40,962 bases of DNA, from NCBI RefSeq assembly GCF_900095385.1, contig NZ_FMID01000003.1:1-40962 (forward strand), read 5' to 3'. Made by a program: the position numbers and the translations under genes. Each line of letters starts with the position of its first letter. Positions within the stretch are counted from its first letter, which is position 1. The DNA is from Methanoculleus chikugoensis. GTDB taxonomy: Archaea; Halobacteriota; Methanomicrobia; Methanomicrobiales; Methanoculleaceae. The notes under the pieces are model-generated. The model was not told where the DNA came from and searched no databases. It saw only the letters and a list, made by a program, of their open reading frames with translations. Below, in pieces: positions 1-40,962 of this stretch.

Positions 1-82
1 CTTCCACCTGCTGGTAGCGCTCCGGGCATCCGGCACCGATGTCGGCGACGTGCTCGACGAACTTGCAGCGCGCCGGAAGTAA
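1..82 (+). CDS. hisE: Phosphoribosyl-ATP pyrophosphatase, C-terminal end (partial)
   Basis: Only the last 26 codons are in the window; the frame is open from base 2 to the TAA at 80-82. The peptide starts FHLLVALRAS and ends in DDVLDELAARR-like sequence (here GDVLDELAARRK). That matches the C-terminal helices of HisE, the MazG-like enzyme that hydrolyses phosphoribosyl-ATP to phosphoribosyl-AMP in step 2 of histidine synthesis. The stop codon directly abuts the stop codon of the convergent gene on the other strand, with no spacer. The call rests on a short tail, so it is probable rather than certain. Confidence 0.7.
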   Translation, partial: FHLLVALRASGTDVGDVLDELAARRK

Positions 83-529
83 TCAGAGATACTCTTTGAG
101 GTCGACCATCCTCGGGAGATCGTCCTTCTTCACCGCCGCCGTCTCCACGACCGTATCCTCGATCATGATCGGTGCCCGGTAACGCAGAGCGATGGCTATC
201 CCGTCGCTCGGCCGGCAGTCCATGATCTCGGTTCGCGATCCCTGCCGCAGATGGAGTTTGGCGTAGAAGACCCCCTCCTCCAGAGAATCGATGTGCAGAG
301 AATCGAGCGCGATCTCAAAGCTCCGGAACATCTCAACGATGAGATCGTGGGTGATGGGGCGGGGGAGCATCTCGCTGTTGAGCGCGTTGCTGATCGAGAT
401 CGCTTCCCAGAGCCCGACGTAGATGGGTATCGTGCTGTCGCCCCCGGCGTCCAGGATAACGGTCGGTGCTGCTCCCATCTCGCTCACCGACATGAACACA
501 CCCTGCACCCTGCAGCTTTGAGTCGTCAT
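83..529 (-). CDS. Bifunctional nuclease family protein (DUF151)
   Basis: This 148-aa protein matches the DUF151 / bifunctional nuclease (BFN) family along its length. Visible family signatures are the strand block around VILDAGGDSTIPIYVG followed by an E-A helix, then the block RPITHDLIVEM, and near the C-terminus CRPSDGIAIALRYRAPI. Plant and bacterial members have been reported as nucleases acting on RNA and DNA; the physiological role in archaea is not settled. The start at 529 was chosen because AGGTGATC lies just upstream of that ATG. A start five codons earlier is possible but has no good ribosome-binding site. It converges on hisE with no gap. Confidence 0.85.
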   Translation of the reverse strand: MTTQSCRVQGVFMSVSEMGAAPTVILDAGGDSTIPIYVGLWEAISISNALNSEMLPRPITHDLIVEMFRSFEIALDSLHIDSLEEGVFYAKLHLRQGSRTEIMDCRPSDGIAIALRYRAPIMIEDTVVETAAVKKDDLPRMVDLKEYL

Positions 530-575
530 GTGATCACCTGACATCAGCCTTCTGATGTTTAAACCTTGGGGTCAA

Positions 576-1616
576 TCACCGCTGCTTTTTGGCGCGGGCA
601 AGAAACTCGCGCCGGACAATGACGAGACTCGAAAGGAGACCGAGGAGGATGTTCAGGTAGTAGAAGATCAGCCGCCAGAGGAGGACGAAGACACCCACGA
701 TCGCCGACGGGACGAAGAGGCTGTAGAGCGACGTGGCGCCGATCTCCGCAACGCCCGAGCCTCCCGGGGTGAGCGGGATCATCATGATGATGGCGATGAC
801 GAGCTGGACGACGAACGACTCGATGAAATACGGGGGCTGCCCGAGGCCGATGAGCAGCAGCGATGCGACGGCGAACTCCGAAACCCAGAAGAGCAGGGTG
901 AAGAACATCCCCCACACGAGGCCGCTTTTCCCGTGGTTCACGAACTTGACGAGCCCCCGGTTGAAGTTGTCCACCTCGCGATCGATCGTCTCCAGCAGGC
1001 TCTCGAACCTTTTCAGGTGCCAGCGGCGGTCGATCCACCGCGATATCCCTTTGAGCGCCCGCTTGAGATGGTCCGGGTTCTTGACGGAGTAGACGAAGAT
1101 GAGCACGAAGAGGGTGACGAAGATCCAGGCGGCGTACATCATGGCGCTCATCCCGCTGAACCCCGAGGTGAGACTGCTCCAGTAGTTGCCGAGGAAGAGC
1201 ATGGCGAAGGCCCCGAGCGCCCCGAGGATGATGCCGTCGAGGATCCGCTCCATGATGACGACGGCGGTGGCGTCTCCGACCGGAACGCCCGCCCGGTAGA
1301 GTTCGTGAACCCTGACCGGCTCCCCGCCCGCCTGGGAGGGAGTCACCGCCGCAACGAGCATGTTCGCGAGCACCAGGTTCAGGCAGTGCGTGAGGCGTAC
1401 CCGGTACCCGAGCGACGCCGACATCTTCTGGATGCGGAGTGCCCAGAACCCGACCGAGAGGAGGTGGAGGAGGACGGCAAGAACCAGGTAATACGGGTTT
1501 ATCCGGCTGAGGTACCCGATCGTCGACTCGTCGACGGTGAAGTACAGAACGCCCGCCATGACAAGAGCGCTGAAACTGAGCGAGACGAGCAGCCACTTCC
1601 ACTGAGACCTCTTCAT
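576..1616 (-). CDS. YbhN/UPF0104-type integral membrane protein (LPG synthase TM-domain family)
   Basis: A 346-aa polytopic membrane protein with about eight hydrophobic segments, beginning with KWLLVSLSFSALVMAGVLYF. The stretch AAVTPSQAGGEPVRVHEL and the later IPLTPGGSGVAEIGATSLY are the two paired motifs typical of the family that includes YbhN, AglD-associated proteins and the flippase-like half of MprF. Members are thought to handle membrane lipids or polyprenyl-linked glycans; the substrate here cannot be told. The start at 1616 has GGGAG upstream. A GTG at 1706 would lie about 27-34 bases below a TATA-like stretch (1733-1740) and could be a leaderless alternative, but the extra 30 residues do not look like the family. 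Confidence 0.8.
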   Translation of the reverse strand: MKRSQWKWLLVSLSFSALVMAGVLYFTVDESTIGYLSRINPYYLVLAVLLHLLSVGFWALRIQKMSASLGYRVRLTHCLNLVLANMLVAAVTPSQAGGEPVRVHELYRAGVPVGDATAVVIMERILDGIILGALGAFAMLFLGNYWSSLTSGFSGMSAMMYAAWIFVTLFVLIFVYSVKNPDHLKRALKGISRWIDRRWHLKRFESLLETIDREVDNFNRGLVKFVNHGKSGLVWGMFFTLLFWVSEFAVASLLLIGLGQPPYFIESFVVQLVIAIIMMIPLTPGGSGVAEIGATSLYSLFVPSAIVGVFVLLWRLIFYYLNILLGLLSSLVIVRREFLARAKKQR

Positions 1617-1764
1617 CCACGACGCTCCCGGGCACGGGGACAGCCCCCGGAAAGACCGACCCTCACCCCCGGGTGCTGCAGCCGTCCGCAAACGGCCGGG
1701 CAGCACCGGAGGAAAACACCCGAATTTTTAGTAATAAATTATCGTGCGGCTACTATTTAACGAT

Positions 1765-1790
1765 GGTTTTATCGAAAAATCGATAGAACC
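1765..1790 (-). terminator. 11-bp hairpin, probable terminator of the feo-dphB operon
   Basis: The arms at 1765-1775 and 1780-1790 pair over 11 bp (one G-T pair) with a four-base A loop (T loop on the minus strand). It lies about 45 bases past the last stop of the leftward operon and upstream of the next leftward gene. There is no clear T-run after it on the minus strand, so its function is inferred from position. Confidence 0.45.
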
Positions 1791-1833
1791 GGGGATCCGC
1801 ACGATACCGGGCAAATGAACGGGATAACCGATC

Positions 1834-2403
1834 CTAAACGGTGAAGAGGCCGCGCTCCCCGGTTATCCGAAACAGCCCCGCGCGGATACCGACATCGAGC
1901 CAGGCATAGCCGTAGCTGAACCGGGCAAGGGCAGCGGCGCGGTCGCCTGCATCGAGGTATGCCGCACCCTGCGCATACCAGCCGCGTGCCGCCGAATAAA
2001 ACTCCCAGGCCGCTGCATGAAGCGGGCTCGCCTCGTCCGCCGCCGCCTCGACCGCTCCGAGGGCCGCATCGAGCATCCGCCGGTAGCGGTGCGTCTTCTC
2101 GTCGAGGTGGGCAGCCTGCGATGCCGGGATGCCCGCGTCCACCGTCTCCGGGGGGTGGGCGAGAGAAGGCATGAGCAGCCCGAGGCGCGAGCCGGCGTCC
2201 AGCCACCCGAGCCCGTAGGCAAACGCGGCGAGGGCGTTCACCCGGTCGCCGGCCCGGAGAAACGCAAACCCGTCGCTGTGGTAGGCGATAGCCATCTCGA
2301 GCACCTCCCCGGCCGCCCGGCAGAGGAGGGTGCCCTCCGGGACGGCGATTTCGGCCGGGGAAAGGGCCGCTCCATAGAGAGCGCCGTAGTCGTCGAGGTT
2401 CAT
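1834..2403 (-). CDS. DUF357 family protein with two repeats
   Basis: A 189-aa soluble helical protein. Two copies of the same motif are visible: [20 protein letters not shown] followed by WLDAG near residue 50-70, and [20 protein letters not shown] followed by WLDVG near residue 150-175. This pattern (tyrosine/alanine helix, AGD turn, A-x-A-x-x-x-F-x-Y-G-x-x-WLD) is that of the archaeal DUF357 family, which has no established function. Its start codon overlaps the dphB stop by four bases, so the two are translationally coupled, and it is the last gene of the operon. Confidence 0.8.
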
Positions 2404-3152
2404 AGGCCGGCGAAGGTCTCCAGGTACTCCCGCTCCATCGGGTGGAGCTCCGCCGGCACGGCGAGGATATGGAGCGGGGGGCCGAAATCCGTCTCTTTGA
2501 GCTTCGCGCCGGTTCCGGCGGCAACCACGGGCTGCTCCGACCCCGCCCGGGCGATCCCCACGTAGAGCGCGGGCGGTTCGATACCGCGCTTCTCCGCCAT
2601 CTCCTCAAGAACGGCGATCGCCTCCGGGACGCGCATGTAGCGATCCTTCTGGATATCCAGGTAGACGAGCGTATGGAGGTTCTGCGCAAGATTCGCCGCA
2701 ATCGCCTCCATGGGAGCCGTCGGGAACCAGCCCTTCGCGGGGAACGGCACCGAGCAGGACTTCCCGAACCGGTAGTTCTGCAGGCCCGAGAGGCCCGAGA
2801 CCGCGCTCGATATCGACGACGCGTGGATGATGGAGGTCTCGATCCCGGCGGCGGCCGCCCGCAGCCGGAGATCGGCGTGCGTCGTCGAGACCATGGGGTC
2901 TCCCCCCGTCAGGAACGCCACCCGGCCGGCAGCGGCACGATCGAGGATTTCGCGGGGATTCTGCTCGACGTCCTCCCGGCCGAGCACCCGGATCTCTTTT
3001 CTAAAGAACGCTTCCATCGCACCGACGTCCGTCCCCATCAGTCGCGACGTATACGCCTCTAAAAAGACGGCATCGGCGCTCCTGACGTATTCGAGGCCTT
3101 TGACCGATATGTCCCCGAGGTCGAAGAGCCCGAGACCCACGAACGTCAGCAT
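2400..3152 (-). CDS. dphB: Diphthine synthase
   Basis: A 250-aa SAM-dependent methyltransferase of the tetrapyrrole-methylase fold. It methylates the modified histidine of elongation factor 2 during diphthamide synthesis. Evidence: the N-terminus [20 protein letters not shown], the central block [20 protein letters not shown], the strand [20 protein letters not shown], and the C-terminal block [19 protein letters not shown] are all characteristic of DphB. The start at 3152 follows a GGGAGTGAGG ribosome-binding site; 25 extra in-frame codons upstream are not family-like. It lies 64 bases after the RecA-fold gene and overlaps the DUF357 gene by four bases. Confidence 0.95.
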
Positions 3153-3216
3153 CGATGCCTCACTCCCGGAACGGAGGGCGCAACACAACCGGGATGCGGC
3201 TGCACGGGTTCCATCA

Positions 3217-3936
3217 TCATTCCTCAAAGGTCAGCGTTCCATCGTCGTAGAAGTAACGGATCCAGGGGGTCGTCCTCCCGCGGATGCCGATGATGCGGAA
3301 CTCCCGCGCCACCGCCCCTCCCCCGTCTTCAACCCGCACCTCGATGACCGTGTTCATCAACTGCTTGATCGTGGAGACGGTTCGCTCGTCGAACGACTCG
3401 CTGTTGAGGGTGTAGATCCCGATCCCCTCCAGTTTCTTCACCCTGTTGGTGATCACGTGGAGGAACCTGTAGGTCACATCCAGCTGCGCATACATCAGAA
3501 GCGTCGAGACCGAGTGGACGCAGAGCCGGATCGGCGGAGGCATCGGGCCCGGAGGATCGGCCATCACCCCTTCCTTCCACATATCCTCCACCATCCGGGA
3601 GAACTTGATCCCCATGCTGGTCAGGTCGAGAGGGCTCGTGACGAACTTTGCCCTTGTCGTGTCCCGCAGGGTGGGCACCGAACTCTTCGTGACCGCGTCG
3701 ATGATCCCGATTCGGCCCCTGTCCGCCCCATACCTGCGGAACGCACCGACGACATCGGAGGCACGCTCATCGGTCGATATGGCAGCAGCCCATTCCCCGG
3801 GCCGGGGAGAGGCTATCCGGTATGCCAGGAGCTCAGCGTAGGAGAGAGGGGGCGCCAGAAGGAGAATATTTGTGGCGGCCCGCAGGCCCCCATACTCCCT
3901 GTCGATAGCCGGAATGCCGGTTTCGTAGGTGTACAT
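3217..3936 (-). CDS. RecA/KaiC-fold protein with a degenerate Walker A motif
   Basis: This 239-aa protein opens with [20 protein letters not shown], the way RadA/KaiC/RAD55-type ATPases begin (TGIPGLDELLGGG...). Where those have GPPGSGKT it has [13 protein letters not shown], so the P-loop lysine and threonine are missing. The later hydrophobic strands ([11 protein letters not shown], a Walker B-like position, and [20 protein letters not shown]) keep the fold. It probably does not hydrolyse ATP and may act as a binding or regulatory protein; this is inference. It starts 13 bases after the feoB stop and precedes dphB. The ribosome-binding site is weak. No specific function is known to me. Confidence 0.65.
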
Positions 3937-3949
3937 CGTGTAATACCAG

Positions 3950-5800
3950 TTATGACAGGATATAGTGGATAAGGCCTCCTATCAGGAGCCCGAGGGCGAC
4001 CGTGTAGGCCGTGATCGCAAGCGTGATCCGTGACCCGACTTCGCGCAGCAGCACCGTGATCGTCGCGAGGCAGGGGACGAAGAGGACGGTCACGATCGCG
4101 AATATGTAGAGCTGCAGCGACGAGAGCACCGCCCCGAGGTCGGCGGTGCCCGCGAGGATGGCAAGGGTCTCGAACGCCATCTCTTTTCGGAGGATCCCGA
4201 AGATGAGCGCCGTCGCCGAGTAGCCGGGAAGGCCGAGGAGGGCCATGGTGTACGGTTCCACAAGCCCCTCGAAGAACGTCATGACGCCGAAGAACTCCAA
4301 GAGCCCGAGAACGACGCTTCCCGCGAGGAGGAGCGGCATCGCGATGAAGAGGAACTCCGAGAGACGCGTCCAGGACTTCTTCATCACCAGTTTCGGGTTG
4401 GGCCAGCGGAGCGGGACCATCTCCATGATCATCCCGAACCGCTCGCCGGGCGTCACCCGGGAGAGGACGAGCCCAGTTATGAGGATCAGGACGAAGACGA
4501 TGGCGTATACGCTGAACGCCGCCGCGATGCCGACGAAACTCGCCACGATCCCGGCGATGATGACCGTCCGGGCCGAGCAGGGAACCATCGTGACCAGGAA
4601 CGAGGCGATGATCCGCTCGCGCCGGGAGCGCAGGAGCCGGATGCTCATGATGGCCGGCACGTTGCACCCGAACGCCAGGGTGAGGGGGATGACCGCCCCG
4701 CCGTGCATCCCGACCCGGTGCATCGCGTTGTCGGCGAGGAATGCCGCCCGGGTCATGTACCCGGAGTCCTCGAGGATGGAGATGATGATGTAGAAGAGGA
4801 AGACGTACGGGAACGCTATCCCGAGACCCGCCTGGAGCGCGAGCAGGATAGATACCCCCAGTTCTTCGGCGAGCGGAGGCAGGCCGAGCGCGACGAACGG
4901 CTGCATCGCGTAGACCTCGAAGAACTCCACGATCATCTTCTCAAGGAACGATCCCGTGACGAAGACGAAGAGGAGCATTCCGATCAGGATACCGATGAGG
5001 ATCGGCATCCCGGGGATGATCCGCGTCAGGATGCTGTCCGGATCGGTCTGGGGGAGCTGTGCCTCCTCCTTCACGGTGAGGTCGGCAATCTTGTGAGCGA
5101 AGTTGTGCCGGTTGGCCGCGATGATCTGGGCGACCGTCATCCGGTGCCGGGACTCGATCTCGTCGGAGATCGTCCGCGCCGCCTCGAGCAGTTCCGGGTT
5201 GTCGCCGAACCCGAGGAGCGCACGGACGCTCTCTTTCCGGTCGGCTCCGAACATCTTCCCGAGGCTCCGGACGGCCGCCTCGATGTGGTGGTCGTAGGGG
5301 ATCTCGATCATCGACGGGCTCGAGGCGGCGAGGGCTGCCGGGATGATCCGGTCGATGTTCTTCCCCTGCGACGCCGCCGTCTGGATCACCTCGACGCCGA
5401 GAAGGTCGTGAATCGGCCCGGGATCGATCTCAAGCCCCCGTTTTGCGGCCTCGTCGACCATGTTCAGCACGACGACCATCGGGAGGCCGTACTCCGCCAC
5501 CTGGAGGAGGAGGTAGAGGTTGCGCTCCAGGCGAGTGGCGTTCGCCACCACGATGACCGCATCGACGTCCTGCTGCTCCAGGAACCGACGAACCAGGCCT
5601 TCCTCTTCCGAGTTCCCTTCGAGCGAATAGACCCCGGGCAGGTCAACGAGTTCGACGATCTCGCGCTGGAAACAGGTGTTGCCCCGCTGCAGCTCGACGG
5701 TGGTTCCGGGGTAGTTGCTCACCTCCACCCCGAGGCCGGTGAGCTGGTTGAAGATGAGGGATTTGCCGACGCTGGGGTTGCCGATCAGCGCGAACTTCAT
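3950..5800 (-). CDS. feoB: Ferrous iron transport protein B
   Basis: A 616-aa FeoB, the main Fe(II) permease subunit. The N-terminal G domain is complete: G1 GNPSVGKS (about residues 8-15), the switch region with NYPGTT, G3 DLPG, and G4 NMVD. It is followed by the helical guanine-dissociation-inhibitor-like region and an integral membrane part with two Gate-type blocks, including IPLTLAFGCNVPAIMSIRLL with the conserved cysteine and the later LVPCLATIT-like segment (here FVPCLATITVLL). The ATG at 5800 overlaps the regulator's stop by four bases and has GGAG eight bases upstream. A GTG two codons earlier is less well placed. The length is near the short end of the family. Confidence 0.97.
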   Translation of the reverse strand: MKFALIGNPSVGKSLIFNQLTGLGVEVSNYPGTTVELQRGNTCFQREIVELVDLPGVYSLEGNSEEEGLVRRFLEQQDVDAVIVVANATRLERNLYLLLQVAEYGLPMVVVLNMVDEAAKRGLEIDPGPIHDLLGVEVIQTAASQGKNIDRIIPAALAASSPSMIEIPYDHHIEAAVRSLGKMFGADRKESVRALLGFGDNPELLEAARTISDEIESRHRMTVAQIIAANRHNFAHKIADLTVKEEAQLPQTDPDSILTRIIPGMPILIGILIGMLLFVFVTGSFLEKMIVEFFEVYAMQPFVALGLPPLAEELGVSILLALQAGLGIAFPYVFLFYIIISILEDSGYMTRAAFLADNAMHRVGMHGGAVIPLTLAFGCNVPAIMSIRLLRSRRERIIASFLVTMVPCSARTVIIAGIVASFVGIAAAFSVYAIVFVLILITGLVLSRVTPGERFGMIMEMVPLRWPNPKLVMKKSWTRLSEFLFIAMPLLLAGSVVLGLLEFFGVMTFFEGLVEPYTMALLGLPGYSATALIFGILRKEMAFETLAILAGTADLGAVLSSLQLYIFAIVTVLFVPCLATITVLLREVGSRITLAITAYTVALGLLIGGLIHYILS

Positions 5801-6426
5801 GGACACGACTCCACGACGATCGATCGCGCGATCTCGGGGCTGATGGCGATGTCGCAGCCTTTCACCCTGACGACGACGGAATCATTCGGGAGTTTACGCC
5901 GGATCTGTACGATCTCGCCGGGGAATATGCCGAGATCAAGCAGCCGCCGGTGCCGCCGGGGGCCGCGCATCATCGCCACCCGGACGGTATCGCCTTCCTT
6001 GCAGTCGAGCAGCGTGCAGTCCCGCCCCCGGCAGCGCCCCATGCGTCCCGGCGGAGACTGGGCGCCGTCCATGTAGGAGGAGAGCCGGTCGATCGTCTCG
6101 TCGGATATCCCGTGCTCGAGGGTGCAGGCTTCCCTGCTCGCGGCATCCTCATCGACGCCGAGCATCTCCGTCAGGAAACACTGGAGAACGCGGTGTTTCC
6201 GCGCCACCTGTGACGCCACCGACGAACCCTTCCCGGTAAGCCTGACGGCGTCGCCGTCCGCCCGCTCCAGGTATCCTTCCTCGACCAGAGAGGCGACGGT
6301 CGTCCCGGCGGTCTCCTTCCCGGTATCGAGAGCCGCCGCTATCTCGTCCAGCGTCGCCGCCCGGCCGCCGCTCTCCGTGATCGCGAGGATTGCCTCGAGA
6401 TAATCCTCAAACGTGGAAGGAAGCAT
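5797..6426 (-). CDS. DtxR/MntR-family metal-dependent regulator with FeoA-like C-terminal domain
   Basis: A 209-aa protein. Residues 1-65 form a winged helix (FEDYLEAILAI ... TLDEIAAALDTGKETAGTTV ... LVEEGYLER). Residues 65-120 are the dimerisation/metal-binding domain, with RKHRVLQCFLTEMLGVDEDAASREACTLEH carrying the His, Glu and Cys ligands expected of DtxR/IdeR-type proteins. After a cysteine-rich link (GRCRGRDCTLLDC) comes an SH3-like FeoA domain (about residues 140-209). It is first in an operon with feoB, so it very likely represses the operon when Fe(II) is sufficient. There is no separate feoA; the C-terminal domain may stand in for it or simply be the SH3 domain of the regulator. Confidence 0.9.
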   Translation of the reverse strand: MLPSTFEDYLEAILAITESGGRAATLDEIAAALDTGKETAGTTVASLVEEGYLERADGDAVRLTGKGSSVASQVARKHRVLQCFLTEMLGVDEDAASREACTLEHGISDETIDRLSSYMDGAQSPPGRMGRCRGRDCTLLDCKEGDTVRVAMMRGPRRHRRLLDLGIFPGEIVQIRRKLPNDSVVVRVKGCDIAISPEIARSIVVESCP

Positions 6427-6448
6427 GTTACAATTTCTTTGACTCCTA

Positions 6449-6460
6449 TAAGTTTATATT
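6449..6460 (-). promoter_or_regulatory. TATA box of the dtxR-feoB operon
   Basis: On the minus strand the bases read AATATAAACTTA, 23-34 bases upstream of the regulator's start codon. Archaeal TATA boxes sit about 25 bases before the transcription start, so the mRNA would begin at or very near the ATG (leaderless). No ribosome-binding site lies next to the start, which agrees. Confidence 0.6.
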
Positions 6461-6616
6461 TGGGGGTGTAGGCAGCATACGCGGGAAGACCCCTTGCGCA
6501 GGCTGAGGGATGAGAGCATAGCCTCCCTCCTCCAGAATCACTTTCACCGTGCACGGCTCTTCTTTATGTCGAAAAACTGCAGATCACTCATGCGATAGCC
6601 AGCAGGAGAGTTTCCG

Positions 6617-7891
6617 GTGCACATCACCGCAAAGATCAGGATTCAGGTCATACCTGAGCAGGAGGACGTGCTCTGGCATCTCTCCGAGAAGTGCCGATTA
6701 GTCTACAATTTTGCGCTTGCCGAGCGGAACCGAAATTACCAGGAAAACAAAGACAGACCCGGCAAACAGTACATCGGATATGTGCAGCAGGCGAACGCCC
6801 TCCCCAAGTTAAAGGAAAAGTATCCCGAGTACAAGTGGGTCTACTCAAAAGTGCTTCAAACGACGTTGAAGTCCCTGGACGACGACTTTCGCTCATTCTT
6901 CGCCCTGCGACAGAATGGGGATAAGGGGGCAAATCCCCCAGGGTTCAAGGGAAAAGACCACTTCTGCACGCTACGCTACAACCAGAGCGGATTCAAGATC
7001 GAGAGGGACCAGATCTGGTTCTCCCACTTCTACAACACGGTGCCACTGATCTTCGCCCTACCCGCTGGTTCTCAGTTCATCAACGTCAAACAGGTTGATC
7101 TCTTCTACGACGACATCAAGAGCGCGTACTATGTATCGATCGTTCATGAGGTCCAGCCGGCGCAGGAGTACCGTGACAACGGGCTCTACCAGGCGTTTGA
7201 CCTCGGGGTGACCCGGCACGTCGGGGTGAACAGTCACGGGAAGTTCATTGGGTTTTCTGTGGCTCGCCCGGACAAGTACTGGAAAACCCCGATCGCTGAG
7301 TTGCAGGCCCGGCGAGACCACTGTAAGAAGAAGAGTCGAAAGTGGCAGAAGCTGAACCGGCTCAAGCGGAAGTGTGAACGAAAACAGGGCAACCAGATCA
7401 AAGATTTCCAGCACAAATTGAGCAAGAAAATCGTTGAGAACACTCGCGCTAACACGATCCTCGTTGGGGATCTGAGCGTGAAGCAGATGCCCCGGTCCCG
7501 GCAGGCGACCCCGGGGCTCAACCGCGCCACCCAGAACACGGGACACCTGTCGCGGTTCATCAGATTTTTGACCTACAAGGCAACCCTTGCAGGTAAGAGA
7601 GTAATAAAAATCGATGAACAGAACACGACAAAAGCCTGTTGTGTCTGCGGGGCGCTTCACGACATGCCGCTCTGGAAGCGAGTTATAGAATGTGAGTGCG
7701 GGAACACCATGGATCGAGACCGGAACAGTGCGGTCAATATCATGGTACGGTTCCTATCACAGAATGCCCTGCGAACGGGCTACCGGCAGTTCGCCGATAA
7801 TCTGCGACAAACAGGTCTGGAAATTCCAGTACACTCGCAGGAAGCCCCCTGCGTAGGCGGGGGTAGTCCGCGGATTTGGGTAGTACCATAG
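6617..7891 (+). CDS. tnpB: TnpB (IS200/IS605-IS1341 type), RNA-guided nuclease family
   Basis: A 424-aa TnpB/OrfB-like protein. The N-terminal helical/wedge part has CRLVYNFALAERN and WVYSKVLQTTLKSLDDDF. RuvC-I is FDLGVTRHVGVN (Asp195). RuvC-II is ILVGDLSVKQM, where the usual catalytic Glu is Gly284. A zinc ribbon follows (C341/C344 and C359/C361), then RuvC-III DRDRNSAVNIM (Asp368). A glutamate at 334, in KIDEQNTTKACCVCG, might replace the missing one. No tnpA is present, so the element is an IS1341-type solo tnpB, unable to move alone. The family cleaves DNA guided by an RNA read from the element's right end. It lies 190 bases from the feo operon start, transcribed divergently. Confidence 0.93.
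   Translation: MHITAKIRIQVIPEQEDVLWHLSEKCRLVYNFALAERNRNYQENKDRPGKQYIGYVQQANALPKLKEKYPEYKWVYSKVLQTTLKSLDDDFRSFFALRQNGDKGANPPGFKGKDHFCTLRYNQSGFKIERDQIWFSHFYNTVPLIFALPAGSQFINVKQVDLFYDDIKSAYYVSIVHEVQPAQEYRDNGLYQAFDLGVTRHVGVNSHGKFIGFSVARPDKYWKTPIAELQARRDHCKKKSRKWQKLNRLKRKCERKQGNQIKDFQHKLSKKIVENTRANTILVGDLSVKQMPRSRQATPGLNRATQNTGHLSRFIRFLTYKATLAGKRVIKIDEQNTTKACCVCGALHDMPLWKRVIECECGNTMDRDRNSAVNIMVRFLSQNALRTGYRQFADNLRQTGLEIPVHSQEAPCVGGGSPRIWVVP
7841..7872 (+). mobile_element. Right-end hairpin of the tnpB element (candidate guide-RNA scaffold)
   Basis: Inside the 3' end of tnpB the sequence reads GAAG, five C, a short loop, then AGGCGGGGGTAGTCC. The C5/G5 arms are at 7845-7849 and 7859-7863. This resembles the conserved right end of archaeal IS1341-type elements (GAAGCCCCCGCC...GGCGGGGGTAG), which overlaps the tnpB end and forms the scaffold of the guide RNA. 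The left arm here is partly mismatched. The exact right boundary is not clear; it is probably within a few tens of bases after 7872. A similar, weaker GAAG-CCCC-AGGC block lies at about 6485-6510 on the other side of tnpB. Confidence 0.55.
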
Positions 7892-8023
7892 GAATTGTCA
7901 ACGATCTACGGCCTGAGGAGGATGGGTGGGCCGGGTCGGCAGCGGGAGCGTGAAGCGATCTATGACCCCAGACGTTTTTTTGGGATCCGAACTATTCGAT
8001 CTACACGCATCTTTCGGGCATGA

Positions 8024-8200
8024 CCGTTACCTCCTACCGGCAGGAAGGTGACAATGACGATGGTCTTCATCTGGCGCATAGATAACGGCAAACTTGCAGA
8101 GGGATGGGAAGTCGATGAGGACCGGGATTTCCTCAAACAACCGGGCGTCATCGAATACACGGAAAAAGGAAAGAAACTCTTTCCGGGAGATGCCAGGTAG
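8024..8200 (+). pseudogene. C-terminal fragment of a SnoaL-like ester cyclase
   Basis: Between the TGA at 8021-8023 and the TAG at 8198-8200 the frame reads PLPPTGRKVTMTMVFIWRID followed by NGKLAEGWEVDEDRDFLKQP and ends in LFPGDAR. The order PPTG-(R/K)-x-V, (F/I)WRIDxGK, E-x-WE-V, xFLxQxGV is the C-terminal half of SnoaL-like polyketide/ester cyclases, normally about 130-150 aa. No start region or N-terminal half is present upstream, where the tnpB element ends. This is most simply a gene cut down by insertion or deletion. The ATG at 8054 could still give a 48-aa peptide, but nothing suggests that it is functional. Confidence 0.6.
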
Positions 8201-8287
8201 TGAATGTATCGGCCAGGCAGGTTTCCTGCCCGAGCCTGCACCCGGCAAGCATCAAGGCCTATATGGTTTTGGGGAGGAAGAGTGATC

Positions 8288-9919
8288 ATGGGAACCCCGG
8301 AGGGGCAGGTCACGAACAGGGATGTCGCCGAACGGCTCGCGTTGATGGCCCGCCTCCTCGGGATCGCGGGGGAGGACCGGTACCGGATCGCTGCCTACGA
8401 ACGGGCGGCGCGGCAGATCGACCGCCTCTCCCTCCCGGTCGCCGGGCTCGACGAGGAGGAACTCACCCGTATCCCGGGGATCGGAGAGAGGATTGCCGGA
8501 CAGATCCGCGAGATCGCCGCCACCGGAACGTTCGGGGAACTGAAAGATCTCCAGGCAGCCATACCCGGATCGGTCGTCGAACTGCTCGCCGTTGCCGGGG
8601 TGGGGCCGAGGACGCTCCACATCCTCTACACGAAGCTCGGCATCCGGAACCTGGACGACCTTGAGCAGGCGGTGAAGGGGCACCGCCTCAGGGCGCTCTC
8701 CGGGTTCGGGGCAAAGAAGGAGGAGACGATCAGGCGAGGAATCGAGCAGTTCCGGCAGAGGTCGAACCGGATGACCCGCCCGCAGGCCGACGCGGTGCTC
8801 GCGGACGTGGCGGCGGCACTGCCGGACGGCCGGTACATGGTTGCGGGGAGTTACCGGCGGGGATCGAGCACCGTGGGCAGGCTTGCGATCGTCGTTGCCG
8901 GGAACGGAACCGCCGCTGGAGACCGCATATCCACCGACGCCGTGGTGGACGTCCGGTTCACCGAACCCGGCCGGTGCGGCACCGCGCTCCTCTGCGCCAC
9001 CGGCTCGGCCGGGTTCCTGGAGAGGCTCGGGCAGGTGGCGGCGCGACAGGGCTACCGGCTCACGCCCGACGGTCTTGTGGAGACCGCAAACGGGCGGCTG
9101 CAGGAGTTCGCAAGCGAGGAGGAGGTCTTTTCGTTCCTCGGGATGGAGCCGGTTCCGCCGGAGCTGCGCGAGGACCGGGGCGAGATCAAACTCGCTCTCC
9201 GGCACGCCCTCCCCGATCTGGTCGATCTCTCAGACGTGCGGGGCGATCTTCACGCCCACACCACATGGAGCGACGGCCGCCAGTCGCTCGAAGACGTGGC
9301 TGAGGCGGGAGAGAGAAGGGGCTACGAGTACATCGCGATCACCGACCACTCTTCACGGGTGCGGGCTGAAGCCCTTCTAAAACAGCAGGCCGAGATCGAG
9401 CGCGTCAACCGGCGGCACGACTGCCGGCTCCTTGCCGGGAGCGAGGTGGACATCAAAAGCGACGGCACCCTCGGGTACGAGAACAGGGTTCTTGCCGACC
9501 TCGACCTGGTGATCGCCTCCGTCCACTCGGGGTTCTCCCAGGACCAGGACGTCCTGACCCGGCGCATCCTCACCGCGATGGAGAACGAGCACGTCGATAT
9601 CATCGGTCACCCCACCGGCCGCCTGCTCGGCCGCAGACCGCCGTATGCCGTCGACCTCGAGCGCGTTATCGCACACGCGGCGGCGACGGGGACGGCTCTC
9701 GAGATCAATGCATCGCCCCACCGGCTCGACCTTGAGGATATTTATATCCTGCAGGCCAAGAAAGAAGGAGTGAAACTGGCTGCAGGAACGGATGCCCATA
9801 GGAACGGCGAATTTTCAAACATGCGTTACGGAATTCTCATGGCACGCCGGGGCTGGTGCACCCCGGACGACGTCCTGAACACCCTCCCTCTATCCGCGCT
9901 GCTGGAGTGGACGTCATGA
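8288..9919 (+). CDS. polX: PolX-family protein: inactive-looking polymerase domain plus PHP phosphoesterase
   Basis: A 543-aa PolX-type protein. Residues 1-160 hold the helix-hairpin-helix DNA-binding part (RIPGIGERIAGQIREIA; AGVGPRTLHILYTKLGI; LSGFGAKKEETI). Residues 165-300 are the nucleotidyltransferase domain: GSYRRGSSTVG at 187-197 is present, but the metal-binding G-D-I-D that follows is GRLA (Arg198, Ala200); only the third Asp (VDVR, 221) remains. From about residue 319 the PHP domain is complete: GDLHAHTTWSDG, ITDHS, GSEVDI, SVHSGF, IGHPTGRLLG, EINASPHRLDL, GTDAHRNGEFSNM. It should therefore be a 3'-5' exonuclease or AP-site enzyme in base-excision repair without polymerase activity (inference). 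The start at 8288 has GGAGG about ten bases upstream. Confidence 0.9.
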   Translation: MGTPEGQVTNRDVAERLALMARLLGIAGEDRYRIAAYERAARQIDRLSLPVAGLDEEELTRIPGIGERIAGQIREIAATGTFGELKDLQAAIPGSVVELLAVAGVGPRTLHILYTKLGIRNLDDLEQAVKGHRLRALSGFGAKKEETIRRGIEQFRQRSNRMTRPQADAVLADVAAALPDGRYMVAGSYRRGSSTVGRLAIVVAGNGTAAGDRISTDAVVDVRFTEPGRCGTALLCATGSAGFLERLGQVAARQGYRLTPDGLVETANGRLQEFASEEEVFSFLGMEPVPPELREDRGEIKLALRHALPDLVDLSDVRGDLHAHTTWSDGRQSLEDVAEAGERRGYEYIAITDHSSRVRAEALLKQQAEIERVNRRHDCRLLAGSEVDIKSDGTLGYENRVLADLDLVIASVHSGFSQDQDVLTRRILTAMENEHVDIIGHPTGRLLGRRPPYAVDLERVIAHAAATGTALEINASPHRLDLEDIYILQAKKEGVKLAAGTDAHRNGEFSNMRYGILMARRGWCTPDDVLNTLPLSALLEWTS

Positions 9920-10506
9920 TCTACCGGTTCTACGAGAAGATCCTCCTCCGCGATCTCAGGACGCTCCCCGAGCACGTCTGCTTCATGATCACCGAGCAGG
10001 ATATGCTCGATGCACCCGGCAACCTCGCTCTTGCCGCACAGTGGTGCCGCGACCTCGGGATCAAGAGCGCCACGTTCCACATCAGCACCGCCGACCCCGC
10101 CCGGCTGGAACGCTGCCTCCCACGGATTCGGGAGGTAGCCTCGATCGCGCGCCTGACCCTGCACTACCGCGACGAGAAGGAGGTCAGCGGCGAAGGCATG
10201 GACGTGACGGTGGCGATCGGCAAGAGCGGCCGGGAGGAGATCGCCGGGTGCGTGCGAAGGATGGCCGAGGACGGAGTAGATCCGGAATCGGTCGACGAAG
10301 ACCTGCTGGAGTCGTACCTCACCTTCAAGTACGAGCCCGATCTCGTCATCAAGACCGGCGGCGACCACCTCACCGATTTTCTTATCTGGCAGTCGGTCTA
10401 CTCCGAACTCTTCTTCCTCGACGTCAACTGGGCGCTGCTCAGAAAAGTGGATTTCCTCCGGGCGCTCCGAGACTTCCAGTCGAGAGCGCGGCGGTTCGGG
10501 AAGTAA
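9916..10506 (+). CDS. cis-Prenyltransferase homologue lacking the catalytic motif (NgBR/Nus1-like subunit)
   Basis: A 196-aa protein of the undecaprenyl diphosphate synthase fold. The second half is clear: DLVIKTGGDHLTDFLIWQSV, YSELFFLDVNW, LRKVDFLRALRDFQSRARRF and a C-terminal RFGK (the R-x-G end motif). At the N-terminus, where catalytic enzymes have HVAVIQDGNRRYA, it has HVCFMITEQDML: the catalytic Asp is Thr26 and the phosphate-binding Gly-Asn-Arg-Arg is lost. This is the pattern of the non-catalytic subunit of heteromeric cis-prenyltransferases (NgBR/Nus1 in eukaryotes; a two-subunit enzyme is, as I recall, also known in Methanosarcina). Its start overlaps the polX stop (ATGA) with GGAG eight bases upstream. 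The likely partner is encoded at 10716-11495. Confidence 0.85.
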   Translation: MIYRFYEKILLRDLRTLPEHVCFMITEQDMLDAPGNLALAAQWCRDLGIKSATFHISTADPARLERCLPRIREVASIARLTLHYRDEKEVSGEGMDVTVAIGKSGREEIAGCVRRMAEDGVDPESVDEDLLESYLTFKYEPDLVIKTGGDHLTDFLIWQSVYSELFFLDVNWALLRKVDFLRALRDFQSRARRFGK

Positions 10507-10570
10507 GCCGGCGGTAGAGGCCCGTAACAAAATCTCACGCGAAGTGCGACGGGTGGATAATCCGGAGCAT

Positions 10571-10667
10571 GAGCACCGCAGGTGCGAAGTGCGCGAAGCC
10601 GGGAAGGGGAGTAGCCCAATCTGTCAACCGATCTTCGCGTTCTTCGCGGCTCGCACCTACGGTGCTC
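10571..10667 (+). repeat. REP-like inverted repeat between the two prenyltransferase genes
   Basis: GAGCACCGCAGGTGCGAAG (10571-10589) is repeated inverted at 10650-10667 (reverse complement GAGCACCGTAGGTGCGAG). Each arm is itself a small palindrome around GCACC-n-GGTGC, and CGCGAAG words surround both. A third copy lies at 23215-23233. The element fills the gap between two convergent genes and could also act as a bidirectional terminator. Confidence 0.65.
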
Positions 10668-10715
10668 AAGCTCGCTCGCACATCGCGTGAAGCCACGTCG
10701 GCGTGGAGGTAACCG

Positions 10716-11495
10716 TCAGCCCCGCCGGGCCACGCGCTCCTTGAGCCGCATGCGCTGGTCGTAGACCCGCATCGCCCGCAGAAGGTCGATCTTCCTGAAC
10801 GCCGGCCAGTAGGGGGCGCAGAAGTAGACGGCCGACTCGTGGCCGTTTGCGAGCCAGGGGAGGAAGTTCGAGGTCCGGTAATCGTTGCCGGTACGGATGA
10901 TCAGGTCGACGGGAGGTATGGGTGCTCCCCGGTTGAGGTGGGCCTCAACGGTCTCGGGATCGATGGCCGCCGGGTCGATGGCGCCCTCCCTGACCTCACC
11001 GAGGATCGACCGGGCGGCGTGCACGATCTCGTTCCGGCCGCCGTAGGCGAGCGCGATGTTGATGAAGTAATCGCTGTAGTGCCGGGTCGCCTCCTCCGCC
11101 GCATCGATGGTTGCAAGGAGTTCGCCGGGGAGGAGGGATCGATCGCCGATCATCTGGACACGGATACGGTTCCGGTGCACCCGCTCGTCCTTCATGACCG
11201 CGGTGAACTTCTCCCGGAAGAGACGAAAGAGCGATTCGAGCTCGCTGCTATCCCGCCGGAAGTTCTCCGTGGAGAAGGTGTAGAGCGTGATATGCTGCAC
11301 GCCGAGTTCGCACGCCCAGTCGAGAACCTGCTCCGTCGCATCCGCTCCGAGCCGGTGGCCGACCGCCGTATCGAGCCCCTGTTCCCGGGCATACCGGCGG
11401 TTCCCGTCCTGGATCACCGCGACGTGCCGGGGGACATGCTTCACCTGCCACTTCAGGTATCGCTCGTAGAGAGGCTCAATCCCCGATCGCAACAT
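10716..11495 (-). CDS. uppS: cis-Prenyltransferase, catalytic subunit (polyprenyl diphosphate synthase)
   Basis: A 259-aa enzyme that adds isopentenyl units to an allylic diphosphate in cis to make the lipid carrier (dolichol type in archaea) for glycosylation. The catalytic motif HVAVIQDGNRRYA is intact (Asp30), as are FSTENFRRDSSELESLF, AYGGRNEIVHA and DLIIRTGNDYRTSNFLPW. The C-terminal end is RMRLKERVARRG rather than the usual RERRFGG. The start at 11495 overlaps the stop of the upstream radical SAM gene (TGATG), so the two are coupled. A non-catalytic homologue is encoded on the opposite strand 209 bases away, suggesting a heteromeric enzyme. Confidence 0.95.
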   Translation of the reverse strand: MLRSGIEPLYERYLKWQVKHVPRHVAVIQDGNRRYAREQGLDTAVGHRLGADATEQVLDWACELGVQHITLYTFSTENFRRDSSELESLFRLFREKFTAVMKDERVHRNRIRVQMIGDRSLLPGELLATIDAAEEATRHYSDYFINIALAYGGRNEIVHAARSILGEVREGAIDPAAIDPETVEAHLNRGAPIPPVDLIIRTGNDYRTSNFLPWLANGHESAVYFCAPYWPAFRKIDLLRAMRVYDQRMRLKERVARRG

Positions 11496-12505
11496 CAGAG
11501 CGGCGTCACCTCGACCACCATACCGCCGTTCGGGTAGCGCTCGACGACGTACTTCCTGCCCGGCAGCCCGGCACCGTGCTCGGTGAGCACCCACCACGCC
11601 ATCTCGATCCGCCCCTCAGAGACTGCATACTCATCGTCATCAAACTCCTCCAGGAACCCGTCGACGGCACCCTCCGGCTCGAGCACCCCGTATACGACGG
11701 TTCCGTCATCCGTCACCTCCTCGAACGGACGCGCAGTATTGGCAGCGATCCGCTTTAACCGTTCCCGTAACTGGACCGAGTCCTTGAAGACCGACGAGCA
11801 GAAGTGGACTTTCGGATCGCCGGCGAGCTTCTCCGCCCACCGGCGGGCACCCAACACGGCGTTGTGCACGCCGTCCTCGAGTTCGAGCCCGCGCTCGCGC
11901 ATGGCGGCGGCGCAGGTCTCGCCCCACTCCAGCTCGTTGATGTTGAGGAAGTCGAGGAGCGGGAGGGCGGCGGCAAGGTCCTCGATCCCCGGGAGCGCCG
12001 GCACCTCGATACCGATGAGGAAGCCCATCTCCCGGGCGAGGACGGCGGATCGGGCAAAATCGGTCTCGATAATCTGCGGCCAGACCTCATGAGGCGGGTG
12101 CAACCGGATCTCGTCGACCAGCCCCTGCAGGCGCCGGAGCACGGCTTCGTCCGGCGCAAGGCCGGTGTAGAGGTGGATCTGGTGATCCGGGCCGAAGCGC
12201 TCCTTGAGAGCGCGGCAGTACTCCACCACCCGGTCGAGTTCAATCAGCGGTTCGCCGCCGGTGACGCCGGTCCCGAGAGCGCTCATGCTCTCCGCAACCT
12301 CGATGGCCTCAGACGGCGACGAGACCTGCCGTTCGTTTGCAAAGACCACGTCCCGGCCTTTTCGCTCGCGCGAGAGCGGGCAGTACCAGCAGGTGCGGCG
12401 ACACCGGCCGGTCACGAAGAGGACCATCTTCGCTCCCTGGTGGCAGAGGACGCACCCCGGCGAGAGTGATACTCCATCCGGGGCTATTCCAGAGTCCTGT
12501 GGCAT
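11495..12505 (-). CDS. Radical SAM protein (PflA-related, possibly COG2108)
   Basis: A 336-aa protein with the radical SAM cluster motif CRRTCWYC (Cys35, 39, 42), followed by CPLS and the glycine motif VTGGEPLIE. An additional GCVLC pair (Cys18, Cys21) lies just before it. The rest shows the partial TIM barrel (IHLYTGLAP, IGIEVPALPGIE, LNINELEWGE). It resembles archaeal proteins related to pyruvate formate-lyase activating enzyme; the substrate is unknown. It is transcribed just ahead of uppS with overlapping stop and start codons. No ribosome-binding site is visible before the ATG at 12505, so translation may be leaderless. Confidence 0.8.
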   Translation of the reverse strand: MPQDSGIAPDGVSLSPGCVLCHQGAKMVLFVTGRCRRTCWYCPLSRERKGRDVVFANERQVSSPSEAIEVAESMSALGTGVTGGEPLIELDRVVEYCRALKERFGPDHQIHLYTGLAPDEAVLRRLQGLVDEIRLHPPHEVWPQIIETDFARSAVLAREMGFLIGIEVPALPGIEDLAAALPLLDFLNINELEWGETCAAAMRERGLELEDGVHNAVLGARRWAEKLAGDPKVHFCSSVFKDSVQLRERLKRIAANTARPFEEVTDDGTVVYGVLEPEGAVDGFLEEFDDDEYAVSEGRIEMAWWVLTEHGAGLPGRKYVVERYPNGGMVVEVTPL

Positions 12506-12650
12506 GTCGTAGTAATAATGGAGGGCGGAGATGAAAAGGTTTGATGGTGGGGGATAGGGGTAGCAAAACGGCGACCTTTCCGATTGTTGAGCGCCGTATT
12601 CCTGCGGTTTCTTGTTTCCGGATGAAGAAACGCAAGGGGGCGAACAATAC

Positions 12651-12658
12651 ATAAATAT
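12651..12658 (+). promoter_or_regulatory. TATA box for the pilin-like gene cluster
   Basis: ATAAATAT in the AT-rich stretch ACATAAATATAGACTT, about 30 bases before the ATG at 12687. At archaeal spacing the transcript would have almost no leader. The region lies between the divergent radical SAM and pilin-like genes. Confidence 0.6.
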
Positions 12659-12686
12659 AGACTTCGCGCAGAGAATTACCCAGACT

Positions 12687-13580
12687 ATGCCGCTGTGCGC
12701 ACGTGATGACGGCCTCTCGGAGGTCGTCGGTTTCGTCCTGCTCCTCGCCCTGATCGTCGTGGCGCTCTCGCTCTACCAGGTCTACGGCGTCCCGGCAGCG
12801 GGAAGAGAGGCGGAGATCGCGCACATGAACCAGGTGAAGGACCGGTTCGTCGATTACAAGATTGCTCTCGACTCACTCTGGCTGAACAACAGGAACGGCG
12901 TCCTCCTCTCGACGGCCTTTGACCTCGGGACGGGGGCGGGAGCGACCGGGGGCAGCGCCTTCGCGCTCCCCATCCTCACCCCCGCGGGGTCGGGAGGGAC
13001 GGTCTCGGCGAAGAGCGAGGGAGCGAACCTGACGATTGCGCCCGAGGGGAAGGACCCGGTGACCATCCCCCTCGGCAGCCTCTCCTACAGTTCCTCGAAC
13101 AACTACTGGGTCGACCAGACCTGGACATACCAGGGGGGCGCGATCTTTCTTTCCCAGGAGGGGGGGACGACGGTGCGGGTCGGGCCGTCGATAGCGGCGG
13201 CGAAGACGGAGGACGGCAACATCACCCTCACCGTAGCCCCGATCAGCCTCGAGGGTTCGGCCGGGATTGCGGGGTCGGGGCCGGTGCGGGTCGAGACCAG
13301 GATGCGCTGGAGCGAACCCTCCTCCCTCAGCGGGACCTACGACCGGGTGAACCTGACCGTCGAGGCCGACGATCCGGCGACGGCCCGGGCCTGGAAGAGG
13401 GCGTTCGACGAGGTCCGGCAGAGGGCGATCGAGGAGAACGTCGAACCTTCACGGCTATCGACCGGACAGAGCGGGAATACGGCCACGCTCACCGTCCAGC
13501 CGGAGACGAAGGTGTTCCTCACCGTATACCCGGCGAACTACACGGTCTCGGTCTACAACGCGGCGTCCCTGATGGAGTGA
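12687..13580 (+). CDS. Secreted protein with archaeal type IV pilin-like N-terminus
   Basis: A 297-aa protein. The start MPLCARDDGLSEVVGFVLLL followed by ALIVVALSLYQVYGVP is a short charged leader, a G-L-S-E-V-V-G junction and one long hydrophobic helix, the pattern of archaeal class III signal peptides (pilin N-terminal domain, PF07790-like, or DUF7289-like). The remaining 250 residues are glycine, serine and threonine rich beta-type sequence with several N-x-S/T sites (NLTIAPE, NITLTV, NLTVEA, NYTVSV). It is likely a minor pilin or surface protein anchored through the helix. Its stop overlaps the next gene's start by one base, and three related genes follow one another. Confidence 0.7.
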   Translation: MPLCARDDGLSEVVGFVLLLALIVVALSLYQVYGVPAAGREAEIAHMNQVKDRFVDYKIALDSLWLNNRNGVLLSTAFDLGTGAGATGGSAFALPILTPAGSGGTVSAKSEGANLTIAPEGKDPVTIPLGSLSYSSSNNYWVDQTWTYQGGAIFLSQEGGTTVRVGPSIAAAKTEDGNITLTVAPISLEGSAGIAGSGPVRVETRMRWSEPSSLSGTYDRVNLTVEADDPATARAWKRAFDEVRQRAIEENVEPSRLSTGQSGNTATLTVQPETKVFLTVYPANYTVSVYNAASLME

Positions 13581-14413
13581 TGGGTGTGAGACGGCATCGT
13601 AGTGAAGAAGGAGTCTCCGAACTGGTCGGAGCCATGCTCCTGATCGGCCTGACCGTCATCGGCGTCGCGCTCGTGGGGATAGTCTTCCTCTCCAGCCCCC
13701 AGCCGGACGCGATCCCCCGGGCGGCCATCGCCGCGGGAGTTAACGAGACCGGTCGCCTCGTCCTCGTCCACGATGGGGGCGATCCCCTGAGAGCGGGCGA
13801 CTACCGGATCTACGTCGATACCGGGAGCGGGCTTGTGGACAGGACCGATGCGTTCGCCGGACTCAAAGACGGCGCGTGGTCGGTTGGCGGGAGCCTCGTC
13901 TACAACGGCTCAACACCGGAACGGGTGATCGTGACCGCGGTCTCGGGGGGCACCGAGACGATCCTTGCAGAACCGGAGTTCCGGGGCGGGACCGGGAGGT
14001 TCTCCCCCGACCCGGTGGGGCCGGGGGTGACACCGGTGGTGACAGTGACTCCGACTCCAACGCCCGAAGATGTGATTATTAATCTTCCCAAAATAAATGA
14101 AAGTTTAATAGCCCTACCAAAAAAAGCGACGATAGATGCGACGATAACATTGGAACAGGCGAGCTATGCCCACATAACCCTCTACAACTATGACGCTGTG
14201 AAGCGTGGAGAGAATAATCCAAAAATAACAGTTGCAATGATGACTTCTGAAGCGCTCGGAGATCTCTATACCTCCGAAGAGATTAATCTCAACGGTTTCA
14301 CAACCGGCGATCATCCCAATGATCGCATAGCAGTGGTGATCATCATCTATGACAGTAACGACGACCCCCTCATGTCCATAACAACGATGGGTGTTGTCCA
14401 GAGCGCGCATTGA
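13580..14413 (+). CDS. Pilin-like surface protein with an AT-rich C-terminal domain
   Basis: A 277-aa protein with SEEGVSELVGAMLLIGLTVI followed by GVALVGIVFLSSP, a class III signal peptide and hydrophobic helix, then a globular part with LVLVHDGGDPLRAGDYRIYVD. The same order of motifs occurs in the next gene, so the two are paralogues. A proline/threonine linker (VTPTPTPE, about residue 160) separates a C-terminal domain of about 110 aa. From about base 14070 the DNA is clearly richer in A and T than the rest of the gene and its neighbours, which suggests that this domain was acquired or exchanged. ATG overlaps the upstream stop; GTG at 13586 is an alternative start. Confidence 0.7.
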   Translation: MGVRRHRSEEGVSELVGAMLLIGLTVIGVALVGIVFLSSPQPDAIPRAAIAAGVNETGRLVLVHDGGDPLRAGDYRIYVDTGSGLVDRTDAFAGLKDGAWSVGGSLVYNGSTPERVIVTAVSGGTETILAEPEFRGGTGRFSPDPVGPGVTPVVTVTPTPTPEDVIINLPKINESLIALPKKATIDATITLEQASYAHITLYNYDAVKRGENNPKITVAMMTSEALGDLYTSEEINLNGFTTGDHPNDRIAVVIIIYDSNDDPLMSITTMGVVQSAH

Positions 14414-14414
14414 A

Positions 14415-15668
14415 ATGTCCAACGACACCGCCACCTCCGATCTCATCGCCACGATGGCACTCATCGCCGTCTTCGTGACAGCGGTGGCGATCCTCGGGGT
14501 GGCGCTCCTCTCCAGCCCCCCCGGCGACGCGGCACCCGCGATGCTCGCCCGCAGTGTTGTGGGAGAGGACGGCAAACTCTCCATCCACCACGACGGCGGC
14601 GACTCCCTCGAACGGGGGCGCTTCGCGATCCTGGTCGACGGCGTCAGGAGAGATGATCTCGATCTAATCGATGCCTCGGGAGTCGAACACGACACCTGGA
14701 CGTCGTGGGAGACCGGAGAGGCCCTCGTCCTCGGTGGTGTGCCCGAGGGCGCCCACATCCAGATCGTCGCCGGCGGTGTGAGCCGCACCGGCAGCACCTG
14801 GCTCCTCCATGACTTCGGGAACGGTTCGGCAGCGGAGCAGGTGCCCCTTGTCGCCGGCTTCACCGCCGACCCCACATCCGGCCCCGCACCCCTCCCGGTG
14901 CAGTTCACCGACACCTCCGCGGGAGGGGCGACCTCGTGGTCCTGGAGCTTCGGCGACGGCGGCACGTCAACAGCGCAGAACCCGATCTACGTCTACGTCA
15001 ACCCGGGGACATACACCGTGACGCTGACGGCCAACAACGCACGCGGGAACGACACCGAAACGAAGCCCGGATACATCACCGTTGCCACCCCCATCATCGC
15101 TGACTTCACGGCCGACGTCGCCACCGGTACGGCGCCCCTTACGGTACGGTTCACCGACCTCTCCAGCGGTGATGGGCTTACATCGTGGTTCTGGAACTTC
15201 GGCGACGGCGGTACGTCAACAGCGCAGAACCCGGTTCATACCTACAACAATATAGGGACGTATACCGTCTCTCTGACAGTTGAGAACGCCCTCAGCAATG
15301 AAACCGTGACGAAGTCGAATTACATCACGGTTGCAGAGGAGCACATCTCCCGGCTGGAGGTGAACTCGGTCAGACAACGGCTGATCCTGGGCGGGTACAT
15401 CTCGGTCAACGACATCGGCATCGGTTATACCGGAGGCTCCGGAACGGGATCGGACATGACACCGTTCGCCCTCAGCAGGACTGCTTTGGGCGACTCCGGT
15501 TTCAGTGTCACGCTGACGGCGCCCGATAGCATAGGACTCTGGCCCCTGTTATGGGACTTCGAAAGGTGGGAGGTTGGCGATACATCGTACGGAAGCAGGA
15601 TAATCAGTGTATCGGTTGCCGACGACGAAAGACGGACAGCCACGGCGTATTACGATTTCTGGCTCTAG
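14415..15668 (+). CDS. Pilin-like N-terminus with two PKD domains
   Basis: A 417-aa surface protein. Residues 10-33 form a hydrophobic helix (LIATMALIAVFVTAVAILGV), followed by LSIHHDGGDSLERGRFAILV as in the preceding gene. Two PKD domains follow at about 146-223 and 228-306, each with the FGDGG motif and a GTYTV strand. The repeats share a near-identical stretch of DNA (around 14947 and 15197), so the duplication is recent or homogenised. The last 110 residues have no recognised domain. PKD domains are common in methanogen surface proteins and mediate adhesion or spacing. The gene starts one base after the previous stop and has no clear ribosome-binding site. Confidence 0.75.
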   Translation: MSNDTATSDLIATMALIAVFVTAVAILGVALLSSPPGDAAPAMLARSVVGEDGKLSIHHDGGDSLERGRFAILVDGVRRDDLDLIDASGVEHDTWTSWETGEALVLGGVPEGAHIQIVAGGVSRTGSTWLLHDFGNGSAAEQVPLVAGFTADPTSGPAPLPVQFTDTSAGGATSWSWSFGDGGTSTAQNPIYVYVNPGTYTVTLTANNARGNDTETKPGYITVATPIIADFTADVATGTAPLTVRFTDLSSGDGLTSWFWNFGDGGTSTAQNPVHTYNNIGTYTVSLTVENALSNETVTKSNYITVAEEHISRLEVNSVRQRLILGGYISVNDIGIGYTGGSGTGSDMTPFALSRTALGDSGFSVTLTAPDSIGLWPLLWDFERWEVGDTSYGSRIISVSVADDERRTATAYYDFWL

Positions 15669-15741
15669 GGAGAAGGACAGCGCCGGCCAGAGGGGAAGAC
15701 AGAAAAGAGAGAGACCCGCAATCGGCCCCAGAAGCCCGGCC

Positions 15742-16905
15742 TTACAGAAAGTCTTGCGGCTCCCTCACCCTTCCTTCGTCCACCAGTTCCGTGTAATCGT
15801 CGAACCAGTAGGCCTTCGGGTTGCTCTTATAGACCATGAACCGTCCGAGATCCGCCGGGTCTGCCGCCTGGTTGTACTTGAAGTAGGTGTGCCTGTCCGT
15901 CTTCCCGAGCACCTCGATCTTCCCCGTCGCGTGAGAGATCACGAACCGGGCCCGTTTCGCAAGCCCCGAGCAGATCGTGCGGGCCTGCTCGAAGATCCGG
16001 TATGACTCCTCCACCGGCACCGCGAACGTCCTGTTGCCGACCGACGGACGACACTGGAAGACATAGTAAGGGTTCGCGCCGATGAACGAGAGTTTGTCGA
16101 AGAGCGCCGCAAGCACCTCCGGGTCGTCGTTGATGCCGCGGATGAGCGGCGTCTGGTTCATCACGACCGCTCCGGCATCCTGCAGGAGAGCGACCGCCCG
16201 GCACGCGGCATCGGTCAGTTCCCTCGGGTGATTGAACTGCGCCATGATGTAGATACGCTTCTCGTCCATGCTGTAGCCCCGGATCATGTCCAGCAGCGTC
16301 GGATCGTTGATGATCCGGAAGGGATTGTATGCCGGCATCTTCGTGCCGATCCGGATGATCCCGACATGATCGATCTCGCGGATCTGCCGGACGATATCGA
16401 GCAGCCGGCCGGTCTCGAGGAACAGGGGATCGCCCCCCGTAAGGAGGACGTTCGTGATCTCCGGATGGTCCCCGATGTAGGCAAGCCCCGCGGAGATCTC
16501 GTTATTCACCTCGTGCGCCTCCTCGATGAAGAGGCGCTTGCGGAAACAGTAGCGGCAGAGGCCGCCGCAGATGTCACTCACGAGCAGGAGAGCGGTCTCA
16601 CGATATTTATGCTGCAGTCCCGGAGCCTGAGTATACCGGTGCTCCGACGACGGGTCGAGATGCCCCCAGGGCTCAAGCTCCTCGACGGTCGGCACGATCA
16701 GCCGACGGATAGGGTCGGCGGGGTCATCCCAGTCGATCAGCGAGAGATAATAGTCGTTCGCACGGAACGCGAAGTGGTCGGTCACCTCCGCAAGGCGGGC
16801 GCGCTCCTCCGGACCGATACCGGGAACCGAATCGAGCGATGTGACATAGATCGGGTCTCTGGTCTCCTCCCCGATCGTGTTTTGGATATCGTACGTCGTG
16901 TTCAT
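15742..16905 (-). CDS. KamA-family radical SAM aminomutase (lysine 2,3-aminomutase-like)
   Basis: A 387-aa protein of the KamA family. The [4Fe-4S] motif is CGGLCRYC (Cys113, 117, 120) followed by FRKR, then LLTGGDPLFLE, RIGTKMPAYNPFRI, MAQFNHPRELT, MNQTPLIRGINDDPEVL and YYVFQCRPSVGNRTF, all in the order of lysine/glutamate 2,3-aminomutases, which need PLP and SAM. In methanogens AblA makes beta-lysine for the osmolyte N-epsilon-acetyl-beta-lysine, but the acetyltransferase gene ablB is not adjacent, so substrate and role are uncertain. The start at 16905 has GGGAGGT upstream. No partner gene shares its transcript. Confidence 0.8.
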   Translation of the reverse strand: MNTTYDIQNTIGEETRDPIYVTSLDSVPGIGPEERARLAEVTDHFAFRANDYYLSLIDWDDPADPIRRLIVPTVEELEPWGHLDPSSEHRYTQAPGLQHKYRETALLLVSDICGGLCRYCFRKRLFIEEAHEVNNEISAGLAYIGDHPEITNVLLTGGDPLFLETGRLLDIVRQIREIDHVGIIRIGTKMPAYNPFRIINDPTLLDMIRGYSMDEKRIYIMAQFNHPRELTDAACRAVALLQDAGAVVMNQTPLIRGINDDPEVLAALFDKLSFIGANPYYVFQCRPSVGNRTFAVPVEESYRIFEQARTICSGLAKRARFVISHATGKIEVLGKTDRHTYFKYNQAADPADLGRFMVYKSNPKAYWFDDYTELVDEGRVREPQDFL

Positions 16906-17120
16906 GAAGTACCTCCCAGCCGACACTCTCCAGTGCAGATACAATCCGCTAACTGCCGGGGACAGGTGCACGAGAGCAGAGATCGTGAATGAAATCCGAT
17001 CTACGCAAAGGTTCATGAGAGTTTCATGTTCTCATGCAGGAAACCGTCGCTCCGACATGCGTCATTGAGTGTCGGATTACGTGTTGCAACTCAAAAGGGT
17101 TCTGAGGATATTTATATTTT
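16906..17120 (-). promoter_or_regulatory. Promoter and structured leader of the aminomutase gene
   Basis: A TATA-like stretch (minus strand AAATATAAATAT, about 17109-17120) lies roughly 200 bases before the start codon, so the mRNA would carry a long leader. Inside it are two perfect 7-bp inverted repeats: TCCGACA/TGTCGGA (17051-17057 and 17070-17076) and CATGAGA/TCTCATG (17014-17020 and 17030-17036). They could be RNA hairpins or operator sites. No known riboswitch is recognised. Confidence 0.4.
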
Positions 17121-17136
17121 CGGTTGAGGGAAGAAT

Positions 17137-17152
17137 GCTGCAGAAGCAGCAC
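17137..17152 (-). terminator. Hairpin after the GTPase/DUF2073/zinc-ribbon operon
   Basis: TGCTGC (17137-17142) and GCAGCA (17147-17152) form a perfect 6-bp stem with a four-base loop, followed on the minus strand by TTCTTCC. It lies about 30 bases after the last stop of the leftward operon, which fits a terminator. Confidence 0.5.
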
Positions 17153-17183
17153 CCGCCCCCCATTTAAAGCCGGGGATACCGTA

Positions 17184-17561
17184 TCACTTCTTTTTCCGGG
17201 CCATGGAGAGGATATCCACAACGTATTTTCCTTCCTTCTCCAGTCCGACGACAACCTCGTCCGACCTGGCCAGCTTATCGATGTTCAGTTCGTATGAACC
17301 CGGGCCGAGGATGCGGATGCTCTCGATACGCTCGAATACCTCGATCTCCTCTTTTTTCCGGAGGTCCGGCTTGACCTCGAGCACTTCCTCGCCCGTCTCC
17401 CGGGCGATCTCGTCGATGGTCTTCTCTTTCAGCACGTCGTCGTGCCGTTCGGCCTCACGGATGTAGAGAAACTTCTTCCCGCCGCAACTCGGGCATCCTT
17501 TCAGAATCTTCGTCGAACCGTCTTCGAACTCTCTCCCGCATTGTGTGCACTTGTGAGGCAT
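17184..17561 (-). CDS. arvC: Zinc-ribbon protein of the vesiculation operon (OapC/ArvC family)
   Basis: A 125-aa protein with an N-terminal zinc ribbon (KCTQCGREF ... GCPSCGGKKF: two CxxC pairs), a charged helical middle (KEKTIDEIARETGEEVLEVK) and a C-terminal beta part, SIRILGPGSYELNIDKLARS followed by DEVVVGLEKEGKYVVDI. This matches the archaeal family named OapC/ArvC. From memory, a small GTPase and two partner proteins were named for their part in extracellular vesicle formation in Euryarchaeota. Here it is the third gene of a compact operon with the DUF2073 protein and the GTPase, the same set. Confidence 0.75.
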   Translation of the reverse strand: MPHKCTQCGREFEDGSTKILKGCPSCGGKKFLYIREAERHDDVLKEKTIDEIARETGEEVLEVKPDLRKKEEIEVFERIESIRILGPGSYELNIDKLARSDEVVVGLEKEGKYVVDILSMARKKK

Positions 17562-17582
17562 CTCTTCACTCCCGGTATCCGT

Positions 17583-17951
17583 TCATCTCGACGAGGAGAC
17601 CCATGCACTGATGAGATCCTTCTCCTTCTTGAGTGTCTTGAGCTGGTTCGCCGGCCCGATCACGGTCAGGCGAGTCTCGGAGCGTTTCCCACCGAGAAGT
17701 TTCGCCAGGAACCCGCCCTGGGCATCCCTGATGGGATAGGTCTCCATCTCGATCCCGGAGAACCCGTCAGGCGCGATCTCCCGCATCGTGATCTCGATAA
17801 GCTTGCTCTGCTCGTCCGGCGCGAGGCCCTTCTCCAGGATAACGATGTTTCCTTCCATCACGTCATCGAGGATCAGGCGGATCTTCTCCATCGCCGTAAG
17901 TCGCTCCAAGCGTTCCGCAGAAATCAGGTCGATTTGTACACCCTGTATCAT
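17583..17951 (-). CDS. arvB: DUF2073 protein (OapB/ArvB family)
   Basis: A 122-aa protein starting MIQGVQIDLISAERLERLTA. It contains IRLILDDVMEGNIVILEKGL, a LAPDEQSKLIEITM helix, and a glycine-rich middle, FLAKLLGGKRSETRLTVIGP, typical of DUF2073. Function on its own is unknown; it always travels with the Era-like GTPase and zinc-ribbon protein as far as I recall. The start at 17951 was chosen because GGTGA lies five bases upstream. ATG at 17957 or GTG at 17960, overlapping the GTPase stop, are possible but lack a properly spaced site. Confidence 0.75.
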   Translation of the reverse strand: MIQGVQIDLISAERLERLTAMEKIRLILDDVMEGNIVILEKGLAPDEQSKLIEITMREIAPDGFSGIEMETYPIRDAQGGFLAKLLGGKRSETRLTVIGPANQLKTLKKEKDLISAWVSSSR

Positions 17952-17956
17952 CTCCA

Positions 17957-18598
17957 TCACCCGAAATATGACGTCATCTGCTCGTATAACTCGTCCACGT
18001 TGTTCCCTTCAAGACCCGATATGGAGATCACGGGGTGCTGGGGGAACGCACTCTTGATCCGCGCGGCGGACGCATCGGGAAGATCGTTCTTATTTGCAAC
18101 GATCAGGACGGGAAGCTTCCGGCTCTCGATGATCCCGATAAGCATGATGTTCACCTGCTGGAACGGGTCCTGCGTGGAGTCGAGCATGTAGATGACGCCG
18201 TCGATATCCTCGCGGAGCCAGTGCATCGCCTCGGCAACGCCCTCGGTCGCTTCCCGGGCCCGCTTGACCGCCTCCTCCTTCTCGATGCCGTACTCGACAA
18301 ACTCGTTGTAGTCGATCTTGGTCGTCACGCCCGGGGTATCGACGATGTCGATGGTGACCGAACTGCCATTCTGTCCCGTGATGGTGATATCCTCTTTGCG
18401 CCGGACGCGCCGGGTTTCGTGAGGCACCTCACTGACCGGGCCGACCGCATCGCCGACCCAATCCCGCACAATCCGGTTCGCAAGCGTGGTCTTACCGGCA
18501 TTGGGAGGACCGTAGATCCCGATGCGGCAGGTTCGCTTCTTAAAGAGCGCCTTCAACAGCCCCGAGATCCTTCTTTTCGTACGAACTAAGAACGTCAT
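17957..18598 (-). CDS. arvA: Era-like small GTPase, vesiculation GTPase candidate
   Basis: A 213-aa GTPase: G1 GPPNAGKT (residues 30-37), T61-R-R switch region (HETRRVRRKED), G3 DTPG (87-90), G4 NKND (169-172). The first 22 residues (MTFLVRTKRRISGLLKALFK) make a basic amphipathic helix suited to membrane contact. The gene leads an operon with DUF2073 and a zinc-ribbon protein. This three-gene set is the one reported, as I recall, to drive extracellular vesicle production in haloarchaea (ArvA, B, C). Its role here is inferred by homology and context. A GGGAG site lies eight bases before the ATG. Confidence 0.8.
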   Translation of the reverse strand: MTFLVRTKRRISGLLKALFKKRTCRIGIYGPPNAGKTTLANRIVRDWVGDAVGPVSEVPHETRRVRRKEDITITGQNGSSVTIDIVDTPGVTTKIDYNEFVEYGIEKEEAVKRAREATEGVAEAMHWLREDIDGVIYMLDSTQDPFQQVNIMLIGIIESRKLPVLIVANKNDLPDASAARIKSAFPQHPVISISGLEGNNVDELYEQMTSYFG

Positions 18599-18612
18599 TA
18601 AGCTCCCTCAGG

Positions 18613-18629
18613 TAGGCAGAATTTGCCTA
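18613..18629. promoter_or_regulatory. Palindrome TAGGCA-n5-TGCCTA, operator candidate
   Basis: A perfect 6-bp inverted repeat with a 5-base AT-rich spacer. It lies just downstream of where transcription of the leftward GTPase operon should begin (TATA at 18656-18672), which is a common place for a repressor site. It could also form a small hairpin in the leader. Confidence 0.4.
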
Positions 18630-18655
18630 TACTTAAGTGAGTTGTGGCACTCACA

Positions 18656-18672
18656 AATAAATATAATTATAT
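18656..18672 (-). promoter_or_regulatory. AT-rich TATA region of the GTPase operon
   Basis: The bases are all A or T for about 15 positions; on the minus strand they read ATAATTATATTTATTTG-like. They lie 58-74 bases before the start codon, leaving a leader of about 35 bases with a ribosome-binding site. Confidence 0.5.
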
Positions 18673-18734
18673 GTTCCGTCCGGCATATTCTCGTCATTTT
18701 GCAGACAAACAGCTTTCCCGGTGCGAGAGAATTC

Positions 18735-18742
18735 TTTTATAC
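18735..18742 (+). promoter_or_regulatory. TATA box of the CBS-gene array
   Basis: TTTTATAC about 68 bases before the ATG at 18810. The expected start site is near 18768, giving a leader of about 40 bases that contains AGGAG. This is divergent from the GTPase operon promoter, about 65 bases away. Confidence 0.45.
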
Positions 18743-18809
18743 TGTTGAAACCTAGATAGACTTGCACCTGGAAAAACGGCTCTAATTGCAGCCAGATTAG
18801 GAGAATCCC

Positions 18810-19373
18810 ATGATGAATAATAGTGATACCATCCACTTCGAGACACGCATACCGGTCAGGGAGGTCATGCAGAGCCATCCGACGACCATCGATGTCGGGG
18901 AGACTGTCGCCCGGGCGGCGCAGATCATGTGCCGCGACGAGGTCGGGAGTTGTATTGTGCTGCAGAACAACCTGCCTACCGGGATCGTCACGGAGGAAGA
19001 TATCAACTGCAAAGTCGTGGCTAAAGACTTAAAACCGGGTGAAATTCACGTCAGCGAGATCATGAGCACGCCCCTGATCACGATCGGCGCCGAGAAGCTG
19101 GTCGGGGACGCCGCGGCAATGATGGTGAAGCACCGTGTCCGCAGGCTCCCCGTCGTCGAAGACCAGATGGTCATCGGGATCGTGACAGTTCGGGACATCC
19201 TCACCGTCGCGGCCGAAGTGAACGAAATCCTCGCGGATCTCATCGAGATCAACCGCGAAGAGGTGTACGCCATGGGAGTATGCGACCGGTGCGGGAACAT
19301 CTCCGACGATTTATCAAGGGTCGACAACCTTATGCTCTGCCCCGCCTGTCGGGAGGAGGAGCAGTTGCTATGA
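18810..19373 (+). CDS. CBS-domain pair with C-terminal zinc ribbon
   Basis: A 187-aa protein. Two CBS domains: the first begins PVREVMQSHPTTIDVGETVA and the second SEIMSTPLITIGAEKLVGDA ... RRLPVVEDQMVIGIVTVRDI. A C-terminal zinc ribbon follows (CDRCG at about 160, CPAC at about 180). CBS pairs bind adenine nucleotides or SAM and act as energy or metabolite sensors; the ligand here cannot be told. It is the first gene of a five-gene CBS array and the only one with a zinc ribbon, so it may contact nucleic acid or another protein. AGGAG is seven bases before the ATG. Confidence 0.85.
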   Translation: MMNNSDTIHFETRIPVREVMQSHPTTIDVGETVARAAQIMCRDEVGSCIVLQNNLPTGIVTEEDINCKVVAKDLKPGEIHVSEIMSTPLITIGAEKLVGDAAAMMVKHRVRRLPVVEDQMVIGIVTVRDILTVAAEVNEILADLIEINREEVYAMGVCDRCGNISDDLSRVDNLMLCPACREEEQLL

Positions 19374-20125
19374 AGGTGGCCTCAGACCTGATGGTGGATA
19401 TCCCCACCCTGCATTACGACGATTACGTCACAAAAGCACGGAGCATCCTCAGGGACGACGTCTTTCGTGAGGTCTACGTCGTGGACGAGAAGAACCGTCT
19501 GCGAGGTTATCTCGACATCTCCGACGTCCTGCGAGTCATGGACACCAAGTCGAACGTCACGATCAAAGGGTTCGTCCGGGAGGCCGCTCAGGCCGCACCG
19601 GATACCCCCCTTGCGGAGACAGGCATCGCTATCATGAACGCCCGCACAAACAGCGCTGCGGTAGTCAACGAAGACGGCGTATACCAGGGAGGGGTGCTCT
19701 TCTCCGAACTCTTCCCCGTCCTGATCTCGCGCCGCACCATCCCCGGCAGGGTCGAGGACGCCATGTCGCGAGATCCCGTCACCTGCACGCCGGACGAGCC
19801 CATACACCGCATCTACAGCCTGATCGTCACGAGCGGGTTTACCGCGTTTCCGGTGGTGCAGAAGAACGAGACTATCGGGGTAGTCTCCCGCCGGGATCTC
19901 CTGCGCGCCGGGAGTGTCCGCATATCGGTGAAGAACCAGGCGGACACCACCGTCGAGCGGGTGATGACGACACCCGTCATCTCGGTGACGCCGGACGACA
20001 CGATAGCAACGGCAAGCCGGCTGATGGTCGAACACGACATCAGCATGCTCCCGGTCATCGACGAGAAGAAGCGGCTCGTCGGCGTTATCGACCGGCATGA
20101 CGTCCTCAGTGGCCGTTTGCCCTGA
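19370..20125 (+). CDS. Four-CBS-domain protein, array member 2
   Basis: A 251-aa protein made only of CBS-type units. They begin near SDLMVDIPTLHYDDYVTKAR, VREAAQAAPDTPLAETGIAI, VEDAMSRDPVTCTPDEPIHR and VERVMTTPVISVTPDDTIAT. The first two are more divergent than the last two. The start ATG overlaps the previous stop (ATGA), and GGAGGAG lies upstream. No catalytic or transmembrane part is attached, so it probably works as a stand-alone nucleotide sensor or by binding other array members. Confidence 0.85.
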   Translation: MKVASDLMVDIPTLHYDDYVTKARSILRDDVFREVYVVDEKNRLRGYLDISDVLRVMDTKSNVTIKGFVREAAQAAPDTPLAETGIAIMNARTNSAAVVNEDGVYQGGVLFSELFPVLISRRTIPGRVEDAMSRDPVTCTPDEPIHRIYSLIVTSGFTAFPVVQKNETIGVVSRRDLLRAGSVRISVKNQADTTVERVMTTPVISVTPDDTIATASRLMVEHDISMLPVIDEKKRLVGVIDRHDVLSGRLP

Positions 20126-20164
20126 GAGCAGTTCCAGACCCTATAATTTCAGAGGAGTGATACG

Positions 20165-21112
20165 ATGCAACCCAACTCGAATAACTCGGATAAGAAACCG
20201 GCCGACAGACTCCTGAAGATGCCCGGCAAACGCGAACGCGGGCCGGTCGACTTCAAGACAAAGATCGCAGGGCATGAAGGCGAGATCATGGCGATCGCCA
20301 CAAGGGACGTCGTCGTGGCGCAGCAGACGACCACGATCATCCAGGCGGTCGAGATCATGACCCGGGAAGGGTTCCGCAGGCTGCCGGTCGTCGACGCGGG
20401 GACGCGCCATCTCCGGGGGATTGTGACCGTCGGCGACATCATCAACTTCATGGGCGGCGGCGACAAGTTCAACCTCGTGCAGGTGAAGCACGCCGGGAAC
20501 TTCCTCGCGGCCATCAACGAGGGGCTCCGCGAGATCATGACGCCGCACCTGGTCACGATGCCCGTGACCGGAGCCATCGCCGACGCGGTCGATATCATCG
20601 TCAACAAAAATATCGGCGGGATCCCCATCACCGACGCGGAAGGAGAACTGAAGGGCATCGTGACCGAGCGCGACGTGATGAAGGTACTCGCCATCGAGAA
20701 CTCGGGCCGCAAGGCGGAGGATATCATGAACTCGTCGGTACGCGTCACCGGCCCCGACACACCGATCGGCAAGGTCTGCCGGGAGATGGTGAAATGCCGG
20801 TTCAGGCGCTTTCCGGTTGTTACCGACGACGTCCTCTGCGGGATCGTCACCGCCACCGATATCATGAGTTATCTCGGGAAGGGCAAGGCGTTCGAGCAGC
20901 TGACGACCGGGGACTCCATCGAGGTCATGGGAGCGCCGGTGCGCTCGCTCCTCTCCGGGGAACTGTACACCATCACGCCTGAGCGGAACATCCACGATAT
21001 CGCCCTCGAGATGATCCGGCGGCGTGTCGGGGCGCTCCCGGTCATCGAGGACTCGCACCTTGTCGGTCTCGTTACGGAATACGACCTTGTGAAAGCGTTT
21101 TCTGAGGAGTGA
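20165..21112 (+). CDS. Four-CBS-domain protein, array member 3
   Basis: A 315-aa protein with a 40-residue charged N-terminal extension (QPNSNNSDKKPADRLLKMPG, then KRERGPVDF) and four CBS units beginning near IMAIATRDVVVAQQTTTIIQ, LREIMTPHLVTMPVTGAIAD, AEDIMNSSVRVTGPDTPIGK and VRSLLSGELYTITPERNIHD. Typical ends such as GIPITDAEGELKGIVTERDV are intact. The extension may contact a partner. The gene follows the second array member after 39 bases with GAGGAGTG before its ATG. Confidence 0.85.
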   Translation: MQPNSNNSDKKPADRLLKMPGKRERGPVDFKTKIAGHEGEIMAIATRDVVVAQQTTTIIQAVEIMTREGFRRLPVVDAGTRHLRGIVTVGDIINFMGGGDKFNLVQVKHAGNFLAAINEGLREIMTPHLVTMPVTGAIADAVDIIVNKNIGGIPITDAEGELKGIVTERDVMKVLAIENSGRKAEDIMNSSVRVTGPDTPIGKVCREMVKCRFRRFPVVTDDVLCGIVTATDIMSYLGKGKAFEQLTTGDSIEVMGAPVRSLLSGELYTITPERNIHDIALEMIRRRVGALPVIEDSHLVGLVTEYDLVKAFSEE

Positions 21113-21119
21113 TGCGAAG

Positions 21120-21959
21120 ATGCGTGCCATTGATGTGATGGCATCTCCGGTGTACGTCGTTGCGCCGGGAGATAATGTCGCCTATGCGCGAAACCTCATG
21201 CTCAAACACCGGGTGTCGCGGTTGCCCGTCATGGAAGGGGACGAACTCCGGGGTATCCTCACCAAGAAGGATATCGCATACCGGCTCAGGCAGACGGAAC
21301 CGATGTGGCGGCGGCGCCCGATCGACCGGATTCCGGTCAGTATCCTGATGGCGCCCGAACCGATCACGATAGCGCCACAGACCGGCATCCGCGAGATCGC
21401 GGCCATCATGCTCGATAAGGACATCTCCGGAATTCCCGTCGTCGAAGAGGGCAGGGTGAGCGGCATCGTCACCAAACTGGATGTGATGCGGTCGGCCCAT
21501 ATCCGCGGGCTCACCGCAAAGGTCAGCGATATCATGGAGGATGCGATCACGGTGAACCGGTATCACTCGCTGGACCACGTCATCGACACGATAAAGGGAA
21601 AAAACGATAAACTTATTGTCGTCAACGACAATGGAAGCCTTGCCGGCATAATTACCGAGAGTAACCTCGCATTTTACGAGTATCTGGACGAACGGATGAA
21701 CCTGCCCAGGAAGGATGTTACTCACCTCAGGAAGGAGGCGCCGGCGGGGCAGAAACGATTCAGATACGTCGTTGAGGTATCGGCAGTTGCGGAAGACATC
21801 ATGAGCCGCCCGGTCATCACCGTATCCCCCGATGCATCCCTCCAGGATGCCGTCGGGCTGATGCTGGAGCACCAGATCAACAGCCTCGCGGTCGTTGAGG
21901 ACGGCGATATCCGGGGTATGCTCAAGAGAGATGATATCGTCAAGGAAGTGGCAAAATGA
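21120..21959 (+). CDS. Four-CBS-domain protein, array member 4
   Basis: A 279-aa protein of four CBS units, starting at the first residue: AIDVMASPVYVVAPGDNVAY, VSILMAPEPITIAPQTGIRE, VSDIMEDAITVNRYHSLDHV and AEDIMSRPVITVSPDASLQD. Between units three and four is a basic linker (LPRKDVTHLRKEAPAGQKRF). It starts seven bases after the third member, and its last codons overlap the start of the fifth, so the array is one transcript. Confidence 0.85.
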   Translation: MRAIDVMASPVYVVAPGDNVAYARNLMLKHRVSRLPVMEGDELRGILTKKDIAYRLRQTEPMWRRRPIDRIPVSILMAPEPITIAPQTGIREIAAIMLDKDISGIPVVEEGRVSGIVTKLDVMRSAHIRGLTAKVSDIMEDAITVNRYHSLDHVIDTIKGKNDKLIVVNDNGSLAGIITESNLAFYEYLDERMNLPRKDVTHLRKEAPAGQKRFRYVVEVSAVAEDIMSRPVITVSPDASLQDAVGLMLEHQINSLAVVEDGDIRGMLKRDDIVKEVAK

Positions 21960-22738
21960 GCGACAGATTTCAGGTACTTGTCAAAGACGTGATGGCAAAA
22001 CCGATCACCATCGCGAAGTCCGCCTTTGTCAGCGAAGCGCTCGATAAGATGCTCGGTGAGGGCGTCGATCCGCTGATCGTGACCAACAACGGCACGGTCA
22101 TCGGAACGACGTCCCGCGCGGCAATCGCCGAGACGCTCGGGAGCAGGAAGACCCAGGCGCTGAAGGCCACATCCATTCATGTCGCGAACACGGTCGAGGA
22201 GAACTTCACCTCCGCGTATCCGGACCAGAGCATCGACGTTCTGGTGCCGCTGCTCCAGCACTACAAGCTGGTGGTGGTCTTCGATGCCGAGCACCGCCTT
22301 ATCGGGCAGGTGACGGCGGGCGATCTCCTGAAGGTGCTCCGCCCGGCGGGCGGCACCCTCGACGTCATGGAACCGGCGCACACCATCCAGAGCGAGGAAC
22401 GCGCCGTCCACCTCCGCCGCAGGATGCTTGACGGCGAGATCGACCGCTTCATCGTCGAGGACGGAGACGCCGTCCTCGGCATCGTCACGGAGACCGATGT
22501 CGCAAAGGCGCTCCACGCGATCAAGGACCTCGTGGAGGGGACGCACCAGGACTACCGGATCCGGAACCTGCTCGTGCGGGACATCATGACCACGCCGCTC
22601 ATCTCGATGGACGCGGATACGGACGTCTCCGACGTCATCGACCTGATGCTCAAGAAGAACATCAGTTCCGTCCCGATCAATCGGAACGGCAGGATCGCGG
22701 GCGTCGTGACCCGGAACTCGCTCGTGCAGGCCCTGTGA
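21956..22738 (+). CDS. Four-CBS-domain protein, array member 5
   Basis: A 260-aa protein with four CBS units. The first (VKDVMAKPITIAKSAFVSEA) and fourth (VRDIMTTPLISMDADTDVSD) are regular. The second (about residues 75-125) and third (TLDVMEPAHTIQSEERAVHL) are more divergent. Its ATG overlaps the previous stop by four bases. It is the last gene of the array; a 1-kb repeat region follows. Confidence 0.85.
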   Translation: MSDRFQVLVKDVMAKPITIAKSAFVSEALDKMLGEGVDPLIVTNNGTVIGTTSRAAIAETLGSRKTQALKATSIHVANTVEENFTSAYPDQSIDVLVPLLQHYKLVVVFDAEHRLIGQVTAGDLLKVLRPAGGTLDVMEPAHTIQSEERAVHLRRRMLDGEIDRFIVEDGDAVLGIVTETDVAKALHAIKDLVEGTHQDYRIRNLLVRDIMTTPLISMDADTDVSDVIDLMLKKNISSVPINRNGRIAGVVTRNSLVQAL

Positions 22739-22873
22739 AGGGCCGGATACTACTACTACCTTTTTTGCGGGCGGCGGGACGGCCGCGGGGATTTTTGGGA
22801 ACGAGAACGGCATATTCTGTAGTCGTAACCCTGCCCGGGGGGCGGGGCGATGGGACGACCGTCCCGGGGGGCA

Positions 22874-23106
22874 GGGGCAGTGCCCGGACGTTGCTGGTGG
22901 AATGCCGTGTCCCGGGAGCTAGCCGGAAACCCGTTCATTGTCGGGGTCTTCCCATGCAGTGGACCGTGGGGACATCGCCACAGGGGAGGGGCTGACGGGG
23001 AGGGGGTTCACCCCCTCCCCTGTCTCTACCCGTATGGCTCTCCCCGTAGTCTCCCACCAATTCAGTATGTCTGTCACCCCCACCCCGCCCGGCCTTCGGC
23101 CTCCTC
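22874..23106. repeat. Non-coding GC-rich repeat, copy A
   Basis: First of three related units in the gap between the CBS array and deoxyhypusine synthase. It runs from a GGGGCAGTGC block through GCAGTGGACCGTGGGG (22956) to GGCCTTCGGCCTCCTC. Bases 22988-23106 are identical over 119 positions to 23333-23451. It holds a perfect 10-bp hairpin, GGGGAGGGGG / CCCCCTCCCC (22997-23006 and 23011-23020), loop TTCA. Reading frames through it are not protein-like. Confidence 0.75.
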
Positions 23107-23168
23107 ACTCACACCTGACGGTGCTTAAACTCCTGCCGCTCCGGCAGTCGTTCCCCGTCCACGAGGGC

Positions 23169-23451
23169 GGGGGCAGTGCGTGGCGATAAGCGATGGTTCG
23201 GAGAACCGGAACTAGAGCACCGAAGGTGCGAAGCCGGTGGGAAACCGTGTCCTCCCGGGGGTTAGTCGAAACCTCGTTCTATCTCAGAGAGCCACCCGTG
23301 CAGTGGACCGTGGGGACATCGCCGCTGGGGGTGGGGCTGACGGGGAGGGGGTTCACCCCCTCCCCTGTCTCTACCCGTATGGCTCTCCCCGTAGTCTCCC
23401 ACCAATTCAGTATGTCTGTCACCCCCACCCCGCCCGGCCTTCGGCCTCCTC
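23169..23451. repeat. Non-coding GC-rich repeat, copy B, with an inserted REP-like element
   Basis: Second unit. The distance from GGGGGCAGTGCG to GCAGTGGACCG is 131 bases here but 82-83 in copies A and C. The extra DNA contains GAGCACCGAAGGTGCGAAG (23215-23233), the same REP-like word as at 10571 and 10650. The hairpin GGGGAGGGGG-TTCA-CCCCCTCCCC is conserved. Confidence 0.75.
23215..23233 (+). repeat. REP-like word, third copy
   Basis: GAGCACCGAAGGTGCGAAG, an internal palindrome (GCACC-GAA-GGTGC). It matches the two arms at 10571-10589 and 10650-10667 in all but one or two positions. It is inserted within repeat copy B. Confidence 0.6.
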
Positions 23452-23467
23452 CCCCGCCCCGAGGGGC

Positions 23468-23633
23468 GGGGGCAGTGCGTGGCGATAGCCGGTGGAAAGC
23501 CGTGCCCCGGGAGAGAGTTGGAATCCTATTATTTTCCGGGATCTTCCCATGCAGTGGACCGTGGGGATATCGCCGCTGGGGGTGGGGCCGACAGGGAGGG
23601 GGGTCTCCCCCTCCCCTGTCTCGATCATATAGG
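23468..23633. repeat. Non-coding GC-rich repeat, copy C (shorter)
   Basis: Third unit: GGGGGCAGTGCG at 23468, GCAGTGGACCG at 23551, and a hairpin GGGAGGGGG / CCCCCTCCC with loop GTCT instead of TTCA. The stem is kept while the loop differs. It lacks the downstream ACCCGTATGG...GGCCTTCGGCC part. It ends about 120 bases before the deoxyhypusine synthase start. Confidence 0.65.
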
Positions 23634-23752
23634 CTCCTAACTGTTGCCCCACTCCGCCACAATGACAGCCCCAAAACCTCCATCCGCCTCCTCCACCGGA
23701 CCGGCGCCAACCATTAATACGCCACAATCCGAAACGGTATCACGATATCTCC

Positions 23753-24718
23753 ATGAAACCAACGCAGCCAGTCAAACCAACCAGCAATATAACGGCCCTC
23801 CTCGAGTCCATGAGCCAGACCGGCTTTCAGGGGAGAAAACTCGGGGAGTCGCTCGGCATCTGGACCAGGATGGTCAAGGATCCGGACTGCACGATATTCA
23901 TGGGACTCTCGGGCGCGATGATCCCGGCAGGCATGCAGAACGTGCTCATCGAACTCGTCAGGCACCGCTACGTCGACGTCATCGTCTCCACCGGGGCAAA
24001 CATCTTCCACGACACCTGCGAGCACCTCGGCGTCCGGCACTACCTCGGCCACCACCACGCAGACGACGAAGCGCTCTTTGCGGAGGGGATCGACCGGATC
24101 TACGACGTCTTCGCCTACGAAGAGGAGTTCCGGAGCATCGACGCGGAGATCGCCCGGTTCGCCGACGAGATAGCGCCGTTCAGGGGCTCGTCGCGGGAGT
24201 TCATCCGCCGTCTCGGGGACTGGCTCCGCGAACGGCGGCCGGAAGGCCGGTCGCTCATCGCCACCTGTGCCGAATACGGCGTCCCGATCTTCATCCCCGC
24301 CCTCTGCGACTCGTCCATCGGGATCGGCCTCGTGATGGCACGCCGGCGCGGGGTCGACGTTGATATCGACCAGCTCGCCGACACCGACGAGATCACCCGT
24401 ATGGTCGAGGAAGCGAAGAAGACCGGCGTCATCTACGTCGGCGGCGGCGTCCCGAAGAACTTCATCCAGCAGACCCAGGTCATCGCGTCGATCCACGACC
24501 AGAACCTCGGCGGGCACGCCTACGCCATCCAGTACACCACCGACGCCCCCCACTGGGGCGGCCTCTCCGGGTGTACGTTCGAGGAGGCGATCAGCTGGGG
24601 CAAAGAGGCGCCCGAGTCTCCTCGCGTCCAGTGCTTCTGCGACGCGACGATCGCGCTTCCCATCGTCGCATCGGGGCTGATCGGGAGCGGAGTCGAGCGC
24701 GCCCGCCGGTCTCCCTGA
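23753..24718 (+). CDS. dys: Deoxyhypusine synthase
   Basis: A 321-aa enzyme that transfers an aminobutyl group from spermidine to a lysine of initiation factor aIF5A, NAD-dependent. Characteristic stretches: IFMGLSGAMIPAGMQNVLIE, VDVIVSTGANIFHDTCEHLG, VPIFIPALCDSSIGIGLVMA, VIYVGGGVPKNFIQQTQV, and the active-site region WGGLSGCTFEEAISWGKEAP with the catalytic lysine (Lys284). All are present, so it should be active. No clear ribosome-binding site precedes the ATG; an ATTAATAC TATA-like word about 35 bases upstream suggests a nearly leaderless transcript. It is a single-gene unit. Confidence 0.95.
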   Translation: MKPTQPVKPTSNITALLESMSQTGFQGRKLGESLGIWTRMVKDPDCTIFMGLSGAMIPAGMQNVLIELVRHRYVDVIVSTGANIFHDTCEHLGVRHYLGHHHADDEALFAEGIDRIYDVFAYEEEFRSIDAEIARFADEIAPFRGSSREFIRRLGDWLRERRPEGRSLIATCAEYGVPIFIPALCDSSIGIGLVMARRRGVDVDIDQLADTDEITRMVEEAKKTGVIYVGGGVPKNFIQQTQVIASIHDQNLGGHAYAIQYTTDAPHWGGLSGCTFEEAISWGKEAPESPRVQCFCDATIALPIVASGLIGSGVERARRSP

Positions 24719-24832
24719 CCACCACAATTATTATTAATCAATGGGGCCAAAATTAGTAGGCACAAGTCATAGAATGCTGTGTCTGGAGCAGCACATCGCG
24801 TGTTGCGAGTGTCGAAAGATGCGAAGTTCTAT

Positions 24833-24917
24833 GTTGAGGTAGCCAAGCCTGGTATGGCGCAGGTTTGCTAAACCTGTGTCCCCCTGGGACTCGAGGGTTC
24901 AAATCCCTCCCTCAGCG
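24833..24917 (+). tRNA. tRNA-Ser (anticodon GCU)
   Basis: An 85-base class II tRNA. The acceptor arms GTTGAGG (24833-24839) and CCTCAGC (24910-24916) pair, with discriminator G at 24917. The anticodon arm CAGGT-TTGCTAA-ACCTG gives anticodon GCT. A long variable arm (GTCCCCCTGGGAC) marks it as serine. The T arm is GAGGG-TTCAAAT-CCCTC. No intron is seen and CCA is not encoded. It lies 34 bases before rps13 and is probably on the same transcript. Confidence 0.95.
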
Positions 24918-24951
24918 CTTTCACCGACAACGTCGATGATGAGGCGATCAC

Positions 24952-25401
24952 ATGGATGAAGAAGAGATAAAGTACTTTGTTCGAGTCAGAAACACTGATC
25001 TCGACGGCACCAAGTCAGTGCAGATCGCACTGACCGGGATCAAGGGCATTGGTCCGCACACGTCGCGCACCATCACCGCCCTTGCCAACGTGGATCCCCG
25101 TGCCGTGCTCGGCAAACTCGACGACGAATCGGTCGAGCGGATCGCAAACGCCGTCGACACCTACACGGAACAGGTGCCCGACTGGATGGTCAACCGCCAG
25201 AAAGACGTCTACACCGGAGAGGTCCGCCACCTGCTCGGGACCGATCTCACCATGATGAACGACGACGACGTCAACCGCATGAGAAAGATGCGGAGTTACC
25301 GCGGCATCAGGCACGAGACCGGACAGAAGGTCCGCGGCCAGCGCACCAAGTCTACCGGAAGAACCGGCACGACCGTCGGCGTCAAGAGAAAGAAGGATTG
25401 A
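24952..25401 (+). CDS. rps13: 30S ribosomal protein S13
   Basis: A 149-aa archaeal S13 (uS13): [20 protein letters not shown], the helix-two-turn-helix region [13 protein letters not shown], the central archaeal part [20 protein letters not shown], and the C-terminal RNA-binding tail [20 protein letters not shown]. It binds the 30S head and contacts the 50S subunit and P-site tRNA. It is the first protein gene of the ribosomal/RNAP operon and follows tRNA-Ser. GAGGCGAT is close before the ATG. Confidence 0.97.
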
Positions 25402-25412
25402 GTGGTGATTGA

Positions 25413-25961
25413 ATGGGATATCCCGGAAAGAACTACAAAACGTATGCGACGCCCAAGCGGCGGTTTGAGAAGACCCGGCTTGAGGACGAAAAACGGCTCA
25501 TCATCGATTACGGCCTGCGGAACAAGCGCGAACTCTGGAAGGCCCAGAGTGTGCTGCGGAAGTACCGCTCCGCCGCCCGTGAACTGGTGGCGCTCCGCTC
25601 GGGCGGACTCAGCACCGAGGACTACCAGAAGAAGAGAGACGAACTCGTCAACCACCTGTACCGCTACGGTATCGTCGGCGAGAACGCCGATGTCGGTGAC
25701 GTTCTCGCGCTCAAAGTCGAGCAGCAGCTCGACCGCCGCCTCCAGACGCTGGTTCTCCGCAAAGGGTTCGCACGATCCCCCAAGCAGGCTCGCCAGTTCA
25801 TCACCCACGGCCACATCGCAATCAAAGGCCGCCGCGTGACCGTCCCGAGTTACCGGGTCGAGAGAGCCGAAGAGGCCGAGATCAGTTACTACGGCCCCTC
25901 CCCGCTCATGAACGAGGTTCACCCCGAGAGAAGCCGCATCGCCCGCGCAGGAGTGAGATAA
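25413..25961 (+). CDS. rps4: 30S ribosomal protein S4
   Basis: A 182-aa archaeal S4 (uS4), a primary 16S rRNA binder. It has the N-terminal [20 protein letters not shown], the S4 RNA-binding domain [20 protein letters not shown] followed by [15 protein letters not shown], and the C-terminal PSYRV. It starts 11 bases after rps13, in the usual archaeal order S13-S4-S11-RpoD. Confidence 0.97.
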
Positions 25962-25965
25962 CACC

Positions 25966-26355
25966 ATGGCAGAAGAGAAATGGGGCATCGCGCACATCTT
26001 TGCCTCCTTTAACAACACCATCATCACCGTCACCGACCTCTCCGGAGCGGAGACGGTCACCAAGAGCAGCGGCGGCATGGTCGTGAAACAGGACAGGAAC
26101 GAGAGCTCGCCGTATGCCGCCATGCAGATGGCGATCCAGGTCGCGCAGAACGCACGGGACAAGGGGATTACCGGCGTCCACGTGAAGGTCCGCGCACCCG
26201 GCCGGGGCAAACAGCGGAGCCCCGGGCCCGGCGCTCAGGCAGCGATCCGCGCTCTTGCCCGTGCAGGGATGAGGATCGGCCGCATCGAAGACGTCACCCC
26301 GGTGCCTCACGACAGCATCCGCGGCAAAGGCGGCCGGAGAGGAAGGAGAGTGTAA
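25966..26355 (+). CDS. rps11: 30S ribosomal protein S11
   Basis: A 129-aa archaeal S11 (uS11), part of the 30S platform. It has [60 protein letters not shown] and the C-terminal [20 protein letters not shown]. Its TAA shares a base with the ATG of rpoD (TAATG), so the two are coupled. Confidence 0.97.
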
Positions 26356-27185
26356 TGGAGATAGCGTTTTCTCGACTGGATGAGAGAGTCGCCAAATTCA
26401 CCCTGAGCGGCGTTTCGACGTCGTTCGCCAATATGCTTCGGCGGGCAATGATCAGCGAAGTGCCGACGCTCGCCATCGAAGATGTCCGCATCTACGACAA
26501 CACGAGCGTTCTCTTCGACGAGATGCTGGCGCACCGCCTGGGACTCATTCCGCTCCGGACAGACCTCAAGGTCTACAAACCGCGCAGCGAGTGTACCTGC
26601 GAAGGCGCCGGGTGCTCGGCCTGCACCGCGACCTATACGCTCTCCGTCGAGGGGCCGAAGATCGTCGTCTCAAGCGACCTGATACCGCAGGACCCCGACG
26701 CCGCACCGGCGGAGGAGGGCATCCCCATCATCGAACTCGCGAAAGACCAGAAGGTCGTGCTCGAAGCGCACGCAGTCGTCGGCACCGGAAAGGAGCATGC
26801 CAAGTGGCAGGCGACGACCGCCTGCGGCTACAAAAACTACCCCATAATCGCCATCGACGCGAGGTGCGACGGGTGCGGCATGTGCATCGACGAGTGCCCG
26901 AGGAACGTGCTCGAGACGGCACAGGGGAAAGTCCGGGTCATCGAAGGGCGGCAGGAACTCTGTTCCCTCTGCAGGCTCTGCGAGCGGGCATGTCTTGCCG
27001 GCGGGATCGGCACTGAAGCGGCCATCCGTATCGGCACGGACGCCGAGAGATTCATCTTCGTGGTGGAGAGCGACGGTTCAATGCCCGTCCGCGAGATCAT
27101 CGAGAGAGCGCTACAATATATCCAGAGATCATCAGACGACCTGGTAGACGTGATGAACGAGATTACGGGAGAGGGGACTGAATGA
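26355..27185 (+). CDS. rpoD: RNA polymerase subunit D (Rpo3) with two [4Fe-4S] motifs
   Basis: A 276-aa homologue of bacterial alpha and eukaryotic Rpb3, the assembly platform with subunits L, N and P. It starts with the alpha-like TLSGVSTSFANMLRRAMISE. The inserted domain carries two complete ferredoxin motifs, CDGCGMCIDECP (Cys171, 174, 177, 181) and CSLCRLCERAC (Cys203, 206, 209, 213), so two [4Fe-4S] clusters are expected, as in many methanogens. A further cysteine cluster (CTCEGAGCSAC, residues 80-90) may bind zinc. The cluster domain is thought to stabilise folding and assembly. Confidence 0.96.
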   Translation: MEIAFSRLDERVAKFTLSGVSTSFANMLRRAMISEVPTLAIEDVRIYDNTSVLFDEMLAHRLGLIPLRTDLKVYKPRSECTCEGAGCSACTATYTLSVEGPKIVVSSDLIPQDPDAAPAEEGIPIIELAKDQKVVLEAHAVVGTGKEHAKWQATTACGYKNYPIIAIDARCDGCGMCIDECPRNVLETAQGKVRVIEGRQELCSLCRLCERACLAGGIGTEAAIRIGTDAERFIFVVESDGSMPVREIIERALQYIQRSSDDLVDVMNEITGEGTE

Positions 27186-27550
27186 AGAAGACAACCGAGA
27201 CTAAATCGAACCCCCGGCTGACCGCCCTCATCGTGACGCTCAAAGATGCGTCGCGCGTGCATGAGGCGAACATCTGGCGCGAGATTGCAAAGAGGCTGGA
27301 TGCGCCCCGGAAGAACTACGCCGAGGTGAACCTCAGCAAGATCGACCGGTACGCGAACGAAGGCGAGACGATCCTGGTGCCGGGCAAGGTGCTCGGCAGC
27401 GGCGCGCTCAGCCTGCCGGTGAAGATTGCCGCACTGGACTTCTCCGAGGCGGCGGTGAGCAAGATCACCGGCGCAAACGGGACGTGCATGACTATCGAGG
27501 ACCTCGTCCGGGACAACCCGACGGGGAGCAGGGTACGGATCCTCAGGTGA
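27182..27550 (+). CDS. rpl18e: 50S ribosomal protein L18e
   Basis: A 122-aa archaeal eL18 protein. Evidence: [40 protein letters not shown], and [11 protein letters not shown]-like sequence (here [20 protein letters not shown]), ending in [11 protein letters not shown]. Its start overlaps the rpoD stop by four bases. The next gene, L13, follows after five bases. Confidence 0.96.
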
Positions 27551-27555
27551 GACGA

Positions 27556-27978
27556 ATGGTTACAGTTATCGACGCAGACGGATTACTGCTCGGAAGGATG
27601 GCCAGCATCGTCGCGCAGCGTGCGCTTGCCGGCGAGGAGATCGCCATCGTGAACGTGGAAAAGGCAATCGTCTCCGGAAACAAGGCGCAGGTGCTCGCGA
27701 ACTACACCACGAAGCGCGAGCGCGGTTCCCGCGAGGGCGGCCCGTTCTTCCCGCGCAGGCCCGACCATATCGTCAAGCGCACCATCCGGGGGATGCTCCC
27801 CTACAAGCGCGAGCGCGGTATCGCGGCATTCAAGCGGATCAAGACCTACATCGGCGTTCCGATGGAGTTTACCGGGATGGAGACGGAGACGCTCGAAGCG
27901 GCCCACGTCGACCGGCTGGGCAACACGAGATACGTGACGATCGGGGCGATAAGCAACAACCTCGGAGCAAAATACTAG
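27556..27978 (+). CDS. rpl13: 50S ribosomal protein L13
   Basis: A 140-aa archaeal uL13: [53 protein letters not shown] and the C-terminal [18 protein letters not shown]. The start at 27556 has GGTGA six bases upstream; upstream in-frame codons overlap L18e and are not family-like. It is followed by S9, its usual partner. Confidence 0.96.
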
Positions 27979-27991
27979 ATGAGGTGATGAA

Positions 27992-28393
27992 GTGGCAAAG
28001 ATCATCAATTCAAGCGGTAAGAGAAAGACGGCAATCGCCCGCGCGACCTTAAAGCCCGGCAACGGCCGGGTCCGCGTCAACTCCGTGCCCCTGGAGATCT
28101 ACGGGACGGAGCTCGTCCGGATGAAGATCGCCGAGCCGCTGCTGCTGGTGCCGAACGCGCTCGACGGTGTCGACGCGGCGATCGACGTCTCCGGCGGCGG
28201 CACGATGGGACAGGCCGAAGCGGTCCGGACGGCGCTCGCGCGCGGCATCGTGGAGTGGCACAACGACCCCGCGATCAAGGACGCATTCCTCGCGTACGAC
28301 CGGACGCTGCTCGTAAACGACTCGCGCCAGAAAGAGACCAAGAAGCCGCACGGCCCCGGTGCACGGGCACGGTTCCAGAAGTCCTACCGGTGA
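27992..28393 (+). CDS. rps9: 30S ribosomal protein S9
   Basis: A 133-aa uS9: [37 protein letters not shown], and the conserved C-terminal tail [17 protein letters not shown] that reaches the P site. It uses a GTG start, supported by GAGGTGA five bases before it. It is followed by rpoN. Confidence 0.97.
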
Positions 28394-28427
28394 GCAAAAG
28401 AGATATAAGGGATGCTGAACCATTATT

Positions 28428-28616
28428 ATGATACCCGTACGATGTTTTACATGCGGTAAGGTCGTCTCTACAGCCTGGAAGGAGTTCAAGGAGCGGCGGG
28501 ATGCCGGCGAGGATCCGAAAAGGATCCTCGACGATCTCGGTCTGGAGCGTTACTGCTGCAGGCGGATGCTGCTGACGCACAAGGAAATTGTGGAGGACCT
28601 GAATCCGTACCAATGA
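28428..28616 (+). CDS. rpoN: RNA polymerase subunit N (Rpo10)
   Basis: A 62-aa zinc-binding subunit homologous to eukaryotic Rpb10. The zinc ligands are in [10 protein letters not shown] and [10 protein letters not shown] (CxxC and CC), with [13 protein letters not shown] typical of the C-terminus. It assembles with subunits D and L. Its stop codon at 28614-28616 is directly followed by the first base of tRNA-Pro. Confidence 0.97.
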
Positions 28617-28690
28617 GGGGTCGTGGGGTAGCCTGGCCATCCTATGGCGTTCGGGATGCTGTGACCTGAGTTCAAATCTCAGCGACCCCA
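28617..28690 (+). tRNA. tRNA-Pro (anticodon CGG)
   Basis: A 74-base tRNA. The acceptor arms GGGGTCG (28617-28623) and CGACCCC (28683-28689) pair fully, with discriminator A at 28690. The anticodon loop TTCGGGA gives anticodon CGG with G at position 37, as expected for proline. The anticodon stem (TGGCG/TGCTG) has several G-U pairs. The T arm is CTGAG-TTCAAAT-CTCAG. There is no intron and CCA is not encoded. It lies between rpoN (0 bases) and rpoK (29 bases), so it is very likely cut out of the operon mRNA. Confidence 0.93.
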
Positions 28691-28719
28691 TTTTATCATG
28701 AATCATTTTGAGGCTGACG

Positions 28720-28887
28720 ATGGAATCATATACCCGGTATGAACGGGCGCGAATTATAGGGGCTCGTGCTCTCCAGATCTCGATGGGTGCACCTGTTCTG
28801 GTCAAAACACCAAATACAGAGCCGCTCGAGATCGCACTTGAAGAGTTTGATCGAGACGTGATCCCTATAACGGTGAAGAGAAAGTAG
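28720..28887 (+). CDS. rpoK: RNA polymerase subunit K (Rpo6)
   Basis: A short gene of 55 codons, easily missed. The product starts [20 protein letters not shown], continues SMGAPVLV, and ends VIPITVKRK. This is the conserved core of RpoK, homologue of eukaryotic Rpb6 and bacterial omega, which holds the largest subunit in place. The archaeal order rpoN-rpoK-enolase-S2 confirms it. A GAGGCTGA stretch precedes the ATG. The gene is somewhat richer in A and T than its neighbours. Confidence 0.95.
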
Positions 28888-28894
28888 TGATCTG

Positions 28895-30082
28895 ATGACG
28901 ACCATCGAACAGATTATCCTGAGAACAATCCTGGATAGCCGCGGAAACGAGACCGTCGAGGCCGAGATCTACACCGATTGCGGTTTCGGGCGGGCTGCGG
29001 CACCCAGTGGTGCCAGCACCGGCACATATGAAGCAAAGGTGCGGCCGCCGCGCGAGGCTGTCGAGGACGCACAGAAAAACCTGATTCCATCGCTCATGGG
29101 TGAAGATACCCGTGATCAGATCACGTTCGACGCACTACTCAGGGAGAACGACGGAACGGCCGACTTCAGTTCGATCGGCGCGAACGTCGCCGTAGCACTC
29201 TCGCTTGCGTGTGCAAAGGCGGCTGCGTCGTCTCTCGACCTTGAACTCTTCCGCTACCTCGGGGGTACGTTCGCCGCCGAGACGCCCCTGCCGCTCGGCA
29301 ACGTCATCGGCGGAGGCGCGCATGCCCCGAACGCCACCTCGATCCAGGAGTTCCTGGTGGTTCCCACCGGGGCTTGTGGCGCGACGGAAGGCGTCTTCGT
29401 GAACGCTGCCGTTCACAAGACCGTGAAGAAGATGCTGCAGGAGCAGGGCAAACTCTCCGGGAAAGGGGATGAAGGCGCCTGGGCACCTGCCGTATCCGAC
29501 ATTGAGGCATTCGAGATCATCACCGAAGCGATCGCCGCCGTCTCCGACGAGACGAACGTCGAGGTCAGGATGGGAATCGACGTAGCGGCAAGCGAACTCT
29601 GGAACGGCGAGCAGTACCGCTACAAGGACGCGGCGCGGAGCCGGGAGGACCAGATCGCTTATATGGCGGATCTCGTCGACCGCTATAACCTCATCTACAT
29701 CGAGGACCCTCTCTTCGAGGAGGACTTCGAGGCATTCGCCGACCTGACCGAACAGGTCGGGGACCGGTGCCTGATCTGCGGCGACGACCTCTTCGTGACC
29801 AACGTCGAGCGGATCACGAAGGGCGTCGAGACGGGCGCGGCGAACTGCGTCCTGATCAAACCCAACCAGATAGGGACGCTCACCGACACCTTCGAGGCGA
29901 TACGCCTCGCGCAGGAGAACGGGATGGAGACCGTCATGAGCCACCGTTCCGGAGAGACGACCGACGCGACGATAGCCCACCTTGCAACCGCGTTCGGGTG
30001 CATCTTCCTCAAGACCGGCGTGGTCGGCGGTGAGCGGATAGCCAAACTAAACGAACTGATTCGCATAGAGGAGCTGATCTAA
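28895..30082 (+). CDS. eno: Enolase
   Basis: A 395-aa enolase converting 2-phosphoglycerate to phosphoenolpyruvate, used in gluconeogenesis in a methanogen. Motifs: [29 protein letters not shown] (mobile loop), [12 protein letters not shown], the metal ligands in [19 protein letters not shown] and CGDDLFVTN, and [14 protein letters not shown] followed by SHRSGETTD. It is slightly shorter than the usual 415-430 aa. It starts seven bases after rpoK. Confidence 0.96.
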
Positions 30083-30083
30083 C

Positions 30084-30701
30084 TTGACAGGAAACGAACT
30101 TGAGATTGAACTGAAAGAACCGCTGTTGCCCGTTGAGGAGTACCTCGCAGCAGGCGTGCATATCGGCACCCAGCAGAAGAGCAAGGACATGATGAAGTTC
30201 ATCTACCGCGTGCGTGGAGACGGACTTTATATCCTGGACATCCAGGCGACCGACGAACGGATCAAGACTGCTGCGAAGTTCATTTCGCAGTACGAGCCTT
30301 CGAAGATCCTGGTCGTCACCTCCCGGCAGTACGGCCAGTACCCGGCCAAGAAGTTCGCCGACGCCGTCGGCGGCATGGCCGTCGTCGGCCGCTTCATCCC
30401 GGGGATGCTCACCAACCAGCGCTTACATGGCTTAACTACGTACATCGAGCCGGACGTGGTCGTGGTAACCGACCCCATCGGCGACTCCCAGGCGATCGCC
30501 GAGGCTGTCCAGGTGGGTATCCCGATCGTCGCGCTCTGCGACACCAACAACACGACGAAGTACATCGATCTCGTCATCCCGACGAACAACAAGGGTCGGA
30601 AGGCGCTCTCGGTGATCTACTACATCCTGACAAAGGAACTGCTCCGCCTGCGCGGCGTGGCCACATCGCTCACGCCCGAAGACTTTGAGACAGAGTTATA
30701 A
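30084..30701 (+). CDS. rps2: 30S ribosomal protein S2
   Basis: A 205-aa archaeal uS2: [50 protein letters not shown], and [20 protein letters not shown] followed by [17 protein letters not shown]. It uses a TTG start one base after the enolase stop, with GGAG about 12 bases upstream. It is next to enolase, as in most Euryarchaeota. Confidence 0.96.
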
Positions 30702-30728
30702 GATCCGAAGCACAAGAGCTCAACCTTG

Positions 30729-31517
30729 ATGGATATGCGCCCATGCAGTGTAGCGGGAATGTTCTATCCTGCCGAGCCCAGGCATCTGGAGCAGCTGCTG
30801 GAGACCTTCTTCCGGAAAAGGGCCCCGGGGATAACATCCCGGGGGATCGTCTCTCCCCACGCAGGATACGTCTACTCGGGAGAGACGGGAGCCTGTGCAT
30901 TCTCTACCATACCACCTGATTTTGACGGCACGTTTCTGGTCATCGGCCCGAGTCACCGGGGATATATGACCTCTGCCTCCGCCGTACCGTGGGAGACGCC
31001 GCTCGGGGTCGTCGATGTCGATACGGAGTTCATCGACGCGATGGATATCGAGATAGACGAGGCATCGCACCGGAGCGAACACTCGATCGAGGTGCAGATG
31101 CCGATCATAAAATACCGGTTCCCGAGGGCAAGAGCCGCACCCATCCTCATGGGAGAACAGACCTACGAGGCCGCGGAAAGCCTCGCGGAGCACCTGCTCC
31201 AGGCAATCGAGCACACGAAACGGGACGTGCGGATCGTCGCCTCGAGCGACTTCTCCCATTATGTCCCGGACGAGGTGGCCCGGCGACAGGACCTGTACGC
31301 GATCGACGCGCTCAAAACCCTGGACATCCCCGAGTTTTACCGGCGGCTCCAGGAGACACACGCTACGGTCTGCGGCTACGGCCCGATCGCGACCATGTGC
31401 ATGGCATGCCGGTCGCTCGGTGCAACGAGAGGGGAACTCTTACGGTATACGACGAGCGGCGACGTGACGGAGGATTTCAATCAGGTAGTGGGGTATGCGG
31501 CAATAGCGGTGGTCTGA
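30729..31517 (+). CDS. MEMO1 family protein (AmmeMemoRadiSam B type)
   Basis: About 262 aa, of the MEMO family, with the fold of class III extradiol dioxygenases. Conserved motifs: AGMFYPAEP at the N-terminus, SPHAGYVYSGETGA, IGPSHRG, SEHSIEVQMP and SSDFSHYVP, with the histidines and cysteines at the presumed metal site. The function in archaea is unknown. It sits between rps2 and mevalonate kinase, a conserved archaeal neighbourhood. Three starts are possible within nine bases (TTG 30726, ATG 30729, ATG 30735); none has a strong ribosome-binding site, and the middle one was chosen. Confidence 0.9.
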   Translation: MDMRPCSVAGMFYPAEPRHLEQLLETFFRKRAPGITSRGIVSPHAGYVYSGETGACAFSTIPPDFDGTFLVIGPSHRGYMTSASAVPWETPLGVVDVDTEFIDAMDIEIDEASHRSEHSIEVQMPIIKYRFPRARAAPILMGEQTYEAAESLAEHLLQAIEHTKRDVRIVASSDFSHYVPDEVARRQDLYAIDALKTLDIPEFYRRLQETHATVCGYGPIATMCMACRSLGATRGELLRYTTSGDVTEDFNQVVGYAAIAVV

Positions 31518-32387
31518 TTGGCAACATGGAGCGCGCCGGGCAAGGTCTTCCTCTTCGGCGAGCATGCAGTCGTCTACGGGAAACCGGGAGTCGCGATGGC
31601 GATCAAGCCGCGCGTCTTCGTCACGGTGAGGAAAACGCGCAATCCGACCCGCCCGAAGTCGCCCTACATCGACGAGTGTTTCAGGATGATGGGTGTCCGG
31701 GGCAGCGTCTACGTCCACTCCCAGCTCCAGAGTTCGTCGGGGCTCGGGTCGTCGGCCGCGGTGACGGTGGCGACACTCTCTGCGATCAACGATGAGTTCA
31801 ATCTCGGGCACGCCCGCGAGTACATCGCCGAGACCGCGTTCGCCATCGAGAAGAAGGTTCAGAAAGGGAGAGCAAGCCCCACCGACACCTACGTCTCTAC
31901 AAACGGAGGGATGGTGCTGATCACGGGGAACTCCAAGCGGAGACTGCCGCCTGAGAACCTGCAGGTCGTCGTGGGGAACACCCTGGTGGCGCACAGCACC
32001 GCGAAGATGGTGGAACAGGTCGGGAACCTGCAGCGGAAGCATCCCGATGTCGCGAACCCGATCCTGGACGCCATCGGGGCCCTGACGCTTGCCGCTCTCC
32101 ATAACATCGGCAACCCGAAGGAACTCGGGCAGTATATGGATATGAACCACGCCCTCCTGGAGGCGCTCGGCGTGGGGCACCCGGCGAGCAGCAAACTCGT
32201 GCTTGCGGCGCGGGCAAGCGGCGCGTACGGTGCGAAGATCACGGGAGCGGGAGGGGGCGGGTGCATCATTGCCCTCTGTCCCCGGCGCGCAAAGAGCCGG
32301 GTTGCCGGGGCGATCGAGGCCTGCGAAGGGCGGGCAATCATCACGTCGATAGATACGGACGGCGCGAGAAGAGAGAAGCATGACTGA
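31518..32387 (+). CDS. mvk: Mevalonate kinase
   Basis: A 289-aa GHMP kinase that phosphorylates mevalonate. Motifs: SAPGKVFLFGEHAVVYGKPG at the N-terminus, the ATP loop LQSSSGLGSSAAVTVA, ASPTDTYVSTNGG (catalytic Asp region) and KITGAGGGGCIIAL near the C-terminus. It uses a TTG start placed right after the stop of the MEMO gene (TGATTG). It begins the isoprenoid gene run: mevalonate kinase, isopentenyl phosphate kinase, IPP isomerase, then GGPP synthase. Confidence 0.96.
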   Translation: MATWSAPGKVFLFGEHAVVYGKPGVAMAIKPRVFVTVRKTRNPTRPKSPYIDECFRMMGVRGSVYVHSQLQSSSGLGSSAAVTVATLSAINDEFNLGHAREYIAETAFAIEKKVQKGRASPTDTYVSTNGGMVLITGNSKRRLPPENLQVVVGNTLVAHSTAKMVEQVGNLQRKHPDVANPILDAIGALTLAALHNIGNPKELGQYMDMNHALLEALGVGHPASSKLVLAARASGAYGAKITGAGGGGCIIALCPRRAKSRVAGAIEACEGRAIITSIDTDGARREKHD

Positions 32388-33138
32388 GAGCATGATACTG
32401 AAACTGGGGGGGAGCGTGATCACCGACAAGTCGGGGGACTGCGCCATCGATCACGCCCGCCTGCGCGAGATTGCGGGGGAAATCGCCGCACGCCGAGAGA
32501 CCGCGCTCGTGCTCGTCCACGGCGCGGGGTCGTGCGGGCATCCCGAGGCCCGGCGCTACCGGATCAACGACGGTCTCGCCGCGGAGAACGTCCCCGGCGT
32601 CTACGAGACGCATGCCGCCGTCTCAAGCCTGAACACGGCGGTCGTCAACGCCCTGCGGGACGCGGGGGTCGAGGCGATCGGTATCCATCCCCTCGACCTC
32701 TGCCTCGCCGAAGACGGGCGCCTGGTCTCGTTCGAGACCCGCCACATCGCCGAAATGACGGAACACGGCATTGTGCCCGTGCTGCACGGCGACGTGGTGA
32801 TGGACCGGCTCCGGGGCTCCTGCATCGTCTCGGGCGACCAGCTCGTGACCCGTCTTGCCGCCGCTCTCAAAAGCAGGCGCGTGGGGCTTGCGACGGACGT
32901 TCCCGGCGTCCTCGCGAACGGCGCGGTCGTCCCGCGGATCGACCGGAGCACGGCAGAGTCGCTCGATGTCGGCGGATCGGGAAACACCGACGTGACCGGG
33001 GGGATGCGAGGCAAACTTGCGGAACTCCTGGCGCTGGCCGATGCCGGCATCGATTCACACATCTTCCATGTCTCGAAGATCGGCCGGTTCCTGGACGGCA
33101 CCGGGCATGGCGGAACAACGATAACCGCAAAGGAGTAA
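32380..33138 (+). CDS. ipk: Isopentenyl phosphate kinase
   Basis: A 252-aa amino-acid-kinase-fold enzyme that makes isopentenyl diphosphate from isopentenyl phosphate, the last step of the archaeal modified mevalonate pathway. It has ILKLGGSVITDK, VLVHGAGSCGHPEA with the family's key histidine, GIVPVLHGDVVMD, VSGDQLVTRLA, and TDVTGGMRGKLAELLALA. It overlaps mvk by eight bases and is followed after three bases by the isomerase. Confidence 0.95.
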   Translation: MTESMILKLGGSVITDKSGDCAIDHARLREIAGEIAARRETALVLVHGAGSCGHPEARRYRINDGLAAENVPGVYETHAAVSSLNTAVVNALRDAGVEAIGIHPLDLCLAEDGRLVSFETRHIAEMTEHGIVPVLHGDVVMDRLRGSCIVSGDQLVTRLAAALKSRRVGLATDVPGVLANGAVVPRIDRSTAESLDVGGSGNTDVTGGMRGKLAELLALADAGIDSHIFHVSKIGRFLDGTGHGGTTITAKE

Positions 33139-33141
33139 ACC

Positions 33142-34194
33142 ATGACAAAAGAGACCGCCACGTCTTCAAGAAAACGGGATCACCTGCAGATCTGCTGCGA
33201 GCAGCCCGTCGAGGCCGGCGACGCCGGATTCGGGGACGTGCGCCTGGTGCATAACGCCCTTCCCGAGTGCGATATGGACGCGATCGAGACGAAGACGCGA
33301 TTCCTTGATCGAGCGCTCGGCTCCCCCCTCTTCATTGCAGCGATGACCGGAGGACATCCGGACACCCTCGAGGTGAACCGGCGGCTCGCACGGGCCGCCG
33401 AACGCTACAACCTCGGCATGGGTGTCGGTTCTCAGCGAGCGGCATTGGAGAAGCCCGAACAGGAGGGGAGTTTCACCGTCGTGCGGGAGGAAGCGCCGCA
33501 TGCGTTCCTCTGCGCGAACCTGGGAATCATCCAGCTCCGCGACCACGGCATCGAGTGGGCGGAACGGGCTGTCGAGATGATCGATGCACAGGCGATCGCC
33601 ATCCACATCAATTCACTCCAGGAAGCGATTCAGCCGGAGGGCGATCACAACGCAGAGGGGTGCATCGAAGCGCTGCGCAACCTCTGCAACGAGTTCTCCT
33701 ACCCCGTCATCGTGAAGGAGACGGGTTCCGGCATATCTGCCGGAACCGCAAGAATTATCCGGGGTGCCGGAGCAAGCGCCATCGATATCGGCGGCTACGG
33801 GGGCACGTCGTGGGCGAAGATTGAACGCCTGCGGGCGAGCGGCCCCGAACTCGCCGATCTCGGGGAGGCATTCCTCTCGTGGGGCATACCGACGGTGGTG
33901 AGCCTCTGTGAGGTGCGGACGGCCGGAGGCCCGATCATCGCGACGGGCGGACTCCGAACGGGCATCGATATCGCGAAGGCCGTTGCTCTCGGGGCGGACC
34001 TCGGGGGCATGGCGCTTCCCCTCTTGAAACCGGCCATGGAGAGCGACGATGCGCTCTTTGCAGCCGTCGAGGCGATGCACCGCGAACTCCGCGCGGCGAT
34101 GTTCCTGACGGGATCCCGGTCTGTAGCGGATCTCCGGCACACCAGGACGTATATAACCGGCCTGACCCGGCAAATGATTGAAAACAGCGACTAA
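33142..34194 (+). CDS. fni: Type 2 isopentenyl-diphosphate delta-isomerase
   Basis: A 350-aa FMN enzyme that interconverts IPP and DMAPP. Motifs: SRKRDHLQICCEQPVEA, LFIAAMTGGHPDTLEVNRRL, GMGVGSQRAALEKPE, AIHINSLQEAIQPEGDH (metal and substrate site), VIVKETGSGIS, IDIGGYGGTSWAKIE and the FMN phosphate site IIATGGLRTGIDIAKAVALG. It has a ribosome-binding site, AAGGAG, before the ATG. Confidence 0.96.
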   Translation: MTKETATSSRKRDHLQICCEQPVEAGDAGFGDVRLVHNALPECDMDAIETKTRFLDRALGSPLFIAAMTGGHPDTLEVNRRLARAAERYNLGMGVGSQRAALEKPEQEGSFTVVREEAPHAFLCANLGIIQLRDHGIEWAERAVEMIDAQAIAIHINSLQEAIQPEGDHNAEGCIEALRNLCNEFSYPVIVKETGSGISAGTARIIRGAGASAIDIGGYGGTSWAKIERLRASGPELADLGEAFLSWGIPTVVSLCEVRTAGGPIIATGGLRTGIDIAKAVALGADLGGMALPLLKPAMESDDALFAAVEAMHRELRAAMFLTGSRSVADLRHTRTYITGLTRQMIENSD

Positions 34195-34222
34195 CAACGG
34201 AAAAACTCTACAAGGAGGCTAC

Positions 34223-35560
34223 ATGGATATTGAAATCATAGCAGTGGGCGGATATAACGAAGTCGGTAGAAATATGACTGCCGTCCGCTGCGGAAAAGAG
34301 ATTGTCATCTTTGATATGGGCCTGCGGCTCGACCAGGTGATGATCCACGAGGATGCTGATATCGAGAATATGCATTCCCTGGACCTGATCGAGATGAAGG
34401 CCATTCCTGATGACACCATCATGAATGCTATCGAGGGGAGCGTCAAGGCTATCGTCTGTTCGCACGGACACCTTGACCATATCGGTGCGATCCCGAAACT
34501 GGCGCACCGCTACAACGCCCCGATCATCAGCACGCCCTACACTTCGGAACTGATCCGGCAGCAGATTGCAGGCGAACAGAAGTTCGGGGTGAACAACAAA
34601 CTCTTCGCCCTGAAAGCCGGGCAGCGCTACACCATCTCCCCGCACCTGACGCTCGAGTTCGTGCGTGCCCAGCACTCGATCATCGACACCGTCTTCCCGG
34701 TCCTGCACACCCCGCGGGGCGCGGTCGTCTACGCAAACGACTTCAAACTCGACCGGACGCCGGTGCTCGGGGAGCCCCCGGACTTTGCCCGGCTGCGCCA
34801 GATCGGGAAGGAGGGCGTCATCGCTCTCATCACGGAGAGCGTCAACATCGCCGACAAGGGCCGCTGCCCGAGCGAGCGGGTCGCGCGGGACCTGGTGCGG
34901 GACACTATCACGAGTTACGAGGACGACAAGAGCGCCATATTCGTCTCGACGTTCTCGTCGCACATCTCCCGCGTGAAGACGATCGCCGAATGCGCTCACG
35001 AGATCGGCAGAAAACCGGTCCTCCTCGGGCGCTCGATGGAGCGCTACAGCTCGGCGGCCGAACAGCTCAAACTGGTCGGGTTCCCCGAGACCCTCTCGAT
35101 GTTCGGCAACCGGCGGACGGTTGACCGGACGCTGCGGCGGATCATGAAGACCGGGAAGGACAAGTTCCTCCCGATCGTCACCGGCCACCAGGGAGAATCG
35201 GGCGCCATCCTCACAAGGATCGTGATGGGGGATACCCCCTACAAGCTGGAGAAGGGCGACAAGATCCTCTTCTCGGCGAAGGTGATCCCGAACCCGATGA
35301 ACCACGGGCAGCGCTACCTGGTCGAGGCCCGTGCGAAGATGGCGGGCGTGCGGATCTTCGACGACCTGCACGTCTCGGGCCACGCGTACAAAGAGGATCA
35401 CTACGAGTTCCTCCACCTCTTGAACCCGCAGCACGTCATCCCGTCCCACGGCGACATCGGGATGACCGGCGAGTACGCGAAGTTCGCGGAGGAGATCGGA
35501 TATACCCTCGACAACGACCTTCACGTCATGAGGAACGGGAAGAGTATCCTGATAAAGTAG
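34223..35560 (+). CDS. rnj: RNase J (archaeal type, beta-CASP)
   Basis: A 445-aa metallo-beta-lactamase/beta-CASP nuclease, acting as a 5'-3' exoribonuclease in RNA decay. The zinc motif is CSHGHLDHIGAIPKL, with further metal ligands in RAQHSIIDT and VVYANDFKLD. Beta-CASP motifs: FVSTFSSHISRVKTIAECAH, GRSMERY, IVTGHQGESGAIL, and the C-terminal LHVSGHAYKEDHYEFLHLL followed by IPSHGD. The start at 34223 follows a perfect AAGGAGG. Codons further upstream in frame overlap the fni end and are not family-like. It lies between isoprenoid genes, an arrangement seen in other methanogens. Confidence 0.95.
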   Translation: MDIEIIAVGGYNEVGRNMTAVRCGKEIVIFDMGLRLDQVMIHEDADIENMHSLDLIEMKAIPDDTIMNAIEGSVKAIVCSHGHLDHIGAIPKLAHRYNAPIISTPYTSELIRQQIAGEQKFGVNNKLFALKAGQRYTISPHLTLEFVRAQHSIIDTVFPVLHTPRGAVVYANDFKLDRTPVLGEPPDFARLRQIGKEGVIALITESVNIADKGRCPSERVARDLVRDTITSYEDDKSAIFVSTFSSHISRVKTIAECAHEIGRKPVLLGRSMERYSSAAEQLKLVGFPETLSMFGNRRTVDRTLRRIMKTGKDKFLPIVTGHQGESGAILTRIVMGDTPYKLEKGDKILFSAKVIPNPMNHGQRYLVEARAKMAGVRIFDDLHVSGHAYKEDHYEFLHLLNPQHVIPSHGDIGMTGEYAKFAEEIGYTLDNDLHVMRNGKSILIK

Positions 35561-35568
35561 GAGAATCT

Positions 35569-36534
35569 ATGACGACGCTTGAAGACTACCTGGAGATGAA
35601 TGCTGAGCGGATAGACAAAGCGCTTCACCGTTACTTTGGAGACGTTCACGGCGATCTCTTCCGGGCGAGCGCTCATCTGCTGCTTGCGGGCGGCAAACGC
35701 CTCCGCCCGGCGGTCGTCATCCTCGCTGCGGATGCGGTGAGAAAGGGGAGCTCCGACGACCTGCTCCCTGCCGCCCTTTCGCTCGAACTGACCCACAACT
35801 TCACCCTCATCCACGACGACATCATGGACGGCGACGCCGTCCGGCGCGGCGTGCCGACGGTGCATACGGTCTGGGACGAACCGACGGCGATCCTTGCGGG
35901 AGATGTTCTCTACGCAAAGGCGTTCGAGTTCATCTGCCTCTCGGAAGCCACGGACACCGCCAAGATCCGGGCGGTGAAGATGCTTGCCCGGACGTGCACT
36001 GATATCTGCGACGGGCAGAGTATGGACATGGCGTTCGAGAAGCGCGACGACGTCCTGGAGGTGGAGTACCTGGAGATGGTCAGCAAGAAGACCGGCGTGC
36101 TCTACGGGGCATCCGCCGCCATCGGCGGGATCCTTGCCGGAGCGAACCCCGTTCAGGCCGACGCCCTCTACCAGTACGGTGTGAACAGCGGCATCGCGTT
36201 CCAGATCCAGGACGATCTCATCGATCTCCTCGCGAGCAGCGATGTGACCGGCAAGGACCGGGCCTCGGACATCCGGGAAGGAAAGCAGACCCTGATCGCC
36301 ATCCGGGCACGGGAGAAGGGGCTCGATCTCGCCCCGTACCGGAGGAGACTCTCCGGTGCGGAGATCGACGACCTGATCGCCCGGCTCGGGGAGGCCGGCG
36401 TCATCGACGAGGTCAGGGCGGTTGCCGTCGAGCGGGCCGCCGTCGCGAAACAGGCGCTCTCGGTCATCCCGGACTCGGAGGAGAAGCGTCTTCTCGGCGA
36501 TATCGCCGATTTCTTCATCGCTCGAGGCAACTGA
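35569..36534 (+). CDS. idsA: Geranylgeranyl diphosphate synthase-type polyprenyl synthetase
   Basis: A 321-aa trans-prenyltransferase that makes the C15-C20 (or longer) chains for ether lipids. The first aspartate motif is LIHDDIMD (Asp83, 84, 87) followed by RRGVPTVHT; the second is FQIQDDLIDLL at about residue 215. GGKRLRP is at residues 41-47. The chain length cannot be fixed by eye. It starts eight bases after the RNase J stop, with AGGAG upstream, and is followed by gltX. Confidence 0.95.
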   Translation: MTTLEDYLEMNAERIDKALHRYFGDVHGDLFRASAHLLLAGGKRLRPAVVILAADAVRKGSSDDLLPAALSLELTHNFTLIHDDIMDGDAVRRGVPTVHTVWDEPTAILAGDVLYAKAFEFICLSEATDTAKIRAVKMLARTCTDICDGQSMDMAFEKRDDVLEVEYLEMVSKKTGVLYGASAAIGGILAGANPVQADALYQYGVNSGIAFQIQDDLIDLLASSDVTGKDRASDIREGKQTLIAIRAREKGLDLAPYRRRLSGAEIDDLIARLGEAGVIDEVRAVAVERAAVAKQALSVIPDSEEKRLLGDIADFFIARGN

Positions 36535-36538
36535 TACC

Positions 36539-38224
36539 ATGGAGACCGATATCGAGCGCCTGCTCTATATCTACGCTCTGCAGAACGCGGTGAAGCACGA
36601 CAGCGCCCCGAAGAGCGGGACGGTCATCGGCACGGTGCTCGGCAAGCACCCGGAGTTCCGGAGCCGGGCGAAGGAACTCGGCCCTCTTGCAGGGAAGGCG
36701 GTCGCAGAGGTGGCGAAGATGAGCGCGGCCGAGCGCAAAAGCCGTCTTCTGGAACTCGCGCCCGAACTCGTTGCGGAACTCACCGAGACGCACGAGAAGT
36801 CGAGGGAACTCCCCGCGCTCGAGGGTGCGGAGAACGGCGTGGTGATGCGGTTCGCGCCGAACCCGAGCGGGCCGCTGCACCTCGGGCACGCCCGCGCATC
36901 CGTCCTGAACGACTACTACGTCAGGCGCTACGGCGGGCGATACGTCCTCCGCGTCGAGGATACCGACCCGAGGAGGGTCGATCCCGAGGCATACGCGATG
37001 GTCCTCGAGGACATCGAGTGGCTGGGACTCGGGATCACCGATATCGTCTACCAGAGCGACCGCCTCGATATCTACTACGATTGGTGCAGGAAACTGATCG
37101 AACTCGGCGGCGCCTACGTCTGCGTCTGCGACTCCGAGCGCTTCCGCGAACTCAAACTCAAGGGAAAGGCCTGCCCCTGCCGGGAGCGGACGGTGGAGGA
37201 GAACCTGGAACTCTGGCAGAAGATGCTTGATGGGGAGTTCTACGAGGGCGACGCGACCGTCCGGGTGAAGACGGAGCTCGACCACCCCGACCCGGCGATG
37301 CGGGACTACTCGGCGATGCGGATCGTGAACGCGCCTCTCCACCCGCGGGTGGAGAACACGGTCTTTCCGCTGATGAACTTCTCGGTCGCGGTGGACGACC
37401 ACCTGCTCGGGATCACCCACGTCATCCGCGGGAAGGACCATATCGCGAACACGAGACGCCAGCGCTACCTCTTCGACTACTTCGGGTGGAAGCCGCCGGT
37501 CTACCGCCACTACGGCCGGATGGGGATATCGGGCGTCGTCCTCTCGACGTCGGGGATGCGCGAGGGGATCCGGAGCGGCCTTTACACCGGCTGGGACGAC
37601 ATTCACCTCGGGACGATGCGGGCGATCGCGCGCCGCGGTATCGAGCCGGAGGCAGTCCGGAACGCCATGATCGATATCGGGATCGGGGAGACCGATATAT
37701 CGTTCTCCTGGGAGAACCTGTATGCCCGGAACAAGGAACTCGTCGATCCGAAGGCGAACCGCTACTTCTTCGTCCCCGACCCGGTCGAGGTGACCGTCGA
37801 GGAGGGACCGCGCCGCGAGGCCCACGCGGCGCTCCACCCGAGCGATCCCGCCCGGGGGGTCCGCACCCTCGTCGCGGAGGGGAGGATCCTCCTCCCGCGG
37901 GCGGATATCGAAGGGCGGAGCATGGTCCGGTTAAAAGACCTCTACAACATCAGGATCGCGTGGGACGGCGATACGCCGCGGGTATCTTACGCTGGCGACT
38001 CGCTTGAGGAGGCCCGGAGCGAGAAGGCGCCGATCATCCAGTGGCTGCCGGCGGAGACGAAACTTCCCTGCACGCTTCTCCGTCAGGACGGGAGCCTTGA
38101 GGGGTTCTGCGAGCCGCTCGTCGCCGGAGAGACGGACCGTGTCGTCCAGTTCGAGCGGATCGGGTTTGCCCGGGTCGACTCGGTGGACGACGGCCGGGTA
38201 AGCGCGTATTTTGCGCACCGGTAA
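36539..38224 (+). CDS. gltX: Glutamyl-tRNA synthetase (archaeal type)
   Basis: A 561-aa class I synthetase. Residues 1-100 are the archaeal/eukaryotic N-terminal helical part. The catalytic domain begins VVMRFAPNPSGPLHLGHARA (HIGH motif is HLGH) and continues YVLRVEDTDPRRVDPEAY. The second signature is around GVVLSTSGMREGI. The beta-barrel anticodon-binding C-terminus (from about residue 400) marks the GlnRS-like archaeal form, which usually charges both tRNA-Glu and tRNA-Gln. It starts four bases after the idsA stop. It is the last gene of the long operon. Confidence 0.96.
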   Translation: METDIERLLYIYALQNAVKHDSAPKSGTVIGTVLGKHPEFRSRAKELGPLAGKAVAEVAKMSAAERKSRLLELAPELVAELTETHEKSRELPALEGAENGVVMRFAPNPSGPLHLGHARASVLNDYYVRRYGGRYVLRVEDTDPRRVDPEAYAMVLEDIEWLGLGITDIVYQSDRLDIYYDWCRKLIELGGAYVCVCDSERFRELKLKGKACPCRERTVEENLELWQKMLDGEFYEGDATVRVKTELDHPDPAMRDYSAMRIVNAPLHPRVENTVFPLMNFSVAVDDHLLGITHVIRGKDHIANTRRQRYLFDYFGWKPPVYRHYGRMGISGVVLSTSGMREGIRSGLYTGWDDIHLGTMRAIARRGIEPEAVRNAMIDIGIGETDISFSWENLYARNKELVDPKANRYFFVPDPVEVTVEEGPRREAHAALHPSDPARGVRTLVAEGRILLPRADIEGRSMVRLKDLYNIRIAWDGDTPRVSYAGDSLEEARSEKAPIIQWLPAETKLPCTLLRQDGSLEGFCEPLVAGETDRVVQFERIGFARVDSVDDGRVSAYFAHR

Positions 38225-38234
38225 GACAATTCAT

Positions 38235-38251
38235 CCTCTTTTTGGAAGAGG
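38235..38251 (+). terminator. Hairpin after gltX
   Basis: CCTCTT (38235-38240) and AAGAGG (38246-38251) pair perfectly around a TTTGG loop, 11 bases after the gltX stop. No T-run follows, but position and the T-rich loop suggest the end of the operon. Confidence 0.45.
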
Positions 38252-38546
38252 TGCCGGCCCGGAGCGTTACGGTCGCATGTATCATGCCCCTCAACGATCG
38301 TCTCGATTCTGAAAGATCGACATGTATACGATAAAGCGCCGGCGGCTGCGGGTTGGCCCGGGGATAAGTCCGTTCGCAGCACAGCGTGCACGAACTCCGG
38401 CAACGGATCGGCGGACCCATCTTCGGTCAACGGCTACCGGCATTCGATACCCTGCCCGCTCGTCCCGGAGAGGAAACGGTATATCCTTCCAGCGTGCCTG
38501 CAGGGGGTGCGGGAAGAGCACCGGGCTTCGCGGCTCGGATAAATGG
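38252..38546. other. Non-coding gap after gltX
   Basis: About 300 GC-rich bases with open frames on both strands, but none shows protein-like composition, a ribosome-binding site or any family I recognise. It may contain the eroded remains of a gene. Nothing further can be supported. Confidence 0.4.
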
Positions 38547-38601
38547 TTGTTAATTAACAAATAAGGAATGTCGAGTTCTTTTATTTAACAAGGTATAAAT
38601 A
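38547..38601 (+). promoter_or_regulatory. Promoter with 14-bp palindrome and TATA box
   Basis: TTGTTAATTAACAA (38547-38560) is a perfect palindrome. TATAAATA (38594-38601) lies 32-39 bases before the ATG at 38633. The palindrome is 34 bases upstream of the TATA box, where an archaeal activator could bind; a regulator is not identified. Confidence 0.55.
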
Positions 38602-38632
38602 GACCGAGATCCATCGATTTATATGTGGTGGA

Positions 38633-39076
38633 ATGAGCGACCTTGTCGTGCTGACTTCGAACAAGGGCCAGGGAACGAGGACCGCCGCGTTGCTGCTCGA
38701 AGAGAAGTTCCGAAACGACGGGTACAGCGTTGCCTGCCTGGTGACGGACAACGGCCGCCTCGATGTCTACTCCATCCCCCTCGAAGCGGCACATGGCAAG
38801 GGAGCGTTCGAACGATGGGTGCCGGCGGGCTACGATAAGTACATCTTTGAGGTTACGTTCCCGTACTCCCCCATCGGCGCCGCGTACATCGATTTCTTCA
38901 GAAATATCAACGAGGTCGTCTCGTACGATCTTCGGGATACCTTGAAACTGCACGTCCTTGACCCGAAGAACAGGGCGGCCGAGAACAACCCCGACGTCAC
39001 GGCCGCGCCGGACCTCGCCCCGCAGGCCCTGCTCCGGGAGCGGTATCTGGCCGACGACGGACTCACGGAGGCCTGA
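38633..39076 (+). CDS. Small protein with a degenerate P-loop-like N-terminus
   Basis: A 147-aa soluble protein. It starts SDLVVLTSNKGQGTRTAALL, then RNDGYSVACLVTDNG, like the first strand, P-loop and second strand of ParA/dethiobiotin-synthetase-type NTPases. The P-loop lysine is replaced (GQGTRT for GxGKT) and the rest is much shorter than those families. The middle (YDKYIFEVTFPYSPIGAAYI) is hydrophobic/aromatic but not a membrane segment. No function can be assigned. It heads a run of small genes that follow one another closely, behind a strong TATA box. Confidence 0.65.
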   Translation: MSDLVVLTSNKGQGTRTAALLLEEKFRNDGYSVACLVTDNGRLDVYSIPLEAAHGKGAFERWVPAGYDKYIFEVTFPYSPIGAAYIDFFRNINEVVSYDLRDTLKLHVLDPKNRAAENNPDVTAAPDLAPQALLRERYLADDGLTEA

Positions 39077-39079
39077 TAC

Positions 39080-39430
39080 ATGAACTGTGGCAATCTCCCC
39101 ATGGTGACCCTGGTCGAACCGGCAGGCCCCGAAATCAGCGATCCCTATGTTTACGGGGCAGAACGAACGTTTACCGCTTCGGTCAATCAGACTGCCGCAT
39201 TGAAGTTCTACCTGGACGGTGCACTGGTGCAGACGTTTCCGAACGTGACGGAAGTGTCCCATCCGTTCCGGATACCGTTTCTGGGCACCCATACGGTGCG
39301 GGTCGTTGCACAGAACGCCAACGGCTCCGGGGAAAACTGCTGGACCTGGAGCGTCTTCGTCGCAACGCCCGATGCGGTATCTCTGATCGATAAAATCAGC
39401 ACCGCCGCCCCGGAGGAAGCAGAAAAATGA
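39080..39430 (+). CDS. Ig-like/PKD-like domain protein
   Basis: A 116-aa protein that is almost entirely one beta-sandwich domain. The pattern LKFYLDGALVQTFPNVTEVS ... LGTHTVRVVAQNANGSGENC followed by WTWSVFV resembles the (W/F)YLDGxxVQ...GTHxVxxxAxNANGxxxxxWxWxV repeats of methanogen surface proteins. No signal peptide is visible, which is odd for this domain type. It starts three bases after the previous stop, and its own stop overlaps the next start. Confidence 0.6.
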   Translation: MNCGNLPMVTLVEPAGPEISDPYVYGAERTFTASVNQTAALKFYLDGALVQTFPNVTEVSHPFRIPFLGTHTVRVVAQNANGSGENCWTWSVFVATPDAVSLIDKISTAAPEEAEK

Positions 39431-39582
39431 TAAAACCGGCTGTACGAATCATCGCCGCCGTTGTCGCAATCGGAGTCGTCTGTTGCGCGGCAGCGCTGAT
39501 CGCAGCGATGCACCCTTCTGAAGAGGCTAAAAATGCAACGCCCGAACGAGTGCCTGAAGAAGTACGGGGGGCGAGAGCATGA
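39427..39582 (+). CDS. 51-aa single-pass membrane peptide
   Basis: A short frame linked to both neighbours by four-base ATGA overlaps (39427-39430 and 39579-39582). The product has a basic start (MIKPAVR), one hydrophobic segment (IIAAVVAIGVVCCAAALIAA) and a charged tail rich in Glu and Arg. The tight overlaps support real translation. It could be a membrane anchor or a lipoprotein-like signal for the products beside it; this is inference. Confidence 0.6.
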   Translation: MIKPAVRIIAAVVAIGVVCCAAALIAAMHPSEEAKNATPERVPEEVRGARA

Positions 39583-40642
39583 CATCGGAAGAGCTCATGA
39601 AGCGGGCCCAGGAGATATATGAGTCCTTGCATAGGTCTGGAATCGTGGAGCGAGCGCTGGAAGAGGCAAATATGATGCCGGAGGAGTTGCCCGACGACGT
39701 AACGGAAGAAGTGAAAGCCACCGTGGAGTTCGAAGATATTATCCGAACGTGGGAGTTCGATCCCCAAAATAAGCAGGTCGTCATCCATGCGGTCTTCGCA
39801 TGGAATGAAGAGCATGAAATGGAGTTGAATGCCGTTCAGGGCAGACAGGTCGACGGCTGGACTTTTAACGTCGTCTGGGAGCCATATGTGTCTTCGTTCG
39901 TGAGGCGAGCGCTGAAAGAGGCAAATATGACGCTGGAAGAGTTGCCCGATGAAGTCAAAGAGGAGATGGAAAACACCGAAATCGGGGGTATGCGGAAGTG
40001 GGAACTCGATCCTCAAAACAACCGGGTCATCGTCTATACGTACATCATACGGAGTGAAGAGTATGAAGCGGAGGTGAAGCCGTTCAGGGCAGAGAGGCCG
40101 GCGGCTGGACATTTAGCGTCGTTCAGGAACAATATGTGCCCGAAGACGTGAGGCGAGCATTGAACGAGGCAAATATGGCGCCGGAGGAGCTGCCGGAGGA
40201 GTTGAAAGAGGAGATAAAACATCTACAACAAAACTATGGAGCCAGGGAATTTGTCATAATTAGATGGGAATTTGACTCAAAAGACAAACAAGTCATCATC
40301 CACGCGTCCTCCATACTGAACGAAAATAAGGTGAACGCCATTCAGGGCAGGCAGGTCGGCGGCTGGACCTTTCAGGTCATTCACGATGCCGATAATGAGA
40401 AAGAATATAAGAAAGAGTTAGAGCAGCTTGGGGCCAAACTGGTACAACTCCGGGAGGACCATCCCGAATTGCAGATATCGAGTTTCATGACATCGTCCAC
40501 CGAGATCGGGGTTTGGGTGTTCAACCGCACACCCGAAAACGAGGCGTTGAACGGCACTGTGATACGCAACAGGACGGTTCAGATCTACTGGAGTCCTATC
40601 GATTATGCAATCAGGATGGCGATAGAGGAGGCAGGATGGTGA
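39579..40642 (+). pseudogene. Three-repeat protein gene broken by a one-base frameshift
   Basis: Three units of about 82 aa are visible. Each begins V(E/R)RAL(E/K/N)EANM followed by EELP, has a middle strand W-E-(F/L)-D-(P/S)-x-(N/D)-(K/N)-x-V-I, and ends (A-V/I)-QGR followed by GWTF. Units 1 and 2 are in the frame from 39579, which hits a stop at 40149-40151. At 40077-40079 the frame should continue as AVQGREAGGWTFSVVQEQYV but is one base short (AA instead of AAN before GCC); in the new frame unit 3 reads on to 40642 without a break. Restoring one base gives a single product of about 354 aa. The family is unknown to me. It may be a pseudogene, a sequencing error or a recoding site. Confidence 0.75.
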
Positions 40643-40766
40643 GAGAGCAAACGTTGAGGCAACCGGGGACAGGGGGCACAGCGACCGCAACGAACGCCGA
40701 CCGGCCCGGAGAGAACCGCCGGAACCGGAACCCGACCGGCACCGGGGCCGGGGTGAGAGGTGTCGG

Positions 40767-40962
40767 ATGGACCTGAAGGCAATATGCCTCTGCCTGTTGC
40801 TCCTGATCGCCGCCGTCCCTCCGGCGACGGCGGCAACGATCATCCAGGTGACGAACGATTCGTCAATTGATTCGTACCCGTTCTGGTCGCCGGATGGGAG
40901 ATACATCGCATTTACCTCATATAGGGACGGCGTGGCCGTCCTCCGGGTGACGGAGCCGGACG
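40767..40962 (+). CDS. Secreted beta-propeller (TolB/PD40-like) protein, N-terminal part
   Basis: The first 65 codons are in the window. A signal peptide is clear (MDLKAICLCLLLLIAAVPPA, then TAA), followed by DSYPFWSPDGRYIAFTSYRD, the classic PD40/WD40-like TolB blade (W-SPDG-x-x-IAF). Exported beta-propeller proteins of this kind are common in methanogens; ligand unknown. The gene runs off the right edge. Confidence 0.75.
   Translation, partial: MDLKAICLCLLLLIAAVPPATAATIIQVTNDSSIDSYPFWSPDGRYIAFTSYRDGVAVLRVTEPD

Follow-up and report, generated by a model that had tools for sequence, protein, structure and literature searches.

Two convergent genes of the methanogen Methanoculleus chikugoensis, here called P1 and P2, appear to encode the two subunits of a heteromeric cis-prenyltransferase that makes a polyprenyl glycosyl carrier lipid, in which P2 would provide the active site and P1 would contribute the C-terminal RxG motif in trans. 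The probability of this reading is estimated at approximately 0.9. A pair composed of a catalytic and an NgBR-like subunit had been proposed in the initial annotation of this DNA, and the proposal is supported by the complementary loss of motifs, the purifying selection acting on both proteins, their common fold, their co-occurrence throughout the phylum, the adjacency of the genes, the lack of further cis-prenyltransferases in the genome, and a Methanosarcina mazei pair matched by elimination.

The gene pair and its locus

The window, i.e., the whole stretch of DNA that was analysed, comprises 40,962 nucleotides. Both open reading frames were confirmed at the positions and on the strands initially assigned to them, in convergent orientation and with their stop codons separated by 209 nt (Table 1). 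P1 and P2 both belong to Pfam family PF01255, and a whole-genome search revealed no third copy in this genome, which is 99.7% complete; because these two are the only PF01255 genes present, the carrier lipid must come from P1 or P2. The two genes do not form one operon, as they lie on opposite strands and the start of each shares an ATGA with the end of an unrelated upstream gene. These overlaps suggest that polX and the radical SAM gene are probably co-transcribed with P1 and P2, respectively.

Table 1. Features of the P1-P2 locus (window coordinates).
Feature	Position	Strand	Description
P1	9916..10506	+	196 aa; putative non-catalytic, NgBR-like cis-prenyltransferase subunit; TEQDM for DGNRR, KTGG for RTGG, C-terminal RRFGK
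P2	10716..11495	-	259 aa; putative catalytic cis-prenyltransferase subunit; DGNRR 30-34, FSTEN, IIRTGNDYR; canonical C-terminal RxG absent
TEQDM codons, standing for DGNRR (P1)	9991..10005	+	From the sequence and the alignment with P2
R-F-G-K codons (RxG motif, P1 C-terminus)	10492..10503	+	From the sequence; reach into the partner active site predicted from human NgBR (PMC7573591)
P1-P2 intergenic region, tail to tail	10507..10715		Long inverted repeat, dispersed in the genome; outside the enzyme
polX (family X DNA polymerase with PHP domain)	8204..9919	+	TGA overlaps the P1 ATG (ATGA); probable co-transcribed upstream gene
Radical SAM gene	11495..12652	-	TGA overlaps the P2 ATG (ATGA); probable co-transcribed upstream gene

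Division of motifs between the two proteins

P2 matches PF01255 with 225.8 bits over profile positions 1-216, and its catalytic motif is complete, as had been claimed: DGNRR contains Asp30 and is accompanied by FSTEN and by the substrate arginines of IIRTGN-YR. To the earlier description it should be added that the canonical C-terminal RxG is missing from P2, the end at that place reading QRMRLKER... The terminal '...VARRG' of P2 was considered as a substitute and rejected, since it lies beyond the end of the domain and is not kept within the genus (ARGG, ARRA, ARGS, DRRA, and LYS occur there). Within the genus, the dN/dS of P2 is 0.10-0.21. The AlphaFold2 (AF2) model of P2 (pLDDT 92) finds its best structural match in human DHDDS (Z 30.5, rmsd 2.6, 248 aligned residues), and the next rows score at least 1.4 lower.

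P1 (MIYRFYEKI...HVCFMITEQDML...RARRFGK) is approximately 60 residues shorter than P2 and matches PF01255 with 87.3 bits over profile positions 108-219 only, i.e., in its C-terminal half. The retention of the cis-prenyltransferase fold claimed for it is borne out by the Pfam match and by its AF2 model (pLDDT 87), which matches cis-prenyltransferases with Z up to 16.3; the model lacks the long helices 2/3 found in P2, and its first element is a short helix (residues 2-13) directly before the domain. The replacement of DGNRR by TEQDM, with threonine in place of the catalytic aspartate, also holds, as HVCFMI-TEQDM of P1 aligns with HVAVIQ-DGNRR of P2 and Thr26 thus corresponds to Asp30. Likewise, FHIST-D stands in place of FSTEN, and KTGGDHL is found where P2 has RTGNDYR, so the arginines that bind isopentenyl diphosphate (IPP) are gone. 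The C-terminal RxG noted earlier is present at the place of the canonical UppS motif; within it and around it, R190, R192, and G195 are invariant and R193 is nearly invariant (alignment A3). Among diverse members, residues 141-196 have a mean identity of 66% and residues 20-95 of 15-29%; the N-terminal part of P2 that matches the latter stretch has kept 56% identity. Judged from these sequences, the N-terminal, active-site half of P1 is decayed, whereas the half that carries the predicted interface and RxG is conserved.

Such a decayed half raises the question of whether P1 might be a degenerating duplicate or pseudogene of a cis-prenyltransferase, a reading to which the short, poorly conserved N-terminus and the restriction of the Pfam match to the C-terminal half would lend themselves. 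However, 59 of 61 near relatives carry an intact P1 orthologue, the gene is likewise intact across the phylum, the C-terminal residues are invariant, and dN/dS within the genus is about 0.10-0.19. With an omega of about 0.1, P1 evolves under purifying selection. Selection and distribution together refute the pseudogene reading, to which practically no weight can be given. It is also very improbable that P1 is catalytically active in spite of its changed motif, e.g., as a short-chain or irregular prenyltransferase of the kind of MM_0014 from M. mazei. P1 shares the fold with such enzymes, and Asp29 is frequently retained inside the replaced motif; nonetheless, DGN and the FSTEN-type motif are absent, RTGG-HR is reduced to KTGG-HL, the chain is shortened and has no tunnel helices, and genes of the MM_0014 type form a distinct clade in which DGN is retained.

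Taken as a heteromeric enzyme, P1/P2 would add isopentenyl diphosphate units to an allylic diphosphate and thereby form the methanogen's glycosyl carrier lipid, a polyprenyl compound of the dolichol type. The sole working active site would be that of P2, in which FSTEN, DGNRR with the catalytic Asp30, and the arginines of IIRTGN-YR that bind IPP are all present. P1, which is of the same fold but has a decayed and truncated N-terminal half, would lack a usable active site and would dimerise via its conserved C-terminal half. The R-x-G tail of P1 may then cross the interface and complete the pyrophosphate site of P2, whose own RxG is lost. The product would presumably be C45-50 in length, as reported for the M. 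mazei pair.

Distribution across Halobacteriota

The survey covered 147 genomes of a single phylum, Halobacteriota. PF01255 was found in 145 of them, nearly always in exactly two copies. The P1 type was recognised in 143 genomes by the P1 profile (A1) and in one more as a short form read by eye, and at least 144 of the 147 genomes carry both types. In family f15, two genomes were flagged as being without P1, and each has a second PF01255 copy that is short; the copy in G077 is without DGN and ends in KERERRFGR (by eye), and that in G069 is known solely as a PF01255 match extending to the end of the profile. No PF01255 matches were obtained in G010, G007, G066, and G074, i.e., two Methanoculleus assemblies (83% and 95% complete, G010 being the latter) and two genomes of family f12, possibly owing to gaps or masked stretches.

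Among the fetched sequences, DGN occurs in none of 64 P1 relatives; the C-terminal motif is RxG in 62 of these and KxG (KFG) in the other two. DGNRR is present in all P2 relatives (88/88), and RxG at its canonical place in one. This single protein, L058 from genome G160, has RRFGG there, and G160 also has a P1-type match. The intact orthologues of P1, the phylum-wide RxG end without DGN, and the dN/dS of about 0.1 show that the motif pattern of P1 is not a product of chance. In a phylogenetic tree, P1 and P2 each form one clade (support 93/96 and 87/73, respectively), which suggests that the split between them arose once, before these families diverged. The division of motifs between a catalytic and an RxG subunit is strict within the phylum and probably had a single origin there. 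It should be noted that the correlation between P1 and P2 distances (r = 0.87) is uninformative about partnership, because species history, or shared ancestry alone, would yield it.

P1 and P2 lie less than 5 kb apart in 51 genomes from 15 families (e.g., L187-L205), and in all 51, which are not independent of one another, they are convergent, i.e., tail to tail. The polX and radical SAM neighbours upstream are kept in many Methanomicrobiales and are absent at the 20 pair loci outside this order, so what is conserved as a unit is P1 together with P2. A lasting tail-to-tail order of genes that are unable to share a transcript is unusual. Adjacency has been lost in several families, e.g., the Methanosarcina-type family f8. 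The locus had been described as a compact archaeal version of the eukaryotic system; compactness is not a trait of the family, as the subunit genes do not form an operon and lie far apart in many relatives.

Comparison with Methanosarcina mazei

According to PMC8131916, which cites Emi et al. 2019, MM_0618 and MM_1083 of M. mazei form a heteromeric cis-prenyltransferase with C45-50 products, which exists beside MM_0014. Genome G172 of the survey is identified as Methanosarcina by a close orthologue of MM_0014/MA1831, and its other two PF01255 genes comprise one P1 (L217) and one P2 (L218), with the motifs split as in the window pair. L217 and L218 are matched as a pair with MM_0618/MM_1083 by elimination, once the MM_0014 orthologue is set aside, and not by sequence; by the same route, P1 and P2 of the window are very likely orthologous to MM_0618/MM_1083. 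The M. mazei pair would then share with P1/P2 the motif split and, probably, a C45-50 precursor of the glycosyl carrier. The two systems differ in that a large distance separates the genes in Methanosarcina-type genomes (f8), whereas they are tail to tail in Methanoculleus, and in that Methanosarcina has MM_0014 as a third enzyme, whereas the Methanoculleus genome has none.

P2 could nevertheless be a self-sufficient homodimer, perhaps with some activity of its own like UppS, in which case P1 would be a separate regulator or would have acquired a new function. The catalytic residues of P2 form a complete set, and the two genes, on opposite strands, have different upstream partners, as might be expected of independent proteins. 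Set against this, the canonical RxG is missing in 87 of 88 P2 relatives yet kept in P1, both types are found together across the phylum, copies that lie close to each other are convergent without exception, and the equivalent M. mazei pair is reported to be heteromeric. An independently acting P2 is accordingly considered unlikely, and the heteromeric enzyme is the preferred reading. This kind of enzyme was already known from M. mazei; what is new is that it extends to practically all of the phylum Halobacteriota as sampled.

Relation to DHDDS/NgBR, Nus1, and UppS

The catalytic subunits of human DHDDS/NgBR, of yeast Rer2 or Srt1/Nus1, and of plant CPT/LEW1 have DGNRR and no RxG end, like P2, and their partners NgBR, Nus1, and LEW1 are non-catalytic, lack DGN, and end in RxG, like P1. 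In the human complex, the interface is formed by helices and a strand linker, the RxG tail of NgBR enters the active site of DHDDS, and NgBR itself is without a cavity (PMC7573591). P1 shows the pattern expected of an NgBR-like partner, and the conservation of those elements from which the human interface is built lends indirect support to a heterodimer with a crossing RxG tail. Homodimeric UppS enzymes (E. coli, B. subtilis, Rv1086) resemble P2 in fold and catalytic motifs, and the C-terminal half of P1 resembles Rv1086 and E. coli UppS, the UppS end being RERRFG; however, UppS combines DGNxR and RxG in one chain, and neither P1 nor P2 has both. There are further differences from the human enzyme. 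NgBR/Nus1 has an N-terminal transmembrane anchor, whereas none was seen in P1, which by eye has no hydrophobic stretch at its N-terminus; DHDDS has a C-terminal helix-turn-helix through which a dimer of heterodimers forms, whereas P2 has a short C-terminus without one.

It is possible, although doubtful, that a single archaeal ancestor gave rise to both archaeal P1 and eukaryotic NgBR/Nus1, in which case the two-subunit dolichol enzyme would be older than eukaryotes and would not have arisen twice. This idea stems from three findings. First, a profile of the P1 N-terminus (95 residues), compared with the PDB, matches DHDDS (6.6e-5) and NUS1 (about 7e-4) ahead of the bacterial enzymes (Rv1086, 0.005; best bacterial UppS proper, 0.37). 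Second, this profile aligns NgBR LPVHMGLVITEV with archaeal LPkhialviteeD, such that LVITEVE of NgBR stands opposite FMITEQD or LVITERD of archaeal P1, the DG of the motif being replaced by the same ITE in human NgBR and in many archaeal P1 proteins. Third, the best match of the P2 profile is DHDDS (E 1e-71). In full-length comparison, NUS1 scores under the canonical enzymes, and P1 is overall less like NgBR than like those enzymes. In the tree, for which the human NUS1 letters were taken from an alignment made with a chimeric query, a NUS1 piece joined with P1, the NUS1 end branch is too long to place (4.06 changes per site), and neither P1 (p-AU 0.41) nor DHDDS (p-AU 0.44) is rejected as its sister. 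The NUS1 structure 7pb1_B matches the P1 model in Foldseek at rank 44 (E 2.6e-9); NUS1 is missing among the best 50 structural rows for P1, which says nothing against kinship. Lombard 2016 does not mention prenyltransferases. The term NgBR-like can therefore be maintained for the way in which P1 would work, whereas common descent with NgBR/Nus1 is unproven.

The RxG and active-site residues of human DHDDS/NgBR are sites of disease. Archaeal pairs, being small and soluble, could offer a simple model of the human complex, and the origin of NgBR becomes testable through them once Asgard and more eukaryotic sequences are included.

Intergenic region and neighbouring genes

Between the two genes, positions 10540-10700 are predicted by folding to form a long GC-rich hairpin (z -5.7). 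Pieces of this intergenic stretch occur at approximately 40 sites in the genome with 71-97% identity, i.e., it is a dispersed repeat, and the P1-P2 gap ranges from tens to hundreds of bases across Methanoculleus relatives. Farther upstream of P1, positions 6617-7891 of the window hold a TnpB-like gene of an IS605-type element (Cas12f1-like TNB and OrfB_IS605 domains), flanked by a DtxR/FeoA-type regulator and polX. On the other side, genes for pilin-like and other surface-type proteins (DUF7289, Pilin_N) adjoin the radical SAM gene at 12612-15668, and a radical SAM gene resembling KamA/lysine 2,3-aminomutase, which scores under the equivalog cut-offs, lies at 15742-17016.
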